A DNA stretch of 64,000 nt from Clostridia bacterium (GTDB lineage Bacteria > Bacillota > Clostridia > Christensenellales > Borkfalkiaceae). Position numbers and translations under genes: made by a program. The notes under the pieces are model-generated. The model did not search any database. It was given only the letters and a program-made list of their open reading frames with translations, and was not told the origin of the DNA. Shown in pieces: positions 1 through 64,000 of the stretch. Numbering within the stretch: the stretch's first letter is position 1; each line of letters begins with the position of its first letter. The stretch is taken from contig JAFQAQ010000004.1 of NCBI GenBank assembly GCA_017399945.1, positions 1 through 64,000 on the forward strand, written 5' to 3'.

Positions 1-10
1 CTTTTTTCAT
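1..10 (-). CDS. Start of a leftward gene, cut by the window edge
   Basis: An ATG at 8-10 (minus) is preceded by a strong ribosome site (GGAGG, spacing about 5) and by a promoter at 59-87. Only three codons (Met-Lys-Lys) lie in the window. The Met-Lys-Lys start is compatible with a signal peptide, but the product cannot be named. Confidence 0.6.
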
Positions 11-58
11 AAATCCTCCGTTTGTTTTATTGGTTGCAACTGGCAGGTCGCAACTTTT

Positions 59-87
59 ATTATACACAAACGGAGGATTTTACTCAA
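59..87 (-). promoter_or_regulatory. Promoter of the left-edge gene with an inverted copy of its ribosome site
   Basis: On the minus strand -35 TTGAGT (82-87), a 17-nt spacer and -10 TATAAT (59-64). The spacer contains AAATCCTCCGTTTG (67-80 in complement), the exact reverse complement of the ribosome-site segment at 11-24, so promoter spacer and ribosome site form a 14-bp perfect inverted repeat. Confidence 0.7.
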
Positions 88-104
88 CGGTAAACCTTTA
101 CTGG

Positions 105-125
105 ACCCCCAGACTATCTGGGGGT
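105..125. terminator. Hairpin, possible terminator
   Basis: Perfect 9-bp stem (105-113 with 117-125), 3-nt loop, followed on the plus strand by a T-rich run. No plus-strand gene lies upstream within the window, so its client is unclear. It may be a second terminator behind the leftward gene at 224-859. Confidence 0.45.
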
Positions 126-142
126 TTATTGTTTACACAATT

Positions 143-168
143 AAACCCACGGAAAATTCCGTGGGTTT
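143..168. terminator. Terminator downstream of the 224-859 gene
   Basis: Perfect 12-bp inverted repeat (143-154 with 157-168) with a T-run on the plus side and a shorter T-rich stretch on the minus side. It can end the leftward transcript of the neighbouring gene. Confidence 0.6.
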
Positions 169-223
169 TTTATTAAAAAGGTTAATCCTAAATTTTTTAC
201 CCTTTTTCTCTCCTTCTCGGCTA

Positions 224-859
224 TTAATTATTCTTAAATATTCTAACGTCTTTTAAGCCTTGTTCCTTTTCAAAATCTGGATAATGTCCCAAATAGTATA
301 CTTTATCTTCTGAAATATCATATCTAAATAAAGTTGGCTCAAGGTTCCCAGATGCTGACGAATCCCATGTTAGTCTATATTTATAAATATAATATACGTC
401 TACCCCGTCGGTTGAAACTAAAAGCGAACCGTAAACACTCAAGCTAGTAACTCTTTCCTCCAAAGGAGTTCCCCAGTATTCGTCCCAAAGATAGGCTATC
501 TTACGAAACTTTTCACTGTTTCCCAAAAGAAAGCTAAACCCAATCTCTTTCTCTTCTTCATTATGTATTAGATATAATCCATCATTAATTCTATACTCGA
601 GTGTCGTTTCTCCATCATTCAACACTGTTTTTTCAATGCGCCTATAACTTATCGCCAATATTCCATCTTCAAATGACAATTCGTATCCTTCTTCGTCTAC
701 GGGAATTGATTGCATATATTGTTTGTAATAGGCTTTTTCCATATCATTTTTTCTTTGTCGATTACAAGCAATAGAACCAACGATAGCATACAGCAATAAT
801 CCGAAAGCCACCATAATTATTAAACCGTCAAAGCTTCTTCTTAGAAAATCTTTCCACAT
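224..859 (-). CDS. Membrane-anchored protein of unknown function
   Basis: A 211-residue protein I do not recognise. Residues about 10-33 form one hydrophobic segment ending in VGSIAC; the rest is a soluble, mixed acidic/aromatic domain that should lie outside the membrane. The start at 859 was chosen over the longer frame to 898 because an AAGGTG ribosome site sits 7 nt before it and because the promoter -10 box (889-894) would otherwise overlap the coding start. The VGSIAC stretch could be read as a lipobox, but it is preceded by an unusually long N-terminus. It is a single-gene unit between two terminators. Confidence 0.75.
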   Translation of the reverse strand: MWKDFLRRSFDGLIIMVAFGLLLYAIVGSIACNRQRKNDMEKAYYKQYMQSIPVDEEGYELSFEDGILAISYRRIEKTVLNDGETTLEYRINDGLYLIHNEEEKEIGFSFLLGNSEKFRKIAYLWDEYWGTPLEERVTSLSVYGSLLVSTDGVDVYYIYKYRLTWDSSASGNLEPTLFRYDISEDKVYYLGHYPDFEKEQGLKDVRIFKNN

Positions 860-888
860 ATTTAAGCACCTTTTTCTTTTGTAATTAA

Positions 889-918
889 ATTTTAACATTG
901 GGTTAAGCGCGTTGTCAA
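889..918 (-). promoter_or_regulatory. Promoter of the 224-859 gene
   Basis: TTGACA (913-918), 18-nt spacer, TAAAAT (889-894) on the minus strand, placing the transcript start about 23 nt before the ATG at 859. A second TTGACAACG copy lies about 26 bp upstream. Confidence 0.65.
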
Positions 919-970
919 TACGATATACAAATTACGTTGTCAAATATTGTATATAACAAAGGAATAATAT

Positions 971-996
971 AACCCCCCGACAGTTGTCGGGGGGTT
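971..996 (-). terminator. Terminator of gdhA
   Basis: Perfect 12-bp GC-rich inverted repeat (971-982 with 985-996) 24 nt past the gdhA stop, with a T-rich run on the minus strand and a T-run on the plus strand. Confidence 0.8.
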
Positions 997-1019
997 TTTA
1001 GTTAAATGATTAAACGTTA

Positions 1020-2381
<1,362 letters not shown>

Positions 2382-2405
2382 TTAGATTGCTTTATTTTCT
2401 TATAT

Positions 2406-2435
2406 ATTTTAGCATATACCCTGTATTTTTGGAAA
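2406..2435 (-). promoter_or_regulatory. Candidate extended -10 promoter of gdhA
   Basis: On the minus strand TGC precedes TAAAAT (2406-2411), an extended -10 element. The best -35 is a weak TTTCCA at 2430-2435 with an 18-nt spacer. Confidence 0.45.
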
Positions 2436-2487
2436 ACATTTTTTATAAAAATTTTTAATCTTTTGTATTATTTTTTGTTATATCACC

Positions 2488-3618
2488 CTAAAAACACCTT
2501 TGAAGGTCGACAACTACTGCAAAAATCAACAATAAGATAAGTCCTATCGTATGAATTACCCCTTCGGCTTTTCTGTTTATAGGTTTTTTGAATATCCATT
2601 CAAACAAGGTAAACACCACCCTTGAACCGTCTAACGCCGGAATTGGCAACAAGTTAAACACTGCAAGGTTTACACCTATAAACGACGCTATGTTAAGAAG
2701 GTTTCTTATCCCACCAACTTTTATCGCCGTTGCCGTTACGGAAATGGTGGTTACCGTGCCACCCATTGCAGAAAGACCTAGACTGCCCGTGATTAGTTGA
2801 CCTAAAACGGTGAATATCGTTCCCGCTATCTTGACGGAATATTCCACACTTCTTCCTATCGTTTGAAAGAACCCGTATCTAACGCCCGTGGTGTATAATC
2901 CGGATTTGGTTATTTGCCCCGTTTGAGCATCCATTTCATAAGAAATTCCCAAGGCGTTATACAACACGTCTATTTGTTCTACGTTGTTAAAGTTGGTGTT
3001 TGCACGGAGTAAAACGTTTATCTCTTGCACCTTGCCGTCCCTATATATAGTAAAAGATACGCTATCCCCTGCTTTTTTGCCTGAAACTGCTTTCATTAAA
3101 TCGGTGGTTAGATAAACGTTTTTACCTTGGGCTTTTAGTATTATATCCCTTGATATAAAACTATTTTTTTGGGTGTAAATTGCGCTTGGTGGTTGGTCTA
3201 CGTTATAAGTCATAAGCGCAACGTCGCCATAAACCGAAAAGGTGATTATTATTAAAATTAAGGCGAAAAGATAGTTCATAAGCGCGCCGGAAATTAGAAC
3301 TATAATCCTTTTCCACGGAGCGTGAGAGTTAAAGGAGTCTTGGTCATCATCTTGTTCGTCTTCTCCGTGAAAGGCGCAAAAACCACCCAAAGGCAGTGCC
3401 CTTAAACTGAATTTTTCCCCGTTCTTTTTGGTTTTGCTAAATATTTTCGGACCGAAACCTATGGCAAATTCGTTGATTTTAAACTTAAAAATTTTGCCTG
3501 CTATATAATGCCCAAATTCGTGGACGGTTATCATAACAAGCAAAATTAATATTGCCAATAGTACGTATCCAATTGTTGTCATTACGCCACCAAAGGTCGC
3601 TAATAAGTTATTGTTCAT
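2488..3618 (-). CDS. rseP: Site-2 intramembrane zinc protease RseP/RasP family
   Basis: Membrane metalloprotease of family M50 (376 residues), which cuts anti-sigma factors or leftover signal peptides within the membrane. The zinc motif HEFGH is at residues 33-37 in the first membrane segment, followed by a PDZ-like domain around residues 125-210. The third zinc ligand motif, NLLPIPALDG, lies near residue 320 within the C-terminal membrane segments. It is the last gene of the pyrH operon; its ATG overlaps the dxr stop by one base (TAATG), which suggests coupled translation. No ispG or polC follows, unlike in many Firmicutes. Confidence 0.95.
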   Translation of the reverse strand: MNNNLLATFGGVMTTIGYVLLAILILLVMITVHEFGHYIAGKIFKFKINEFAIGFGPKIFSKTKKNGEKFSLRALPLGGFCAFHGEDEQDDDQDSFNSHAPWKRIIVLISGALMNYLFALILIIITFSVYGDVALMTYNVDQPPSAIYTQKNSFISRDIILKAQGKNVYLTTDLMKAVSGKKAGDSVSFTIYRDGKVQEINVLLRANTNFNNVEQIDVLYNALGISYEMDAQTGQITKSGLYTTGVRYGFFQTIGRSVEYSVKIAGTIFTVLGQLITGSLGLSAMGGTVTTISVTATAIKVGGIRNLLNIASFIGVNLAVFNLLPIPALDGSRVVFTLFEWIFKKPINRKAEGVIHTIGLILLLIFAVVVDLQRCF

Positions 3619-4751
3619 TAAACTCCAAATAATGATTTAACGTATTCCCTTGCCGTCCTATCGGCTGAAATTAACGTTTGCGCATCTTTTATACTTTCTA
3701 TCTCAATGGCATTAAGCGCACCGTCTAACGCCTTAAATATATCCAAATAAGAAATTTTGTTTTGCAAAAATAGTTTTACGGCAACTTCGTTTGCTCCGTT
3801 TATAATTGCAGTTGCCGTTCCGCCTGCTTTTGCTGATTTTAACACCAAGTCAAAACAAGGGTATTTTGCCTTATCCATACCCGTAAAAGTAAGGCTTTTT
3901 ATGGTGGCAAAATCAAGTGATTTTATGTCGGTCGTTATGCGTTCCGGATAGGAAAGGGCTAAACTTATCGGCAGTTCCATTGACGGATAACTCATTTGCG
4001 CTATCACTGAACTATCCAAAAACTCTACCATAGAGTGTATGATACTTTCCCTATGAATTATTACGTCTATCTTATCGTAAGGCGCTCCGTATAGCCATTT
4101 TGCTTCGATTACTTCAAAGGCTTTGTTTACCATAGTTGCGCAATCGATAGTTATTTTTGCGCCCATATCCCAATTGGGATGTTTTAAGGCGTCTTTTGCC
4201 GTTACGTTTTTAAGGGACTTTATATCGTAATCTCTAAACGCGCCACCACTTGCAGTCAAAATAAGTTTGTTAAAAGGAGTGTTATAGTCACAACCCAACG
4301 CTTGCCATATTGCCGAATGTTCGCTATCGATTGGGTATATATTAACCCCTTTTTGTTTTGCAAGTTTAGTTACGAGTTCGCCACCTACCACCAAACTTTC
4401 TTTATTGGCAAGCGCTATGGTTTTACCCATTTCTATGGCTTTTAATACTGCTAAAAGTCCTTTAAATCCAACTAGCGCAACGACTACTATATCCGCTTTA
4501 TCGATAATTGCCTTCAAAAAAGCGTCTTCGCCAAAATAAAACTCGGTATTACTTTTTGGTAGTTGCCCTTCAAACTCCTTACCTAAGGTTGCAACGGCAG
4601 GCAAAAATTCTTTTACTTGGTCTAGTAAAAGCGATTGATTGTTGCCTGCTGACAATGAAACGATATTAAATTTTTCTGGGTGGCGACGGCATACGTTTAG
4701 CGTTTGAACGCCAATCGAACCCGTACTGCCAAGCAATGCTATATTTTTCAT
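3618..4751 (-). CDS. dxr: 1-deoxy-D-xylulose 5-phosphate reductoisomerase
   Basis: Second enzyme of the MEP isoprenoid pathway (377 residues): it rearranges and reduces DXP to MEP with NADPH. The nucleotide-binding GSTGSIG is at residues 8-14; the metal/substrate region has DSEHSAIWQ and TASGGAFRDY, and NGANEVAVKLFL closes the catalytic part. It feeds isoprenyl precursors to UppS, encoded three genes upstream. Start and stop codons overlap those of both neighbours by one base. Confidence 0.97.
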   Translation of the reverse strand: MKNIALLGSTGSIGVQTLNVCRRHPEKFNIVSLSAGNNQSLLLDQVKEFLPAVATLGKEFEGQLPKSNTEFYFGEDAFLKAIIDKADIVVVALVGFKGLLAVLKAIEMGKTIALANKESLVVGGELVTKLAKQKGVNIYPIDSEHSAIWQALGCDYNTPFNKLILTASGGAFRDYDIKSLKNVTAKDALKHPNWDMGAKITIDCATMVNKAFEVIEAKWLYGAPYDKIDVIIHRESIIHSMVEFLDSSVIAQMSYPSMELPISLALSYPERITTDIKSLDFATIKSLTFTGMDKAKYPCFDLVLKSAKAGGTATAIINGANEVAVKLFLQNKISYLDIFKALDGALNAIEIESIKDAQTLISADRTAREYVKSLFGV

Positions 4752-5581
4752 TACAACATAATAATTAACGCCACGGCTACTGCAAAACTAACGAACATTA
4801 CTCCGTCTAGTCTATCCATTACTCCACCGTGACCGGGCATTATTTTGCCCATGTCTTTTATTCCTGCAAAACGTTTTATAAAACTTTCAAAAAGGTCGCC
4901 AACTTGGTCTAAAATTGCGCCTATAAAACCAATAATTATAAACTGCCACCAACTAAATTGGGTAAGCGAATCATTAAAAATAAAATAAATTAAAATTGCG
5001 CCAAGTATTCCACCAAATAGTCCACCAATCGCACCCGACCAAGTCTTTTTAGGGCTCAGCTTGGGGCAAAGTTTTTTACCCTTTAACGTACTGCCAACAA
5101 AATATGCAAAGGTGTCGGTTAAAGATGCGATTACAAATACTAGTAGAAGTGCAATAAAACCAAGCCTACCTTCAACGTCGTTTAAGTATACAAACGATAG
5201 CATAAATACAGAAGGATACAAGGAACAAAGTCCGCCTACAATAGCACTATTTTCTTCAGCGCCACTAAGATAAGTATAAATTACTATAAAAATAAATACA
5301 AGTAGGCTTATTGTTATAAAAACAAGATATGCCATACTTGACTCAAAAAGGACGGAAAGCCACATGTATACCGGAACGCTTATTATCGATAAAATTAAAC
5401 AAGCGTAACTCGCAACTGCACCTGTTTTTTGACTAATCGCACGGGAGGTTTCTATTCCACCACAAATTGAAAAGAAAAAAATAAGCCCCGTAAAACACAA
5501 GGGGCTTACGAATTCCCTAAGCAAGAAAAATCCTGCCATAAGTATTACGAAACACGTTCCACTGATAACTCTTGTTTTCAT
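4751..5581 (-). CDS. cdsA: Phosphatidate cytidylyltransferase
   Basis: Integral membrane enzyme (276 residues) that makes CDP-diacylglycerol from phosphatidate and CTP for phospholipid synthesis. About seven hydrophobic segments are visible, and the C-terminal family signature runs from SFIKR through KDMG to PGHGGVMDRLDG. The start at 5581 (MKTRVISG) was chosen because the longer frame to 5671 would run into the uppS coding end; GGAAAGG lies upstream. It stands 5 bp after uppS and overlaps dxr by one base. Confidence 0.95.
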   Translation of the reverse strand: MKTRVISGTCFVILMAGFFLLREFVSPLCFTGLIFFFSICGGIETSRAISQKTGAVASYACLILSIISVPVYMWLSVLFESSMAYLVFITISLLVFIFIVIYTYLSGAEENSAIVGGLCSLYPSVFMLSFVYLNDVEGRLGFIALLLVFVIASLTDTFAYFVGSTLKGKKLCPKLSPKKTWSGAIGGLFGGILGAILIYFIFNDSLTQFSWWQFIIIGFIGAILDQVGDLFESFIKRFAGIKDMGKIMPGHGGVMDRLDGVMFVSFAVAVALIIML

Positions 5582-5586
5582 TTCTA

Positions 5587-6276
5587 CTATTGTACCTTTC
5601 CGAAACGGCGTTTTCTTCCTGCGTAGTCGGTAAGCGCAAGGTCGAATTCCTTTGGAGAAAACTCCGGCCATAAGACGTCTGTAAAATAAAGTTCGCTATA
5701 CGCACCTTGATAGAGCATAAAGTTAGAAAGTCTTAGTTCCCCACCCGTTCTAATAATAAGGTCGGGCTCGCCCATATCAAAGGTATAAAGGTTTTGTGAT
5801 ATTGACTCGACGGTAATCGGCTTGCCTTCTTGTATAAGTTTGTTTACAGCCATAACGATTTCTTGTCTGCCACCGTAATTCATGCCGATATTAAGTACGT
5901 ATTCGGTGAATTTTTCCGTCTTTTGCTTGCCGTCTAGTATTACCTTTTGCAGTTCGGGGGTAAGTGCTGAAATATCCCCCATTACGTTTAGCCTAACGCC
6001 TTTTTTTGTGAATTTTTTGATAAATTTAGTAAAATAGACTTTAAGTAGACGCATAAGTTCGTCTACTTCTTCCTTAGGTCTTGCCCAGTTTTCCGACGAG
6101 AAGGCGTAAAGCGATATTACTTTTACGCCACGTTCAAAGGCGTGTGTAACAACCCTTTCAACGTTGTCAGAACCTACGCGATGTCCGTAAGAACGGGGTT
6201 TGCCTTTGGATTTCGCCCATCTTCCGTTACCGTCCATTATTATCCCCACGTGATGGGGAAGATTGTTCGTTTCCAT
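5587..6276 (-). CDS. uppS: Undecaprenyl diphosphate synthase (cis-prenyltransferase)
   Basis: Makes undecaprenyl diphosphate, the lipid carrier for cell-wall building blocks, by adding isopentenyl units to farnesyl diphosphate (229 residues). The catalytic Asp lies in IIMDGNGRWAK near the N-terminus; later conserved blocks are SSENWARP, RTGGELRLSNFM and SELYFTDVLWPEF. Its ATG overlaps the frr stop (TAATG). RTGGELRLSNFMLYQ differs a little from the commoner RTSGE form but keeps the diphosphate-binding Arg residues. Confidence 0.97.
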   Translation of the reverse strand: METNNLPHHVGIIMDGNGRWAKSKGKPRSYGHRVGSDNVERVVTHAFERGVKVISLYAFSSENWARPKEEVDELMRLLKVYFTKFIKKFTKKGVRLNVMGDISALTPELQKVILDGKQKTEKFTEYVLNIGMNYGGRQEIVMAVNKLIQEGKPITVESISQNLYTFDMGEPDLIIRTGGELRLSNFMLYQGAYSELYFTDVLWPEFSPKEFDLALTDYAGRKRRFGKVQ

Positions 6277-6851
6277 TATACCGATAAAATGTCCTTTTCT
6301 TTGTCGGCAGTAAGTTTTTCTATCTTTTCGATGCTTTCAGAAATTACCTTGTCTACGTCCTTTTCGCATATTGCGTGTTCGTCTTCTGAAAGTTCTTTGT
6401 TGTTTTTCATCTTTTTAAGAGCGTCCATTGCGTCTCTACGAATATTTCTTACGGCTACTTTGGAATCTTCGCTCATCTTTTTGATTTGTTTAACTAGTTC
6501 CTTTCTTCTCTCTTCGGTAAGCACTGGGAAAACCAAACGAATTACCTTGCCGTCGTTAGAAGGGGTTATGCCGATATTATCTGCTAAAAGTTGTTTTTCG
6601 ATTACTTTAAGCATAGAAGCGTCCCAAGGAGCAATTACTAAAATTCTTCCTTCTGCAACAGAGATGTTACCAACTTGGTTGATTGGGGTGGGAGTGCCGT
6701 AATAATCTACTAGCACCTTATCCAAAATATGTGGGTTTGCTCTACCTGCTCTTATCGTTACGAATTCCCCGTTTAGTACTGAAACGGTTTTATCCGTTCT
6801 TTCCATTGTTTCCATCATTAATACTTCAAACTGTTCGTTTTCGATTGCCAT
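6276..6851 (-). CDS. frr: Ribosome recycling factor
   Basis: Splits post-termination ribosomes together with EF-G (191 residues; family about 185). Recognised by GRANPHILDKVLVDYYG, TPINQVGNISV and the helical C-terminal half with LTEERRKELVKQ. The start at 6851 (MAIENEQ) is preferred to the ATG two codons upstream because AAGGAG then stands 9 nt away instead of about 4. It lies between pyrH and uppS, the usual Firmicutes order. Confidence 0.96.
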   Translation of the reverse strand: MAIENEQFEVLMMETMERTDKTVSVLNGEFVTIRAGRANPHILDKVLVDYYGTPTPINQVGNISVAEGRILVIAPWDASMLKVIEKQLLADNIGITPSNDGKVIRLVFPVLTEERRKELVKQIKKMSEDSKVAVRNIRRDAMDALKKMKNNKELSEDEHAICEKDVDKVISESIEKIEKLTADKEKDILSV

Positions 6852-6872
6852 TTTCATTTTCTCCTTGATAAA

Positions 6873-7577
6873 TTATTTTATGATAGTGCCGATTTCTTCG
6901 CCGGTTACCGTGCGAACGAGCGCGTCTTTTTCAAACAAGCCGAACGCAAGAACGGGAATTTTGTTTTCCATACAAATAGTGATTGCAGTGGTGTCCATCG
7001 CTTTTAGGCCTTGCGCAATATAATCTTTATAAGATACTTCTTTAAGTTTTTTTGCGTTGGGGTTAAGTTTAGGATCAGAATCGTAAATGCCGTCTACGTT
7101 CTTTGCAAGAAGCAACATTTCCGCACCAATTTCAGCTGCGCGAAGGGCCGCCGCTGTGTCGGTAGTAAAATACGGGTTACCCGTTCCACACGCAAAAATT
7201 ACTATTCTATTATTATCTAAGTGAGTGAGCGCCTTTCTTAAAATATAAGGTTCGGCAACTCTCGTGATATTAAGCGCAGTTTGTACCCTAGTAGGCGCGC
7301 CTTTTCTTTCAAGCGCGTCTTGAAGGGCCAACGCGTTTATTACCGTTGCAAGCATGCCCATATGGTCGGCAGTAGCCCTATCCATTTCTCTTCCTTGTCT
7401 GCCACGCCAGAAGTTACCACCACCAACGATTATACCTACTTGTACGCCAAGTTTGGTTACTGCTATAATTTGGTCGGTAACGGCTTGTAAAACGCCTTCG
7501 TCTATTCCGTTACCCTTATCGCCGGCAAGGGCTTCGCCAGAGAGTTTTATTATTACTCTTTTGTATTTTGCTTGCAT
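6873..7577 (-). CDS. pyrH: UMP kinase
   Basis: Phosphorylates UMP to UDP with ATP (234 residues, amino-acid kinase fold). Visible blocks are KRVIIKLSGEAL at the N-terminus, VGIIVGGGNFWRGRQG, and the nucleotide-binding region with TTDTAAALRAAEIGA. It is the first gene of the six-gene operon ending with rseP and has its own promoter at 7618-7646, separated from tsf by a terminator. Confidence 0.97.
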   Translation of the reverse strand: MQAKYKRVIIKLSGEALAGDKGNGIDEGVLQAVTDQIIAVTKLGVQVGIIVGGGNFWRGRQGREMDRATADHMGMLATVINALALQDALERKGAPTRVQTALNITRVAEPYILRKALTHLDNNRIVIFACGTGNPYFTTDTAAALRAAEIGAEMLLLAKNVDGIYDSDPKLNPNAKKLKEVSYKDYIAQGLKAMDTTAITICMENKIPVLAFGLFEKDALVRTVTGEEIGTIIK

Positions 7578-7617
7578 ACGTTATCTCCTATTATTACATA
7601 TTTAAAGTACTGTTTCT

Positions 7618-7646
7618 ATTATACACGTTTTAGGGCTTTTTGTCTA
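7618..7646 (-). promoter_or_regulatory. Promoter of the pyrH-frr-uppS-cdsA-dxr-rseP operon
   Basis: On the minus strand TAGACA (7641-7646), 17-nt spacer, perfect TATAAT (7618-7623), about 40 nt before the pyrH start. Confidence 0.8.
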
Positions 7647-7684
7647 TACCATTTAACGTTTAACCCTTAAAAATTTTGTTATAA

Positions 7685-7719
7685 AAAAACCGATTACCTT
7701 ATATAAGCAATCGGTTTTT
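7685..7719 (-). terminator. Terminator of rpsB-tsf
   Basis: 11-bp stem (7685-7695 with 7709-7719), 13-nt loop, followed on the minus strand by a long T-run. It separates the ribosomal-protein unit from pyrH. Confidence 0.8.
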
Positions 7720-7733
7720 ATTTATAAGTTTAA

Positions 7734-8615
7734 TTATTTCTTCATTTGAGCTTCAACTTCAGCAGCGAAATCGTTGGATTTCTTTTCTAAACCTTCGCCC
7801 ATTTCGTATCTAACGAAACGTTTGATGGAAAGAGTTTTGCCCATTTTATCACCGTAGCTCTTTACTAACTTTTCGATAGTTAAGCCTGGGTCTTTAACGA
7901 ACGCTTGGTTGAGCAAACAGAATTCGTCGTAATACTTCTTAACTCTGCCTTCTACCATTCTATCAACGATAGCAGCGGGTTTGCCTTCGTTAAGTGCTTG
8001 AGCCTTTAAGATTTCCTTTTCGTGTTCGATTACTTCTGCGGGAACTTCTGCTGCGCAAAGATATAAAGGTTTAGCAGCGGCAATTTGAAGTGCAACGTCG
8101 TGCGCAAGTTCTTTTGCGCTGTCGCAAGTGCAACCTTCGATTTCTACTAATACGCCAACCTTACCACCCATGTGGATGTAGCTTTCAACAACACCGTTTT
8201 CGCTAGTGAATTTTGCAAAACGACGGATAGAAATCTTTTCGCCGATTTTTGCAGTTGCCGCGATAGTTTCGTCGTTTTTGATTGCAACTAATTGGTCGAT
8301 ATCTGCAACTTCGTTATCACAAACGAATTGTGCAACACCGTCAACGAATTCTTTGTATTGGTCGCCCTTTGCAACGAAGTCGGTTTCGCAGTTTACTTCA
8401 ACTAATACGCCGGTCTTATCTTTGATAAGCGCTGCAACAATACCTTCTGCTGCTATTCTAGATGCCTTTTTAGCTGCGGTAGCAATACCCTTTTCTCTTA
8501 AAAAGTCAACTGCCTTTTCCATATCGCCGTTGGTTTCCTTTAATGCCTTTTGGCAATCAGCTACGCCAGCGCCTGTCTTTTTGCGGAGTTCCATTACGTC
8601 CTTACTAGTAAACAT
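7734..8615 (-). CDS. tsf: Elongation factor Ts
   Basis: Nucleotide exchange factor for EF-Tu (293 residues). The N-terminal UBA-like part has [19 protein letters not shown], followed by [12 protein letters not shown] and [19 protein letters not shown]. The C-terminal part has [25 protein letters not shown]. It follows rpsB after 24 bp with its own ribosome site and ends at the terminator. Confidence 0.97.
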
Positions 8616-8639
8616 ATTTCTATCTCCTTTATATTTTAA

Positions 8640-9374
8640 TTATTCAGCCTTAGCTTCTTCTTGTGCAGTTTCTTCAACTGCAAGTTCAGTGCCTTGGTTT
8701 GCTTCGATAACTGCGTCTGCGATAACCGATGCGATTAGTTTTACTGCACGGATAGCGTCGTCGTTTCCTGGGATTACGTAATCGATTAGTTCTGGATCAC
8801 AGTTGGTATCGGTGATTGCAATGATTGGAATATTGAGCTTTCTTGCTTCTAATACTGCAATGTCTTCTTGATCTGGGTCAACGACGAACATTACACCGGG
8901 AAGACTTCTCATTTCCTTAATACCGCCAAGGTTGGTTTCTAGCTTATCTCTTTCTGCTTTTAAGCCGATAACTTCCTTTTTGGGAAGAAGGTCGAATTCG
9001 CCCATCTTTTCCATGTTGTTGAGTTTGTTGAGTCTTTCTACTCTGCTTCTAATGGTCTTGAAGTTGGTTAAAGTACCACCAAGCCATCTAGAATTTACGT
9101 AGTACATTCCGCATCTTTCTGCTTCTTCTTTGATTGCTTCTTGAGCTTGCTTTTTAGTACCAACGAACAAAATGGTCTTGCCTTGTTTTGCTTGTTCTAC
9201 AACGAAAGGATATACTTGATTTTCGATAATGTCTACCGTCTTTTCAAGGTCAACGATATGAATACCGTTTCTTTCGCCGAAGATGTACTTCTTCATTTTC
9301 GGGTTCCAACGTCTTGTTTGGTGACCGAAGTGAACGCCCGTTTCAAGGAGCTGTTTCATAGTGATAACTGCCAT
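8640..9374 (-). CDS. rpsB: 30S ribosomal protein S2
   Basis: Small-subunit protein S2 (244 residues). Recognised by [20 protein letters not shown] at the start, [15 protein letters not shown], and [19 protein letters not shown]. The start at 9374 was chosen over the longer frame to 9425 because GGAGG stands 9 nt before it; the longer frame would add 17 residues foreign to the family. The acidic alanine-rich tail is normal for some S2 proteins. Confidence 0.98.
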
Positions 9375-9497
9375 AATAAAATTCCTCCGTTTTTCCTCCC
9401 CGAGACAAATTTTGCCACGCAACATTTCCGATTGGTTAATTTTATTTTCGGAAACACGAATGCGTGAATGCCTTCGGGTGCGAATTTTTGCTTGTAT
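9375..9497 (-). ncRNA. Structured 5' leader of rpsB (candidate autoregulatory leader)
   Basis: Roughly 115 nt separate the predicted transcript start from the rpsB ATG. The leader can fold a 7-bp stem TTTCCGA/TCGGAAA (9425-9431 with 9448-9454) and a CACG/CGTG hairpin (9455-9466). S2 leaders that bind the protein are known in bacteria; that this one does so is an inference. Confidence 0.4.
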
Positions 9498-9526
9498 ATT
9501 CTAACATATTAAATAACGTTTTGCAA
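9498..9526 (-). promoter_or_regulatory. Promoter of rpsB-tsf
   Basis: On the minus strand TTGCAA (9521-9526), 17-nt spacer, TAGAAT (9498-9503). Confidence 0.7.
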
Positions 9527-9586
9527 GAAATTTACCACCCTTTTAAATATTTTTTAACCGATTTTTGCGTTTTAGTGGTTTTTCGG

Positions 9587-9615
9587 TTGCTTTTTTTGAT
9601 TGTTTTTGGTATCAT
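9587..9615 (+). promoter_or_regulatory. Promoter of the glycine riboswitch transcript
   Basis: TTGCTT (9587-9592), 17-nt spacer, TATCAT (9610-9615), about 20 nt before the first aptamer. Confidence 0.6.
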
Positions 9616-9634
9616 AACGTTAACTTAATATTTT

Positions 9635-9879
9635 GCCGTGTGATGTTTGCGGAAAAAGGGCTTGCCCTACCGAAGGAGTAACACTCTCAGGTGTCGAAAG
9701 ATAAGGACCGTAAACGGATGGCGTTCTGGAGAATCTCAAAGCAGTTGAGTACCGAAGGTGCAACGTGGTGGCAACACCCAAATCTCTCAGGTAAAAGGAC
9801 AGAATCATTTTTTTTAGATTACTTTGCGTAATCGTCCTATCGCTGTTTTGAGCCTACCTTTTTTGGTTAGGCTCTTTTT
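9635..9879 (+). ncRNA. Tandem glycine riboswitch with terminator
   Basis: Two glycine aptamers in series. The first spans about 9635-9722, with CCGAAGGAG and CTCTCAGG. The second spans about 9724-9804, closed by TTCTG/CAGAA, with ACCGAAGGTG, TCTCTCAGG and AAAAGGACAG. The expression platform holds a small GATTAC/GTAATC hairpin (9817-9833), a GTCCT (9834-9838) able to pair with AGGAC (9796-9800) of aptamer 2, and a terminator (GAGCCTA/TAGGCTC, 9850-9874, then five T). It should control transcription of the downstream AGCS symporter; whether glycine turns it on or off cannot be decided by eye. Confidence 0.92.
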
Positions 9880-9911
9880 GTTTTGTTAAAAATTCCGTAG
9901 GAGGATTTATC

Positions 9912-11351
9912 ATGGAAGAATTTTTACTTAAAATCGTAAGTTTGGTTAACACTTACCTTGCCGACTACATTTTGTTGATTTTGTTAGTTGGCGTTGGTTT
10001 GTTTTATACCATTAGAACTCGTTTCGTACAAGTCCGTTGTTTGGGCGAAGGTATGAAGAAAGTTTTTGGCGGAATAAAACTTAACGGCAAAAAAGAAAAA
10101 AGCGGTATGTCTTCTTTCCAAGCGTTTACCACGGCAGTTGCCGCACAAGTAGGCACGGGTAACATTATCGGTGCGAGCGGTGCTATCTTAATCGGTGGCC
10201 CCGGCGCTATCTTTTGGATGTGGATTATTGCCTTTTTAGGTATGGCAACCATCTATTCGGAAGCAGTCCTTGCGCAAAAGACGCGTACTATCAACCCAGA
10301 CGGTTCGGTTAGCGGTGGTCCCGTATATTACATAAAACAAGCGTTTAAGGGTAAGTTTGGTAAATTTTTATCGGCATTCTTTGCAGTTGCTATCATAATC
10401 GCTTTGGGATTTATTGGCACGATGGTTCAATCCAACTCCATTAGCGAAGCCGTTAACGGCGCAACCGGTATTCCTACTTGGGTTATAGGTATCGTTATTG
10501 CAGTTCTTGCAGCAATTATATTTATTGGTGGAGTATCTCGCTTGGCTTCGGTTACCGAAAAACTCGTACCTATCATGGCTATCGTTTATCTTCTCGGTGG
10601 TCTTGTAGTTATCTTTTGCAGAATTCAATACATTCCTGAAACCTTCGGCATGATTTTTAAGTACGCTTTCGTTCCACAAGCAATTATCGGTGGCGGTATT
10701 GGTCACGCACTTAAAACTGCTATTAGCCAAGGCGCTAAACGTGGTCTTTTCTCAAACGAAGCAGGTATGGGTTCTACCCCTCACGCTCACGCACAAGCAA
10801 ACGTTAAAACCCCTCACGAACAAGGTATTACTGCTATGGTTGGCGTTTTCTTCGACACCTTCGTAGTTCTCACCATTACTGCTCTTATCGTTATTTCCAC
10901 CTTATACGCTGGCGGTGGTATTCTTTCTAACGGAACTATTCCAGAAGGCGTTGACAAGTCTAATTTGGTTGCTTCTTCTGTTGCCACTATTTTTAACGGC
11001 TCTAACGTTGGTCTTAAAATCGGCAGTATTTTCGTTGCGATTTGTCTTACCTTCTTTGCTTTCTCTACTATCATTAGTTGGAATATGTTTGGTAAAATTA
11101 ACTTTAATTATTTGTTCGGCAAAAAGGCAAGCATAGTTTATTCTATAATTGCCGTTGCGTTTATCGTTCTTGGCTCTTTCTTGCAGAACGATTTGGTTTG
11201 GGAACTTACCGACTTCTTTAACTATCTTATGGTTTTCCCCAACGTACTTGCATTGTTCGCTCTTTCTAACGTGGTTGTCGGCGAACTTAAAGAACGTGGA
11301 AAATATAAAAAAGGTCAGTTACCCTTAAACGGCGAAAATTTGAATAAATAG
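9912..11351 (+). CDS. AGCS-family sodium:alanine/glycine symporter
   Basis: Membrane symporter (479 residues, about 11 hydrophobic segments) that imports alanine or glycine with sodium. The family signature lies around PGAIFWMWIIAFLGMATIYSE, preceded by QVGTGNIIGAS and followed by the internal block RGLFSNEAGMGSTPHAHAQA. The glycine riboswitch directly upstream makes glycine a likely substrate (inference). The start has AGGAGG about 8 nt before it. It is a single gene ended by the terminator at 11367-11390. Confidence 0.95.
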   Translation: MEEFLLKIVSLVNTYLADYILLILLVGVGLFYTIRTRFVQVRCLGEGMKKVFGGIKLNGKKEKSGMSSFQAFTTAVAAQVGTGNIIGASGAILIGGPGAIFWMWIIAFLGMATIYSEAVLAQKTRTINPDGSVSGGPVYYIKQAFKGKFGKFLSAFFAVAIIIALGFIGTMVQSNSISEAVNGATGIPTWVIGIVIAVLAAIIFIGGVSRLASVTEKLVPIMAIVYLLGGLVVIFCRIQYIPETFGMIFKYAFVPQAIIGGGIGHALKTAISQGAKRGLFSNEAGMGSTPHAHAQANVKTPHEQGITAMVGVFFDTFVVLTITALIVISTLYAGGGILSNGTIPEGVDKSNLVASSVATIFNGSNVGLKIGSIFVAICLTFFAFSTIISWNMFGKINFNYLFGKKASIVYSIIAVAFIVLGSFLQNDLVWELTDFFNYLMVFPNVLALFALSNVVVGELKERGKYKKGQLPLNGENLNK

Positions 11352-11366
11352 TATTTAACGTTAATG

Positions 11367-11390
11367 AAAAAGACGGCTCGTCCGTCTTTT
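11367..11390 (+). terminator. Terminator of the AGCS symporter
   Basis: Stem AAAGACGG/CCGTCTTT with a 5-nt loop, followed by a T-run. Confidence 0.85.
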
Positions 11391-11395
11391 TTTTG

Positions 11396-11425
11396 TTGAT
11401 TTATAACTAAATCTAGTGCTATAAT
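11396..11425 (+). promoter_or_regulatory. Promoter of the M20 peptidase gene
   Basis: TTGATT (11396-11401), 18-nt spacer ending in TGC (extended -10), TATAAT (11420-11425). Confidence 0.7.
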
Positions 11426-11448
11426 TGTTTCATAAAAGGAGATTTAAT

Positions 11449-12591
11449 ATGAAAGATCTTTCTAACGTGTTTAAGTATTTAGACGATACCTTGCAAGACA
11501 CCCTTAATTTGCTTGAAGAATTGTGCGTTATTCCTGCGCCTAGCGGAAAGGAAGAACTGCGTGCTGAATTCGTTAAAAATTGGCTTATCCATCAAGGCGC
11601 AACCCAAACTTATATTGACGAGGCGTTAAACGTCGTTTGCCCTATCAATTGCGAAAAGGCAAAAGATATAGTGGTGTTTATGGCGCATACCGACGTGGTT
11701 TTCCCAGATACCACTTCCCTTCCTTTAATTAAAACAGACGACAAGTGGTTCAACCCAGGAATTGGAGACGATACCGTTTGTTTGGTTATGATGCTACAAG
11801 TTATTAAGTATATTCTTGACAATAACCTTACCACTGATTACGGCGTACTTTTCGTTGCTAATAGTTGCGAAGAAGGTCTTGGCAATCTTAAAGGTAGCAG
11901 ACGTATAATGAAAGATTTTGGCGATAGAGTTAAAGAATTCTATACTTTTGACGGGGGCTATAACCGCCTTATAAATAAATGCGTCGGCTCGCATAGATAT
12001 AAAATCAGTTTTGCTACCAAAGGTGGCCACTCTTTTAACGCTTTTGGTAACGAAAACGCAATTGCAGTTATGGCTAACCTTATTAACGAACTTTATACTT
12101 GCGCTCTTCCCAACAAACCCGACACAAAAACCACTTATAACGTTGGTATAGTTGAAGGTGGAACGAGCGTTAATACTATTGCCCAAAAGGCTGGTATGCT
12201 TTTTGAATATCGTTCTGACGATAAAGAGTGCCTTGAATATATGAAAAACTTCTTTTTCCAAAAGGTTAATAAAGCAAAAGAAAATAAAAACGTCAGCATA
12301 GACGTTGAACTTATCGGCGATCGCCCTTGTGGTGGCAACGTAGATATAGACCAATTTAATAAAATTTGCAATAAATGCGTTAGCATTTGCCAAAAACATA
12401 CGGGAATGCCTTGTCCTTGCGTTGCTGGTTCTACCGACGCCAACGTGCCGTCTTCTATGGGTATTCCCGCCGTTTGCGTTGGGTCTTATATGGGCGGTGG
12501 CGCTCATACGAGAGAAGAATATCTAAAACTTGATTCCATACCAATTGGCTTAAAAATCACTGCCGAACTCATTTTGGATTTTTTCAATTAA
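11449..12591 (+). CDS. M20-family metallopeptidase
   Basis: Cytoplasmic zinc peptidase of the M20 family (380 residues), close in motif pattern to carboxypeptidase G2/tripeptidase-like members. Metal-ligand blocks: MAHTDVV near residue 75, GIGDDT near residue 104, the catalytic SCEEGLGN near residue 140, and the final GGGAHTREEYL. The lid-domain motif KGGHSFNAFG is present. The start at 11449 has AGGAG 7 nt before it; the longer frame to 11425 would begin inside the -10 box. Substrate is unknown. Confidence 0.9.
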   Translation: MKDLSNVFKYLDDTLQDTLNLLEELCVIPAPSGKEELRAEFVKNWLIHQGATQTYIDEALNVVCPINCEKAKDIVVFMAHTDVVFPDTTSLPLIKTDDKWFNPGIGDDTVCLVMMLQVIKYILDNNLTTDYGVLFVANSCEEGLGNLKGSRRIMKDFGDRVKEFYTFDGGYNRLINKCVGSHRYKISFATKGGHSFNAFGNENAIAVMANLINELYTCALPNKPDTKTTYNVGIVEGGTSVNTIAQKAGMLFEYRSDDKECLEYMKNFFFQKVNKAKENKNVSIDVELIGDRPCGGNVDIDQFNKICNKCVSICQKHTGMPCPCVAGSTDANVPSSMGIPAVCVGSYMGGGAHTREEYLKLDSIPIGLKITAELILDFFN

Positions 12592-12614
12592 AACAACTAA
12601 ATTATACGTAAATT

Positions 12615-12647
12615 AAAAAGGTTTGAACAAATCGTTCAAACCTTTTT
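12615..12647. terminator. Bidirectional terminator, left copy of a 33-bp inverted pair
   Basis: 14-bp stem AAAAAGGTTTGAAC with its complement, loop AAATC, T-runs both ways. It ends the M20 gene (plus) and the 12655-13614 gene (minus). It is the exact reverse complement, loop included, of the hairpin at 13927-13959. Confidence 0.9.
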
Positions 12648-12654
12648 TTGTTTT

Positions 12655-13614
12655 TTATTTAATTACTTTATCAAAACGTTCCACTTCTTCGGAAGTAAGT
12701 GCCTTCATATTTTTTTCTTTCAACATATCGATAAGTTTTAATCTTTTTTCTTGTCTTAATAAAGTGAAAGCTTGACTTTTTAGTTTTTTCTTTCTAACAA
12801 AATAAGCAATCAATACACCAATTGCGCCAAACCAAGGCAATATAGAAATACCCGACAACCCAGGTATTATCGACATAACAAGAGCAACGCCTGCCGTTAT
12901 AAATCCTGCAAGTTTTAAGGGTTTTAATTTTTCCTTTGTTTGTTTTTCCACGTCAGAAGCAATGCTTGGATAAGTTTCATTCATACAAGTATCGCCACAA
13001 GCAAATCCTTTTACTAGATAGTTTTCTCCGTTATATTTATATTCCATTTTATATTCGGGAATATACGCTACGTTAATAGCTTTCACCTTTGCTACACCAG
13101 AATAGTTTTTGTCCTTTTGTCTATCTCCTGGAAGATCTACTCTATAAAAACAGCTAGCTATACATCTTTGTTTTGCATATTCCAAAGCACTTGGATTAAC
13201 CTCTACTTGCTCGTCAACTTTTACAAAACTTTCTTCTTTACATGCTGAAACACAACTTGCAACTTTGTAAGTACTTGGATAATCGTCTTGACTATCAGCG
13301 TTACCTGCGTAAACCAATTCAGTAGACGAGTTAGTTCCACTAAAAGGTTGCCAATCAGTAACGGTTTTAGTCTTTTGGTTACCATTTTCGTAGTAGGTAA
13401 CTTTTCTATCATAACCAACCGAACAACTATACGTACAATCCGTTTCTGCTTTTACTTGCAAATATTGATTTTCAAAGTTTTCTACCTTCCCAAATTGCGA
13501 TTCCAAAATATCCGCAGGGGTGTCTGTTTCTAAGGATAATCTTAAAAAAGCTTCCCTTAAAAATTCGCTTTCCGAGATTTCCTTGTTTATCCTTTCCACA
13601 CTATCAACTTTCAT
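12655..13614 (-). CDS. Eight-cysteine membrane protein of unknown function
   Basis: A 319-residue protein I do not recognise. All eight cysteines fall into four C-x3-C pairs: 60/64, 121/125, 151/155 and 206/210. This suggests a metal site or paired disulfides. A motif TDWQPFSG lies near residues 86-93. Two close membrane segments (about 234-251 and 255-272) are followed by a basic C-terminal helix. There is no signal peptide. The start has GGAG 7 nt before it. It is divergent from the XRE regulator gene, and its perfect promoter contains a palindrome in its spacer, so it is probably the regulator's target. Not enough is visible to call it a toxin or a stress sensor. Confidence 0.8.
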   Translation of the reverse strand: MKVDSVERINKEISESEFLREAFLRLSLETDTPADILESQFGKVENFENQYLQVKAETDCTYSCSVGYDRKVTYYENGNQKTKTVTDWQPFSGTNSSTELVYAGNADSQDDYPSTYKVASCVSACKEESFVKVDEQVEVNPSALEYAKQRCIASCFYRVDLPGDRQKDKNYSGVAKVKAINVAYIPEYKMEYKYNGENYLVKGFACGDTCMNETYPSIASDVEKQTKEKLKPLKLAGFITAGVALVMSIIPGLSGISILPWFGAIGVLIAYFVRKKKLKSQAFTLLRQEKRLKLIDMLKEKNMKALTSEEVERFDKVIK

Positions 13615-13654
13615 CTTTTTTCTCCTTTGTATAAAAAATTAAGTGTTTGTGTAT

Positions 13655-13683
13655 ATTATAGTAACAATTTTTGTTACTGTCAA
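13655..13683 (-). promoter_or_regulatory. Consensus promoter with operator palindrome filling its spacer
   Basis: On the minus strand TTGACA (13678-13683), 17-nt spacer, TATAAT (13655-13660): both hexamers are perfect. The spacer 13661-13677 is exactly the palindrome GTAACAATTTTTGTTAC (plus-strand reading; 7-3-7 architecture). A bound repressor would block RNA polymerase directly. Confidence 0.85.
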
Positions 13684-13690
13684 GTAATTT

Positions 13691-13710
13691 GTAACAAATA
13701 TTGTTATATT
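13691..13710 (+). promoter_or_regulatory. Second operator overlapping the XRE gene's -10 box
   Basis: GTAACAAATATTGTTAT (13691-13707) repeats the 7-3-7 palindrome of 13661-13677, 30 bp away centre to centre (about three helical turns). It overlaps TATATT (13705-13710), the only plausible -10 box for the plus-strand gene. No good -35 is visible. Confidence 0.7.
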
Positions 13711-13716
13711 AATTGT

Positions 13717-13923
13717 ATGATAAGTTTTAGGGAAAGATTTAAGGAATTAAGGTTAGAAAATAACGTTACGCAACAAGAGATGGGCAAACTTTTGGGTGTT
13801 TCTAAAATGGCAATTTCTCATTGGGAGAGTGGCCATAGCGAGCCTAGTATCGAGCAATTGATTTATATTGCCAAATACTTTTCGGTATCTCTTGATTATC
13901 TTTTGGGGGTGCAAGACACTTAA
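13717..13923 (+). CDS. Small XRE/Cro-CI-type transcriptional regulator
   Basis: A 68-residue helix-turn-helix protein, essentially only the DNA-binding domain: RERFKELRLENNVTQQEMGK, then LLGVSKMAISHWESGHSEPS, then a final helix ending SLDYLLGVQDT. The start at 13717 was chosen because the family domain begins there; an in-frame extension upstream would run through both operators. No Shine-Dalgarno is present and the -10 box ends 6 nt before the ATG, so the mRNA is probably leaderless. It likely represses itself and the divergent cysteine-rich gene through the two palindromes (inference). Confidence 0.88.
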   Translation: MISFRERFKELRLENNVTQQEMGKLLGVSKMAISHWESGHSEPSIEQLIYIAKYFSVSLDYLLGVQDT

Positions 13924-13926
13924 AAT

Positions 13927-13959
13927 AAAAAGGTTTGAACGATTTGTTCAAACCTTTTT
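13927..13959. terminator. Bidirectional terminator, right copy of a 33-bp inverted pair
   Basis: Stem AAAAAGGTTTGAAC with complement, loop GATTT. It ends the XRE gene and the leftward gene at 13967-15076. It is the exact reverse complement of 12615-12647. Confidence 0.9.
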
Positions 13960-13966
13960 TGTTTTA

Positions 13967-15076
13967 TTAAGTTATATCTCCAAGTTTGACGTATCTTATT
14001 GCATCCTTTCCACGAACTTTGGGGTTGCCGTTTTGGTATTCTAGCGCTAGTTCAGACGTGCTGTAAGCAAAATAGATATCGCCTAAAACGTCTTTAACAC
14101 AAACGTTTACAATTCCACATTTACTATATAGTTCTTTAACCATAGTTTTTTCGTTTGGTTGCTCGCCGTCTTTAACTAAATACATTCTAACACTTGTTCT
14201 CGCTTGTTGTATATCTGGGCGATTGCCCGTATCGTCATTAAAATGATTTGCAACGACAAGTATGCCGTTTGCGTAGTTGATTAATCTAGGTCTACATGAA
14301 ACGCTATCTTTAATGAGAGAAGGTTGGCTCCAAGTTTTACCCATATCGTCCGACGTGGTAAAGAAAATTGAATGCCTTTCAGGAGGAGTTCTAAACACTG
14401 CGTAGATTTTGCCGTCTAAAAATTTATAATCCATTTCATACTGAGCAGTATAGGGGCAAATCGCAAAGAATTCCAAGGTTGCAAGATTGTCTTTTGAACG
14501 ATATAAAATAGGCTCTGCAAGATAACTTGTTATCGTGCCGTAAACGTAGCCGTCTTGTCCACGGAAAATGGTGTGACTACCAAAAGCAATCTGCTCTGTA
14601 TTTAGAAAAGTATGATTATTAAATCCATGCTCTTCAAGATAACTAAACTGCTCGGTTGTGGTAAGTTTTACTATCGCCCCGTTTTGCTTTTTGAGCATAA
14701 TAACCTTTTCTTCGGAAAGTTTGCCCGTGAGAAAATCAAAGTCTTTATAACACATGTCGTGGTCGCCGTCTGCACGGCTATCTTTTTCGTAAATAACCCT
14801 TACTTTGCCGTCACCAAGCCCCCAAACGTTGTTGCAATAAACGTCCTTATCGGTGCTTATTTCCACGAATTTAATATTTGTTGGTTGTGATGCGGGGAAA
14901 TATGATAAACTTATTCTCCCCCTTGATTCTCCATAATTTCCTTGTTTACCTGGCATATAAGCGCAAAACATAACGCCGTATTTTGAATCAAAAACCAAAC
15001 CTGCTCCGTCTGCGCTCGTTTCTTTAAGTCCGTTGCTTATTTGAACTGAAAAGCTTAAAATCTCCGAGTTGTTCAT
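13967..15076 (-). CDS. Sialidase-fold (BNR repeat) protein
   Basis: A 369-residue beta-propeller type protein. One clear Asp-box, TTSDDMGKTW (S-x-D-x-G-x-x-W), lies near residue 242, and RSKDNLATL may be a second, degenerate one. There is no signal peptide, so it should act in the cytoplasm. That fits a glycoside-processing enzyme acting on imported sugars rather than a secreted sialidase. Its ATG overlaps the stop of the upstream PLP enzyme by 4 bp (ATGA), so the two are co-translated. Catalytic residues cannot be assigned with confidence. Confidence 0.7.
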   Translation of the reverse strand: MNNSEILSFSVQISNGLKETSADGAGLVFDSKYGVMFCAYMPGKQGNYGESRGRISLSYFPASQPTNIKFVEISTDKDVYCNNVWGLGDGKVRVIYEKDSRADGDHDMCYKDFDFLTGKLSEEKVIMLKKQNGAIVKLTTTEQFSYLEEHGFNNHTFLNTEQIAFGSHTIFRGQDGYVYGTITSYLAEPILYRSKDNLATLEFFAICPYTAQYEMDYKFLDGKIYAVFRTPPERHSIFFTTSDDMGKTWSQPSLIKDSVSCRPRLINYANGILVVANHFNDDTGNRPDIQQARTSVRMYLVKDGEQPNEKTMVKELYSKCGIVNVCVKDVLGDIYFAYSTSELALEYQNGNPKVRGKDAIRYVKLGDIT

Positions 15077-16368
15077 TGTTTTAACTCCTTATAATACCTT
15101 GCCATATCCGCAGTAATCTTTAAGTATCGGTCAATATCTTCCCTTCCGTGGCAATGCAGGGGCGAAACTCTTATTGCGCCTTTTATGCCAAGCGCTTGTA
15201 CTATTCGTTTTGAATATATGCTTGTATTAACTCGCTCGTAAACGGTTACGCCACGGCGTTGATATTCTGCCACCGTTTGGGTAAGATCAACGCCGTCAAT
15301 ACTCATTGCAACTATTAAATCTCTTTTAGTCAAGTCGTCCGTGTCGACGTGTACGGTTACCCCGTCGATATGTCTTAAACCTTTAACTTCGGGCGTACCT
15401 TCAAGCATTCTATAAAGCAACGCACGTTCATGTAAATGTATGCGTCGCATACCTTCGTCATAGGTTTCTTTTCTTGTTTTTTTGCCTATAAAACGTTCCC
15501 CTATATAGCAAACGTAGTTGATAATTTCCATCATAGCGGCAAAGTTTGCTGGGGCGCTAGTGCCTAGTTCAAAAGTTTCTTGGGGTTTTGCGATAAGTTT
15601 GTGATGTGGGAATTTTACTACCCTATCTGAAATATAACAATATCCACAACCTCTAATACCGAAAAATTTGTACGGGGCTATATTGGCAACGTCTATTTTT
15701 AAATCTTCCACGTCTATCTTGCAGTGTGGGGCGTGTTGGACCATATCGCTTACGATATAAATATCTGGGTTGATTTCTTTTGCTCGCCTTGCAATCTCTT
15801 TTATATCCATAACGTTGCCGGAAATATTTGAGGCTGACATAATGCTAACTAGCACGGTATTCTTATCTATTCTTTTGATAACTTCTTCAACTTCTATTCC
15901 ACCGGTAACCGTGCTTGCAGGAACAACCCTCATTTCACGATTAGTTTTTTTGCAGTAATACTCAACTGCGTCGAAAGCAGACGGATGTTCAATGGAAGAA
16001 ACGACTGCGTTAGTCCCTTTAACGTTTTCCATTATCATTCCCACTGCTTGAAACATGGTTTGCGATGCGGTGAGTTCGGTAATAAGAGCGCCACTTTTCG
16101 CACCGAAAATAATTTCTAAAATTTCTTTCGTGCCGTAATCCACTAACCCTTTAAGATATACCGAGCGTGCGTGGATACGTTCTGGACAGTCAGGGAAAGC
16201 TTCTATTTCAGCTTTTGTTTGCACGCATTTTTTTAGGCGCAAAGACCCACCCGAATTATCAAAAAATAAACGATTACCGTGCTGTGGATCAGCATCTACT
16301 AAATAAAACCTTTCTTTTAGTTCTTTTACGAAACTTTCTTCAAATAATAATCCTTTATCGTATTGCAT
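15073..16368 (-). CDS. PLP-dependent aminotransferase class V / cysteine desulfurase-like enzyme
   Basis: Fold-type I PLP enzyme (431 residues) resembling the class V group. The cofactor Asp/His region is VSDMVQHAPH, and the Schiff-base lysine is likely in NIAPYKFFGIRGCGY (about residue 232). The substrate is unknown; SufS-like motifs for sulfur transfer are not obvious and no Fe-S genes are nearby. It is the first gene of a two-gene unit with the sialidase-fold protein, divergent from the AraC regulator, which may control it. The start has GGAG 9 nt before it. Confidence 0.85.
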   Translation of the reverse strand: MQYDKGLLFEESFVKELKERFYLVDADPQHGNRLFFDNSGGSLRLKKCVQTKAEIEAFPDCPERIHARSVYLKGLVDYGTKEILEIIFGAKSGALITELTASQTMFQAVGMIMENVKGTNAVVSSIEHPSAFDAVEYYCKKTNREMRVVPASTVTGGIEVEEVIKRIDKNTVLVSIMSASNISGNVMDIKEIARRAKEINPDIYIVSDMVQHAPHCKIDVEDLKIDVANIAPYKFFGIRGCGYCYISDRVVKFPHHKLIAKPQETFELGTSAPANFAAMMEIINYVCYIGERFIGKKTRKETYDEGMRRIHLHERALLYRMLEGTPEVKGLRHIDGVTVHVDTDDLTKRDLIVAMSIDGVDLTQTVAEYQRRGVTVYERVNTSIYSKRIVQALGIKGAIRVSPLHCHGREDIDRYLKITADMARYYKELKQ

Positions 16369-16438
16369 AAAATTTCTCCATTTGTTTTATCATATACGAT
16401 TGTTTTAGAAATGTAAATGGATAAATTTGCTAAAAACA

Positions 16439-16467
16439 TTGAATTTTTGGCAATCTTGTGATATTAT
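16439..16467 (+). promoter_or_regulatory. Promoter of the AraC-type gene (leaderless)
   Basis: TTGAAT (16439-16444), 17-nt spacer, TATTAT (16462-16467). The start codon is 6 nt beyond the -10 box. Confidence 0.7.
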
Positions 16468-16473
16468 TTTTTT

Positions 16474-17253
16474 ATGGGTGAATTATTAGAAACAAAAACT
16501 AGCATTTTCGGCGTTAACTTTCTCTATTCGGAAAGAAATGAAATTACCGAAAGAGAAATACATAATTATCACGAATTTTTGTTTTATATTGACGGAAACG
16601 CTACTTTTAGAACGGAAAATTTTAGAAAAAAACTAAAACAATCTACGCTTATTTTTATTCCCAAGGGTAAGTTCCACCTTTTTACACTGGAAAACCCTAA
16701 AAAGTTTTTTAGTCTAAAATTTTCTTTTTCAGAAGGCGAAATTACCAAAAATTTGCCGACCGAATTTCTTTTAGATGCAAAACTCATAAGTAATCTCGAT
16801 CCACTTATCCTTTCTCTTTTAGAAGACTGCGTAACTCTTTTAAAAAAAGAAGTGGACGATACCGATCGTTTGCGTCTTTACGGCAATTTTATATCACTTA
16901 TTTCCACTTTCTCTAAAATAGATTGCGCCGTTTATCGGAAAAACTATTCTCCTGCCGTTTTAGAATGTATTGAGTACGTTGAAAAAAACCTTTCCGAAGA
17001 TTTAACCATTTCTAATTTAAGCAAAGTCCTAGGTTTTTCTACGTCAACCCTTTCCCATACATTTAAAACTCAAACGGGCATATCCTTGCACGGCTACGTT
17101 TGTCAAAAAAGATTATCCCTTGCCAAAATGCTTTTAGATAAAGGGGAAAAACCCACCGAAATTTATACAAAATGTGGCTATAAAGATTATTCTTCCTTTT
17201 ATAAAGCCTACGTAAAGGAATTTTCCACAAAACCAAGGCAACAAAAACACTAA
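16474..17253 (+). CDS. AraC-family transcriptional regulator
   Basis: A 259-residue regulator with an N-terminal cupin-like sensing domain (YHEFLFYIDGNATF, then IFIPKGKFHLF) and a C-terminal double helix-turn-helix: LTISNLSKVLGFSTSTLSHT, then YTKCGYKDYSSFYKAY. The layout fits regulators of sugar genes. It is divergent from the PLP enzyme/sialidase-fold pair, the most likely target. There is no Shine-Dalgarno sequence; the promoter places the transcript start at or next to the ATG. Confidence 0.93.
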   Translation: MGELLETKTSIFGVNFLYSERNEITEREIHNYHEFLFYIDGNATFRTENFRKKLKQSTLIFIPKGKFHLFTLENPKKFFSLKFSFSEGEITKNLPTEFLLDAKLISNLDPLILSLLEDCVTLLKKEVDDTDRLRLYGNFISLISTFSKIDCAVYRKNYSPAVLECIEYVEKNLSEDLTISNLSKVLGFSTSTLSHTFKTQTGISLHGYVCQKRLSLAKMLLDKGEKPTEIYTKCGYKDYSSFYKAYVKEFSTKPRQQKH

Positions 17254-17274
17254 ACCCAACGAATTAAACCAACG

Positions 17275-17305
17275 AAAAAAGGACAACGCAAGGTTGTCCT
17301 TTTTT
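17275..17305 (+). terminator. Terminator of the AraC gene
   Basis: 13-bp stem (17275-17287 with 17293-17305), 5-nt loop, with runs of A and T on either side, so it may work in both directions. Confidence 0.85.
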
Positions 17306-17306
17306 G

Positions 17307-17427
17307 TTGGTGCGAGCAAAGGGACTTGCTTCTCTCGAGCCTCCCGCAAAACAGTCCACTGGACTGTTTTTTCGCCTATGGCGAATACGCAACTATCGTT
17401 GCTAGCTCCTAATTCAAGTCCCTTTGC
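17307..17427. repeat. tRNA-Leu-derived hairpin-rich repeat element
   Basis: 17307-17328 duplicates the 3' end of tRNA-Leu (including CCA) found at 17484-17505, 22 of 22 bases, in the same orientation. 17413-17427 holds a 15-base inverted copy of the T-arm/acceptor. Between them are three perfect hairpins: AAAACAGTCC/GGACTGTTTT (17348-17370), TTCGCC/GGCGAA (17371-17385) and GCAAC/GTTGC (17389-17402). Read as protein, neither strand looks like a real gene. Confidence 0.75.
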
Positions 17428-17441
17428 AATTTTCACAAAAA

Positions 17442-17485
17442 AAATCGGCCCACCCGAACCACAAGGGTTCGTGTAGGACCGATTT
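17442..17485 (-). terminator. Terminator of tRNA-Leu
   Basis: Stem AAATCGG/CCGATTT (17442-17448 with 17479-17485), inner GAACC/GGTTC hairpin, T-run on the minus strand. It starts at the encoded CCA. Confidence 0.75.
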
Positions 17486-17567
17486 GGTGCGAGCAAAGGG
17501 ACTTGAACCCCCACGGTCTCCCACTAGATCCTAAGTCTAGCGCGTCTGCCAATTCCGCCATGCTCGC
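17485..17567 (-). tRNA. tRNA-Leu (anticodon UAG)
   Basis: Class II tRNA with acceptor stem GCGAGCA/TGCTCGC-type pairing, a D-loop with AATTGGCAGAC, and anticodon stem CTAGA/TCTAG around loop CTTAGGA (anticodon TAG). It has a variable arm, T-arm GGGTTCAAGTCCC-like, and an encoded CCA (17485-17487). Confidence 0.95.
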
Positions 17568-17582
17568 TTGAATTGCTTGTTT

Positions 17583-17611
17583 ATATTACCACATCAAAAT
17601 TAAATTGTCAA
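17583..17611 (-). promoter_or_regulatory. Promoter of tRNA-Leu
   Basis: On the minus strand TTGACA (17606-17611), 17-nt spacer, TAATAT (17583-17588), 16 nt before the mature 5' end. Confidence 0.7.
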
Positions 17612-17635
17612 CTTATTATCATAAATTATCTATGA

Positions 17636-17661
17636 AAAAACTCCCCTTTTGGAGAGTTTTT
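17636..17661 (-). terminator. Terminator of the cytidylate-kinase-like gene
   Basis: AAAACTC/GAGTTTT stem with a CC/GG extension and a T-rich tail on the minus strand. Confidence 0.6.
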
Positions 17662-17665
17662 CTTT

Positions 17666-18271
17666 TTAGTCCTTAAATAATTTGGATATTGACTTAACAA
17701 CTTTTTCCATATCGGCGTTGGTGGTGTTTAAACATATGTCGTAATTTAGTTTATCTCCCCACTCTAATCCCGTGAAAAATCTGTAATATTTTGCACGATT
17801 TCTGTCTACTTGTTTGATATGTCTTTTTAGTTGCTTGTCGGTAAAATGTTCTTGAACGTCGCTGCGTTTCTTGCAACGTTCTAGTTTACTATCCATATCT
17901 GCATACACAAAAATCTTATAAGGTTGATATCCTTTTAAGATATAATCGGCACATCTACCCACTATTACACAATCGGATTTTTCCGCCATTGATTTAAGTA
18001 CTTCGCACTGTTCACGGAATATTGCTTGTTGACGTTCGATTCCGTGAGAGTGCACGTATGCAAACGTATGCCCAATCGTGATTGGGTATAGGCTGTGTGG
18101 ATCGTTTTCGATTACCTGTTGAACGAATTTTTCGGATAGTTCGGTCCTTTTTGATATTTCGGTTATTATTTCTTTATCGTAATATTCGTATCCTAGTTCT
18201 TGGGCGAGCATTCTTCCAAGTTCTCTACCACCACTGCCGAATTCTCTTCCTATAGTAATAATTTTATTCAT
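17666..18271 (-). CDS. Cytidylate kinase-like family protein
   Basis: P-loop kinase of the cytidylate-kinase-2 group (201 residues), probably a nucleoside monophosphate kinase. The P-loop is TIGREFGSGGRELG near the start; CVIVGRCADYILKG and a basic lid with ERCKKRSDVQEHF follow. This group is distinct from the housekeeping Cmk, and the exact substrate is uncertain. The start at 18271 was chosen over 18304 because a GGGGG run stands 8 nt before it. Confidence 0.85.
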   Translation of the reverse strand: MNKIITIGREFGSGGRELGRMLAQELGYEYYDKEIITEISKRTELSEKFVQQVIENDPHSLYPITIGHTFAYVHSHGIERQQAIFREQCEVLKSMAEKSDCVIVGRCADYILKGYQPYKIFVYADMDSKLERCKKRSDVQEHFTDKQLKRHIKQVDRNRAKYYRFFTGLEWGDKLNYDICLNTTNADMEKVVKSISKLFKD

Positions 18272-18294
18272 GCCATCGGCCCCCTTTTTTTTAT

Positions 18295-18323
18295 ATTTTA
18301 CCATATTTTACCGTTTGTGTCAA
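18295..18323 (-). promoter_or_regulatory. Promoter of the cytidylate-kinase-like gene
   Basis: On the minus strand TTGACA (18318-18323), 17-nt spacer, TAAAAT (18295-18300), so the kinase gene is transcribed independently of the rhamnosidase gene. Confidence 0.75.
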
Positions 18324-18336
18324 TACGGGTTTTTTA

Positions 18337-20829
18337 TTATATTTCTATACGGTGTTCGCCACTGCCCAATTTAATCACTTTATCGTTTGGAAGGTATAAA
18401 TTTGCGGTAGTTCCAAAAGGAACGTTTATATTATAACTAGTTTTTTTGCTAGTGCGATTGAAGGAAAATTCTATCGCACCGTAATAAGTGTCTATACATA
18501 CCGACAAGCTTTGCATTTGGCAAGGAATATACGGTTTTATATCAAAGGTTTGGTATCCCGCAGAAGTTTTCTTTATACCCGCCAAACCTTGATAAAACCA
18601 AGTGGTAACGCTTCCCATCAAGAAGGGGTGGTTGCGTGAATATGATTGATAAAATTGTAGTCCTTCAAAAGAAGTGGTTGCTCCGTGATTTTTTATCCAC
18701 GATAGATAACTGCCCTCTTTATCGCATTTGCATATTGCGTATATTAGGTCGTTTCTTCCCGCCTTTTCTAGTTCGGTGATTAAGTGATAAATGCCCAAAC
18801 CACCACAAGTCATTAAATAACCCGTGTTTAATAAATCTTTTTCGAGTATTTGTATGCCTTTCGATTGTTCTATAATACCAAGCGCCAAAGCAAGCGCTAT
18901 TTCACACTGGGTGTTTTGGCAAAATCCGCTTTGAGTTTTGTATAGTTTTATAATAGAATTTTTTACCCTTTGCGTTGAAGATAAATATTTTGAACTATCT
19001 TTATTTAATACGTTGCACACCTTTATCATATAGTCACAACATAAACAATAATACGCCATTGCTAGATATTCAAAGTTAGAAGGTATCTTTGCAGTATGAT
19101 CGCCCCACAATATACCACCAACCATTTGGTCCTTTTCGTTTGCAAGAGTATCCATATAGGCTATCCATTTTTCCATTACGGGATAGTTTTCTTGCAAAAT
19201 TCTTTTGTCGCCGTGTCTTTCGTATACAAACCAAGGAATAAACACGCAAGCTGCCGACCACGGTATATCAACGTTATCAAAAGGACTTGGTGGTGGGCAA
19301 ATATATGGAACGTAACCGTTTGGCAACTGTTCGTCTCTAATAGTGCGACACCAAGATTCCATAAGTTTTATTACGTCAAAATTTAAAAGTTCGGCTTGGC
19401 AAGTAAGCCATGCATCCGCCATCCAACCTAAACGTTCTCTACCTGGGCAGTCGGTTGGTATTCCAACTAGGTTATCCCTTTCCGACCAACGGCTTATGCT
19501 ATAAAGTGAGTTTATCTCCTCGTCAGAACAACTAAACCCAGACTTGTTTATTATCGGGCTATGAACTACCACTGCTCTTATGCATTGTTCGTCAAATTCG
19601 CCCGTGTAATTATAAACGTCAACGTAACGGAAACTATGATTGGAAAATTTTGGCTCAAATACTTCTTGGTCGCTTTCTCCCACGGTTACGTAAGTATCGG
19701 TATGCGGTCCGTTTTCTCCGTGTTGGTAGTTCATAGTGCTAAAAGGTTCTAACTGCCCGTCTGGATAAACGCCTTCTGAATAAACCACCGATATGCGTTG
19801 TTTCTTTTTGGGATTTTTGATAATGAGTTTAACGTGCCCGTTGATTACTTGACCAAAATCTACTAAATAATGGCGTATCCATTTGTCTTTTACTAAGATA
19901 GGTTTTAATTCTTCAATAGGTTCTACCGTAACCATCTGTTCTTCTAAACAAGTTACCAAGTAGGTATACACGGGGCTATTCCAACCTGCGTCGTCGTAAT
20001 TTGGTTGGTCAAAACCTTTGTATTCGTTAAAGGGATTGTAATCTTCCTTTTTGCCACCTTGTTCACCCACGCCTACGTCCCACAAAGTATACGGTCCGTT
20101 TGCATTTACTTTGCAAGTATCCATAAGTGGATAAATATGAGTACTGCCGTCTTCAAAACAAACCCTTAAAAAAGCGCTATACGCCATAGATACTAACACT
20201 GCACCCACGACGTTTTCCCCTTGGAGAAGTTGGTTTGCAACGTCAAACGTGCGATATACTGCTCGATTTCGTTTTATGGAAATTTGCCCCGGCATTATTG
20301 CGTCGTTGCCTACCTTTTTGCCGTTTAGGGTAAGATATACCGTGTTCATTGCAAAGGTTACGTCGCCAAACGCTCCCGCAGTGCTTGCCGAGTATAAACG
20401 TGCGCTAATTACTTTTTTGTCGGTTGGCAAAATAAAGGACGACCTTAAATGAATACAGTTTTCGGCTTGTTTAGCCGTCACCCATTTAGATTTCCAATCG
20501 TCAAGCGAAAACAATCCCGTTTCAAATTGGGCTTTTTCCGATTGCGCGTGATTGCCGTAATTATCCCACGTTTCCACCACCCAATCGTATTGGGAAAATA
20601 CCGTTAACTCTTCGCCGTCGTATTCAATGCCAAAAGTTTTTTGGCTTTGGGTTTTTCCACTATCCCAAACTAGTTTATTTTGATTGGTTTTTTCATATAC
20701 GCAAACGCGATAATATTCTTGGCGGGAGTTTTGCTCGCTAGACGAAACTTGATAGCTAAAACGTGGTTTTTTCACACCTATACCAATTGGATTTTCCCTA
20801 TATTCACATTGCAAATTAACAACTTTCAT
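18337..20829 (-). CDS. Alpha-L-rhamnosidase, GH78 family
   Basis: 830-residue glycoside hydrolase that releases terminal L-rhamnose from plant or microbial glycans. The order is an N-terminal fibronectin-like domain, two beta-sandwich domains, an (alpha/alpha)6 barrel, and a C-terminal beta domain. The barrel has the family block DCPGRERLGWMADAW near residues 461-475 with the likely acid Glu, and ATTSFEGLQF near residue 720 with the likely base Glu. RNHPFLMGSVTTWFY follows. No signal peptide is present, so it should act on imported oligosaccharides. It is a single gene with its own promoter. Confidence 0.93.
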   Translation of the reverse strand: MKVVNLQCEYRENPIGIGVKKPRFSYQVSSSEQNSRQEYYRVCVYEKTNQNKLVWDSGKTQSQKTFGIEYDGEELTVFSQYDWVVETWDNYGNHAQSEKAQFETGLFSLDDWKSKWVTAKQAENCIHLRSSFILPTDKKVISARLYSASTAGAFGDVTFAMNTVYLTLNGKKVGNDAIMPGQISIKRNRAVYRTFDVANQLLQGENVVGAVLVSMAYSAFLRVCFEDGSTHIYPLMDTCKVNANGPYTLWDVGVGEQGGKKEDYNPFNEYKGFDQPNYDDAGWNSPVYTYLVTCLEEQMVTVEPIEELKPILVKDKWIRHYLVDFGQVINGHVKLIIKNPKKKQRISVVYSEGVYPDGQLEPFSTMNYQHGENGPHTDTYVTVGESDQEVFEPKFSNHSFRYVDVYNYTGEFDEQCIRAVVVHSPIINKSGFSCSDEEINSLYSISRWSERDNLVGIPTDCPGRERLGWMADAWLTCQAELLNFDVIKLMESWCRTIRDEQLPNGYVPYICPPPSPFDNVDIPWSAACVFIPWFVYERHGDKRILQENYPVMEKWIAYMDTLANEKDQMVGGILWGDHTAKIPSNFEYLAMAYYCLCCDYMIKVCNVLNKDSSKYLSSTQRVKNSIIKLYKTQSGFCQNTQCEIALALALGIIEQSKGIQILEKDLLNTGYLMTCGGLGIYHLITELEKAGRNDLIYAICKCDKEGSYLSWIKNHGATTSFEGLQFYQSYSRNHPFLMGSVTTWFYQGLAGIKKTSAGYQTFDIKPYIPCQMQSLSVCIDTYYGAIEFSFNRTSKKTSYNINVPFGTTANLYLPNDKVIKLGSGEHRIEI

Positions 20830-20862
20830 AATCTCACCAATTTTATATTTTTTTATTTTAGT

Positions 20863-20891
20863 ATTATAACATTATTTCCCTTTATTTGCAA
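20863..20891 (-). promoter_or_regulatory. Promoter of the rhamnosidase gene
   Basis: On the minus strand TTGCAA (20886-20891), 17-nt spacer, TATAAT (20863-20868). Confidence 0.75.
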
Positions 20892-20937
20892 TAACAAATT
20901 CATATTTATTTAGACCTATTTATTTAGACCTAGTGTT

Positions 20938-20963
20938 GGGATTTTCTCCTAATTCAAATCCCT
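20938..20963. repeat. Inverted T-arm copy next to tRNA-Thr
   Basis: A GGGATTT/AAATCCC hairpin whose right part, CTCCTAATTCAAATCCC, carries a 10-base inverted copy of the tRNA-Thr T-arm joined to CTCCTAA. The same tail is joined to the tRNA-Leu T-arm copy at 17406-17427. Confidence 0.55.
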
Positions 20964-20973
20964 TCCACCACAA

Positions 20974-20999
20974 ACAAAAAAACGCCCACAAGGGACGTT
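20974..20999 (-). terminator. Terminator of tRNA-Thr
   Basis: AACGCCC (20981-20987) pairs with GGG-A-CGTT (20992-20999, one bulge), followed by a T-run on the minus strand. Confidence 0.7.
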
Positions 21000-21007
21000 C
21001 TTTTGTT

Positions 21008-21083
21008 TGGAGCTGGTGACGGGATTTGAACCTGCGACCTGCTGATTACGAATCAGCTGCTCTACCAGCTGAGCCACACCAGC
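21008..21083 (-). tRNA. tRNA-Thr (anticodon CGU)
   Basis: 76-nt class I tRNA with acceptor stem GCTGGTG/CACCAGC, D-arm GCTCAGCTGGTAGAGC, and anticodon stem GCTGA/TCAGC with loop TTCGTAA (anticodon CGT). The T-arm is GCAGGTTCAAATCCCGT-like and CCA is encoded (21008-21010). Confidence 0.95.
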
Positions 21084-21092
21084 TCGTCGAGT

Positions 21093-21254
21093 CAAAGGCT
21101 CACTGCCAAAAACCACCTAGCGGTGCTTTCCTTGCTTTTCGCCTTGCCTCTCCTCTTTCAAAAAAATTTCTTCGACAATTTTTTTGATTTCTCGCTTCGC
21201 TTTTTTCCAAAGGCTCACTGCCAAAAAACACCTATCGGCGTTTTCCTTGCTTTT
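21093..21254. repeat. Two 47-bp direct repeats in the tRNA-Thr leader
   Basis: Copies at 21093-21139 and 21208-21254 differ at 4 of 47 positions by my alignment and share CAAAGGCTCACTGCCAAAAA and TTTCCTTGCTTTT. They lie between the only visible promoter and the tRNA, the first copy just 9 bp from the mature 5' end. I see no gene in 21084-21330. Confidence 0.8.
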
Positions 21255-21289
21255 GCTCTTTTTTTGTTTTGTGTTAAAACAGCTTTTTT

Positions 21290-21318
21290 ATATTATCATA
21301 AATTTTTAATTTAGGCAA
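21290..21318 (-). promoter_or_regulatory. Likely distant promoter of tRNA-Thr
   Basis: On the minus strand TTGCCT (21313-21318), 17-nt spacer, TAATAT (21290-21295). No promoter is visible nearer to the tRNA, so the precursor would carry a 5' leader of about 200 nt. Confidence 0.55.
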
Positions 21319-21330
21319 CGGATTTTAGGC

Positions 21331-22113
21331 TTATTTGATAAGTTCCTTTATCTTTTCTATATTCTCTATGCCTGCTTTATACCCTTGTTCTAACGCAAAC
21401 TCAAACTCCTTAAACTTAAATCGCGACATGTCGCCAAGGTCGGGATAGATGATTAAATCCGATTTATGCGCGTCGTTTTTAAGGCCGGTTATCACTCCAT
21501 CCATAATATCGTAGCCACGAAACATCACGGTTATTATATTAAAATCTTTGGTGGTGGGACGGGTTTGACCTAAGGCGTCTACTGTAACGATTACTTCTGC
21601 CCCCATTTCCCTTGCTTGTTCAACGGGAAGTCTACACAACACGCCACCGTCAACTAAAAGTTTGCCGTCTACTTCAATTGGTTTAAAAACCGACGGAATA
21701 GTTGCGCTTGCGGCTACGCCCAGCGTTAGGTTGTCCTTTCCACGTGAAGTTATTAGTTTACCAGACCATAGGTCAACGGCTACCGAGCAAAAGGGTATAT
21801 GAAGGTCGTCGTAAGTAAGACCTTTTAGGTATTCGTCTAATTTTTTTATTAGTTTATTAGAACGTAATATTGCCGAGTTTTTAAGTGGCGCAAAAGAAAC
21901 GTCTATTAAATGCGAAGCTTTTAGCGTGGTTATTTCCTTTGCCATTTGAGCGCTATCCATACCCTTGCAATAACACGAACCAACTACTGCGCCCATTGAA
22001 CTACCTGCAACGCAATAAGGTTTTATACCGTTTTCTTCTAACGCCTTAATAAACCCTATATAAGATATTCCTCTACTACCACTTGAACCTAAAACTAAGC
22101 CTAATTTCTTCAT
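21331..22113 (-). CDS. Patatin-like phospholipase family protein
   Basis: Serine hydrolase of the patatin/NTE type (260 residues), probably a phospholipase or lysophospholipase. The nucleophile motif GSSMGA is near residues 38-43 and the catalytic Asp in VDGGVLCRLP near residue 156. The oxyanion-hole loop reads GSSGSRG in place of the common glycine-rich GGGxRG. The gene lies 11 bp after the esterase, so both are on one transcript. A strong AAGGAG precedes the start. Confidence 0.9.
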   Translation of the reverse strand: MKKLGLVLGSSGSRGISYIGFIKALEENGIKPYCVAGSSMGAVVGSCYCKGMDSAQMAKEITTLKASHLIDVSFAPLKNSAILRSNKLIKKLDEYLKGLTYDDLHIPFCSVAVDLWSGKLITSRGKDNLTLGVAASATIPSVFKPIEVDGKLLVDGGVLCRLPVEQAREMGAEVIVTVDALGQTRPTTKDFNIITVMFRGYDIMDGVITGLKNDAHKSDLIIYPDLGDMSRFKFKEFEFALEQGYKAGIENIEKIKELIK

Positions 22114-22124
22114 CGTATCTCCTT

Positions 22125-22958
22125 TTATTCTTTTATGCTATGTATAAATCCCCTTTGTCTAAGCCACGTCTGCGATAAATTTACCCATGCCGAAACGGGC
22201 CCGTTTGGAGTGTTAACTTCTTCTTGCGCGGTGGAAAGACCGTGTTGACCGTCTTCAAACATATGTAGTTCGAAAGGTACGCCTGCCCTTTTATAAGCTA
22301 GGGCAAGTTCCAAACTGCTTTCACTCGGCACGCATCCGTCGTTTACGGTTGCCCATATAAACGCAGGGGGCGTATCCTTATTCACGTTGTTTGCTATATT
22401 AACTAGCCCTAATAAGGATTTATCCCCACCGGTAATATTTTGTATACTTCCAGTATGAGTGTTTTCGGTTAAAATTACCGGATAAGCGAAAATTACTGCG
22501 TCTAGCCTTGCATTATCTACTTTATCGCCTAAAATTTTGCGAATTTCTTTATTATTATAAGCAGTTGCAAGCATTCCAACTAAATGTCCACCTGCCGAAA
22601 ACCCTACGCCACACACTTTGTTTTTATCAGTTGCGTATTCTTCTGCCGTTTCCCTTATATATAGCATTGCCATAACGGCTTCTAGCACGGGGTTGGGAAA
22701 TTTTGAGTTCTCTGCCACCGAGTAATTTAATATATAACTATTAAAACCCTCCGCAACGTATTTTAATGCAATTGGCGTTTGTTCTCTTGGAGAAACGTAG
22801 TCATACCCACCTCCTGCAATAACTAACATCGCAGGACGAATACGATTAGCGGCGTAATTCTTACTTTTGTCGTGAACTAAAAGGGTTAAATAGCCATCGC
22901 ATCCTTGTGGACGCGTTACCTTAAAATACTCGTATAAATCTACCTTTTTAATTATCAT
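22125..22958 (-). CDS. Alpha/beta hydrolase (esterase)
   Basis: Cytoplasmic alpha/beta hydrolase (277 residues) of the acetylxylan-esterase/BD-FAE-like type. An early GGGYDYVSP loop forms the oxyanion hole. The nucleophile is in GVGFSAGGHLVGM near residue 119, and the acid and His are expected in ATVNDGCVP and FEDGQHGLS. The start at 22958 has GGAGG 9 nt before it; the longer frame to 23006 has none. Acting on acylated sugars is plausible beside the rhamnosidase, but not shown. Confidence 0.87.
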   Translation of the reverse strand: MIIKKVDLYEYFKVTRPQGCDGYLTLLVHDKSKNYAANRIRPAMLVIAGGGYDYVSPREQTPIALKYVAEGFNSYILNYSVAENSKFPNPVLEAVMAMLYIRETAEEYATDKNKVCGVGFSAGGHLVGMLATAYNNKEIRKILGDKVDNARLDAVIFAYPVILTENTHTGSIQNITGGDKSLLGLVNIANNVNKDTPPAFIWATVNDGCVPSESSLELALAYKRAGVPFELHMFEDGQHGLSTAQEEVNTPNGPVSAWVNLSQTWLRQRGFIHSIKE

Positions 22959-23014
22959 AAAAGTTTTCCTCCAAAGTATTTTAGCACAATAAAAATCCTT
23001 ATGCAAGATTTTTG

Positions 23015-23043
23015 TTGAAAAATTAAAAAGCTTTTGGTATAAT
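23015..23043 (+). promoter_or_regulatory. Promoter of the DUF6062 gene (leaderless)
   Basis: TTGAAA (23015-23020), 17-nt spacer, TATAAT (23038-23043); the ATG begins 6 nt later, with no ribosome site. Confidence 0.8.
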
Positions 23044-23049
23044 TAATTT

Positions 23050-23727
23050 ATGGGATATCATATTGACACAGGTCTTATTTTAGAAAAGTTAAAAGAAAGT
23101 TCGGAATGCCCTTTGTGCGAGATTAAAAAAATCGTTGAAGAACAATTTTTACACGAGTTCTTAAACGACGCGGTTATGGAGGACAATACACGAATTAGCG
23201 TGGGCAAAAAAGGGTTTTGCGAAAGGCATTTCGATATGCTGTTCTCTCGCCCGAACAAACTTTCGGTCGCCCTTCAAATTAATACTAGAATTGATAAAGT
23301 AAAAGACCTTTTCGCTCCTACAAAAAGCGTTGGAAAGGCTAAAAAAATCGCCGATAAAATCGACGATTCCCTTTCAACTTGCGTTATTTGTGATTTCGTG
23401 CAAGAAAGTATGGTTAAATATTATAAAACCATTGCGCAAATGTTCGTTAGAGAAAAAGATTTTTATAAACTTTTGATTTCTTGCAAAGGGTTTTGCATGC
23501 ATCACTACGCTGAACTTTTAAGGTATTCTTCTTACGCTGGGTTTGGCGCAAAAAGTTATCTTGAACTTTTATCAGACACTCAACAACGTAATTTTGATAG
23601 ACTGCAAAAAGAACTTAAAGAGTTTTGCGATAAACACGATTATCGCAACGCCTTAAAACCACTTGGCAACGCCCAAACTGCCCTTCCACGCACAAGAACC
23701 AAAGTTTACGGCGCAAAGTCGGAGTAA
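23050..23727 (+). CDS. DUF6062 family protein
   Basis: 225-residue soluble protein of unknown function, recognised as the DUF6062 type. It has the N-terminal block MGYHIDTGLILEKLKES, then CPLCEIKK, VMEDNTRISVGKKGFCERHF and NKLSVALQINTR. It has three Cys/His-bearing regions: CPLC...CERH, CVIC, and CKGFCMHHY. These look like a metal-binding or redox arrangement. The transcript appears leaderless. It stands alone between the divergent esterase and a terminator. Confidence 0.8.
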   Translation: MGYHIDTGLILEKLKESSECPLCEIKKIVEEQFLHEFLNDAVMEDNTRISVGKKGFCERHFDMLFSRPNKLSVALQINTRIDKVKDLFAPTKSVGKAKKIADKIDDSLSTCVICDFVQESMVKYYKTIAQMFVREKDFYKLLISCKGFCMHHYAELLRYSSYAGFGAKSYLELLSDTQQRNFDRLQKELKEFCDKHDYRNALKPLGNAQTALPRTRTKVYGAKSE

Positions 23728-23740
23728 TTAAATATAAAAT

Positions 23741-23767
23741 AAAACGCTAGTAAAATACTAGCGTTTT
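23741..23767. terminator. Bidirectional terminator between DUF6062 and engB
   Basis: Perfect 12-bp stem AAAACGCTAGTA/TACTAGCGTTTT, 3-nt loop, T-run on the plus side. Confidence 0.85.
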
Positions 23768-23772
23768 TTGTT

Positions 23773-24384
23773 TTATTCTTCTTCGATTTCTTCTTGTGGA
23801 AGGTTGGATAGTGTTACGGCTTGTTCGATAAGCGATAACACTTCTTGTTTGCCAAAACCCGTTTCAGAAGACGTTGCAGTGACGTCGCCGACACCCACCC
23901 TTAAAAAGGTTGCAATTTCTTTTAGTCTAGGTTTAATCTTGGTTTTGCCTAGTTTATCAGCCTTTGTTGCAACTAGCACGAAAGGTATTGCGTAGTGATA
24001 AAGATAGTTTATCATAGTAACGTCGTCAGCCGTAGGGTCGTGGCGAATATCAACTAGCGATATAAGTAGGTCGATTTTTTGCGTGCGCAAAAATTCTTCC
24101 ATAAGTTCGCCCCATTTTTTCTTTTCTTCCTTAGAAACCTTTGCAAAACCGTATCCCGGTAAATCAGCCAAAACGAATTCGCCAAAGTCAAAGTAGTTGA
24201 TAAGCCTTGTTCTGCCCGGTGTTACCGAAGTTTTTGCAAGTTTTTTTTGGTTTGCAAGCATGTTTATAAGCGAACTTTTGCCAACGTTTGATTTACCTGC
24301 AACGGCAATTATCGGCTTGTCCGTTTTATAAAAATTTTTGCTTGAAGCCACGCTCGTTATAAATGTTGCGTTTGTTATTTTCAT
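23773..24384 (-). CDS. engB: Ribosome-biogenesis GTP-binding protein YsxC/EngB
   Basis: GTPase needed for assembly of the large ribosomal subunit (203 residues, usual length). G1 is GKSNVGKSSL, G3 DLPGYG and G4 TKADK. It follows lon after 9 bp, a common Firmicutes pairing, and ends at the terminator shared with the DUF6062 gene. Confidence 0.97.
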   Translation of the reverse strand: MKITNATFITSVASSKNFYKTDKPIIAVAGKSNVGKSSLINMLANQKKLAKTSVTPGRTRLINYFDFGEFVLADLPGYGFAKVSKEEKKKWGELMEEFLRTQKIDLLISLVDIRHDPTADDVTMINYLYHYAIPFVLVATKADKLGKTKIKPRLKEIATFLRVGVGDVTATSSETGFGKQEVLSLIEQAVTLSNLPQEEIEEE

Positions 24385-24393
24385 AAGTTTTCC

Positions 24394-26721
24394 TTAAATT
24401 AGCGCACGTTTGAACACTTGTTCTACGTTATCAACGGGCACGAATTTGATTTCCTTTCTTACTTCTTTGGGAATATCGGTTAAATCTTTTTGGTTGGCCG
24501 ACGGAATAATTACCGTTTTTATACCTTGTCTAAACGCTGCAAGCGCTTTTTCCTTTAACCCACCTATTGCAAGGACTTTACCACGCAAGGTAATTTCACC
24601 CGTCATTGCAACGTTTCTTTTTACGGCGCGTTTAGTAAACGCCGAAAGTATTGCAGTTGCCATAGTTATACCTGCGCTTGGCCCGTCTTTTGGGGTTGCG
24701 CCTTCGGGAACGTGCACGTGAATATCCGTGTTTTCAAAACGACTTTGGTCGATGCTAAATTTGTCTGCGTTTGAACGGATATAACTTATTGCCGCCCTTG
24801 CAGATTCCTTCATTACGTCGCCTAGTTTTCCAGTAAGCAGTATCTCACCTTTACCCGGCATTAGGCTTACTTCTATGGTTAAGGTTACCCCACCGACAGA
24901 CGTCCACGCAAGTCCCGTGCATGCGCCTACTTCGTCCTTTTCTAGCGCGCTATCCTTTTGGTATTTCTTTATTCCAAGATAATCGAAAACGTCCTTTTTA
25001 TCTATAACTTGTTTTCTAAGTCTTGGATTTTGGGCAATTTTGGTAGCAACCTTTCTTACTACGCTACCTACTTCCCTTTCAAGATTTCTTACACCGGCTT
25101 CCATCGTGTAACTTTCAATAATTTCACGAATTGCTTGGTCGGTTATCTCTATCTTCTTTTCTTTAACGCCGTTAAGTTTTAACTGTTTGGGAATTAAATA
25201 TTGTTTTGCTATTTGAAGTTTTTCTTCGTTAGTATATCCGGTAAGTTCTATTACTTCCATTCTATCTAGCAAAGGATATGGAATAGTATCTAAGGAGTTT
25301 GCAGTGGTTATAAACATTACCTTGGATAAATCGAAAGGAACTTCTAGATATCTATCACGGAAGGTAGTGTTTTGTTCGGGATCTAACACTTCTAAAAGCG
25401 CGCTTGCGGGATCGCCGTGTATATCAGAGGAAAGTTTATCTATTTCGTCTAGCAAAAACACGGGATTATTGCTTTTTGCCGTTCTTAGACCGTTTATAAT
25501 TCTACCCGGCATTGCGCCAACGTAAGTTTTTCTATGTCCACGAATTTCGGCCTCGTCCTTTACGCCACCTAAACTCATTCTAACGAATTTTCTGTCAAGC
25601 GCCCTTGCAATAGAAGTTGCTACCGACGTTTTACCTACCCCCGGAGGACCAACGAAACATAAAATAGGGCCTTTTATTTGTTTGGTTAAATGTAATACGG
25701 CAAGGTATTCAACTATCCTTTGTTTTACCTTTTCTAAACCAAAATGGTCAGAATCTAGTATTTCTTTTGCTTTTTTAAGGTCGGAAGTGTCTTCCGTGCT
25801 TTCGTTAAAAGGTAATTCCTTTATCCAATCTAGATAATTTAGTATAATAGAATAGTCGGGAGAAGAAGGATTGATTTTATCTAACCTTGCAACCTCCTTT
25901 AACATCTTTTCTTCGATTTCTTTTGGTAGTTTTTTATCTAGAATTTGGTTTTTAAGTTCGTCACGCTCGTCTAAATTATCCCCTAGCTCGTCGTGAATTG
26001 CTTTTAATTGTTCCCTTAAATAAAACTCTTTTTGACTTTTATCTATGCTTTGACGCACCTTTGAAGATATTTTCTTTTCTATTTTTACAATTTCAAGTTC
26101 CTTTTTGAATAGTTCGGTGAACATAGTAAGTCTAAAAAGGGTGTCGTCCTGTTCTAAAAGCGCTTGAACTTCGGCTTCTTTTAGTGGGGAAGTGGCTAGC
26201 GCTCCGTCTATAAACTCGTTGGGAGTTTTTATTTGCGTGAGCGAAGATATTACTTCCTTTGCAATGCGTTTATCAGCCAAAGTGTATTCGAAAAAGGCGT
26301 TTTTAGCCATACGCAAATGCGCTTCTAGTTCACTGCCTTCCATTGCAGGAATATAGGGCGCTTGCTCTACTTCTGCTAAAAAATAGTCCTTATTAGGTTT
26401 AAATTCAACCACCTTGCCACGAGCAAGCGCTTCAACGTGCACTTTCATGTTGCCGTTTGGCATTTTTACTATTTGTTTTACCTTTGCTATAACGCCTACC
26501 GTGTATAAATCGTCCACGTCCGGCGCGTCTATAAACACGTTCTTTTGCGCAGTTATAAATAAGAGCGAACCGGTTGCGCCGGCAACGTTTACCGCCTTTA
26601 CGGACATTGGTCTGCCCACGTCGAAATTAAGTAGGTTTTTTGGTAAAAGCACCTTTCCCCTTAGGGCTATGGTGGGTAATATAAAATTATCTAGATTTGT
26701 TTGTAAGTTCTTTTCGTCCAT
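24394..26721 (-). CDS. lon: ATP-dependent protease Lon
   Basis: 775-residue AAA+ serine protease that degrades misfolded and regulatory proteins in the cytoplasm. The order is an N-terminal substrate domain (to about 200), a coiled-coil region, and an ATPase with Walker A GPPGVGKT near residue 355 and Walker B VFLLDEIDK. The protease domain has PKDGPSAGIT with the catalytic Ser and a later catalytic Lys in GGLKEKALAA. It is part of uvrC-HAD-lon-engB, with gaps of 10 bp or less. Confidence 0.97.
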   Translation of the reverse strand: MDEKNLQTNLDNFILPTIALRGKVLLPKNLLNFDVGRPMSVKAVNVAGATGSLLFITAQKNVFIDAPDVDDLYTVGVIAKVKQIVKMPNGNMKVHVEALARGKVVEFKPNKDYFLAEVEQAPYIPAMEGSELEAHLRMAKNAFFEYTLADKRIAKEVISSLTQIKTPNEFIDGALATSPLKEAEVQALLEQDDTLFRLTMFTELFKKELEIVKIEKKISSKVRQSIDKSQKEFYLREQLKAIHDELGDNLDERDELKNQILDKKLPKEIEEKMLKEVARLDKINPSSPDYSIILNYLDWIKELPFNESTEDTSDLKKAKEILDSDHFGLEKVKQRIVEYLAVLHLTKQIKGPILCFVGPPGVGKTSVATSIARALDRKFVRMSLGGVKDEAEIRGHRKTYVGAMPGRIINGLRTAKSNNPVFLLDEIDKLSSDIHGDPASALLEVLDPEQNTTFRDRYLEVPFDLSKVMFITTANSLDTIPYPLLDRMEVIELTGYTNEEKLQIAKQYLIPKQLKLNGVKEKKIEITDQAIREIIESYTMEAGVRNLEREVGSVVRKVATKIAQNPRLRKQVIDKKDVFDYLGIKKYQKDSALEKDEVGACTGLAWTSVGGVTLTIEVSLMPGKGEILLTGKLGDVMKESARAAISYIRSNADKFSIDQSRFENTDIHVHVPEGATPKDGPSAGITMATAILSAFTKRAVKRNVAMTGEITLRGKVLAIGGLKEKALAAFRQGIKTVIIPSANQKDLTDIPKEVRKEIKFVPVDNVEQVFKRALI

Positions 26722-26731
26722 GTTTTCTCCG

Positions 26732-27535
26732 TTATGTATCTAAGCAGTACTTTTCAAGTAAAACCTTTATAGGTTGTTCCTTAAAAGGTACGGTTATTTC
26801 TTTTGCAACTTTTTTTAGTTCTTCCCTTGCGTCGCCCACGGCAACTCCGTGCCAATCGCCGTTTAGCAGTTCTATATCGTTAGTTGAATCGCCAACTGCA
26901 ATTATTTGGTCAAAAGGAATATTATAATACTTTGATAGGTATTTTACCGAACTTCCCTTGCTGTATCTTGGATCAATTACTTCCAATAGCCTATTAGAAC
27001 CGTTGTTTATTATAAGTTGTCCGTTATACCTTTTTGCGTATTTTTGGGTAAGTTGGTAAATTCTATCCGGCTCTCCCGTAGTAACTACTTTCATTACCGG
27101 TTTTTGTTTTTTTAGCACTAAATCGACTATGCTATCTATCTTATATACTGGGGCAAATTCTTTGTGAAAATCCGTGTATTCAGACTCTGTTTCGCAGTAC
27201 ATAACGTCTTCAACGTCCACGCACGCCGGCATGCCGTCTTCTAACAGTTCTTTTGCCACTTTGGCTGCTAGTTGATAGTCGATACCACCTTCTAATATGC
27301 GTTTTCCCATAGTTAAATCGTCTATGGTTGCGCCTTGGTATGATATTACTATGCCGTCTAGTTTATATTTTTGGCATATTAGTTTTATCGAAGAAAACAT
27401 TCTTCCCGTGCATATTACGAATTTTCCGCCTTGCGCTATATATTTTCTTATGGCGTTAACCGTTTGTTCTTCAATAATATCGGGCGCTATGCCCAAAGTT
27501 CCGTCAAAGTCGCTTACGAATAGTTTGTATTTCAT
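26732..27535 (-). CDS. HAD-superfamily hydrolase, Cof type
   Basis: 267-residue phosphatase of the HAD IIB (Cof) group. Motif I is VSDFDGTLG with the nucleophile Asp, motif II CTGRM, and motif IV AVGDSTNDIELL. Such enzymes dephosphorylate sugar phosphates or flavin-type cofactors; the substrate cannot be told here. The ATG overlaps the uvrC stop by 4 bp (ATGA). Confidence 0.92.
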   Translation of the reverse strand: MKYKLFVSDFDGTLGIAPDIIEEQTVNAIRKYIAQGGKFVICTGRMFSSIKLICQKYKLDGIVISYQGATIDDLTMGKRILEGGIDYQLAAKVAKELLEDGMPACVDVEDVMYCETESEYTDFHKEFAPVYKIDSIVDLVLKKQKPVMKVVTTGEPDRIYQLTQKYAKRYNGQLIINNGSNRLLEVIDPRYSKGSSVKYLSKYYNIPFDQIIAVGDSTNDIELLNGDWHGVAVGDAREELKKVAKEITVPFKEQPIKVLLEKYCLDT

Positions 27536-29355
27536 CTTAATCCTTCTTGTGTAAGTTTTTCTATTATTAGTTGCGCTTGTTTTTCGCCTATGCCTTGAAC
27601 GCTTTTAAGCTCTTCTATACTAGCCTTTGCTATTCCGCTTATATCCTTAAATTTTTCCATAAGCGCCGTGCGTTTTACTTTACCTAAACCGACCACCCCG
27701 TCTAATACCGAAGAAAGCGCGCGTTTGCCCCTTAACGTTCTATGATAGGTTATGGCAAATCTATGCGCTTCGTCCCTAAGCCTTTGCAACATCTTTAAGC
27801 AATAATCTCTTTTAGATAAAACTACGGGCTGACTTTGCCCTACTAAATATATTTCTTCTTCCCTTTCGGCAAGGGCGATTACGTCTATATCGGTTATATT
27901 ATACTCGTTTATAACTTGCATTACTGCCGAAAGTTGACCTTTGCCCCCGTCAATTACCATAAGGTCGGGTTTAGGGAATTTTTGGTCTTTTTCTAAAAGT
28001 CTATCCAGCCTTCTTCTCATCATTTCTTGATGAGATTTATAGTCGTCTGCGCCTTGAACGGTTTTTATCTTAAACCTTCTATACGAACTGCGCTCACTTT
28101 GCCCGTCCACGAACACGACCATGCTACCAACCTTATCCACCCCACTAATATTGGATATATCGTAACATTCCATACGCTTTGGGTATCTTTTAAGGTTAAG
28201 TTTTTGTTGCAAAGCCTTGCAGGCGGTTATCGTCATATCTTCTTTATGCTTGATTTTATCTAAATTTACGTCTAGATATTCTTTTGCGTTGACGGTTGCC
28301 ATTTGGCTAAGTTGTTTTTTTACACCCTGTTTAGCATGTGTAAAATTAACGCTTTTTAAGTGCGTAGTCTTAAAATATTCTTGCAAAAGTTGGTCGTCGG
28401 CTATTTGTTCTTCGGTGATGATTTCGTCTGGAATTTCCACGTTTTCGGCGTAATATCTCATAACGAACTGTCTTAACGCTTCGCCACTTTCCTGAATGCC
28501 CGTGTCTATCGCAAAGTTTTTGCCACCTAGCATTCTACCGTTTCTTACTACTAGCAAGTTTATTGCCGAGTATATACCGTTAGTTGCATACGCCAAAACG
28601 TCTGCGTTTACAAACTTGTTTAGCGAAGTGATTCTCTTTAAGGCTATCTTTTCAAGCGAGTTTATAATTTCTTTATATTTTAACGCTAGTTCAAAATCTT
28701 CGTTTTGGCTTGCAGTTAACATTTTTTGGGTGAGAAGTTTTTCCGTTTCCATCGTGTCGCCCGATAAAAAGGCAACTGCGTCGTTTATCCTTTCACGATA
28801 TTTTGATTTGTCTATTTGTCCGTTACAAGGTGCCGAACATTTTTTAAGATGATAGTTAAGGCAAGGTTTTTGTTGTTTTTCTGGATTGAGATTTTTGTCG
28901 CAAGGGCGTATGCCAAACGCCAAATTTAACGTTTGCAGTATGCCGTTTACGTTTATCCCACCCATATAAGGACCAAAATATTTAGCCCCGTCTTTTTTGA
29001 TTTTTCTGGTTACCTTAAAGGTAGGAAAACTATCTTTTAAATCTACCCTTAAATAAGGATAGGTCTTGTCGTCTTTTAATAAAACGTTGTATCTTGGCTT
29101 ATGCTTTTTTATAAGATTGTTTTCGAGCGACAAAGCGTCTATTTCAGTTGGAACGATTATATAGTAAAAGTCGGCAATATTGCTTACCATAGTAGAAACC
29201 TTTAAGGTTTTTGCCCTATTAAAAAAATATTGCCTTACCCTATTTTTAAGATTTTTGGCTTTACCAACGTATATTATCTGCCCGTCTTTATCTAGCATTA
29301 CGTACACGCCCGGCGATTCGGGAAGATGTTTTAGCTTTTGATCTATCTCTTGCAT
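27532..29355 (-). CDS. uvrC: UvrABC system protein C
   Basis: Excision nuclease subunit making both cuts beside DNA damage (607 residues, usual length). The N-terminal GIY-YIG domain has SPGVYVMLDKDGQIIYVGKA, followed by the cysteine-rich linker (KPCLNYHLKKCSAPC), the UvrB-binding region, the RNase H-like C-terminal nuclease (MECYDISNISG) and a terminal HhH pair (ELKSVQGIGEKQAQ). The start at 29355 keeps family length; its GGAG lies about 13 nt away, which is long. Confidence 0.96.
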   Translation of the reverse strand: MQEIDQKLKHLPESPGVYVMLDKDGQIIYVGKAKNLKNRVRQYFFNRAKTLKVSTMVSNIADFYYIIVPTEIDALSLENNLIKKHKPRYNVLLKDDKTYPYLRVDLKDSFPTFKVTRKIKKDGAKYFGPYMGGINVNGILQTLNLAFGIRPCDKNLNPEKQQKPCLNYHLKKCSAPCNGQIDKSKYRERINDAVAFLSGDTMETEKLLTQKMLTASQNEDFELALKYKEIINSLEKIALKRITSLNKFVNADVLAYATNGIYSAINLLVVRNGRMLGGKNFAIDTGIQESGEALRQFVMRYYAENVEIPDEIITEEQIADDQLLQEYFKTTHLKSVNFTHAKQGVKKQLSQMATVNAKEYLDVNLDKIKHKEDMTITACKALQQKLNLKRYPKRMECYDISNISGVDKVGSMVVFVDGQSERSSYRRFKIKTVQGADDYKSHQEMMRRRLDRLLEKDQKFPKPDLMVIDGGKGQLSAVMQVINEYNITDIDVIALAEREEEIYLVGQSQPVVLSKRDYCLKMLQRLRDEAHRFAITYHRTLRGKRALSSVLDGVVGLGKVKRTALMEKFKDISGIAKASIEELKSVQGIGEKQAQLIIEKLTQEGLR

Positions 29356-29381
29356 ACTAAACGTTTTTCTCCGTAACAATT

Positions 29382-29410
29382 AGTATACTATTTTTTTATG
29401 TTAAATACAA
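29382..29410 (-). promoter_or_regulatory. Promoter of uvrC-HAD-lon-engB
   Basis: On the minus strand TTGTAT (29405-29410), 17-nt spacer, TATACT (29382-29387), just after the arsR stop. Confidence 0.65.
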
Positions 29411-29413
29411 GAG

Positions 29414-29746
29414 TTAATACCCCAAAAATTCCACTCCTTTTAATAAAACTTCGTTAAGAGTTTGGTTTCTAAGCGAATAAAAGACTACTTTGCCCTGTCT
29501 TTTGGTAGTCACTGCGTTTAAATTCTTTAAAAGTCTTAGTTGATGAGATACGGTGGTTTGATTTAGTTTAAGTAGGTTTGATAAATCGCTTACGCACATT
29601 TCGGATATGGCTAACGCAGATATTATTTTTAGTCTTGTGTAATCGGAAAAGATTGAGAAAAAACATACCAAATCATCCAAAATTTCGCCGTCGGGCACGT
29701 AGTCGTTTATCATCGTTTGTAACCGTTTGTCTAGTAATAATTCCAT
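29414..29746 (-). CDS. ArsR-family transcriptional regulator
   Basis: 110-residue winged-helix repressor. The recognition region reads SEMCVSDLSNLLKLNQTTVS followed by HQLRLLKNLNAVTTKRQGK. The ELCVCDL-type metal site is present only as MCVSDL, with one cysteine, so the classic ArsR two-cysteine sensor is incomplete. The start at 29746 has GGAGG 5 nt before it; the longer frame has none. It is divergent from the small hydrophobic protein gene at 29872 and upstream of uvrC. Confidence 0.88.
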   Translation of the reverse strand: MELLLDKRLQTMINDYVPDGEILDDLVCFFSIFSDYTRLKIISALAISEMCVSDLSNLLKLNQTTVSHQLRLLKNLNAVTTKRQGKVVFYSLRNQTLNEVLLKGVEFLGY

Positions 29747-29871
29747 AGTTACCTCCATATATACTTTAACGGGTGTACATACATTATAAAGCTTTTTAAC
29801 CTTGTAATCTTTAAAAGGGTTGACGCATATTATACACAAATAGCGTTTTTTGACGAATAGGAGGTAGGATT

Positions 29872-30024
29872 TTGAATTCCGGTAACTTGGCGCTTATCGC
29901 CCTTTTGTTTTTACTTGTGAATAATAACACCATTTCCACCACGCAATTACTTTTATTGCTTGCGCTTATTTCTACGACGGGCTGTTTGTGTGGTTGTGGT
30001 TCTAATCAAACCACAGTGGTATAA
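29872..30024 (+). CDS. Small hydrophobic protein (50 residues, TTG start)
   Basis: A TTG at 29872 follows a near-perfect AGGAGG with 7-nt spacing. The 50-codon frame encodes two hydrophobic stretches (ALIALLFLLV and QLLLLLALIS) joined by a short polar Asn/Thr linker, then the cysteine cluster CLCGCG and a short polar tail. A terminator follows at 30043. This looks like a real small membrane protein. It could belong to the tiny sporulation or envelope proteins of Clostridia, but I cannot name a family. Confidence 0.72.
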   Translation: MNSGNLALIALLFLLVNNNTISTTQLLLLLALISTTGCLCGCGSNQTTVV

Positions 30025-30042
30025 CCTACTTGCGATAAAAGA

Positions 30043-30070
30043 AAAAGCGACGGTAAGTTCCGTCGCTTTT
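30043..30070. terminator. Terminator of the small-protein gene
   Basis: AAAAGCGACGG/CCGTCGCTTTT stem, 6-nt loop, T-run on the plus strand; also usable by the leftward thioesterase gene. Confidence 0.85.
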
Positions 30071-30080
30071 TTGTTTAGTT

Positions 30081-30815
30081 TTATGGTTTTAGTTTTATTA
30101 TACTTGAAAATATAGTTTTATCTTCTATTTTGCCTTCTATATAATACCCGTCTTCTATTTCTTTTTTATAAATCTTTATAGTTTGACCGTAATACGCTTG
30201 GGATATATAGTAGGTTTCCATTTCCGATACCTTTGTTAATGGTAATTCTTCGGGCGAAAAGGCGTTTAGCGCCATGCGGACGTAAGAAACGTTGTTGGCG
30301 TGTTTGTTGGTATCTATATCGGTATAGGCTATCGTATGCGCATGCGTATAATTATCTTGGGTTATTTCAACCCTTGGTTTACTAAAAGGCGAACACCCCG
30401 ATGTGTAGTCAACGTGTTGCATTTGGTGCGGGTAACAAACGGAATTGGTTTTTCTTAAAGCGCCCGTGGTTGCGTCTAGCGTACACCACTCGCTAGTGCC
30501 TAAAATTACCTTTTGTCCGTTATTGCTTATGGTATAATCACGCATAAATCTTGCGCCGGTTACCGTTGTGGGAAAGGTTTTAAGTTGTATATCGTCACCC
30601 ATTTTAGGTAGCGACAGTATTTGAATTTTTATTTTAGAAAGTACCCAAAAAGCGTTGGATTTTTCTAGCATAGTAGGTCCGTCTATACCCATTTGTTGGG
30701 AGTGAAAGGTGGTTATGCTTTGAAAATCGTTAAATATCCAATCTAAACGATAATTGTAGTCCCAGTCCACTTGCGAGTATTCTAAACGTTTTGATAAAGA
30801 GTAAGTGTTTTCCAT
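30081..30815 (-). CDS. Acyl-ACP thioesterase
   Basis: 244-residue double-hotdog enzyme that hydrolyses acyl-ACP to free fatty acid and so sets fatty-acid chain length. The N-terminal half has WILSKIKIQI-like hotdog sequence (WVLSKIKIQI), and the second hotdog holds DIDTNKHANNVSYVRM, the family's catalytic Asn/His region. It is a single gene; the promoter is not clear. The gap terminator lies just upstream. Confidence 0.92.
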   Translation of the reverse strand: MENTYSLSKRLEYSQVDWDYNYRLDWIFNDFQSITTFHSQQMGIDGPTMLEKSNAFWVLSKIKIQILSLPKMGDDIQLKTFPTTVTGARFMRDYTISNNGQKVILGTSEWCTLDATTGALRKTNSVCYPHQMQHVDYTSGCSPFSKPRVEITQDNYTHAHTIAYTDIDTNKHANNVSYVRMALNAFSPEELPLTKVSEMETYYISQAYYGQTIKIYKKEIEDGYYIEGKIEDKTIFSSIIKLKP

Positions 30816-30875
30816 AGTATTCTCCTAGTGGATATTTTAGCACCTACGTTTAATTTTGTAAACGATTAAATAAAA

Positions 30876-30900
30876 ACCGCCCGAAATTTTTTCGGGCGGT
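30876..30900 (-). terminator. Terminator of gap
   Basis: Perfect 10-bp GC-rich stem ACCGCCCGAA/TTCGGGCGGT, 5-nt loop, T-run on the minus strand. Confidence 0.85.
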
Positions 30901-30920
30901 GTGATTTACTTTTGCAAAAA

Positions 30921-31976
30921 TTACTTAATTTCGCTGAAGTATTTGATGGTTCTAACCATTTGGCTGGTGTAAGAGTTTTCGTTATCGTACCAAGAAACAA
31001 CTTGTACTTGGGTCTTGCCGTCTGCCATGGGGATAACCATAGTTTGGGTAGCATCGAATAAAGAACCAAATCTCATACCAATTACGTCAGAAGAAACGAT
31101 TTCGTCGGTGTTGTAACCAAAGGATTCGTTTGCAGCAGCCTTCATAGCAGCGTTAACTTCGTCCTTAGTAACTGCCTTGTTTACAACTGCAACTAAAATA
31201 GTGGTAGAACCGGTTGCAGTAGGAACACGTTGAGCAGAACCGATTAGTTTGCCGTTGAGTTCAGGAATAACTAAACCAATTGCTTTTGCAGCGCCGGTGC
31301 TGTTTGGAACGATGTTCATAGCGCCTGCTCTGGATCTTCTGAGGTCACCCTTTCTTTGTGGACCGTCAAGAATCATTTGGTCACCGGTGTATGCGTGTAC
31401 GGTGGTCATAATACCTGCTTCGATAGGAGCAAGGTCGTTAAGAGCCTTAGCCATAGGAGCGAGACAGTTGGTGGTGCAAGATGCAGCAGAAATAATGTGA
31501 TCGTCCTTAGTTAAGGTTTTGTGGTTTACGTTGTAAACGATGGTGGGAAGGTCGTTACCTGCAGGAGCAGAAATAACAACGTTCTTTGCACCTGCATCGA
31601 TATGTGCTTGTGCCTTTGCTTTGCTGGTATAGAAACCGGTACATTCTAATACTACGTCGATACCGAGTTCGCCCCAGGGAAGTTCAGCAGCTTTTGCCAT
31701 AGCGTAGATGGTGATTTTTTTGCCGTCTACTACGATGTAGCCGTTTTCTTTTACAGAACCGTCTTCGTTTAATACAGCTTCTGCAAAATCTACTTGGTGG
31801 TCACGAGCGTAGTTACCTTGCATGGTGTCGTACTTTAATAAGTGAGCGAGCATCTTTGGGCTGGTTAAGTCGTTAATAGCAACAACTTCATAGCCTTCTG
31901 CACCGAACATTTGACGGAATGCAAGACGACCGATACGGCCGAAACCGTTAATTGCAACTTTGGTTACTTTTGACAT
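30921..31976 (-). CDS. gap: Glyceraldehyde-3-phosphate dehydrogenase
   Basis: Glycolytic NAD-dependent enzyme (351 residues, slightly longer than the usual 335). The nucleotide site is [15 protein letters not shown], the catalytic Cys lies in [12 protein letters not shown], and [14 protein letters not shown] closes the protein. The start at 31976 has GGAGG 8 nt before it. The gene uses codons favoured in strongly expressed genes. Promoter at 32019-32047. Confidence 0.98.
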
Positions 31977-32018
31977 TTTTATGTCCTCCAAATTAAAATT
32001 TCTTTATTATTCTTGTAC

Positions 32019-32047
32019 ATTTTATAATACTTTTTAGGTTTAGTCAA
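32019..32047 (-). promoter_or_regulatory. Promoter of gap
   Basis: On the minus strand TTGACT (32042-32047), 17-nt spacer, TAAAAT (32019-32024). Confidence 0.75.
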
Positions 32048-32060
32048 ACAATTTTACCAC

Positions 32061-33176
32061 TTATTTTAAATTTTCGGGGTTTAAACACTTCAAGTCGTCC
32101 GTAACGAACAATCCGTCTTTACGAATAAGCTCTCCGTCAAGATAAATTTCACCGCCGCCGTACTCTGACGTTTGTATCATTACTAAGTCCCAATGAATTG
32201 CCGAAACGTTTCCGTTATAACAATCGTCGTAACAACTACCCGGGGTAAAGTGTATTGAGCCGGATATCTTTTCGTCAAACAAAATATCCCCCATAGGCTT
32301 TACTATATAAGGGTTTACTCCAAAAGCAAACTCTCCGATATATCTTGAACCTTGGTCGGTATCTAAAATGGCGTTTAACTTTTCGGTATCGTTTGCAGTT
32401 GCGTTTATAATCTTGCCGTCCTTAAAAGTTAGACAAACGTTTTCAAACTTAAAACCACTTTGAACTGACGGCGCGTTATAACTAATCCTTCCGTTAACGC
32501 TATCTTTAATTGGCGCAGTGTAAATTTCGCCGTCCGGAATATTTCTTTCCCCAGAACACTTTTTGCTACCTATTCCCTTAATTGAAAAACTTATATCCGT
32601 GCCGTTGCCGGTTATTCTTACCTTGTCCGCTTTATCTAACCTTGCTTTTAAGGCGTCCATTGCTTTATCCATTTTGGAATAATCTAGATTGCAAACGTTA
32701 AAATAAAAATCTTCAAACGCCTCCGTACTCATATTGGCTTGTTGCGCCATACCTTGATTTGGATAACGCAAAACAACCCATTTGGTTTTCTTTACGCGAA
32801 TTTCGTGATGGACGGGATGAGAATATAGTTTGCTTTCAATTGAAAGTTTATCTTCGGGAACGTCTGATAACTCGTTGCAGTTTTCACCACCGCGAATACC
32901 GATATACGCGTCCATTAAAGACATTTTATCCCCGTCTAGTTTTGCGCGTAGTTTAGCTTGTTCTTCGGTTTGACCTAAAAGCAGTTCCCTAGTTACCCTG
33001 TTATCGTAAATTTCTACTAGTGGAATTGCCCCTACTTTATAGGTTTCTCTTACTAGCGCGCTTACTAACGTATAGTCTATGCCCTTGGCTTCTATAAGCA
33101 CCTTTTCACCTTTTTTTAGAGAACAGGAATAGTTGATAAGGTTATAGGCTAATTTTTCTATCCTTAAATCTTGCAT
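32061..33176 (-). CDS. Aminopeptidase of family M29
   Basis: 371-residue metallo-aminopeptidase of the thermophilic-aminopeptidase (AmpS/PepS) group, which removes N-terminal residues from peptides in the cytoplasm. Metal-binding blocks visible are PDGEIYTAP, EFAFGVNPY and SAIHWDLV, with GGEIYLDGELI near the end. The start has AAGGAG 7 nt before it. It lies between gap and fba but is not part of glycolysis. Confidence 0.92.
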   Translation of the reverse strand: MQDLRIEKLAYNLINYSCSLKKGEKVLIEAKGIDYTLVSALVRETYKVGAIPLVEIYDNRVTRELLLGQTEEQAKLRAKLDGDKMSLMDAYIGIRGGENCNELSDVPEDKLSIESKLYSHPVHHEIRVKKTKWVVLRYPNQGMAQQANMSTEAFEDFYFNVCNLDYSKMDKAMDALKARLDKADKVRITGNGTDISFSIKGIGSKKCSGERNIPDGEIYTAPIKDSVNGRISYNAPSVQSGFKFENVCLTFKDGKIINATANDTEKLNAILDTDQGSRYIGEFAFGVNPYIVKPMGDILFDEKISGSIHFTPGSCYDDCYNGNVSAIHWDLVMIQTSEYGGGEIYLDGELIRKDGLFVTDDLKCLNPENLK

Positions 33177-33264
33177 AAAAGTCTCCTTTTGCTAGGTTTA
33201 TATCCTACATTATATTACTTTTGACTAAATTTATAAAGTATTTTAACTTAAAATGTAAAATTAT

Positions 33265-33293
33265 TTGCCATTTGCAAAAAAACATTGTATAAT
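33265..33293 (+). promoter_or_regulatory. Promoter of fba
   Basis: TTGCCA (33265-33270), 17-nt spacer, TATAAT (33288-33293). Confidence 0.75.
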
Positions 33294-33353
33294 AATCAAA
33301 GTAAATAAAAATTTTTCGGCGCAAATAAGCGCTAAAAAGTGGAGGATAGAATA

Positions 33354-34340
33354 ATGGCATTAGTTAACACCAAAAAAATGTTCGAACAAGCCGCTAAAAA
33401 CGGTTACGCTATCGGCGCGTTCAACGTTAACAACATGGAAATCGTTCAAGGTATTACCGAAGCATGTAAGGAAGAAAACGCTCCCGTTATCTTACAAGTT
33501 AGTAAGGGCGCTAGAGCATACGCTAACCACACTTATTTAGTTAAGTTAGTTGAAGCTGCTGTTGCAGAATGTCCTGAAATCCCGATCGCGCTTCACTTAG
33601 ACCACGGTCCTGATTTCGAAACTTGTAAAGCTTGTATCGACGGCGGATTTACCTCCGTTATGATCGACGGAAGCCACCTTTCTTTTGAAGAAAACGTTGC
33701 TTTAACCAAAAAGGTTGTTGAATACGCACACGCACACAACCCCTACGTTACCGTTGAAGGCGAACTCGGTACTTTGGCTGGTATCGAAGACGACGTTAAG
33801 GTTGAATCTGGTCACGAATCTTACACCAGACCCGAAGAAGTTATCGAATTCGTTGAAAGAACGGGTGTTGACTCTTTGGCAATCGCTATCGGAACTTCTC
33901 ACGGCGCATATAAGTTCACCCCCGAACAATGCACCAGAAACGCAGACGGCGTTTTAGTTCCCCCTCCCCTACGTTTTGATATATTAAAGGCTGTTGCTGA
34001 AAAACTCGGCGACTTCCCAATCGTTTTACACGGTTCTTCTTCCGTTCCACAAGAATACGTTAAGATGGTTAACGAATTCGGCGGAAAAATGCCTAACGCT
34101 ATCGGTGTTCCAGAAGAACAACTTAGAGAAGCTGCTAAACTTTCCGTTTGCAAAATCAACATCGACTCCGACCTTCGTTTAGCTATGACCGGTACTATCC
34201 GTAAGTTCTATGCTGAACACCCAGACAAGTTCGACCCCAGAGAATACTTGAAACCTGCTCGTGCTAACATTAAGGAAATCGTTAGACACAAGCTCATCAA
34301 CGTTTTAGGTTGCGCTGGCAAAGCAGACGAATGCAAATAG
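33354..34340 (+). CDS. fba: Class II fructose-bisphosphate aldolase
   Basis: Zinc-dependent glycolytic aldolase (328 residues) that splits fructose 1,6-bisphosphate. Zinc ligands lie in IALHLDHGPD and HGSSSVP, and the active region VEGELGTLAG and the GTSHGAYK block are present. The start at 33354 has GGAGG 8 nt before it; the GTG frame upstream at 33339 overlaps the ribosome site. Its codons, like those of gap, are those of a strongly expressed gene. Confidence 0.97.
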   Translation: MALVNTKKMFEQAAKNGYAIGAFNVNNMEIVQGITEACKEENAPVILQVSKGARAYANHTYLVKLVEAAVAECPEIPIALHLDHGPDFETCKACIDGGFTSVMIDGSHLSFEENVALTKKVVEYAHAHNPYVTVEGELGTLAGIEDDVKVESGHESYTRPEEVIEFVERTGVDSLAIAIGTSHGAYKFTPEQCTRNADGVLVPPPLRFDILKAVAEKLGDFPIVLHGSSSVPQEYVKMVNEFGGKMPNAIGVPEEQLREAAKLSVCKINIDSDLRLAMTGTIRKFYAEHPDKFDPREYLKPARANIKEIVRHKLINVLGCAGKADECK

Positions 34341-34356
34341 TTTTGTAATTCAATTA

Positions 34357-34384
34357 AAACCCACTGTTTTTCAGTGGGTTTTTT
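34357..34384 (+). terminator. Terminator of fba
   Basis: 11-bp stem AAAACCCACTG/CAGTGGGTTTT, TTTTT loop, long T-run. Confidence 0.9.
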
Positions 34385-34453
34385 TGTTTTCGTATTGACT
34401 TTAATCTGCTTTTTTGTTATAGTTTTTTTATAAGTATTTATTGGAGAAGTTTT

Positions 34454-35545
34454 ATGGATATTTCCTTAATCGATAGTAATTTTAAACCAAACGTTTTAAC
34501 CAATTGCGACGTTGAAATTGAATGGCACGCCGTTGAAGAACCTATTTTTTCTATTCACGGTGTTTATTATTCTAAACAAGACGATTGTTTTTTAAGACTT
34601 CCCGTTGACGTTGCTAGTACCGTTAACGACGGCGTTGCGTGTCTTTGCAAAAACACTGCCGGTGGTAGAATTAGGTTTTCTACCGATTCTAAGGTCGTTG
34701 CATTTCAAGTGGTAGAACCTTTTAGTTCGATTATGCAACATATGCCTATGACGGGGCAAATGGGGCTTGCCCTTTATACCGATAATAAATACGAAGGAAC
34801 TTTCGCGCCTTCTTTTAGCGATATTAAAAATTGCCAAAATAACGAGATTTCTTTTGCTAACTACCACTACACGATTTATCAAAAAGCCGACGGTGAGTTT
34901 TATGATTACGATTTATATTTTCCGCTTTATAACGGAGTTAAAAAACTTTATATCGGCGTGATAAAAGGAAGTAAGTTTAACCCACCTAAAAAATATACTT
35001 ATCAGCTTCCCGTCCTTTACTACGGCTCGTCTATAACCCAAGGGGGTTGCGCAGGTCACCCCGGAAACGATTATCAAGGACATATTTCTAGGGCGCTTGA
35101 CTGTGATTATATAAACCTTGGTTTTTCAGGTAGCGCTAGGGGCGAAGATACTATTTGTGATTATATCACCACCCTTCCACACTCGGTTTTTGTGATGGAT
35201 TACGACCATAACGCGCCCACCACTGAACATTTGGAAAAAACCCACTATGCTTTTTATAAAAGGTATAGAGAAAAATGCAAAGATACGCCAATAATCTTTT
35301 TAACTAGACCTGATTGTTGGTTTAGAAAGGTTGAAAAAGAACGTATATCCATAGTTAAAAACACCTATAAAAAGGCGATTGCCGAAGGTGATAAAAACGT
35401 TTATTTTATTCTTGGCAAAACTCTTTTTGGAAAGGACAAATTGGCTTGCACGGTAGATTCTTGCCACCCCAACGATTTAGGGTTTTATAAAATGGCTAAA
35501 AGAATAACACCTTTCGTTAAAAAGGCGCTTACGGAGAAAAAATAA
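34454..35545 (+). CDS. SGNH/GDSL-type hydrolase (first of a tandem pair)
   Basis: 363-residue esterase-like protein. An N-terminal beta-rich domain precedes an SGNH domain with the nucleophile block YYGSSITQGGCAGHPG near residue 195 and the C-terminal DSCHPNDLGF with catalytic Asp and His. No signal peptide is present, so it should be cytoplasmic and act on imported acylated sugars or similar small esters (inference). It shares clear sequence similarity throughout with the next gene, whose ATG overlaps its stop by one base. Confidence 0.87.
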   Translation: MDISLIDSNFKPNVLTNCDVEIEWHAVEEPIFSIHGVYYSKQDDCFLRLPVDVASTVNDGVACLCKNTAGGRIRFSTDSKVVAFQVVEPFSSIMQHMPMTGQMGLALYTDNKYEGTFAPSFSDIKNCQNNEISFANYHYTIYQKADGEFYDYDLYFPLYNGVKKLYIGVIKGSKFNPPKKYTYQLPVLYYGSSITQGGCAGHPGNDYQGHISRALDCDYINLGFSGSARGEDTICDYITTLPHSVFVMDYDHNAPTTEHLEKTHYAFYKRYREKCKDTPIIFLTRPDCWFRKVEKERISIVKNTYKKAIAEGDKNVYFILGKTLFGKDKLACTVDSCHPNDLGFYKMAKRITPFVKKALTEKK

Positions 35546-36702
35546 TGGGTATTGAACTTATTGATAAAAATTTTAAGCCGTGTTCTATCTCGTCGACAGA
35601 CTTAACTTGGTATAACGGTAGTGAATGCCCTTTTTCCGTTTGTGGCGTTTATTTTGATAAAGAACAAAACTCTTTTCTTCGCTATCCGTTAGAAGAAGGC
35701 AGAAAAATCGGCACGGGATATTTGGTTTATGCCGACGCTACTTGTAGTGGAAGAATACGCTTTGCAACTAATTCCGATAAAGTTGCCCTTCATATAGAAG
35801 CCAAAATTGCCGACGGCGTGTTGCCGACTGCTTCCTTTATGAATTATTACGGCGTTAGCGTTTATTGTAACGATAGGTTCGTTGGAAAAGTTATGCCTCA
35901 ACCAAAGGACGTTATAGAAGTTGCTAGTCAAAAAGGATTTGGGTTTTTTGCAGGACCAGTAACCGCAGAACTTCGCATGCAAGAATTTGCCCAAGGTAAA
36001 AATCGCGTGGTTTTTGAAGGGGAAATCAATCTTAAATCCCAAGACGATATTAAACGAATAACCTTGTTTTTGCCTTTGTATGGTGGCGTTAAACAAGTTA
36101 TGGTGGGCGTTAAAGACGGGTGCAATGTGCTAAGCCCCACCCCTTATAAGTATGATAAATACGTTGCTTTTTACGGCTCGTCGGTTACCCAAGGCGGTTG
36201 TTGTTCTCGCCCCGGTCTTGATTATATAAGTTGGCTTTCTAGAATGCTTGATACCGACGTTTATAATTTTGGACTTACTGGTTCAGCCAAGGGAGAAAAA
36301 GCTGCTTGTGAGTTTTTGGCAAAATTAGACCCTTCGGTTTATTTTATTGATTACGACCACAACTCAGAAACCCCCGAAACTCTTGAACAAACCCATTACC
36401 CTTTATATCAAACCATTAGAAAGGCTAGACCTAACACCCCTATCGTGTTCGCATCAAGGGTGGGCGCTGGATTTTTTCCCGACGAGTACCAACAAAGGAT
36501 AGAAGTTATTAAAAATACGGTGGAAAAAGCAAAACAAAACGGAGATAACAACGTTTATTTTATAGACGGTTCTAAAATATTCCCGCCTGAAATTGAAGGT
36601 GACTGCACGATTGACTGTTGCCACCCCAACGATTTAGGGTTTAAGCTTATGGCAGACGCTTTCTACCCCACCTTAAAAGAAATTTTAGATAAAACCTTAT
36701 AA
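35545..36702 (+). CDS. SGNH/GDSL-type hydrolase (second of a tandem pair)
   Basis: 385-residue paralogue of the preceding gene with the same domain order: nucleophile block FYGSSVTQGGCCSRPG and catalytic DCCHPNDLGF. DYDHNSETPETLEQTHY matches DYDHNAPTTEHLEKTHY in the partner. About 20 extra residues are spread over the N-terminal domain. The pair is co-transcribed (TAATG overlap) and ends at a strong terminator. Different substrate preferences are likely but not visible. Confidence 0.87.
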   Translation: MGIELIDKNFKPCSISSTDLTWYNGSECPFSVCGVYFDKEQNSFLRYPLEEGRKIGTGYLVYADATCSGRIRFATNSDKVALHIEAKIADGVLPTASFMNYYGVSVYCNDRFVGKVMPQPKDVIEVASQKGFGFFAGPVTAELRMQEFAQGKNRVVFEGEINLKSQDDIKRITLFLPLYGGVKQVMVGVKDGCNVLSPTPYKYDKYVAFYGSSVTQGGCCSRPGLDYISWLSRMLDTDVYNFGLTGSAKGEKAACEFLAKLDPSVYFIDYDHNSETPETLEQTHYPLYQTIRKARPNTPIVFASRVGAGFFPDEYQQRIEVIKNTVEKAKQNGDNNVYFIDGSKIFPPEIEGDCTIDCCHPNDLGFKLMADAFYPTLKEILDKTL

Positions 36703-36705
36703 ATT

Positions 36706-36732
36706 AAAAGACGCAAAAAAATTGCGTCTTTT
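36706..36732. terminator. Bidirectional terminator after the SGNH pair
   Basis: 11-bp stem AAAAGACGCAA/TTGCGTCTTTT, 5-nt loop. Shared by the leftward LysM gene. Confidence 0.85.
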
Positions 36733-36734
36733 TT

Positions 36735-37016
36735 TTAATACCATATTTTAAGCCCGTAAAATAGATAGTCCGTTTGATTTTTTTCTATTATTTCACTTTC
36801 TAGTACGCCTAGTTTTTTTGCCACCGTTTTTAAGTTTTCATGCGGGGCGACGGTATAAGTTTTTCCCTGCATTTTGTTGATTATAACTATCTGTCCTTCA
36901 TATAACTCTTCTTTTAAGTTATTGTCTTTTATAAACCTTGATATGGGTATATCGTGTTTTAAGCACACGCTAGTTATTAAGTCCCCTTTTTGCACCCTAT
37001 AAAAAATCTTTTCCAT
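36735..37016 (-). CDS. Small LysM-domain protein
   Basis: 93-residue protein made of two LysM-like repeats: YRVQKGDLITSVCLKHDI and YTVAPHENLKTVAKKLGV, each followed by the typical second helix. LysM binds peptidoglycan or chitin-like glycans. There is no signal peptide, so it may act inside the cell or the forespore, as several spore-coat LysM proteins do (inference). It sits convergent to the SGNH pair and divergent from the SpoVB-like gene. Confidence 0.82.
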   Translation of the reverse strand: MEKIFYRVQKGDLITSVCLKHDIPISRFIKDNNLKEELYEGQIVIINKMQGKTYTVAPHENLKTVAKKLGVLESEIIEKNQTDYLFYGLKIWY

Positions 37017-37079
37017 ACCAATATTATATTTATGCTTTTTGTCGAATAGAATTAAAAAAACGGGTTATGGAGTTGGACT

Positions 37080-38600
37080 TTGAAAGGTTTTTTTAAGACG
37101 GTGGCTATCGTTACCGTGTTTTCTATAAGCGAAAAGTTTTTGGGGTTTTTGTATAGAATTTTTCTTTCGCATTCTATCGGCGCAGAAGGGATAGGCATTT
37201 ATCAAGTTGCTCTTTCGGTTTTCGGGTTGTTGTTTACCCTTTGTTGTTCGGGCGTTCCCGTGACCGTTAGTAGACTTATGACAAAATACAAGACCTCCGA
37301 CGACAAAAATAAGGTGGCTAAACTTATATCGGCAGGTCTTGCGCTATCGCTTTTTTGCGCCGTGGTTATTTGCGCACTCGTATTTTTACTTGGGGATAAC
37401 CTTGGGTTTTTGTTTGCCGATAAAAGAAGTTTTTCGGTTTTTAAAATTATTATTCCCGGACTGATTTTCACTTCCGTTTACTCGGTTTTACGCGGAGTGT
37501 TTTGGGGTAATAAAGACTTTTTGCCGTATAGTATAATTGAACTTTTAGAGGAAGTTTGTATGATTATATTCGGCGTTATACTAATTTGTTTTGCTAGCGA
37601 CGTTACTTCGGGCGCAACTAACGCCGGCATTGCAGTTTTAATTTCCTACCTTTTTTCTTTTACGCTTGGCGTAATAGTTTTCTTTTTAAGAAAAAACCGT
37701 ATAGTAAACCCAAAAGGACAATTTAGTCCACTCTTAAAATCGGCAGTACCTATAACGGCTATGCGAACGGCAAATTCGCTTGCAGTTTCCTTGGTTTCTA
37801 TCATATTACCAATAAGGCTTGTGGCAAGTGGTCTTACAAAATCGCAGGCTATGAGCGCTTTTGGTGCGGCAGTAGGTCAAGCACTGCCCGTGCTATTTAT
37901 TCCTACTAATCTTATAAGTTCTTTTACCCTAGTTCTTATACCCGAAATATCCGAAAATTTTTATGCTAAAAAGCATTTTTATCTTAAACGAGACGTGGAA
38001 AAAGCAATTAAAACTGCTTGTATAAGTTCTCTTATCTTCGTGCCCTTATTCGCCGTGTGTGGCGACGAAATTGGCGTTACCCTTTTTGGTAGCGCTTTGG
38101 GGGGCGAGTATCTTAGCGCTTCTTGTTTTTTGGTTACCTTTATGAGTCTTTCTTCTATTACTACGGGAATACTTAATTCTATGGGGCTAGAAACCAAAAC
38201 TCTTATCTATTACGCTATAAGCGGTGTGGTTATGCTCGGTTGTATTTGGGTTTTACCTGCTTTTTGCGGGGTGTATTCACTACTTATCGGTTTTGGGTTT
38301 ATTTACCTTGTAACCACACTTCTTAACCTTAGATTAATCAATAAAAACTGCGTGCAAAAACCCAAGTACGTAGGTTTTATGGTAAAGGGTTTTTTACTTG
38401 CTATTCCCTGTATAATTTTTGGGTTTTTAATTAAAAAGCTAGTTATTTTAGCGCTAGGAAACTTTTTTACTTTGGTGGTTTGTGGAATATTGACGGTTGG
38501 TTTTTATCTTGCGCTTATGGTTGGGTTTAACCTTATCAACTTTGAAATAAACCTTTCTAAATTAAAATCGTTTATAAAAATAAAAAAACCAACCACATAG
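37080..38600 (+). CDS. SpoVB-like lipid/polysaccharide flippase (MOP superfamily)
   Basis: 506-residue membrane protein with about 14 hydrophobic segments, of the MATE-like MOP superfamily. The N-terminal SEKFLGFLYRIFLSHSIGAE matches SpoVB/PST flippases, which move lipid-linked wall or polysaccharide precursors across the membrane. It starts with TTG at 37080, preceded by GGAG at 7 nt. The stop codon lies inside the terminator stem (38585-38609). SpoVB itself is a spore-cortex gene, but close relatives have other cargo. Confidence 0.88.
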   Translation: MKGFFKTVAIVTVFSISEKFLGFLYRIFLSHSIGAEGIGIYQVALSVFGLLFTLCCSGVPVTVSRLMTKYKTSDDKNKVAKLISAGLALSLFCAVVICALVFLLGDNLGFLFADKRSFSVFKIIIPGLIFTSVYSVLRGVFWGNKDFLPYSIIELLEEVCMIIFGVILICFASDVTSGATNAGIAVLISYLFSFTLGVIVFFLRKNRIVNPKGQFSPLLKSAVPITAMRTANSLAVSLVSIILPIRLVASGLTKSQAMSAFGAAVGQALPVLFIPTNLISSFTLVLIPEISENFYAKKHFYLKRDVEKAIKTACISSLIFVPLFAVCGDEIGVTLFGSALGGEYLSASCFLVTFMSLSSITTGILNSMGLETKTLIYYAISGVVMLGCIWVLPAFCGVYSLLIGFGFIYLVTTLLNLRLINKNCVQKPKYVGFMVKGFLLAIPCIIFGFLIKKLVILALGNFFTLVVCGILTVGFYLALMVGFNLINFEINLSKLKSFIKIKKPTT

Positions 38601-38609
38601 GTTGGTTTT
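38585..38609 (+). terminator. Terminator overlapping the flippase stop codon
   Basis: 10-bp stem AAAACCAACC/GGTTGGTTTT with loop ACATA; the TAG stop (38598-38600) spans the loop/stem edge. Confidence 0.8.
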
Positions 38610-38616
38610 TTGTTTA

Positions 38617-39279
38617 TCAATATAAATGAAATTTGTGTTTGGGTAAAATCTTTCTAAGCGTAAGCATAAGCAAGATTGAAATTACTGCGTTGATTGCAAC
38701 TACCAAAAGTTTGGTTGGCAATAAAACAAGTAAACTTTCAAAAGTCATACTATACATTAACGAAAGTCCCAAGGTGTTTACCAAGAAAGAGTTAAAGATA
38801 AAACATAAAATAAAGGAAATAATAGCGGTTATTATTTGGTTTATTCTAAGATTATTAAAAAGCACGCCCGGAATAAAGCCCCAAAGTCCCGTACCTATGC
38901 CGATTATTGGGTTATACGCACCAAAAGGAGCAACTATTCCACAAATAAGATCGCCAATAAACGCAGATGCGAATCCAAGACCACTGCCTAACATATATCC
39001 CGATAAAAACCCTACCGTTGCAACCAACGAAATTTGTAATACGTCGCTTACCTTTATGGTGTAATAGTTTGCCAAAAAACATAATGCGGACATCACTGCC
39101 GTATATACTATTTTTTGGGTGGGACTAAGATTGTTTCGTCTGTTCTTTTGCAATAAAGTTACAACGACTATTATTGCAATTACAACGAAAAGCGCAAGGT
39201 AATAATACCATCTTTTTTGCAAGTTGCCGAATATCTTGGCAAAGTCAAACGCTGTAACGGAAGCTAGTAAATTTTCCAT
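38617..39279 (-). CDS. folT: Folate ECF transporter S component FolT-like
   Basis: 220-residue membrane protein with about six to seven hydrophobic segments of the ECF substrate-binding (S) type. It shows SGYMLGSGLGFASAFIGDL and GIGTGLWGFIPGVLF, usual for folate-type S components, which work with shared EcfA/T subunits encoded elsewhere. The tetrahydrofolate riboswitch upstream fixes folate as the likely substrate. A ribosome site lies 9 nt before the ATG within the riboswitch expression platform. The first segment is longer than in most S components. Confidence 0.88.
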   Translation of the reverse strand: MENLLASVTAFDFAKIFGNLQKRWYYYLALFVVIAIIVVVTLLQKNRRNNLSPTQKIVYTAVMSALCFLANYYTIKVSDVLQISLVATVGFLSGYMLGSGLGFASAFIGDLICGIVAPFGAYNPIIGIGTGLWGFIPGVLFNNLRINQIITAIISFILCFIFNSFLVNTLGLSLMYSMTFESLLVLLPTKLLVVAINAVISILLMLTLRKILPKHKFHLY

Positions 39280-39287
39280 TAAAAAAA

Positions 39288-39440
39288 TCTCCCAAACGAT
39301 AATTTAGAGAGACCGATAGAATTTTTTGTGCAAGGCACGTTAAAATAATAGCGGACGCGCAAAGATACCGCAGGTTAACCTTTCGTTTGCAAACGACATC
39401 CCATTTTGCAACACTTTACGCATCTTTGCTACTCTATGTT
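39288..39440 (-). ncRNA. Tetrahydrofolate riboswitch (folT leader)
   Basis: The minus-strand leader has the class hallmarks in order: GAGTAG opening stem (about 39430), GCGTAAAGTG, GGGATGTCGTTTG, CGAAAGGTTAACCTGCGG, and the closing GCGTCCGCTATT (about 39347). The platform holds a TCTCTC/GGGAGA stem (to 39288-39293) that covers the folT ribosome site and is followed by seven T. The structure can therefore block translation, transcription or both when folate is bound. Confidence 0.9.
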
Positions 39441-39443
39441 TTT

Positions 39444-39472
39444 ATAATACCAAAAAAAACCTTCGTAGTCAA
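39444..39472 (-). promoter_or_regulatory. Promoter of the folT riboswitch transcript
   Basis: On the minus strand TTGACT (39467-39472), 17-nt spacer, TATTAT (39444-39449). Confidence 0.75.
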
Positions 39473-39514
39473 CAAAAGCAGTATATTTTTACGTAATTAT
39501 TGCATACTTTTGGT

Positions 39515-40201
39515 ATGGCTAATACTTTTATAAGAACAACTATTATTTTTACCGTTCTGGTGGTAGTAATTCGTCTTATGGGAAAACGGCAAATAGGCGA
39601 AATGCAACCTTATGAGTTTATAGTTACCCTTATTATTGCCGACCTTGCGTGCGTGCCTATGGCAGACGTTTCTATTCCGTTAGTTTACGGTATAGTTGCA
39701 GTGCTTACACTTTTCGTGTTGCATCAACTTATTTCTCTCATTGAACACGGCGGAGATTTTTTTAAGAAGATTTTGTCTGGAAAACCAAGCGTAGTTATCA
39801 ATAAACAAGGGGTTGATTTAAAAGAACTTAAACGTAATAATATGGACGTGGGTGATTTAATTGAATCTATGCGTTCTGCCGGATATTTTTCGCTCGACCA
39901 ATTAGATTACGCTATTTTTGAGTCCAACGGAAAACTTTCCGCCCTAGAAAATCCAAACGCCGATAAAAGTTCGGTTTCTATTCCCGTAATTATTGTAGAC
40001 GACGGCAAGATAGTTCAAAAAAATTGTGAACTTTTAAGCACCACTGAAAAACAAGTTAAAGATTTTTTACTTTCTTTTGGGTGTTCGGTTAAAAATACCG
40101 AAGTGCTTACGATTGACGGAAACGGAAAGGCTTATCTTAAAGCTAAAAACGATAAGTTTAGGCTTGCTAGTTTTTCTTTTTCAAAGGAGTGCAAATGGTA
40201 A
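39515..40201 (+). CDS. YetF/DUF421 family membrane protein
   Basis: 228-residue protein with three N-terminal hydrophobic segments followed by a cytoplasmic domain: VIRLMGKRQIGEMQPYEFIV near the first segments and later GDLIESMRSAGYFSLDQLDY, the DUF421/YetF pattern. The role is unknown; family members are common in spore formers. ATG 39515 is preferred over a TTG 15 nt upstream. No clear Shine-Dalgarno exists; a CATACT lies 6 nt before the ATG, a possible leaderless start but without a good -35. It overlaps the DUF4363 gene by 7 bp. Confidence 0.88.
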   Translation: MANTFIRTTIIFTVLVVVIRLMGKRQIGEMQPYEFIVTLIIADLACVPMADVSIPLVYGIVAVLTLFVLHQLISLIEHGGDFFKKILSGKPSVVINKQGVDLKELKRNNMDVGDLIESMRSAGYFSLDQLDYAIFESNGKLSALENPNADKSSVSIPVIIVDDGKIVQKNCELLSTTEKQVKDFLLSFGCSVKNTEVLTIDGNGKAYLKAKNDKFRLASFSFSKECKW

Positions 40202-40572
40202 AAAGTACTCTTTCTATGGTTATAGTTGCCCTTTTAATTGCTTTTGCCTGTTTTTGGGAGAATAATTACATTAAAAATAGTTTCAAAGATTTTGGCGACG
40301 CTATTGAAATTACCTATCAAAAAGTGGAAAACCAAACGGCTAGTAAAGACGACGTTTACGCCCTACAAAAAAATTGGCTTTCTAAAAAAAAGTGTTTACA
40401 CACGGTCGTTCCACATACCGAAATCAAGGAAATTGACCTTTGGCTAAGCGAAACCGTTATGCTAGTTGATAAAAAAGAGTGGACGGACGCTCTTTCTAAA
40501 CTTGAAGTATTAAAAGAGCTTGCCGAACAAATTCCTAAAACGTTTAGTTTGCTACCAGAGAATATTTTATAA
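40195..40572 (+). CDS. DUF4363 family protein
   Basis: 125-residue protein with one N-terminal membrane segment (about residues 5-22) and an outward helical domain, matching the DUF4363 pattern. Family members usually accompany YetF proteins, as here, so the two probably form a complex (inference). The start at 40195 has AGGAG at 5 nt inside the yetF end. Confidence 0.78.
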   Translation: MVKSTLSMVIVALLIAFACFWENNYIKNSFKDFGDAIEITYQKVENQTASKDDVYALQKNWLSKKKCLHTVVPHTEIKEIDLWLSETVMLVDKKEWTDALSKLEVLKELAEQIPKTFSLLPENIL

Positions 40573-40586
40573 AATGAAACTTTCCA

Positions 40587-40615
40587 TTGACAAGGATTGT
40601 TTATAGTGCTAAAAT
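40587..40615 (+). promoter_or_regulatory. Promoter of nagA
   Basis: TTGACA (40587-40592), 17-nt spacer ending TGC, TAAAAT (40610-40615). Confidence 0.75.
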
Positions 40616-40648
40616 TGTAGGGAAATATATATTTTTTGGAGAGTTATT

Positions 40649-41800
40649 ATGAAAGGCTTTAAGAATGTTTGTGCATACGTTGAAGGTCAAGGCATCGTTC
40701 TTACTAACATCGGTATTGAAAATGGCAAAATTGCCTATATCGGTCAAGACGACAGCAAAATTACCGACGTTATTCCCGTTGAAAACGGTCAAATCGTCGT
40801 TCCCGGTTTTATAGACGAACATATTCACGGCGCTGCTGGTAGCGACGCTATGGATGGTACGGTGGACGCTTTATCTACTATTGCAAACGCAGTTGCAAGC
40901 GAAGGTACTACGGGTTTTTTAGCAACTACTATGACTCAAAGTCCTGAAAACATTTCTAAGGCTATGTCTGCCGTTAAAGATTATATGGCAATGGATAGTC
41001 AAAAAGGCGCTAAGGTTTTGGGTATTCATCTTGAAGGTCCGTTTATTTCGGTTAAACATATCGGCGCGCAACCCTTAGAATACGTTGCAAACCCTTCTAT
41101 CGAAGTGTTCGACGATTATTATAAAAAGAGTGGAAACGCTATCAAAATCGTTAGTCTTGCACCAGAAGTTGAGGGCGCAAGTCAACTAGTTAGTCACCTT
41201 AATGATTTAGGCGTGGTCGCTTCTGCCGGACACACGGATGCTGGTTATAAAGATATCGAAAAGGCTATTTCCTTAGGTTTATCTAACGTTACACATACCT
41301 ATAACGCACAAAAAGGTCTTCATCACAGGGACGTTGGCGTTGTTGGTAGCGCAATGCTTTTCGATAGTTTAAATAGTGAAGCTATTTGCGATTTAGTGCA
41401 TCTTAGCGCTCCTGCAATTAAACTTTTGATTAAAAATAAACCCCACGATAAGTTTACACTTATTACCGATAGTATGCGCGCTAAACATTTACCAGACGGT
41501 ATTAGTGAACTAGGTGGTCAGACGGTTATCGTTAAGGACGGCGAAGCGCGTTTAGAAAACGGAACGCTTGCCGGCAGTATTCTAAAAATGAACGACGCCG
41601 TTAAAAACTTAGTATTAAAACTAGACGTTCCTTTTGCCGATGCAATTGATTTTGCAACTATTAACCCTGCTAAAAATCTTAAATTAGACGATAAAATCGG
41701 TTCTATTAAAGTTGGTAAAAACGCTGACTTTGCCGTGCTTGACGGCGAGTTTAACGTTATTAAAACGTTTAGAGACGGCAACCTTATCTTTTCTAAATAA
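40649..41800 (+). CDS. nagA: N-acetylglucosamine-6-phosphate deacetylase
   Basis: 383-residue metal hydrolase that deacetylates GlcNAc-6-P in amino-sugar use and cell-wall recycling. The metal/active-site blocks are FIDEHIHGAAGSDAMDG, HLEGPFIS, SAGHTDAGY, THTYNAQKGLHHRD and ITDSMRA. The start has GGAG at 7 nt. No nagB is adjacent; the gene stands alone with its own promoter and terminator. Confidence 0.95.
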   Translation: MKGFKNVCAYVEGQGIVLTNIGIENGKIAYIGQDDSKITDVIPVENGQIVVPGFIDEHIHGAAGSDAMDGTVDALSTIANAVASEGTTGFLATTMTQSPENISKAMSAVKDYMAMDSQKGAKVLGIHLEGPFISVKHIGAQPLEYVANPSIEVFDDYYKKSGNAIKIVSLAPEVEGASQLVSHLNDLGVVASAGHTDAGYKDIEKAISLGLSNVTHTYNAQKGLHHRDVGVVGSAMLFDSLNSEAICDLVHLSAPAIKLLIKNKPHDKFTLITDSMRAKHLPDGISELGGQTVIVKDGEARLENGTLAGSILKMNDAVKNLVLKLDVPFADAIDFATINPAKNLKLDDKIGSIKVGKNADFAVLDGEFNVIKTFRDGNLIFSK

Positions 41801-41814
41801 TTAATTATAATACT

Positions 41815-41842
41815 AACGCCCCAAGCAATCGCTTGGGGCGTT
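41815..41842. terminator. Bidirectional terminator nagA/queH
   Basis: Perfect 12-bp GC-rich stem AACGCCCCAAGC/GCTTGGGGCGTT, 4-nt loop, T-run on plus. Confidence 0.9.
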
Positions 41843-41853
41843 TTGTTTTTGTT

Positions 41854-42453
41854 TTAAGGGTTAAGTCTTTTTGAAAACTCGCAACCACAATAGTTTTGTC
41901 TATATAAATCAAGTTCTTTTGAAAGTTCAACGCTTCTTTGATATCCGCCTTTTTTCTTAAAATCACTAGCAAGATATTTTACGCCTACTTGCTCTTCGAG
42001 TTGTTTACCAAGTTGGTTTAACCTCGTTGCGTCTTTAAGCGGGCTTACCGTCAAGGTGGTTGCAAAAAGGTCGAATCCAAGTATTTTTGCTTTTTTGGCA
42101 GTTTTGTTTAGCCTTAGTTTATAACACTCGGTACACCTACTGCCACCTTCTATTTGTTGTTCTAATCCTTTGGCGATATCGTAAAATTCGCTGGGGTTAT
42201 AATCTTCTATTATGCACTCTAAAAAAAACCTTTCGGCAAGGCGAACTAACTCGTTTGCCCTTAGCGAATATTCTTCTAACCCGTCCATATTAGGATTATA
42301 AAAATATAAGGTTAAATCAAAATGGTCTTTTATACGCTCTATTACCGAAGAGGCGCAAGGGGCGCAGCAAGCATGGAGTAAAAGACGGGGTTTTTGCCCT
42401 TTGGCTTGGTATTCGGCAATGGTTTTTTCCATTATTCTGTTATAGTTTTCCAT
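41854..42453 (-). CDS. queH: Epoxyqueuosine reductase QueH
   Basis: 199-residue enzyme for the last step of tRNA queuosine synthesis, reduction of epoxyqueuosine. The Cys motifs are LLLHACCAPCASSV at the N-terminus, CTECYKLRL in the middle and NYCGCEFSKR at the end, which together match the QueH metal and Fe-S site. Its ATG overlaps the stop of the upstream peptidase by one base. It is the last gene of the cpsD-cpsB-S51-queH run. Confidence 0.93.
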   Translation of the reverse strand: MENYNRIMEKTIAEYQAKGQKPRLLLHACCAPCASSVIERIKDHFDLTLYFYNPNMDGLEEYSLRANELVRLAERFFLECIIEDYNPSEFYDIAKGLEQQIEGGSRCTECYKLRLNKTAKKAKILGFDLFATTLTVSPLKDATRLNQLGKQLEEQVGVKYLASDFKKKGGYQRSVELSKELDLYRQNYCGCEFSKRLNP

Positions 42454-43151
42454 TAAATTTCCTTTTTAGTTATTTGCCCGTTTTGGTTAGTTAATAGATA
42501 CGCTTTTCCACCTGACGAGATTGATTTTATTAGTTTTCCGTCCACGAACTCTAACGCGCAATCGTTTTCTATGGCGTATGCGCTTGGGATATTATATTTT
42601 TGCATATTATAACAAAAATCTTTTTCACGCTCGTTAAAATGTGGACAACACGTTCCTTCTAGCACGCCTAAACCTTTTTCCATAACGTAATCGTTCCCTT
42701 TGCCACGCATAATCTCGTAATCGGTATACATATCCTTAAACCAACATATCGCGCCGGCTGAAAGTCCACATATAATTTTGCCTTGTTCGTAAGCGTCTAT
42801 AAGCATTTTATCTAGACCTACTTCACGCCATTTTTCTAGCATAAACATAGTGTCGCCACCACCTATATAAATGCAGTCTGCGTTGTCTATTTTACTTTTT
42901 ACGTGTTCTACGTTCATTTCACCGTATACCAAAAGGGCAACTTCTGCTTTTATATCGAAAACAGAAGTATAAGTTTTTCTAAAACTGTTAAAATACGGCA
43001 TTGAGTCGTGAGATGCAGTGCCTATAAAAAGTGCGTTTGCTCTTTTTTCACCCGCATATTCCTTTGCTAAATTTGCAACGTATTCGTCAATTTTTAGGGT
43101 GGTTTTATTTTTTATTTCGCCACCGCCGATTGCTATTATTCGTTTTTGCAT
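42453..43151 (-). CDS. Peptidase S51 (dipeptidase E/cyanophycinase-like)
   Basis: 232-residue serine peptidase of the class-I-glutaminase-like fold. The nucleophile Ser is in GLSAGAICWFKD near residue 130. The N-terminal GGGEI loop and CIYIGGGDTMFML block are typical. Family members cut N-terminal Asp dipeptides; the substrate here is unknown. It is linked to queH by a TAATG overlap. Confidence 0.9.
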   Translation of the reverse strand: MQKRIIAIGGGEIKNKTTLKIDEYVANLAKEYAGEKRANALFIGTASHDSMPYFNSFRKTYTSVFDIKAEVALLVYGEMNVEHVKSKIDNADCIYIGGGDTMFMLEKWREVGLDKMLIDAYEQGKIICGLSAGAICWFKDMYTDYEIMRGKGNDYVMEKGLGVLEGTCCPHFNEREKDFCYNMQKYNIPSAYAIENDCALEFVDGKLIKSISSGGKAYLLTNQNGQITKKEI

Positions 43152-43189
43152 TGGTGATAATTCTCCGTAAAAAAGGTCAGACGAAACGT

Positions 43190-43879
43190 CTAACCTTGAA
43201 TGATTTTTAGCGCGTTGCCATAAAATAAATTATACTCTGCATCTCTGCCGAGTTTTTTACTTACCAACCTTTTTGCTTTTTGCATATAATACTTTCTGCC
43301 GTTATGGAAGTCCCCTGCAATAAAATCCACTGCGCCACTATACAAAAGTTTGCGCGCGCGTGTTTTTATTTTATGAACGTCTTTAACGAACAAAGAGTCT
43401 GCGTTGATTTGTATTAGACCGCCAAGCGATTTTATTTCCAAAACGTCCTCAACGGTAAGATAAACGTAGCGTTCTGGGTGGGCTATTATGGGCAGGTATC
43501 CTTGCCTTACCACCTCGTAAACGGTTTCTGCTATATCGTACTCGTCAAAATAAGAAAATTCTAGCAATAAATATTTGGTGGCGTTCATTGAAAGCACCAA
43601 TTTATCTTGCAAAAGATTTTTAAGGTTTTCTTCCACAAAAATCTCCTGCCCCAAAAATAAATCTACGGTCAACCCCTCAGCCTTTACCCTACCACAAAAA
43701 TCGTTGAAAAGTTTTTCAAGTTCAGTTGGGGGTAGTTTATAATCGCCACGATAGTGTGGAGTTACGATAACCGAAGTTACGCCCGAATCTATTTGTATTT
43801 TTAGCATTTCTAACGAGCGTTCGAGCGACGGGCTTCCGTCGTCTACTAACGGTAAGATATGCGAGTGTACGTCTATCAC
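43190..43879 (-). CDS. Tyrosine-protein phosphatase, CpsB/YwqE (PHP) type
   Basis: 229-residue metal-dependent phosphatase of the PHP fold: MIDVHSHILPLVDDGSPSLE at the start, then VIVTPHYRGDY and AHPERYVYL. It dephosphorylates the neighbouring tyrosine kinase, encoded 11 bp upstream. The pair normally regulates capsule or exopolysaccharide export. Confidence 0.93.
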   Translation of the reverse strand: MIDVHSHILPLVDDGSPSLERSLEMLKIQIDSGVTSVIVTPHYRGDYKLPPTELEKLFNDFCGRVKAEGLTVDLFLGQEIFVEENLKNLLQDKLVLSMNATKYLLLEFSYFDEYDIAETVYEVVRQGYLPIIAHPERYVYLTVEDVLEIKSLGGLIQINADSLFVKDVHKIKTRARKLLYSGAVDFIAGDFHNGRKYYMQKAKRLVSKKLGRDAEYNLFYGNALKIIQG

Positions 43880-43890
43880 TTTTTTAAGTA

Positions 43891-44586
43891 TTAATAGTAA
43901 TAATAATTGTAATCGCCGTCTTTACGGTTATACATTGATATTACCGTGCCTAAAATTCTTGCGTTGTTCTTTTTAAGTTCCTTCATTGCGTCGGCAACCT
44001 GTACTTTGGTGGTTATGCCGTATGCAACCAAGAAGATAATTCCGTCCGACACCTTGGAAATGTGTATATAGTCCGAAACGTGTAAAACGGGCGCGCAGTC
44101 AACAATAACGTAATCGTATTTTTCCCTTAAAAATGCGATCAAGTCCTTAAACTTATCCGAAACTAACACTAGCGATGAGTTATATATTTCAGCGCCACGA
44201 GTTATTACGTCAACGTTTTTATAGGTGGTTGGCTTTATGATTTCTTCCTTAGTTTTACTGCCTAAGAAATATTCTGCCATACCCTCGTCCTTGCTGATTT
44301 CAAAAAGTCTATGAACTCTGGGGCGACGGAAGTCTAAGTCAACGATACAAACTTTTTTATCGGTTAAACCTAAACTTACGGCAAGGTTGCATGCAACCGT
44401 CGTTTTGCCTTCTTTTGCAGAAGAAGATTCGATTTGTATTACCTTGGTGTTACCATCGGCGTTCATATACAAAACGTTGTCTTTAAGTCTGTTGTAACCT
44501 TCAACTCCCTTTACCCTTACGCCTTCGGTAAAGATAATTCTGCTTTGATGCGCGTGCTTATTCTTTTTCTTTTTGAATAATCCCAT
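43891..44586 (-). CDS. Bacterial tyrosine kinase, CpsD/CapB type
   Basis: 231-residue cytoplasmic kinase domain. Walker A is SSAKEGKTTVACNLAVSLGL, Walker A' is CIVDLDFRRP, and Walker B is DYVIVDCAPV. The C-terminal tail reads DYNYYYY, the autophosphorylated tyrosine cluster. Normally a membrane modulator (CapA/CpsC) is needed, but none is adjacent. The nearest upstream gene is an unrelated membrane protein. Confidence 0.93.
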   Translation of the reverse strand: MGLFKKKKNKHAHQSRIIFTEGVRVKGVEGYNRLKDNVLYMNADGNTKVIQIESSSAKEGKTTVACNLAVSLGLTDKKVCIVDLDFRRPRVHRLFEISKDEGMAEYFLGSKTKEEIIKPTTYKNVDVITRGAEIYNSSLVLVSDKFKDLIAFLREKYDYVIVDCAPVLHVSDYIHISKVSDGIIFLVAYGITTKVQVADAMKELKKNNARILGTVISMYNRKDGDYNYYYY

Positions 44587-44643
44587 AAAAATTCCGCCTT
44601 ATTTAATTCTGCCCGTCGGCAGACTTTTGCTTCTACTTTTATT

Positions 44644-44672
44644 ATTATACAATAAACGCGCGTTAAAATCAA
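44644..44672 (-). promoter_or_regulatory. Promoter of the kinase/phosphatase operon
   Basis: On the minus strand TTGATT (44667-44672), 17-nt spacer, TATAAT (44644-44649). A TCTGCCGACGGGCAGA leader hairpin lies between it and the start. Confidence 0.7.
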
Positions 44673-44705
44673 TAGATTTTGTTTTTTTGTTGATTTTCTT
44701 TGCTC

Positions 44706-45398
44706 TTACACCCCGTATTTAGACATTATTTTAAGCAGTGCCGATAGTCCGTCGTTTAGTTTTGCCTTGATTTCGGGGTGGTTACCCTCCCGTTTTAAGG
44801 TGGCTATATTAATTTCTAGTTCCTTTACTTGTTTTTTGTCAAAAGGAGTTAAAGGAAATTGGTTTAGTCGTTCGATAACGTTGTTTACGTGGGTAAAATC
44901 GGGCAGGGTTTGATTATTTAGGTTGTTTTCTTGTTTTGAATTTGTTTTTGTCTCGTCTATTTGAATTGAGTCTTGATAGTTTTGACCTATATATTCTCTT
45001 TGTATATTATTATTGTTTTCCCTATCTAAATTTAGGGTGTTTTTAAGGGTTGAATCTATATACTGCACTAGTTCTAGTTGTTCTTTTTTCATTTTGCGTT
45101 TTTTATAGGATACGAAAAACACCGGTATGCAGTAAAGAATTACCAAGGCTAGTAAACATAACGTGTACCCTAACCCTTGCCCGTTAAGTAAGGCTAGTCC
45201 GCTTTGAAATAAAACGGTGGCGCTACCTAATAAACAAAACCAAATTCTATTTTTGCGTTTATATTCGGTACTAAAAAAGGTTATTAAGAGATTGACTATA
45301 AGTCCTACCGTTACTATGCACGCGTTTACCGTAAAAGCGCACTCGCAGGTGATTATACTAAGAATATTTTTTACAAAAAAAGAAAGCTTTTCTACCAT
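44706..45398 (-). CDS. Membrane protein of unknown function
   Basis: 230-residue protein with three to four hydrophobic segments in the first 110 residues, then a long Asn/Gln-rich linker (about 130-170) and a helical C-terminal domain of about 60 residues with KQVKELEINIATLKREG. I do not recognise it. The topology suggests a cytoplasmic tail that could bind a partner. An AAGGGG ribosome site stands 7 nt before the ATG. It lies between addA and the tyrosine kinase. Confidence 0.75.
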   Translation of the reverse strand: MVEKLSFFVKNILSIITCECAFTVNACIVTVGLIVNLLITFFSTEYKRKNRIWFCLLGSATVLFQSGLALLNGQGLGYTLCLLALVILYCIPVFFVSYKKRKMKKEQLELVQYIDSTLKNTLNLDRENNNNIQREYIGQNYQDSIQIDETKTNSKQENNLNNQTLPDFTHVNNVIERLNQFPLTPFDKKQVKELEINIATLKREGNHPEIKAKLNDGLSALLKIMSKYGV

Positions 45399-45470
45399 AC
45401 GCTACCCCTTAGTAAAGTGTAGCCTAAAAAATGAGTAGAAAAGCGTAACTTATCGTCGTTTTATAAATTT

Positions 45471-48400
45471 TTATCGTATATTGATAACGTCGCCCGAAAA
45501 CAAGTTTATAAGCACGGTGTCTTTAACCTTTATTTTTAATGCGTTTTGCACTGCGTCCTTATAAATATCTAGTTGTTTTTTGTATTTTTGCTCTAAACTT
45601 TCGGGTGTTAGCGAAGAATATTTATAATCTATTATACATGCTTCGGTTTTATCTATCGCCAAAAGGTCTATTACTCCCTGAACGAGCACTTTTTCGGTCG
45701 ATGGGAAATCCCCTAGTAAACTTGCGTTTACCGAGCTTATAAAACTTTTTTCCCTAAATAATCTTTTGCCTTTAAGTTGGTCGAATACGGGTGATTTTAA
45801 TGCGTTTTCTAGTCTATCTAAGTTTATTAACTCTATTTGTTCTTTGGTTAAAACACCCTTTGATATGATATCTTCAACTTGTTCCTTTAACGTTTTCTCC
45901 GAAGTAAAGGAATAATATTCCATTACCTTGTGGGCAATATCTCCCCTTTGGGTATCCGTTTTATCCTCCTCGGTTACTATATAATGAACAAGAGAGTTGC
46001 TCTCAATATCGCTCATTACGTTAGACGCCGAACTTTTTAGTGGCATTTTGGTTTGCCTTTGGTTTTGATAGGTAAATGCAAAATTGTTTTTGATTCTATC
46101 AACGTCTTGCTCGTTTGCCTTGCCGATAATTACCTTTCGGACATCGTTTTTCATACGTTCAAACTCTAAATCTTCTTGCTCGTAATAAACGGCTGGGATA
46201 TCGTTTGGAAAATAATCGGTAAAACGTTTTGCGTTTAATATATCCGCTACGCCGTCTTTAAGTTCACCTTCTACAGCTAAATGCAACGAGTAAGTAGCGC
46301 GTGTGGTTGCAACGTAAAACAGACGCATTTCTTCCTTTACGGCTTGTTCTTTTTGGCGTTCCTTTATAATACCACGAAGTATGGTTTCCTTTCTCGTTCT
46401 AGTTTCTTTGTCAAAATACTTTATGGCAAAACCGTATTCTCTATCTTTTAGATAAAGAGAATCGCTTCTGCTCCCACCGAAACTTCTTTCTAATCCACAC
46501 ACGATAACAACGGGAAATTCCAAGCCCTTCGACGCGTGCATGGTCATAACTTTCACCGTGTCCTCATCGGCAATTTCCGCGCACTCGAAACTGTCGTTAT
46601 CGTTTTCGATTACAGACAAAAATTCCTTTACCGTGTATTTTTTGCCACCGCTTACGCTTAACGACAAGAACTTTTTAACACGTTTAATTTTAGTTTCGCC
46701 CTGTCTTCCCGCGTATAATACGGCTTTATAACCACTGTCGTTTATAAGTTTTTCTAAAATATCGTGCGCGCCGTAAAAATCGGCAAGTTCGCGGATTGTT
46801 TTAAATTTACTATCGAACTCGCGTAGTTTATCGCCTAATTGGGTTTTGTCGTTATTTATAAAATATCTATACGCATCCGAAAAACCGTCTGTTTTTTGGT
46901 TGTTTTGCTTGGCAAAAACAACTATTTGCGCAAGGTCTTCGTCGGTAAAACTACCGATTGCACTCTTTAAGGTGGTAGCAAGCGCAACGTCGCCCGTATA
47001 ACAATCGATTAGTTTAAGGGCGTTTATAAGCGTTTGAACTTCTGGAAATTGGCATATTTTTTGAGACACTTCTGAAATTACCGGTATGCCGTGCGATGCT
47101 AGTCCGTTAACGATACCCTCAACGAAGGCGTTATCCCTATTTCTTGTTAAAATTGCTATATCCCCATAGGTTACTTGGCGATAATCTTCTATTTTAGGAT
47201 CGTAAAACTTTTTGTGTAGTTCTCTTTCAATTATATTAGTTAAAAGGTTAGCAGTAAGGCTTTCTTTTTCTTTTTTAGGAGCGTTAATTTCTTGCAACAA
47301 GTTATATATTCTTGGCGTTTCGCCAGCTGACCTTGTGCCTTTGGGTTTTTTTACCGCGTGTATGGTGGCTCTTCCTAGCGCGTCATTTTTAAACAATCCA
47401 CCCGCGTTTAGTTTTGTCTCTGAATAGTTTACACCAGAACTTTCCATGGTCATAGAATGGGTAAATATATCGTTTACCATATCTATAACTGCGTTTGCCG
47501 AACGGAAGTTGTGGTTAAGACTTAAAGTTTTTTGACCTTTTTGTGGCATGGTGTTAAGTTTTTCCACGAAAAACTCTGCTCTACTTCCCCTAAACCCGTA
47601 AATGCTTTGTTTTAAATCCCCTACCATAAACACGTTATCGGTTGAAAGTCTTGATATAATTTCTTCCTGAACGCCGTTTACGTCTTGATATTCGTCAAAG
47701 AATATGTATTTGTATTTTGCTTTTAAGGTTTCCAAAACCGTTTGGTCTTCAAGCACTTTTAATGCAAGGTGCTCTAAATCAGAAAAATCTAAAAGGTTTT
47801 CTTCTCTTTTTGCTTTTGTATAGTTTTCTATAAACTCACTTAAAAGTTCTATTATGCATTTTGCGTCTTTTTCTAGCGAAAGCATAGTTTCCTTGTCCGT
47901 TTGACTATCGGTAAGGTGTTTGCAATAATCTTCTATCGTTTGGTCGAAAAGTCCTTTTGCTTCTACTAAAAGTTTTTTGTTGTACTCATCTAGTCCCTTT
48001 GCCGAAGCGCCTAGCATTCTACGTTTTGCGCCTTCTAGACGTTTAACCGAATAAACGTTATCCTTTTCTATAAGCGAAAGGTCACCTAAGAGTAAGTCTA
48101 TAAAGTCTAGATACTTTTGATTTTCCGTCCTTTCAAACCCGTAGCGACTTTCTTTTAGTAAACTTTCCACCCTTTGCATAGTGAATTGAAGTTTATCGTT
48201 ATATGTTTTGCAAAGATTTTCAAAGTTGTTTATAGAATATTGCTCGACGGTTCTTTTAGCAAAGTCAATAGGGTCGGCTTCTACCGACACGAATTGGTAT
48301 AAATCAACTATAAGTTCCCTTAAAGGCGTATCAAAACGTTTGTGCGAAAATTTGTCTACGACTTCTAAAAAGTCTTGGTTTGCTTTTGCGTATGCCGACT

Positions 48401-48818
48401 TAAAGGTTTTTTCTAAACTTTCGTTTAATATAACGCCTGCAAGCGCAGTGTCGGCTATCTTAAAATCGGGCGAAACACCAGCAACGTAAAAATATTTTCT
48501 TATAAGACGTCCACAAAAGGCGTGCATGGTGGAAATATCCGCCGTGTCTATTTCGTTTACGGCAGAACAAAGTGAAGTTTTACCTTCCTTTATGCTTTTA
48601 TATAAAGCTTTTTTAAGTTTTTCTCGCATATCCGCCGCCGCCGAGTCGGTGTAGGTTACTGCCAAAATCTCGTCTAAATTGGCTTTGCCTTCTTCTATAA
48701 GACGAATAAGCCTTTGTATCATTACGAAGGTTTTGCCACTTCCTGCCGACGCCGATACCAAAACACTTCCTTTATCGTGGAAAATAGCGTCTTTTTGTTC
48801 TTTTTTAAGTTCAATCAT
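45471..48818 (-). CDS. addA: ATP-dependent helicase/nuclease AddA
   Basis: 1115-residue UvrD-type helicase with a C-terminal PD-(D/E)XK nuclease, the motor of the AddAB end-resection complex for double-strand break repair. Walker A is SASAGSGKTF near residue 25, Walker B is YIFFDEYQDV, and the UvrD core has VMTMHASKGLEFPVVIV. The nuclease block includes GVIDLLAIDKTEACIIDYKY. It overlaps addB by 8 bp and has its ribosome site inside addB. Confidence 0.96.
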   Translation of the reverse strand: MIELKKEQKDAIFHDKGSVLVSASAGSGKTFVMIQRLIRLIEEGKANLDEILAVTYTDSAAADMREKLKKALYKSIKEGKTSLCSAVNEIDTADISTMHAFCGRLIRKYFYVAGVSPDFKIADTALAGVILNESLEKTFKSAYAKANQDFLEVVDKFSHKRFDTPLRELIVDLYQFVSVEADPIDFAKRTVEQYSINNFENLCKTYNDKLQFTMQRVESLLKESRYGFERTENQKYLDFIDLLLGDLSLIEKDNVYSVKRLEGAKRRMLGASAKGLDEYNKKLLVEAKGLFDQTIEDYCKHLTDSQTDKETMLSLEKDAKCIIELLSEFIENYTKAKREENLLDFSDLEHLALKVLEDQTVLETLKAKYKYIFFDEYQDVNGVQEEIISRLSTDNVFMVGDLKQSIYGFRGSRAEFFVEKLNTMPQKGQKTLSLNHNFRSANAVIDMVNDIFTHSMTMESSGVNYSETKLNAGGLFKNDALGRATIHAVKKPKGTRSAGETPRIYNLLQEINAPKKEKESLTANLLTNIIERELHKKFYDPKIEDYRQVTYGDIAILTRNRDNAFVEGIVNGLASHGIPVISEVSQKICQFPEVQTLINALKLIDCYTGDVALATTLKSAIGSFTDEDLAQIVVFAKQNNQKTDGFSDAYRYFINNDKTQLGDKLREFDSKFKTIRELADFYGAHDILEKLINDSGYKAVLYAGRQGETKIKRVKKFLSLSVSGGKKYTVKEFLSVIENDNDSFECAEIADEDTVKVMTMHASKGLEFPVVIVCGLERSFGGSRSDSLYLKDREYGFAIKYFDKETRTRKETILRGIIKERQKEQAVKEEMRLFYVATTRATYSLHLAVEGELKDGVADILNAKRFTDYFPNDIPAVYYEQEDLEFERMKNDVRKVIIGKANEQDVDRIKNNFAFTYQNQRQTKMPLKSSASNVMSDIESNSLVHYIVTEEDKTDTQRGDIAHKVMEYYSFTSEKTLKEQVEDIISKGVLTKEQIELINLDRLENALKSPVFDQLKGKRLFREKSFISSVNASLLGDFPSTEKVLVQGVIDLLAIDKTEACIIDYKYSSLTPESLEQKYKKQLDIYKDAVQNALKIKVKDTVLINLFSGDVINIR

Positions 48819-51800
48819 TTTCGCTCTCCTTTTCCACTGCTTGTCTTATAAGCGTTTCGTGCACGGTTTTTACCTTTCTACTTGCAACTTGGTCGCTTTC
48901 ACACATTGCCGTATAAGGACAATATTTGCAAGCATCTCCAAACGGTGACGGAACGATAACTCCGTCCATCATTTGACCAACTGCTTGCTCGCTCATTTTT
49001 ACGGCATAGGTAACTAGCGCGCCCATAACCTCTCCGTCGGTTGCGCCTTCTACTACCCCATCCTTTACGGTAAGGGGTATAAACTTCCCTTTGCCATCCT
49101 TTAACACCGTATCGTCTAACGCCGTTATAATCTCCTCGTCGTTTAAGGTTTTTCCCACGGCCATTGGTTCTTGACTTTTATCCGTATCCGAAAAACTTTC
49201 GTCTATGGGAAGATAATACGCGCCTGCAAGTTTTTTGTCTTTTATAATAGCGCCGTATAAAAACAATTGTAGTTTAACGCCTGCAAACAAACTGTTTAGC
49301 GATGCGTCGGCTTTACCCGTTTTGTAGTCGACTACTCTTATATAATCTTTATAAGTATCTATCCTATCTATTTTTCCAGATAGTTTCACCCTGCCGTTTG
49401 CAAGCGATAAGGCGGGATAACGTGGAGTATAGTTAGAACCTTCCTTTTTATCCCCAAAGAATACTTCTATATCCCTTACGTCCGTTTTGAATAAAGAGTG
49501 GGTGGACGATAGGTAGGTTTTGTAACAATAATTTTTGCATTCGTTAAGCGCTTTGTTAAACGAATACGCATCTGTTAAATCTTTCAAAAACCTTTGATAT
49601 TCGGGGTTAGAAAGCACCTTTTGTTTGCAAACTTCAAACAACTCGTCCGAAGTTTTTCTATCGGTTACCTTGTCGATAGCCTTTACGTAACCGGCAAAAA
49701 TCTCGTGCATAACGTTACCAAAAGATATTGCGTTAATTCTGCCGTCGTCCGTCGTTTTTATATTTAACCCACGCGATAAAAAAGCCTTATATGGACATTC
49801 GTAGTAACTTTCTATAAAGGTAGGCGAAGATACGTTTTGTATAATCGCTTGTTTATTCTTTTCTAGGTATACCTTTATTTCTTTATTACACTCGTTTAAT
49901 AACTCGTTTAGTTTTTTGTCCCCGTTAATCAAGTAAAATGCTGAGTGTTCTGTAAAATCGGATATAATTCCGTCATAGAAATCACTGCAAGCTTTGGCAA
50001 AGGACAGCACACCTTGTTTTTGAGTGTAGTAAGCGTCCGTTTTGGGGAATTGTTTGCAAGTAAAGTTATCCGTTATAAAACTAAACACTTCACTCCTAGC
50101 GTTTTTGCCGTTACTTGAAGAAGTTAACGGATAGGATAAATATAACTCTTTGTTAAAGGCGCATACGCCAAGGGCAACCCTTTCCTTTACTCTACGGTTG
50201 ATTACGCGAACTTTTGGTTCTATCATAACCTTAACCTTTTCAAGTTCGTCTATATCCCCGTCGGATAACAGTGCAACGTCTTCTTGCGCGCTGGGAACTG
50301 CGTCGGTTAGTCCCATAACGAAAAGACGTTCTGCCCTGCCTAAGGTGGCTTGTTTTAATCCACCTATAAACACTGCGTCGTCGTATTGAGGGATAATGGC
50401 TAACTCTAACGCGTCTACTCCACTCGTGAACACCGATTTTATTTCGGTATAGTCAAGTTTAAAGTCCCCCAAAATACCTTGCATTTGTGTTAAAAGCCCG
50501 TCTATCAATCGATAAATTTGTTCGTTTATAGACGCGTGTTCACTCTCTCCTAATTCTTTAAGGCGAGCGGTGATTTTTTCTAGCTTTTCCTTTACGCCAA
50601 GGGTTTCAAGCAGTTGTTTTGCGTTCGTGCAGTTTAATAAACCGCATATTTTTACCCTTTCGGATTCTAGCTCGTTTAGTTGCCTTTTGCTATTACTCGG
50701 AAAGTTAAAAGGCTCTAAAAACCTGTTGTAAAAAAGGTTGTATTTTAACAAATAACTTTCAAAATCGTCAGCAAAATCCTTGTCTTCTAGCACTAACGGA
50801 TTCTTTATAAAGGCAAGTAAATTTTGTTTGTTAACTCCCTTGCGTTTTAGGTCGTAAAAGTCTAAAATCAAGTGGATTAGGGGGTGGTTAAACGGCTTAA
50901 CTCGCTCGTCAATAAAAAACGGAATGTCTAAAAGAGTAAAGTATTCTTTGATTTCTTCTCTATAATCGTTAAGGTTTTCTATTGCGATGGTAACGTCTTT
51001 ATACCTTGCCTTTTTGGAGTTAACGAGTGCTTTAATAGCAAGGGCAACCGATTGGGTTTCTTCACTAACCGTCTTTGCGGTAAGAGTATAAATCTTATCG
51101 GTTTGTAGTTTGGGTGAATTTTTAGTTAACGGGTTAAAAAGACCTTTTAATATAACCTCTTGTTCTTTGTTTAGTTCGCTATCGGCGCGTTCTATCACTA
51201 GGTTTATATCAAGCTGTTTACAAAGAGATTTAAAGCAAGAGGAGGTTTCGTTAACGTATGCGTAATGGTTGTCCCCTTCCACTAAAATTGCCGTTACCGA
51301 TTTTGCTTTTTTAAGTAAAACGTTAATTGCTTTTTTTGTTTGGCTGGTAAACGAACTTAAACCGATTAAATAAACGTCCGTGTTTTCAAGTTCAACGTCA
51401 CTTTCAAGAATTTTCCAAAGGTCGTCTAGCGAAGAACTTTGGTCTTCGTAATTATTTTTTTGTAAAAAGGCTTGATAGCCGTTAAATATCTCTATCACGT
51501 CTTTTAGTTTGTTTTTTAGTAAGGTAGAAACGCCTTTTTGGTTTTGGTCGATAGCAACTTCAAGGTCTATTGGAGTTACGCTGGCACTTTTTAGTTGGGA
51601 AATAAGTTCAAAAAGAGTGGGCGCTAGATTTTGTTTGTTGGTTTTAAGCACTTGTAAGGGTGTGCTAGATAGCACACGTTTAACAACCATTGCAGAACCT
51701 TCTTTGCTAAGAACGTCCGTTTGAGATTTTTTTGCGCGCATATAGTTACCGAACGAGTATACGTCGGTATTAAAAGTGCCGTCGAAAGCCGTGCATATGG

Positions 51801-51939
51801 ACCTTTCTGCCATAAGCGAAATTTTTTCTTCGCAGAATATTAAGTTTTTTCCGTCTATTCGGTTTACGCTGTCATTAAGTTTTTGGTTAAGTATCGAAAA
51901 AACCGAATAATAGGTGTTTGTTAAAATCAGTTTTACCAT
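48811..51939 (-). CDS. addB: ATP-dependent nuclease subunit AddB
   Basis: 1042-residue partner of AddA with a degenerate helicase and a C-terminal nuclease domain (IRVVDYKTGKA). The 4Fe-4S cluster cysteines are visible as YYECPYKAF and then CKYCPYTAMC near the end. The N-terminus, MVKLILTNTYYSVFSILNQK, lacks a clear Walker A GxxGxGKT motif, so its ATPase is probably inactive. It overlaps addA by 8 bp. Confidence 0.93.
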   Translation of the reverse strand: MVKLILTNTYYSVFSILNQKLNDSVNRIDGKNLIFCEEKISLMAERSICTAFDGTFNTDVYSFGNYMRAKKSQTDVLSKEGSAMVVKRVLSSTPLQVLKTNKQNLAPTLFELISQLKSASVTPIDLEVAIDQNQKGVSTLLKNKLKDVIEIFNGYQAFLQKNNYEDQSSSLDDLWKILESDVELENTDVYLIGLSSFTSQTKKAINVLLKKAKSVTAILVEGDNHYAYVNETSSCFKSLCKQLDINLVIERADSELNKEQEVILKGLFNPLTKNSPKLQTDKIYTLTAKTVSEETQSVALAIKALVNSKKARYKDVTIAIENLNDYREEIKEYFTLLDIPFFIDERVKPFNHPLIHLILDFYDLKRKGVNKQNLLAFIKNPLVLEDKDFADDFESYLLKYNLFYNRFLEPFNFPSNSKRQLNELESERVKICGLLNCTNAKQLLETLGVKEKLEKITARLKELGESEHASINEQIYRLIDGLLTQMQGILGDFKLDYTEIKSVFTSGVDALELAIIPQYDDAVFIGGLKQATLGRAERLFVMGLTDAVPSAQEDVALLSDGDIDELEKVKVMIEPKVRVINRRVKERVALGVCAFNKELYLSYPLTSSSNGKNARSEVFSFITDNFTCKQFPKTDAYYTQKQGVLSFAKACSDFYDGIISDFTEHSAFYLINGDKKLNELLNECNKEIKVYLEKNKQAIIQNVSSPTFIESYYECPYKAFLSRGLNIKTTDDGRINAISFGNVMHEIFAGYVKAIDKVTDRKTSDELFEVCKQKVLSNPEYQRFLKDLTDAYSFNKALNECKNYCYKTYLSSTHSLFKTDVRDIEVFFGDKKEGSNYTPRYPALSLANGRVKLSGKIDRIDTYKDYIRVVDYKTGKADASLNSLFAGVKLQLFLYGAIIKDKKLAGAYYLPIDESFSDTDKSQEPMAVGKTLNDEEIITALDDTVLKDGKGKFIPLTVKDGVVEGATDGEVMGALVTYAVKMSEQAVGQMMDGVIVPSPFGDACKYCPYTAMCESDQVASRKVKTVHETLIRQAVEKESEND

Positions 51940-52090
51940 ATTTTTATTTTACCATACTTTACGCGTAATTGCGATAGTATTTTAAATTTATCAACCTTTT
52001 TTTTGGGGTTTTTGGTTTTTTATCGGCTAGTAATTTACTTTTGTTTTTATTTATGTTATTATACTTGTATAATTATTAAAAGGTATTAAA

Positions 52091-53170
52091 ATGAAAAGAC
52101 TTAAAATATTATTGGTTGCCTTTATTTTGGTAGTTACCGCATTGGCTTCCGGTTGTAGTTGTACGGGCGACATTCTTTTGCCGTTTAACAACGATTTTAA
52201 CGGTGGAAGCGCACCCACTGCCGGATATAGCGAGACGCTTACTTATAAAGTTTCGCTAGACGAAAGGTATAACTCCCAAATTAAACGTGCAGACAGCCTA
52301 CAAAAAAGCGTTATCGATTATACTATTGAAGGGACTTATACTTCTACTCTTACGGTTGGAACTTCCTTCCCCGAAAAGCAAGATACTCTTCTTAAAAAAG
52401 CTTTTGATAGCGACCTTAAAAAGGACGTTATTAAGTATAACCTTGAAGTTTACACACTTCATACTAAGTTGGAACTAGTTGCGACCTACTATCTACTCGG
52501 AGACAAGACTACGCCGACGGTTAAAAACGATTATATCGAAAACAAGGTTTATTTCGTTAAGGCTGATTCGTCTTTCTCTCCCGTGTATTCGGAAACTATC
52601 GAAAAGTATTCGTCACTTGGCGTTTCAGATAAAGGCGTGTTCTTTATAGATTACGATAACGAACTATCAACCCTTTACAGAAACGAGACCTATAAAATGC
52701 ACGTTAAGTATAACAACGCAAATCCTGCTATTGACCAAACTTATCAATTTGAATACGCACTAGGCACTTGTATTGATAACGTTCAACTGTTATTCGCTAT
52801 CCGAAACTTAGGGATTGATAAGGACGTAAGTTATGAAATGCCCGTTGTTTCATACCAATACGGCGAAGTGCAAAATCTCTTAATTAAGAATTACGCCCTA
52901 AAAGACGTTAACGTTAAACCCGAAGAACTTTCGGTTAACGGCTCTCCTTTCGACGGCGAAGTTATTAAACTTGATTGTATAGAATATAACCTTTCTTCTT
53001 TAACGAGAACCGGTCTTAAACAATATTGTTTAGTTCAAAGGGAAGCAAGTGGCAATCTTTTAGACAAATCAGTTTTATACCAATACGTAGAGCCGTTAGT
53101 TACTAGCCAAACCTATCAATGTATGGGCGCGTTGGTTTACACCTTAACTAGTGCAAGTTTTTCTCTTTAA
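52091..53170 (+). CDS. Lipoprotein of unknown function
   Basis: 359-residue secreted lipoprotein: a Lys-rich start, hydrophobic stretch and lipobox ALASGCSC give a lipidated Cys near residue 22. The remainder is beta-rich with Tyr/Thr/Ser repeats and no recognised domain. An AAGGT ribosome site is weak. It is the first of several envelope genes in 52091-58426. Confidence 0.8.
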   Translation: MKRLKILLVAFILVVTALASGCSCTGDILLPFNNDFNGGSAPTAGYSETLTYKVSLDERYNSQIKRADSLQKSVIDYTIEGTYTSTLTVGTSFPEKQDTLLKKAFDSDLKKDVIKYNLEVYTLHTKLELVATYYLLGDKTTPTVKNDYIENKVYFVKADSSFSPVYSETIEKYSSLGVSDKGVFFIDYDNELSTLYRNETYKMHVKYNNANPAIDQTYQFEYALGTCIDNVQLLFAIRNLGIDKDVSYEMPVVSYQYGEVQNLLIKNYALKDVNVKPEELSVNGSPFDGEVIKLDCIEYNLSSLTRTGLKQYCLVQREASGNLLDKSVLYQYVEPLVTSQTYQCMGALVYTLTSASFSL

Positions 53171-53192
53171 TTAATTAACTTATAAAAATAAA

Positions 53193-53219
53193 AAATGCGT
53201 TGCAATTTGCAACGCATTT
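53193..53219. terminator. Bidirectional terminator between two lipoprotein genes
   Basis: AAATGCGTTGC stem with complement, T-rich on the plus side, between convergent genes. Confidence 0.8.
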
Positions 53220-53241
53220 ATTTTTCTTTACTTAGGTTTTA

Positions 53242-54327
53242 TTAAGCGGTTACGCCTGAATCAATAAACGCAAAATCTCCGTTAGTATAAGTTAAATTAG
53301 CAATACCGGTATCAGTTAATTGTTTGCATTTATAGAAAGCGTAATGGCTAAGTTCAACCGAGTTTACAGCGCTTATCGTGTTGAGTTTTTCACAGTTAGC
53401 AAAGCAAGCCCAACCGATTTTAGTTACGTTAGATAGGTTAACAACTCTTAAATTAGAATTTGCAAAACACATTTCGCCAAGAGTGGTAACGGATGCAGGA
53501 ACGGTAAAGTTCTTTAATGCGATTCCGTAGAAAGCTTTATCACCAAAGGTATCAACCGTTTGGTTGTCGGCAAAAGTGAGGTTTCCAAGGTTGGTACAAC
53601 CACTAAACGCACTGTCGTAAATGGTTTTTACGCTTGCGGGAATTTTTACGTTTGCTAGTCCTAAACAACCTTCAAACGCCGAAACGCCTATTGCAGTTAT
53701 GTTGTCTGAAAGATTTACCGTGCCGAGATTAATAACGCCACTGAACGCATACATAGGTATAGCGTATTCGCTTGCGTTGTTTAAGGTGATGGTGTTTAAG
53801 GTCGCTGGGAGATAAACGGAAGTAGAACCGTCTTTGTTATAATTGTTAGTTACCATAACGCCACCAACGTATTCTTCTTCACCAAAGAAATGAGAGATAG
53901 TTCTCGTTGCGTCAACGGCTTTATCTAAACCAGATTGCGTTTGGTTAAAATATGCGTCCGCAGTTGCGTTAAGACCGATAAAAGGTACGGTAAGTTTGTT
54001 AAGATTCTTCATGTTCTTAAACGCACCTTTACCGATTTCAGTTACCGTATTGGGAATAACTAATTCAGTAAGCGAGTTTACGCCGTCGAATGCGTTTTCT
54101 GCAATTCTGCCGATGGGCAATTCGTCTGGAGAGGTGATGGTTAAAGAAGAAGTTTTGCCATCGTCAACGTAATCGTAAACGGTGTAAAAATCTTCGTTTT
54201 CATATCTTTTTAAAATTAATCCTTTTTCAGAACCACTACTTGCATTTTGGTCGTTACAACCAACTATACCAAATGCGAATACGGATACGAGTAAGGTTAT
54301 TAATATTGTCCTGATAAGTTTTTTCAT
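53242..54327 (-). CDS. Leucine-rich-repeat (BspA type) lipoprotein
   Basis: 361-residue lipoprotein with lipobox FGIVGC near residue 24. From about residue 70 it carries repeats of the BspA-type LRR_5 form, as in AENAFDGVNSLTELVIPNTV, then FSGVINLGTVNLSDNITAIG and FEGCLGLANVKIPASVKTI. Such surface LRR proteins bind host or environmental partners. The gene has a good promoter embedded in a 12-bp inverted repeat. Confidence 0.88.
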   Translation of the reverse strand: MKKLIRTILITLLVSVFAFGIVGCNDQNASSGSEKGLILKRYENEDFYTVYDYVDDGKTSSLTITSPDELPIGRIAENAFDGVNSLTELVIPNTVTEIGKGAFKNMKNLNKLTVPFIGLNATADAYFNQTQSGLDKAVDATRTISHFFGEEEYVGGVMVTNNYNKDGSTSVYLPATLNTITLNNASEYAIPMYAFSGVINLGTVNLSDNITAIGVSAFEGCLGLANVKIPASVKTIYDSAFSGCTNLGNLTFADNQTVDTFGDKAFYGIALKNFTVPASVTTLGEMCFANSNLRVVNLSNVTKIGWACFANCEKLNTISAVNSVELSHYAFYKCKQLTDTGIANLTYTNGDFAFIDSGVTA

Positions 54328-54361
54328 ACAGGCTCCTTTTGGTTACTTTATATACCTAACT

Positions 54362-54401
54362 AGTTTAACATTATTTATCGGCTTTGTCAATAAATAATGT
54401 T
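54362..54401 (-). promoter_or_regulatory. LRR lipoprotein promoter inside a 12-bp inverted repeat
   Basis: On the minus strand TTGACA (54385-54390), 17-nt spacer, TAAACT (54362-54367). AACATTATTTAT (54367-54378) and its exact complement (54390-54401) span the promoter with an 11-nt gap. This is a likely operator. Confidence 0.65.
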
Positions 54402-54460
54402 ATTTCTATTATATTAAAAAGCCTTTTTTTGATTGTTTTTCCTTATTAAAAGGTAAAAAT

Positions 54461-54486
54461 CGGCAGTATGAGTTAATATACTGCCG
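54461..54486 (-). terminator. Terminator of the M1-type peptidase gene
   Basis: CGGCAGTAT/ATACTGCCG stem, 8-nt loop, T-run on the minus strand. Confidence 0.75.
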
Positions 54487-54504
54487 ACCGTTTATTAAAA
54501 ATTT

Positions 54505-55965
54505 TTATATTATTGCCGTCCCGTCGTAAAAACCTTTGAAGAATCCGTTGGAATCAGCGCCCCTTCTTTCAAATGCGCCAACTATATCGTACGGGGTTGC
54601 GTTCTTGAAAGAATATTTTTCATAATAATCTTTTAACGCACCGAAAAACCTTTCTTCTCCAACCGTCTTGCGTAGTATATCGTACATTATACATGGTTTT
54701 ATATAGGCTAAGTTTACGTATTCGTATTCGCTTGAAAACTCCCCTAAATTTCTTAACATTACGGTATTTACCTTACCCATAAGTTTATCTGTTACCGAAC
54801 AAAAAATCTTGTAAGTTTGCTCTGCCGATTTTATCATTTGACTTCTCGTCATGCCGTATTCAGGATACGCTTCGAAAAATATTACTACCGAATATTCGGC
54901 AAGACCTTCGTCTAAAAATCCGTATTCTATCTCGTTGTTCCCCACGACCGTTTGCCACCATTGATGTGCCGTTTCGTGCACTATTACTTCGCCATACGCG
55001 TTACTTTCTAAATTATCGCTTATCATTACGAGCGCCGGATATTCCATGCCCCCTTGAACGAATTGCGTTTGCACTACCGAATAGGTAGAGTAAGGGTACT
55101 TTCCAAACTTTTCGTTAAACAATTTTACCGCCAAAACCGCTTGCTCTAACGAGGTTTTCGGCGACGCGTCCTCATAGTAATAATAAGTTATATCCGTATC
55201 GTCTACTTTTTGCGAAATCGTTTGGAATTTACTGCTTAAAACCATTGCGAACGAGCGTGCGTTATCAATGGTAAACACAGTGGTTTTTTTATCATTTTCC
55301 GTTTGTTCTAAAACCTTTTTACCACTAGACGCTACCACTAATTCTTTTGCGCAAGTTAGTCTTACACGATAATTGGCGCATTCACTATAAAAGGGATCGC
55401 CAATGCCGTAGTAGTTACACTCGTAAAACCCTTTTTGGTCGTAGGCGCAAAGTATAGGATAAAAGTTTCCTAGGTTTATCGTATTGTCGTTTATCCCCGT
55501 TCTTGCAACAACGTCGGCAAGTTTTAGTACGTATTCTATTACTATAATTGCGCTCTCGTTAGGAAAAACTTCTCTTAGTAAGTCCACTTGCAATACCGTT
55601 TGGTCTTCGCCCACGTAAGAAAAGGTAAGCGTTTTGCCTTCTTGATAACAAGCAAGTATTTCCATATCCCCGTAGCTTATTCCGTTTGGATAAGAAGTTG
55701 ATAAATGTTGGGGTAAAACGGGCGAATATTTCGCGTCTTTTCTAAACGCTCTGCCAAACAAATTGAATTTTAGATACTTAAAGGAATTTTCGTAGCAGTT
55801 ATAAAAGGTAAAAGTTTGTTTTGCAGTTAGGGTATCCCCTTCTAAATTAGCCACCACGTCGTATTGACTTAGCCTTTCACTCTTTTTACACGACGAACAC
55901 CCCCAAGAGGTAAAGCAAAGGGTTATAAGCAATATAAACGCCGTCAACCTAAATATTTTTTTCAT
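54505..55965 (-). CDS. M1-family metallopeptidase lipoprotein
   Basis: 486-residue secreted peptidase. A Lys-rich start and hydrophobic segment end in FTSWGCSSC, a lipobox-like site. The catalytic gluzincin signature is HETAHQWWQ, then Glu 18 residues after the second His in FLDEGLAEY. GGMEYPAL stands where the family has GAMEN. The start at 55965 was chosen because the ribosome site (CGGGG) stands 6-7 nt before it; an in-frame TTG at 55986 has none. The site lies inside the terminator stem of the upstream gene. Confidence 0.88.
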   Translation of the reverse strand: MKKIFRLTAFILLITLCFTSWGCSSCKKSERLSQYDVVANLEGDTLTAKQTFTFYNCYENSFKYLKFNLFGRAFRKDAKYSPVLPQHLSTSYPNGISYGDMEILACYQEGKTLTFSYVGEDQTVLQVDLLREVFPNESAIIVIEYVLKLADVVARTGINDNTINLGNFYPILCAYDQKGFYECNYYGIGDPFYSECANYRVRLTCAKELVVASSGKKVLEQTENDKKTTVFTIDNARSFAMVLSSKFQTISQKVDDTDITYYYYEDASPKTSLEQAVLAVKLFNEKFGKYPYSTYSVVQTQFVQGGMEYPALVMISDNLESNAYGEVIVHETAHQWWQTVVGNNEIEYGFLDEGLAEYSVVIFFEAYPEYGMTRSQMIKSAEQTYKIFCSVTDKLMGKVNTVMLRNLGEFSSEYEYVNLAYIKPCIMYDILRKTVGEERFFGALKDYYEKYSFKNATPYDIVGAFERRGADSNGFFKGFYDGTAII

Positions 55966-55970
55966 AAAAA

Positions 55971-56011
55971 ACCCCGAATAGTACAAGTTTATAACTAATA
56001 CTATTCAGGGT
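55971..56011 (-). terminator. Terminator of the M23 gene containing the next gene's ribosome site
   Basis: Stem of about 12 bp (55971-55983 with 55999-56011, one mismatch), 15-nt loop, followed on the minus strand by six T and the ATG at 55965. The CGGGG ribosome site is the 3' arm. Confidence 0.75.
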
Positions 56012-56033
56012 ATAAACGATTGATTACAATTTT

Positions 56034-56660
56034 TTATTTTTCAGCAATAGCTAAATATTTTATTGGGTCGATAACCTGACCGTTTTCTTCAACCGAAAAA
56101 TGTAGGTGTGGTCCGTCCTTACTTTCTTGACGATTGGTAGTCGACACTTCCCCAATAACCTCCCCTTGCGTTACCTTTTGACCTACGATAACGTCATCTC
56201 CGTCTAAAAGAGAATTATACACCGTTTTAAGTCCGTTTCCGTGGTCGATAACAATGGTCGTGCCCTGTAACAAGCTGGTATTTACGCTTTCGATAGTGCC
56301 GTCGTAAACTGCCATTACGGGCGTGCCTTCGGGGGCAAAAAAGTCGATTGCTTTGTGCGACGAGTATCTGTTTAACGTTTGGTTAAACACCATAGTTTCG
56401 CTGTATTCTCCTACCGAAATGGTAGTATTTACAGGCATTATAAACGTAATGACCTTTACAACGGGATCGGCTGGGGTTTGAGGGTTGTTAGAATCGCCCG
56501 GATTTTCTATCGGCGCGTTGAGTTCGTTGTTTAGTACGTTTTCTCTGTTAATTAGCATAAGTGATACCGAAAGTCCTATCGCTAGTATACAAAAGGATAA
56601 AACCAAATATACTGCGTTGCGTTTTACGAATGCTAATATCTTAGTGCTTGTTCTTCTCAT
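56034..56660 (-). CDS. M23 (LytM) peptidase, SpoIIQ-like
   Basis: 208-residue membrane-anchored peptidoglycan peptidase. One membrane segment (about residues 15-36) is followed by a linker and a LytM domain with KAIDFFAPEGTPVMA, VIDHGNGLKTVYNSL and GPHLHFSVEENG. The HLH motif and the Asp in the first block fit zinc binding, but the first zinc His is SSHKA two residues before. A SpoIIQ-type role in the mother cell/forespore channel is possible because of the layout, but a plain wall hydrolase fits as well. Confidence 0.85.
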   Translation of the reverse strand: MRRTSTKILAFVKRNAVYLVLSFCILAIGLSVSLMLINRENVLNNELNAPIENPGDSNNPQTPADPVVKVITFIMPVNTTISVGEYSETMVFNQTLNRYSSHKAIDFFAPEGTPVMAVYDGTIESVNTSLLQGTTIVIDHGNGLKTVYNSLLDGDDVIVGQKVTQGEVIGEVSTTNRQESKDGPHLHFSVEENGQVIDPIKYLAIAEK

Positions 56661-56721
56661 AATAAATCCTCCATAATCTTTGTTTGTTTATTGACCGTTT
56701 TTTTTGTTTTTATACATATTT

Positions 56722-57135
56722 TTAATAACTTCCGTAAATTATTGGCGTTCCCATAACGATTTTGTTTTGGTTAATTACTAAATGAAGGTTAATTACCTTT
56801 CCGTTTATACTTTTGCTATAAGCAATCTTTTTTGAGTACATATAATAACTATTTCCAAAACTAGTGGTTTCGGTAAATATTATCTTTGCATTATAGTAAT
56901 CTATAAATTCTTTAAGGTCGAAGTTTTGTTTTTCTATCGTGCAACTCTCACCTACTTTGAAAAATCTAAATTTGTATTGAATACTCGTGCAAAAATCTAT
57001 TTTTGCGTTAGACGAATTGTTTAGCGAATACACTTCTACGTTTTTAGAGTATCTATAAAAAACGGGTGTGTTCATAGACCACCAAATTGAAAATATAAAC
57101 GTTATTGCTAACACAACCGTAAATGTTTTTTTCAT
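56722..57135 (-). CDS. Small exported or membrane-anchored protein
   Basis: 137-residue protein with an N-terminal hydrophobic segment (MKKTFTVVLAITFIFSIWW) and a short mixed domain rich in Tyr and Ser. It has two cysteines (in FCTSIQ and SCTIEKQ) that could form a disulfide outside the cell. No family is recognised. It lies 61 bp before the M23 gene on the same strand. Confidence 0.65.
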   Translation of the reverse strand: MKKTFTVVLAITFIFSIWWSMNTPVFYRYSKNVEVYSLNNSSNAKIDFCTSIQYKFRFFKVGESCTIEKQNFDLKEFIDYYNAKIIFTETTSFGNSYYMYSKKIAYSKSINGKVINLHLVINQNKIVMGTPIIYGSY

Positions 57136-57193
57136 AAAAAAATACTCCCTAGACAGGGAGTATTAACTGTTTTTTTAATATATATACCTTAAT

Positions 57194-58426
57194 TTATTGA
57201 ATTTTTTCTGTTATGCCACTTTCTCTAACCAAGGTCATACCGTTTATATAATTAAGACAGTCGCCACAATGTTTTAGTGCAAACCTTTGATAACTAAAAT
57301 CGGTTATCGTTTGTCCTTTAAGCGCCTTAAAGGTAGAAAGCATTGCGTTTGAACATTGGATAAAGTTAGTTATATCCGGTGTTATAATTTCGATTAGGCG
57401 TGGGATTTTGTCCTTTCGTTCATCTATAAGATTAAAAGTTCTAGTAAAGTTTTTTATAAAGGTGTCTTGTGGGTGGTTAAAATGCCCACCCAATTGGATT
57501 GCACGGGTTAAATAATCTGGATAGTCGGTTATTTGCGAATATTCACCCGATAGATAAAGCGCATATATCTTTGCGCATTTTATTGCGTAATGAAGTTGTG
57601 CGTTGCCTTGATTTTGGCAGGTTTTATCTAATAAATAGCAGTTATACCCACAAAAACTTTTTGTTAAAGCACCACCACAAATTGCATTTGCTAGTTCTAG
57701 GATAAAGAGGTTTTTTATAAGCACTTCAGCTTGTTTTTCGTAAGGATGGGAAAAAACCACGTATGCTTCTTTTACCGCTTGGGTTGCTGTTTGATAGGCT
57801 AGTTTTTGTAGATTTTCGCCTTTTATAAAACAATTTATTCTATAATCGGCAAGCGATAACGCGTGACTTACTAGGTGGGCGTACACGTCGGATAAAAAGC
57901 CTGAATTATTATCAAAACAATTTGCGTCTATAATAAAATGGCAGTCGCAATTAAAGGTAAAGTTTTCTATATTTCTGCCGTTTTTTATTTGTGCACTCGT
58001 TGATAACAAGCCGTAGTTACGTGCCGAATCGTATATTAACACGCAAGGAATATTTCTAACGGTGGCAAAATATTTGGTAGCGTTATATAGCTCGACGTCC
58101 CTAGTAATTATCATTCGAATATCTTCTGCTAGATTAAATAGACCGCTATAATGCTCTATTGCGTCATGAAAATCGTCTGGTAAAATAACGTTGGTACATT
58201 TATATCCAACTGATTTTGCCGAGCGGGTATATCTATTTGAATATTTGTCGAAAGAAGATTGAAAGTATAAAAAAGCAACCTTACCACAGGGGGCAAAGTT
58301 TGATAATATATCACTTATTAAAAAGGTGGTTTGTCCTTGATAGAATTTAAATTCTCCGTTTAGGAAAACACTTTCAGCGTTAAGTTCGTAAACTTTATCG
58401 TTAAGGACTTTTGCGATATCTTGCAT
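57194..58426 (-). CDS. Degenerate iron-alcohol-dehydrogenase/G1P-dehydrogenase-like protein
   Basis: 410-residue protein I only partly recognise. The order of segments follows the Fe-ADH/glycerol-1-phosphate dehydrogenase fold: an N-terminal Rossmann-like half, an IITRDVELYNATKYFATVRN block where G1PDH has the cofactor loop, HFIIDANCF, and DVYAHLVSHALSLADYR where the first metal Asp sits. The following EH-type metal motif is replaced by SFCGYNCYLL. It is probably an inactive or altered relative; the assignment is tentative. Confidence 0.5.
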   Translation of the reverse strand: MQDIAKVLNDKVYELNAESVFLNGEFKFYQGQTTFLISDILSNFAPCGKVAFLYFQSSFDKYSNRYTRSAKSVGYKCTNVILPDDFHDAIEHYSGLFNLAEDIRMIITRDVELYNATKYFATVRNIPCVLIYDSARNYGLLSTSAQIKNGRNIENFTFNCDCHFIIDANCFDNNSGFLSDVYAHLVSHALSLADYRINCFIKGENLQKLAYQTATQAVKEAYVVFSHPYEKQAEVLIKNLFILELANAICGGALTKSFCGYNCYLLDKTCQNQGNAQLHYAIKCAKIYALYLSGEYSQITDYPDYLTRAIQLGGHFNHPQDTFIKNFTRTFNLIDERKDKIPRLIEIITPDITNFIQCSNAMLSTFKALKGQTITDFSYQRFALKHCGDCLNYINGMTLVRESGITEKIQ

Positions 58427-58460
58427 TTATAGCCTTACCTTCGTATACCTTTATATGCTT

Positions 58461-58489
58461 ATAGTATAATAACTAAGCCCAAAAGTCAA
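58461..58489 (-). promoter_or_regulatory. Promoter of the 57194-58426 gene
   Basis: On the minus strand TTGACT (58484-58489), 17-nt spacer, TACTAT (58461-58466). Confidence 0.6.
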
Positions 58490-58569
58490 GCAAAAGGCAA
58501 AAAATGGGTTAAAATGGACGTTTTTTTGCGTTTTTTGAGCCAAAATCGACAAAAATTTTAAAAACACTA

Positions 58570-58597
58570 TTGAAAAAATTTTTATATGTGGTATAAT
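58570..58597 (+). promoter_or_regulatory. Promoter of the HU gene
   Basis: TTGAAA (58570-58575), 16-nt spacer, TATAAT (58592-58597). Confidence 0.75.
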
Positions 58598-58627
58598 AAT
58601 AGTACAAAAACTTTGGAGGTTTTAGGT

Positions 58628-58903
58628 ATGAATAAGAATGAATTGATAAGGGCAATTGCAAACAAACTAGGTATTACTTTGAAAGACGCTGCCGCTGTTT
58701 TAGACGGCACTATCGAAGCAATCACCGAAGGTCTTGAAAAAGGCGAAAAAATCCAAATTTCCGGTTTCGGTACTTTTGCATTAAAAACTAAGGAAGCTAG
58801 AGAAGGCGTTAACCCAAAAACTGGCGCTAAAATCAAGATTGCTGCAAGCAAAATCCCTACTTTCAAGTTCGGTAAGGCTTATAAAGATTCTTTCAACAAA
58901 TAA
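58628..58903 (+). CDS. hup: DNA-binding protein HU
   Basis: 91-residue histone-like protein that bends and compacts DNA. The family blocks are MNKNELIRAIANKLGIT, GEKIQISGFGTFALKTKEAR and the DNA-arm GVNPKTGAKIKI with FKFGKAYKD. The start at 58628 has GGAGG 8 nt before it; the longer frame begins inside the -10 box. Codons favour strong expression. Confidence 0.97.
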   Translation: MNKNELIRAIANKLGITLKDAAAVLDGTIEAITEGLEKGEKIQISGFGTFALKTKEAREGVNPKTGAKIKIAASKIPTFKFGKAYKDSFNK

Positions 58904-58914
58904 TTACTTGAAAC

Positions 58915-58940
58915 AAGGGCAACGCAAATGCGTTGCCCTT
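58915..58940 (+). terminator. Terminator of the HU gene
   Basis: Perfect 12-bp stem AAGGGCAACGCA/TGCGTTGCCCTT, T-run. Confidence 0.9.
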
Positions 58941-58971
58941 TTTATTTTTTGCTTTGGTTAAAAAAAATAAA

Positions 58972-58998
58972 AATCCACCCTAAAATTTAGGGTGGATT
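58972..58998 (-). terminator. Terminator of tuf
   Basis: 13-bp stem AATCCACCCTAAA with its complement, T-run on the minus strand. Confidence 0.85.
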
Positions 58999-59018
58999 AA
59001 TTTTTTGTTAAAGATTAA

Positions 59019-60239
59019 TTACTTAATAATCTTAGAAACAACGCCGGAACCTACGGTTCTGCCACCTTCACGGATAGCGAAACGGAGACCTTCTTCCATA
59101 GCGATAGGAGTGATGAGTTCAACGCTCATGGTGATGTTGTCACCAGGCATAACCATTTCTACGCCTTCGGGAAGTTTGATGGAACCGGTAACGTCGGTAG
59201 TTCTGAAATAGAATTGAGGACGATAGTTGTTGAAGAAAGGAGTATGTCTACCACCTTCTTCTTTGGTAAGGATATACACTTGACCTTCGAATGCAGTGTG
59301 GGGTTTTACAGAACCGGGTTTTGCAATAACTTGACCACGTTCGATGTCTTTCTTATCGATACCACGAAGTAATGCACCTACGTTGTCACCTGCTTGTGCT
59401 TCGTCAAGTAACTTTCTGAACATTTCAAGACCGGTAATAACGGTATTCTTGGATTCTTCTTGTAAACCAACGATTTCAGCAGGATCGTTAACGTGAGCAA
59501 CACCACGTTCTACTCTACCAGTAGCAACGGTACCACGACCAGAAATGGTGAATACGTCTTCTACAGGGAGTAAGAAGGGTTTAGCTTCGTCTCTTTCAGG
59601 AGTAGGAATGTAGCTGTCAACAGCGTCCATTAATTCGAAGATAGGAGCGCATTCTGCAGCTGCTTTGATTTCGTCAGCAGAGTGATCTGCTTGAGCGAAT
59701 TCAAGTGCTTTAAGAGCAGAACCCTTGATGATGGGGGTATCGTCGCCAGGGAAACCATATTCAGAAAGAAGATCTCTGATTTCCATTTCAACGAGTTCCA
59801 AAAGTTCTGGGTCGTCTAATTGGTCACACTTGTTCATAAATACGATGATATAGGGAACGCCTACTTGACGAGCAAGAAGGATGTGTTCTCTGGTTTGGGG
59901 CATTGGACCGTCGGTAGCAGCAACAACTAAGATTGCGCCGTCCATTTGAGCAGCACCGGTGATCATGTTTTTAACATAGTCAGCGTGTCCGGGGCAGTCA
60001 ACGTGTGCATAGTGACGTTTTTCGGTTTGGTACTCTACGTGAGAGGTGTTAATCGTTATACCTCTTGCCTTTTCTTCAGGTGCCTTATCGATTTCGTCGT
60101 ATCTCATTTTTTGAGCGTTACCGATAGAAGATAAGGTCATCGTGATAGCAGCGGTAAGAGTGGTTTTACCATGGTCAACGTGACCGATGGTACCGATGTT
60201 AATGTGCGGTTTGCTTCTGTCAAATTTAGCCTTTGCCAT
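59019..60239 (-). CDS. tuf: Elongation factor Tu
   Basis: 406-residue GTPase that brings aminoacyl-tRNA to the ribosome. P-loop [15 protein letters not shown]3 [10 protein letters not shown] and G4 NKCDQLDD are all present, with switch [12 protein letters not shown]. The length is slightly above the usual 395-400. The start at 60239 has GGAGG 8 nt before it. Besides read-through from fusA it has its own promoter. Confidence 0.98.
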
Positions 60240-60302
60240 TGTTTTTTCCTCCAAAATTTCAATGATTGATAATAATTTTTTTTATTTTTATTTGACTTTT
60301 AT

Positions 60303-60331
60303 ATTTTACATTAATTTATAAGCGTTGTCAA
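60303..60331 (-). promoter_or_regulatory. Internal promoter of tuf
   Basis: On the minus strand TTGACA (60326-60331), 17-nt spacer, TAAAAT (60303-60308), between fusA and tuf. Confidence 0.75.
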
Positions 60332-60337
60332 CATTTA

Positions 60338-62410
60338 TTACGCTTTTTTACCTATTATCTTTTCACCAACCGACTTGGGAACTTCTGCGTAGTGGCTGAA
60401 CTGCATGGTGTAGTTACCACGACCTTGGGTTCTACTTCTTAAATCGGTAGCGTAGCCGAACATTTCAGCTAGCGGGATATGTGCGTCGATAACCTTTACA
60501 CCGTTACGGTCTTCGGTGCCTTGGATGATACCGCGACGTGCGGTAACGTTACCCATAAGGTCGCCAAAGTATGCGTCGGGAGTTACGATTTCAACTTTCA
60601 TAACCGGTTCTAAGAGAACGGATTTTGCTTTTTGTAAGCCGTCTTTAAGTGCCATACTACCTGCAATCTTGAACGCCATTTCGGACGAGTCAACGTCGTG
60701 GTAGCTACCGTCGTAAACGGTTACCTTAAAGTCAACTACTTCGTAGCCTGCTAAAATACCGTTTCTAGCTGCTTCTTGAATACCCTTGTTGATAGGTTGA
60801 ATAAATTCCTTAGGAATTGAACCACCAACGGTTTCGTCAACGAATTCGTAGCCCTTGCCTGCTTCTTGTGGTTCAAGACGGATTTTACAGTGGCCGTATT
60901 GACCGTGACCACCGGTTTGACGTTTGAACATACCTTCTGCTTCAACAGCCATACGAATGGTTTCCTTGTAAGCAACTTGTGGTTTACCTACGTTTGCTTC
61001 TACACGGAATTCACGAAGTAATCTGTCTACGATAATTTCAAGGTGAAGTTCGCCCATACCTGCGATAATGGTTTGACCGGTTTCGGTATCGGTATAAGTC
61101 TTGAAGGTGGGGTCTTCTTCTGCAAGTTTTGCAAGTGCAAAGCCCATCTTTTCTTGACCTTGTTTGGTTTTTGGTTCGATTGCAACGTTGATAACTGGAT
61201 CAGGGAATTCCATTTGTTCTAAGATAATGGGATGTGCTTCGTCGCATAAAGTATCACCAGTGGTGGTTTCCTTTAAACCTACGATAGCGCAAATTTCACC
61301 TGCGTGAATAGCTTCAACTTCTTCACGGTGGTTAGCGTGCATACGTAAGATACGGCCAACTCTTTCCTTTTTACCTTTAACGCTGTTGTATACGTATGAA
61401 CCGGTTTTAAGAACACCAGAATATGCACGGAAGAATGCAAGCTTACCAACGAAGGGGTCGGTTGCAATCTTGAACGCTAATCCACAGAAGGGTGCTTCTT
61501 CGGAAGGTTCTCTGCTTTCTTCTTTATCGCTGTTGGGGTTCATACCGCTCATTGCACCAACGTCAATTGGGCTGGGAAGGTAATCAACAACTGCGTCGAG
61601 TAAGTTTTGAACGCCCTTGTTTTTGTAAGAAGAACCACAAAGTACGGGGGTAACTTTCATTGCGAGAGTTGCCATACGTAAACCTTTTTTGATTTCTTCT
61701 ACTGAAAGATCGCCTTCTTCAAAGAATTTTTCCATCAAAGCATCGTCTTGTTCTGCTGCGATTTCAACGATTTGCGCTCTGTATTCTTCTACCATATCCT
61801 TCATATCATCTGGAACTTCGGTAACTTGAATTTCCTTACCTAAGTCGTCCAAATAGATATCTGCTTGACGAGTAATAATATCTACAACGCCCTTAAAGGT
61901 TTCTTCTTTGCCGATAGGAAGAAGGATTGGCATTGCGTTAGTGTGCAATCTTTCCTTCATCATTTCGATAGCGTTTTCAAAGTTTGCACCGTTGATGTCC
62001 ATTTTGTTAACGTAAGCAATTCTTGGTACTTTGTACTTGTCTGCTTGACGCCAAACGGTTTCACTTTGAGGTTCAACGCCACCCTTTGCACAGAAGGTTG
62101 CAACTGCACCGTCTAATACGCGGAGTGAACGTTCAACTTCTACGGTGAAGTCAACGTGTCCGGGAGTATCTATAATGTTTATACGATGACCTTTCCAGAA
62201 ACAAGTGGTTGCTGCCGAAGTAATGGTAATACCACGTTCTTGTTCTTGAACCATCCAGTCCATAGTAGCTGCACCTTCGTGGGTTTCGCCGAGCTTATGG
62301 GTTTTGCCGGTATAGAACAAAATTCTTTCGGTAGTAGTGGTTTTACCTGCGTCGATATGCGCCATTATACCTATGTTTCTGGTGATATTTAATTCGTTAT
62401 TAGTAGCCAT
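60338..62410 (-). CDS. fusA: Elongation factor G
   Basis: 690-residue GTPase that drives translocation and, with ribosome recycling factor (frr, elsewhere in this window), ribosome splitting. P-loop [16 protein letters not shown]3 [15 protein letters not shown] and G4 NKMDINGA; the domain IV block [17 protein letters not shown] and [15 protein letters not shown] identify EF-G. It lies 15 bp after rpsG. Confidence 0.98.
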
Positions 62411-62425
62411 AGGTTACTCCCCCAA

Positions 62426-62896
62426 TTAAAATCTGTAATGTGCGAACGCCTTGTTTGCTTCCGCCATTCTGTGAGTATCTTCTTTCTTCTTTACTGCAGC
62501 GCCGGTATTGTTGAACGCGTCAACTAATTCTCCTGCAAGACGAGCAGCCATTTCTCTTTCGCCTCTCTTTCTAGCGGCGATTACGAGCCAACGGATAGCG
62601 AGCGTCTGTCTTCTTTCAGCTCTGATTTCGATAGGTACTTGATAGTTAGCACCACCAACTCTCCTAGCTTTTACTTCAACCATAGGCATAATGTTGCCTA
62701 ATGCTTGATTGAACATTTCTTTTGCGTCCTGACCAACTTTTTCAGCTGCTTGAGTGAACGCTTCGTAAACGATGCCCTGAGCTATTCCCTTTTTACCGTC
62801 TAACATAACTTGGTTGATAAGTTTGGTTACAACTTTGTCGTTATACACGGGATCGGGCAAAACGTCTCTCTTTGCAATATTGCCTCTTCTTGGCAT
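62426..62896 (-). CDS. rpsG: 30S ribosomal protein S7
   Basis: 156-residue small-subunit head protein (usual length), with [19 protein letters not shown] at the start and [17 protein letters not shown] in the middle. It is preceded by a 200-nt gap after rpsL. GGAGG stands before the start. Confidence 0.98.
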
Positions 62897-63098
62897 ATTT
62901 ATAATCCTCCTTTAATAATTTGCGTGTCTACACGCTTTCTTAAGGGTAAACCCTTGTTCGTACGGCTATCACTTGCCCACCATCGTGGGTAGCGAACCTT
63001 CTGTCTTTCGACATACTGCCTACCAATCATCGGGTTAATTTTCCGAATTCCGATTTTTAAGTAGGTGTTTTGTTGTTTTGATTAACTAAATTACTTTA
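62897..63098 (-). other. Long rpsL-rpsG intercistronic region
   Basis: 202 nt without a gene, unusually long for this operon. It can fold CCCAC/GTGGG (about 62978-62991) and other small hairpins. In E. coli the equivalent spacer binds S7 for feedback control; a like role here is an inference. No clear promoter is seen. Confidence 0.45.
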
Positions 63099-63470
63099 TT
63101 ATTTAGGTCTTTTTGCGCCGTATCTAGATCTTGCTTGTCTGCGCTTTGCAACGCCGGCAGTATCTAAAGCACCACGCACGATATGGTATCTAACACCAGG
63201 TAAGTCTTTTACCCTTCCACCACGGATAAGAACTGAGCTGTGTTCTTGAAGGTTGTGACCTTCACCGGGGATGTAAACGATACCTTCAGCCTTGTTAGTC
63301 AATCTTACTCTGGCAATTTTACGTAATGCAGAGTTAGGTTTTTTAGGGGTAGTAGTGGTTACAGACAAGCACACGCCACGTTTTTGGGGACATTCCTCTA
63401 AAATCGGGGACTTAGACTTGTAAGTAATTTTCTTTCTTCCCTGTCTGATTAACTGTTGAATTGTAGGCAT
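63099..63470 (-). CDS. rpsL: 30S ribosomal protein S12
   Basis: 123-residue decoding-centre protein: [20 protein letters not shown] at the start, [20 protein letters not shown] with the lysine where streptomycin-resistance changes occur in other bacteria (wild-type Lys here), and [21 protein letters not shown]. The strong ribosome site AAGGAGG precedes the start. Confidence 0.98.
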
Positions 63471-63541
63471 TTACGCACCTCCTTAATTTTTTCGATATTC
63501 GGAAAACGGATTCGGAACTTCCGTTTCGGAAACTTTTTTAG

Positions 63542-63600
63542 TTCGTCGGGCATTATACCCGACGAATATTAATTGTACCAAATATGTTGGTTTTAGTCAA
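63542..63600 (-). promoter_or_regulatory. Promoter of the str operon with leader hairpin
   Basis: On the minus strand TTGACT (63595-63600), 17-nt spacer, TACAAT (63572-63577). A 9-bp hairpin (63542-63550 with 63558-63566) starts about at the +1 region and may stabilise the mRNA 5' end. Confidence 0.75.
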
Positions 63601-63633
63601 ACAAAAACGCTTGGTTTTTGCAGTTTTTAAGGC

Positions 63634-64000
63634 TTATTCTTGCACTTCTTCGGCTTCTACCGTTCTTTGCAACACCGATTGGGGAGAAACGTTCTTGTAA
63701 TCTTTTATACCCGTACCTGCGGGGATAAGTTTACCGATAATAACGTTTTCTTTAAGTCCCAATAACGGGTCGATTTTGTTCTTAATCGCTGCTTCGGTAA
63801 GAACTCTTGCAGTTTCTTGGAAGGACGCTGCCGATAGGAAGGATTCCTTAGCGAGTGCCGCTTTGGTAATACCGAGAAGTATTCTCTTACCAACGGGAGG
63901 TCTCTTACCTGCTTCAACTGCCGCCTTGTTCTCTTCTTCAAACCTGTAAAGATCCAATTTTTCGCCTGGGAGAATATCTGCATCGCCAGATTTTTCGATT
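63634..64000 (-). CDS. rpoC: RNA polymerase beta' subunit, C-terminal end (partial)
   Basis: The last 121 or so residues of beta'; the gene continues beyond the right edge. [20 protein letters not shown], then [15 protein letters not shown], matches the conserved C-terminal region. Only the edge of the window cuts the frame; no frameshift is seen. It lies immediately upstream of rpsL, the usual rpoBC-rpsL-rpsG-fusA-tuf order. Confidence 0.96.

Follow-up and report, generated by a model that had tools for sequence, protein, structure and literature searches.

The tRNA-Leu(UAG) gene studied here is followed by a short structured unit that carries, in order, an inverted copy of the T-arm (nt ~54–65), a module of three to four perfect hairpins, a direct copy of the tRNA 3′ end (nt 56/57–76 with CCA) and a terminator, and units with this layout recur behind many other tRNA genes. 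Sequence comparisons give about an even chance to the reading that the units are a non-coding, palindromic, chromosome-borne mobile family aimed at the T-loop of the last tRNA in a transcription unit, and that each unit would be a non-autonomous palindromic element whose arms were copied from the tRNA gene it targets.

The unit lies in the window, by which we mean the whole 64,000-nucleotide stretch of Clostridia DNA that was analysed. Read along the minus strand, tRNA-Leu(UAG) and its CCA are followed by terminator 1, GCAAAGGGACTTGAA, TTAGGAGC, the hairpins H1, H2 and H3, GCGGGAGGCTCGAGAGAAG, CAAGTCCCTTTGCTCGCACCA and terminator 2, where CAAGTCCCTTTGCTCGCACCA is a copy of tRNA-Leu(UAG) nt 56–76. 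Positions in tRNA follow the standard numbering, with the T-loop at 54–60 and the 3′ strand of the T-stem at 61–65. The parts are as follows.

17485–17567, minus strand: tRNA-Leu(UAG) gene, host of the unit (ARAGORN, tag anticodon; Rfam RF00005)
17485–17505, minus strand: duplicated end, tRNA-Leu(UAG) nt 56–76
17437–17484, minus strand: terminator 1, a hairpin plus T8 that starts right after the CCA of tRNA-Leu(UAG) (from the sequence)
17413–17427, minus strand: inverted T-arm, GCAAAGGGACTTGAA, complementary to tRNA nt 54–68 and to the downstream copy (repeat search)
17389–17402, minus strand: module hairpin H1, GCAAC-GATA-GTTGC
17371–17385, minus strand: module hairpin H2, TTCGCC-ATA-GGCGAA
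17348–17370, minus strand: module hairpin H3, AAAACAGTCC-AGT-GGACTGTTTT
17329–17347, minus strand: conserved right end of the module (RE1), GCGGGAGGCTCGAGAGAAG (alignment A1)
17308–17328, minus strand: direct copy of tRNA-Leu nt 56–76 including CCA, 100% identical to 17485–17505
17269–17307, minus strand: terminator 2, with a hairpin like terminator 1 of the same tRNA in the relatives G019 and G030
17308–17429, minus strand: whole unit (inverted arm, module and tRNA 3′ copy), 122 nt (covariance model R1, 132 bits)
20946–20967, minus strand: truncated second unit behind tRNA-Thr(CGU) (21008–21083), with the inverted arm GGAAGGGATTTGAA and the module left end TTAGGAG only

The preliminary description had reported a 22-nt repeat of the tRNA-Leu 3′ end. 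The repeat is real, as 17307–17328 and 17484–17505 are identical, and 21 of its nucleotides are C56–A76 of the tRNA; the remaining A is shared by chance. ARAGORN called a tRNA-Leu(tag) on the minus strand at 17485–17567, the 15-nt inverted T-arm copy at 17413–17427 was 100% complementary to 17493–17507, and the three hairpins were perfect and lay where they had been placed. For the hairpin sequence AACAGTCCACTGGACTGTT, shuffles of the window gave 0.00 expected occurrences. The hairpin of terminator 2 is similar to terminator 1 behind this tRNA in G019 and G030, so terminator 2 is probably the older of the tRNA's terminators. Behind tRNA-Thr(CGU), the terminator, the inverted T-arm and the first bases of the module are followed by unrelated DNA.

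A spurious 126-aa open reading frame (GVQVPLLAP...) crosses the tRNA-Leu(UAG) unit at 17134–17514 on the minus strand, and such unit-spanning frames may turn up as hypothetical proteins in annotations. The tRNA terminators share an inner CGAACC...GGTTYG stem within differing outer stems (17437–17484 of the window; L004, L091, L100, L104 and L108), and themselves look like a repeat family. Elsewhere in the window there are an ordinary tandem glycine riboswitch (9640–9804, plus strand) and an ordinary THF riboswitch (39347–39438, minus strand). The Rfam family STnc490, an Hfq-binding sRNA family of Salmonella, scored just above its gathering score at 16–126 on the minus strand of this Clostridia genome, which is probably a chance or structural match.

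All 39 tRNA genes of the window's own 1.59 Mb genome were then read. A search of this genome returned diverged copies of the unit, every one behind a tRNA gene and in the same orientation. A perfect copy of the tRNA's own last 15 nt was present downstream of 11 of the 25 operon-end tRNAs with enough downstream sequence, and this census is the sole unbiased sample, the other loci often having been fetched for containing a unit. The carriers were Leu-UAG, Leu-GAG, Leu-CAG, Ser-UGA, Ser-CGA, Ser-GGA, Ser-GCU, Met, Gln-CUG, Glu-CUC and Pro-GGG, and the copies ended 123–193 nt downstream of the tRNA. Decayed or truncated copies stood behind Arg-ACG, Leu-CAA, Glu-UUC and Thr-CGU, and none of the 12 operon-internal tRNAs carried a unit. 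When the ends of other tRNAs were compared to the same stretches, they matched in only 24 of 1394 trials, even with up to two mismatches allowed. This genome-wide pattern excludes chance as the source of the tRNA-end repeat.

Both ends of the unit follow the cognate tRNA. In a sample of 153 tRNAs that was enriched for units, the tRNA's own 15-nt 3′ end was found downstream with at most one mismatch in 84, compared to 0.7% for the ends of other tRNAs. The contiguous identity of the tail was 20 or 21 nt in 71 of these 84, which places the left border of the direct copy at T-loop nt 56/57. The inverted arm fitted the cognate tRNA with at most one mismatch in 57 of the 84, compared to 6% for the arms of other tRNAs, and its pairing covered tail nt 57–65 and faded from nt 66, at the border between T-stem and acceptor. 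Within one genome, interiors were 92–99% identical at different tRNAs while the cognate arms differed and the terminators were unrelated, as for Leu-CAG and Leu-UAG in G014. The Leu-UAG unit of G033 combines the tail of Leu-UAG with an inverted arm that is still that of Leu-CAA, which we read as a transfer between tRNAs at a stage when the arm had yet to be corrected.

To survey relatives, the right-end 19-mer was searched in GTDB contigs. It gave 32 exact matches, almost all in rumen or gut Clostridia MAGs, and nearly all of them were a unit followed by its cognate tRNA end; the match at L074 was a chance match in coding sequence. With a covariance model built from 31 units, whose E-values are rough, units were detected in 34 of the 44 genomes of the genus, and matches were obtained in 18 of 396 genomes sampled across the order, in additional families of the class and, beyond the class, in two genomes of the phylum. 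In the loci inspected the layout was constant and the interiors differed. Among the 102 units of the genus, 67 had an intact tRNA no more than 100 nt upstream (59 of these with at most one mismatch in the tail), 13 stood behind an exact copy of the tail, either a previous unit or a truncated tRNA, and 10 behind a partial 3′ end; one was at a contig end and about 11 had no recognisable tRNA end upstream. None of the 102 had a second tRNA within 150 nt downstream. The units measured ~115–210 bp and were gene-free in every case inspected. In the unit loci, no Rfam family except tRNA reached its gathering score, even with permissive filters. In three composite units (L099, L100 and L104) a ~30-bp element, ATCGTAGTGAAACGGAGATAC, is nested inside the inverted arm of the larger unit. 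Nearly all genomes are metagenome assemblies, in which the assembly may have collapsed tandem arrays or joined them wrongly; single units were found again in many independent assemblies.

The presence of units was patchy between related genomes and between tRNAs, many copies were decayed or truncated, and empty sites existed, for example at tRNA-Leu(UAG) in L094, L103, L116 and L117. A common arrangement in all relatives, with no empty site or other copies, would have spoken against the mobile or structured element using tRNA ends that had been offered in the preliminary description. Both were present, and the many further copies and the empty tRNA sites support that suggestion. Its other suggestion, that erosion of a larger integrative element left the unit behind as an attL/attR scar, deserves very little credence, and in its simple form it is refuted. 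In its favour, tRNA 3′ ends are frequent integration sites, and at L058, L073 and L081 the terminator and the unit come after 3′ half-tRNAs that start at the anticodon loop. These half-tRNAs are probably the right ends of larger elements that entered this tRNA later than the unit did. Against a remnant, a structured, covarying unit of ~115–155 nt was found with its size and structure intact at more than 100 loci, no inspected copy has a gene, and searches of IMG/VR, phages and plasmids returned no unit in any phage, plasmid or viral contig. An attL/attR pair of an integrase element could account for spread at one tRNA, but it leaves unexplained the tRNA-specific inverted arm, the duplicated terminators, and the occurrence of one interior at several tRNAs with cognate ends each time.

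The only three clean single insertions found, L077 (Lys-CUU), L223 (Leu-GAG) and L146 (Leu-GAG), define what is duplicated. The sequences after the tRNA and after the copy matched perfectly or almost perfectly over 61, 55 and 49 nt, respectively, which is the whole terminator, and the identity ended within 1 nt of the inverted arm. Together with tRNA nt 57–76, the flanking duplications were 81, 75 and 69 bp. The duplication thus amounts to 69–81 bp, and the inserted DNA to the inverted arm plus the module. For the fresh insertions no identical donor module was found, the best match being 95.5%. Other loci had older, diverged terminator pairs. Only 21 of 84 pairs exceeded the 95th percentile of similarity among mismatched pairs, and most first and second terminators were unrelated. 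With only about a quarter of the pairs above that level, the long target duplication was rejected as a general present-day feature.

Units also stack. Two copies were found at 14 tRNAs and three copies at 3, and whole units were tandemly duplicated at L092, L162 and L216. In two comparisons with relatives the tRNA-proximal unit was the newer one, placed between the tRNA and the older terminator; in the array of G017 the widespread AAAGAGTTC terminator stands second. A rival reading takes the units as integron-like, site-specific recombination cassettes, in which a tyrosine recombinase would put a circle of nt 57–76, terminator, inverted arm and module into the T-loop, with the tRNA T-arm serving as attI and the folded arm, module and T-arm as attC. 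This proposal, which we regard as unlikely, accounts well for spread at a single tRNA: the direct duplication begins sharply in the T-loop, newer units are tRNA-proximal, near-identical blocks of tRNA end, terminator and arm precede different modules in one array, and the symmetry of the modules looks DNA-level. The layout is also attC-like: in attC sites, imperfect inverted repeats enclose a region of variable hairpins (PMC8946536). However, a move between tRNAs would replace the acceptor strand, yet interiors shared across tRNAs have cognate ends.

The search for an enzyme also bears on this proposal. The profiles PF00589, PF00078, PF01797, PF01867 and PF00239 were each scanned over the 44 genus genomes, and none of these five recombination or reverse-transcriptase families tracked the units. 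Tyrosine and serine recombinases were common, yet without following the units. PF00589 was strong in most genomes, and the proteins seen with this general profile were Xer-like or invertase-type only. In the complete genome G008, which has five units, the sole PF00589 protein is a 356-aa Xer-like one, and G033 (98% complete, four units) has only a weak PF00589 match; both count against an integron-like recombinase. Integrases of ~310 aa beside some tRNAs (G000:C14, G025 and G038) were considered as the array integrase and rejected, since their flanks show an inverted-repeat pair before lipoprotein-like genes. These tyrosine recombinases lie upstream of the pair ACATAGAT.../...ATCTATG (L251:3827–5000, which is G000:C14; L257, L260, L261 and L264), and they probably serve an invertible-promoter (phase variation) system. 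Reverse transcriptases (RVT_1, PF00078) occurred in only 5 of the 44 genomes, which gives no reverse-transcriptase support for a SINE-like, group II or retron-type retroelement. The Y1 (HUH) transposase PF01797 occurred in 6 of 44 and not in G000, so the units lack the enzyme expected of REP or IS200-IS605 systems, and Cas1 (PF01867) was present in 3 of 44, compared to units in 34 of 44. Since none of the five families tracks the units and no phage, plasmid or viral vehicle was found, we infer that the enzyme is supplied in trans, is a host repair or replication activity, or belongs to a type not yet recognised.

The fold of the units consists of an outer stem P1, an internal loop, a stem P2 and then three to four hairpins. 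It is supported by covariation, with 113 double-changed cells compared to 34 in shuffles and at most 21 in slid controls, and the apices of the palindromes are the most variable part. Terminators act as RNA. Mismatch types were counted in stems found without favouring G-U: the module stems had 1772 Watson-Crick pairs with 5 G-T and 3 A-C mismatches, whereas the terminators had 51 G-T and 3 A-C, and P1 was intermediate with 23 G-T and 7 A-C. With pairs that are nearly all Watson-Crick and none of the G-U bias seen in the terminators, the module hairpins appear to behave as DNA palindromes, so that the structure looks to be at the DNA level; the bias in P1 could reflect pairing at the RNA level. 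A functional RNA, read through from the tRNA and acting as a tRNA 3′-end mimic, sponge or regulator, would agree with the covarying structure, the CCA tail, the terminator behind each unit and the excess of G-T over A-C in P1. We consider it improbable, with 5:3 in the module stems against 51:3 in the terminators, a terminator that stands before each unit, the patchy presence between related genomes and tRNAs, and the many decayed or truncated copies. Given this mismatch pattern, a function at the RNA level alone is less likely.

Template switching, too, gives double changes that skip the wobble intermediate (PMC8794818). It is conceivable, though rather unlikely, that the units have no dedicated mobility, and that their arrays arise and persist through template switching when palindromes are replicated, through unequal recombination and through gene conversion among repeated tRNA ends, in a form of concerted evolution. 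Near-perfect stems with double changes that lack G-U intermediates are the footprint of such switching (PMC8794818), and the variable apices, the whole-unit tandem duplications and the failure to find an enzyme fit as well. Some of the similarity of the interiors could come from gene conversion among units already in place. What these processes leave unexplained is the fixed layout of the same multi-hairpin modules in many families, always behind cognate tRNA ends, and the clean 69–81 bp duplications around a single new module.

For the mobile family aimed at the T-loop, we tentatively propose that gene-free hairpin cassettes enter T-loops by a copy reaction that would take both ends of the unit from the target, one as a direct duplication of 70–80 bp and the other as a fold-back inverted arm; this is a possible mechanism rather than a probable one. 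The module would be inserted at T-loop nt 56/57 by target-primed or staggered-cut copying. One strand would be cut at this position and the other behind the terminator, so that fill-in duplicates nt 57–76 and the terminator, and the 3′ end left by the cut in the T-loop would be extended by a copy of the module. The end of the new strand would then fold back over the hairpins of the module and copy the adjoining T-arm, giving an inverted arm specific for the target. The working form would be DNA and not RNA, either single-stranded and folded or cruciform, with the enzyme provided in trans or by the host. After insertion the tRNA would retain its 3′ end and terminator and the event would be harmless. 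A tRNA kept intact and terminated in this way may explain the restriction to operon ends; alternatively, the restriction could come from selection against insertion inside operons.

If this is true, one cassette could colonise many tRNA genes without damage and build arrays throughout Bacillota-type bacteria, as a new kind of mobile DNA. If confirmed, the units would reveal genome dynamics that are widespread yet hidden where tRNA operons end (11 of 25 operon-end tRNAs in the window's own genome), and would offer a natural system for studying copying at DNA hairpins. They would also explain recurring spurious open reading frames, partial-tRNA calls and possible assembly breaks at the ends of tRNA operons.

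We know of no described element that is as small, gene-free, multi-tRNA and target-templated, and full-text searches of the open-licence PMC literature returned no description of such units. Clusters related to tRNA were taken out of a systematic survey of stem-loop families (PMC2267715), which may be the reason why such units were missed.

The units share features with several known systems. The 3′ ends of tRNAs are classic landing sites of mobile DNA. As with tRNA-targeting ICEs, prophages and islands, which use the T-loop or the 3′ end, the tRNA 3′ end is duplicated and the tRNA stays intact. Unlike these, the units are ~115–210 bp long and gene-free, occupy many tRNAs per genome, and have an inverted arm and duplicated terminators; an integrase gene between the duplicated ends was absent from all units inspected. 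Like integron attC sites and cassettes (PMC8946536), the units are imperfect palindromes with conserved outer arms, an unpaired spacer and a variable terminal structure, folded sites that are kept by structure more than by sequence, and they form stacked arrays with the newest unit beside the anchor site. They differ from integrons in that they anchor on the tRNA T-arm rather than attI, with no IntI among the PF00589 proteins seen and no cassette gene, and in place of the fixed R-box their outer arm is the T-arm of the host tRNA and changes with the cognate tRNA.

Casposons also insert at tRNA 3′ ends with a target duplication, and in CRISPR spacer integration arrays grow as each insertion duplicates the target (PMC6977970). 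However, casposon duplications are 14–15 bp and CRISPR repeats 25–50 bp (PMC6977970), compared to 69–81 bp for the units; 41 of the 44 genus genomes have no Cas1, and neither system has the inverted, target-derived arm of the units. Like REP, BIME, ERIC and BOX palindromes, MITEs and stem-loop families (PMC2267715), the units are short, non-coding, intergenic hairpin repeats with many copies per genome, and are probably non-autonomous. Unlike these repeats they have a strict tRNA 3′-end address, target-derived arms, a very long duplication and no fixed terminal inverted repeat; where MITEs have constant ends and a short, constant duplication, the inverted arms of the units vary with the tRNA and the duplication of 69–81 bp is variable. 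By kind the units belong with short, palindromic, non-autonomous repeats, and in their address, their target-derived arms and the length of their duplication they differ from every system compared here.
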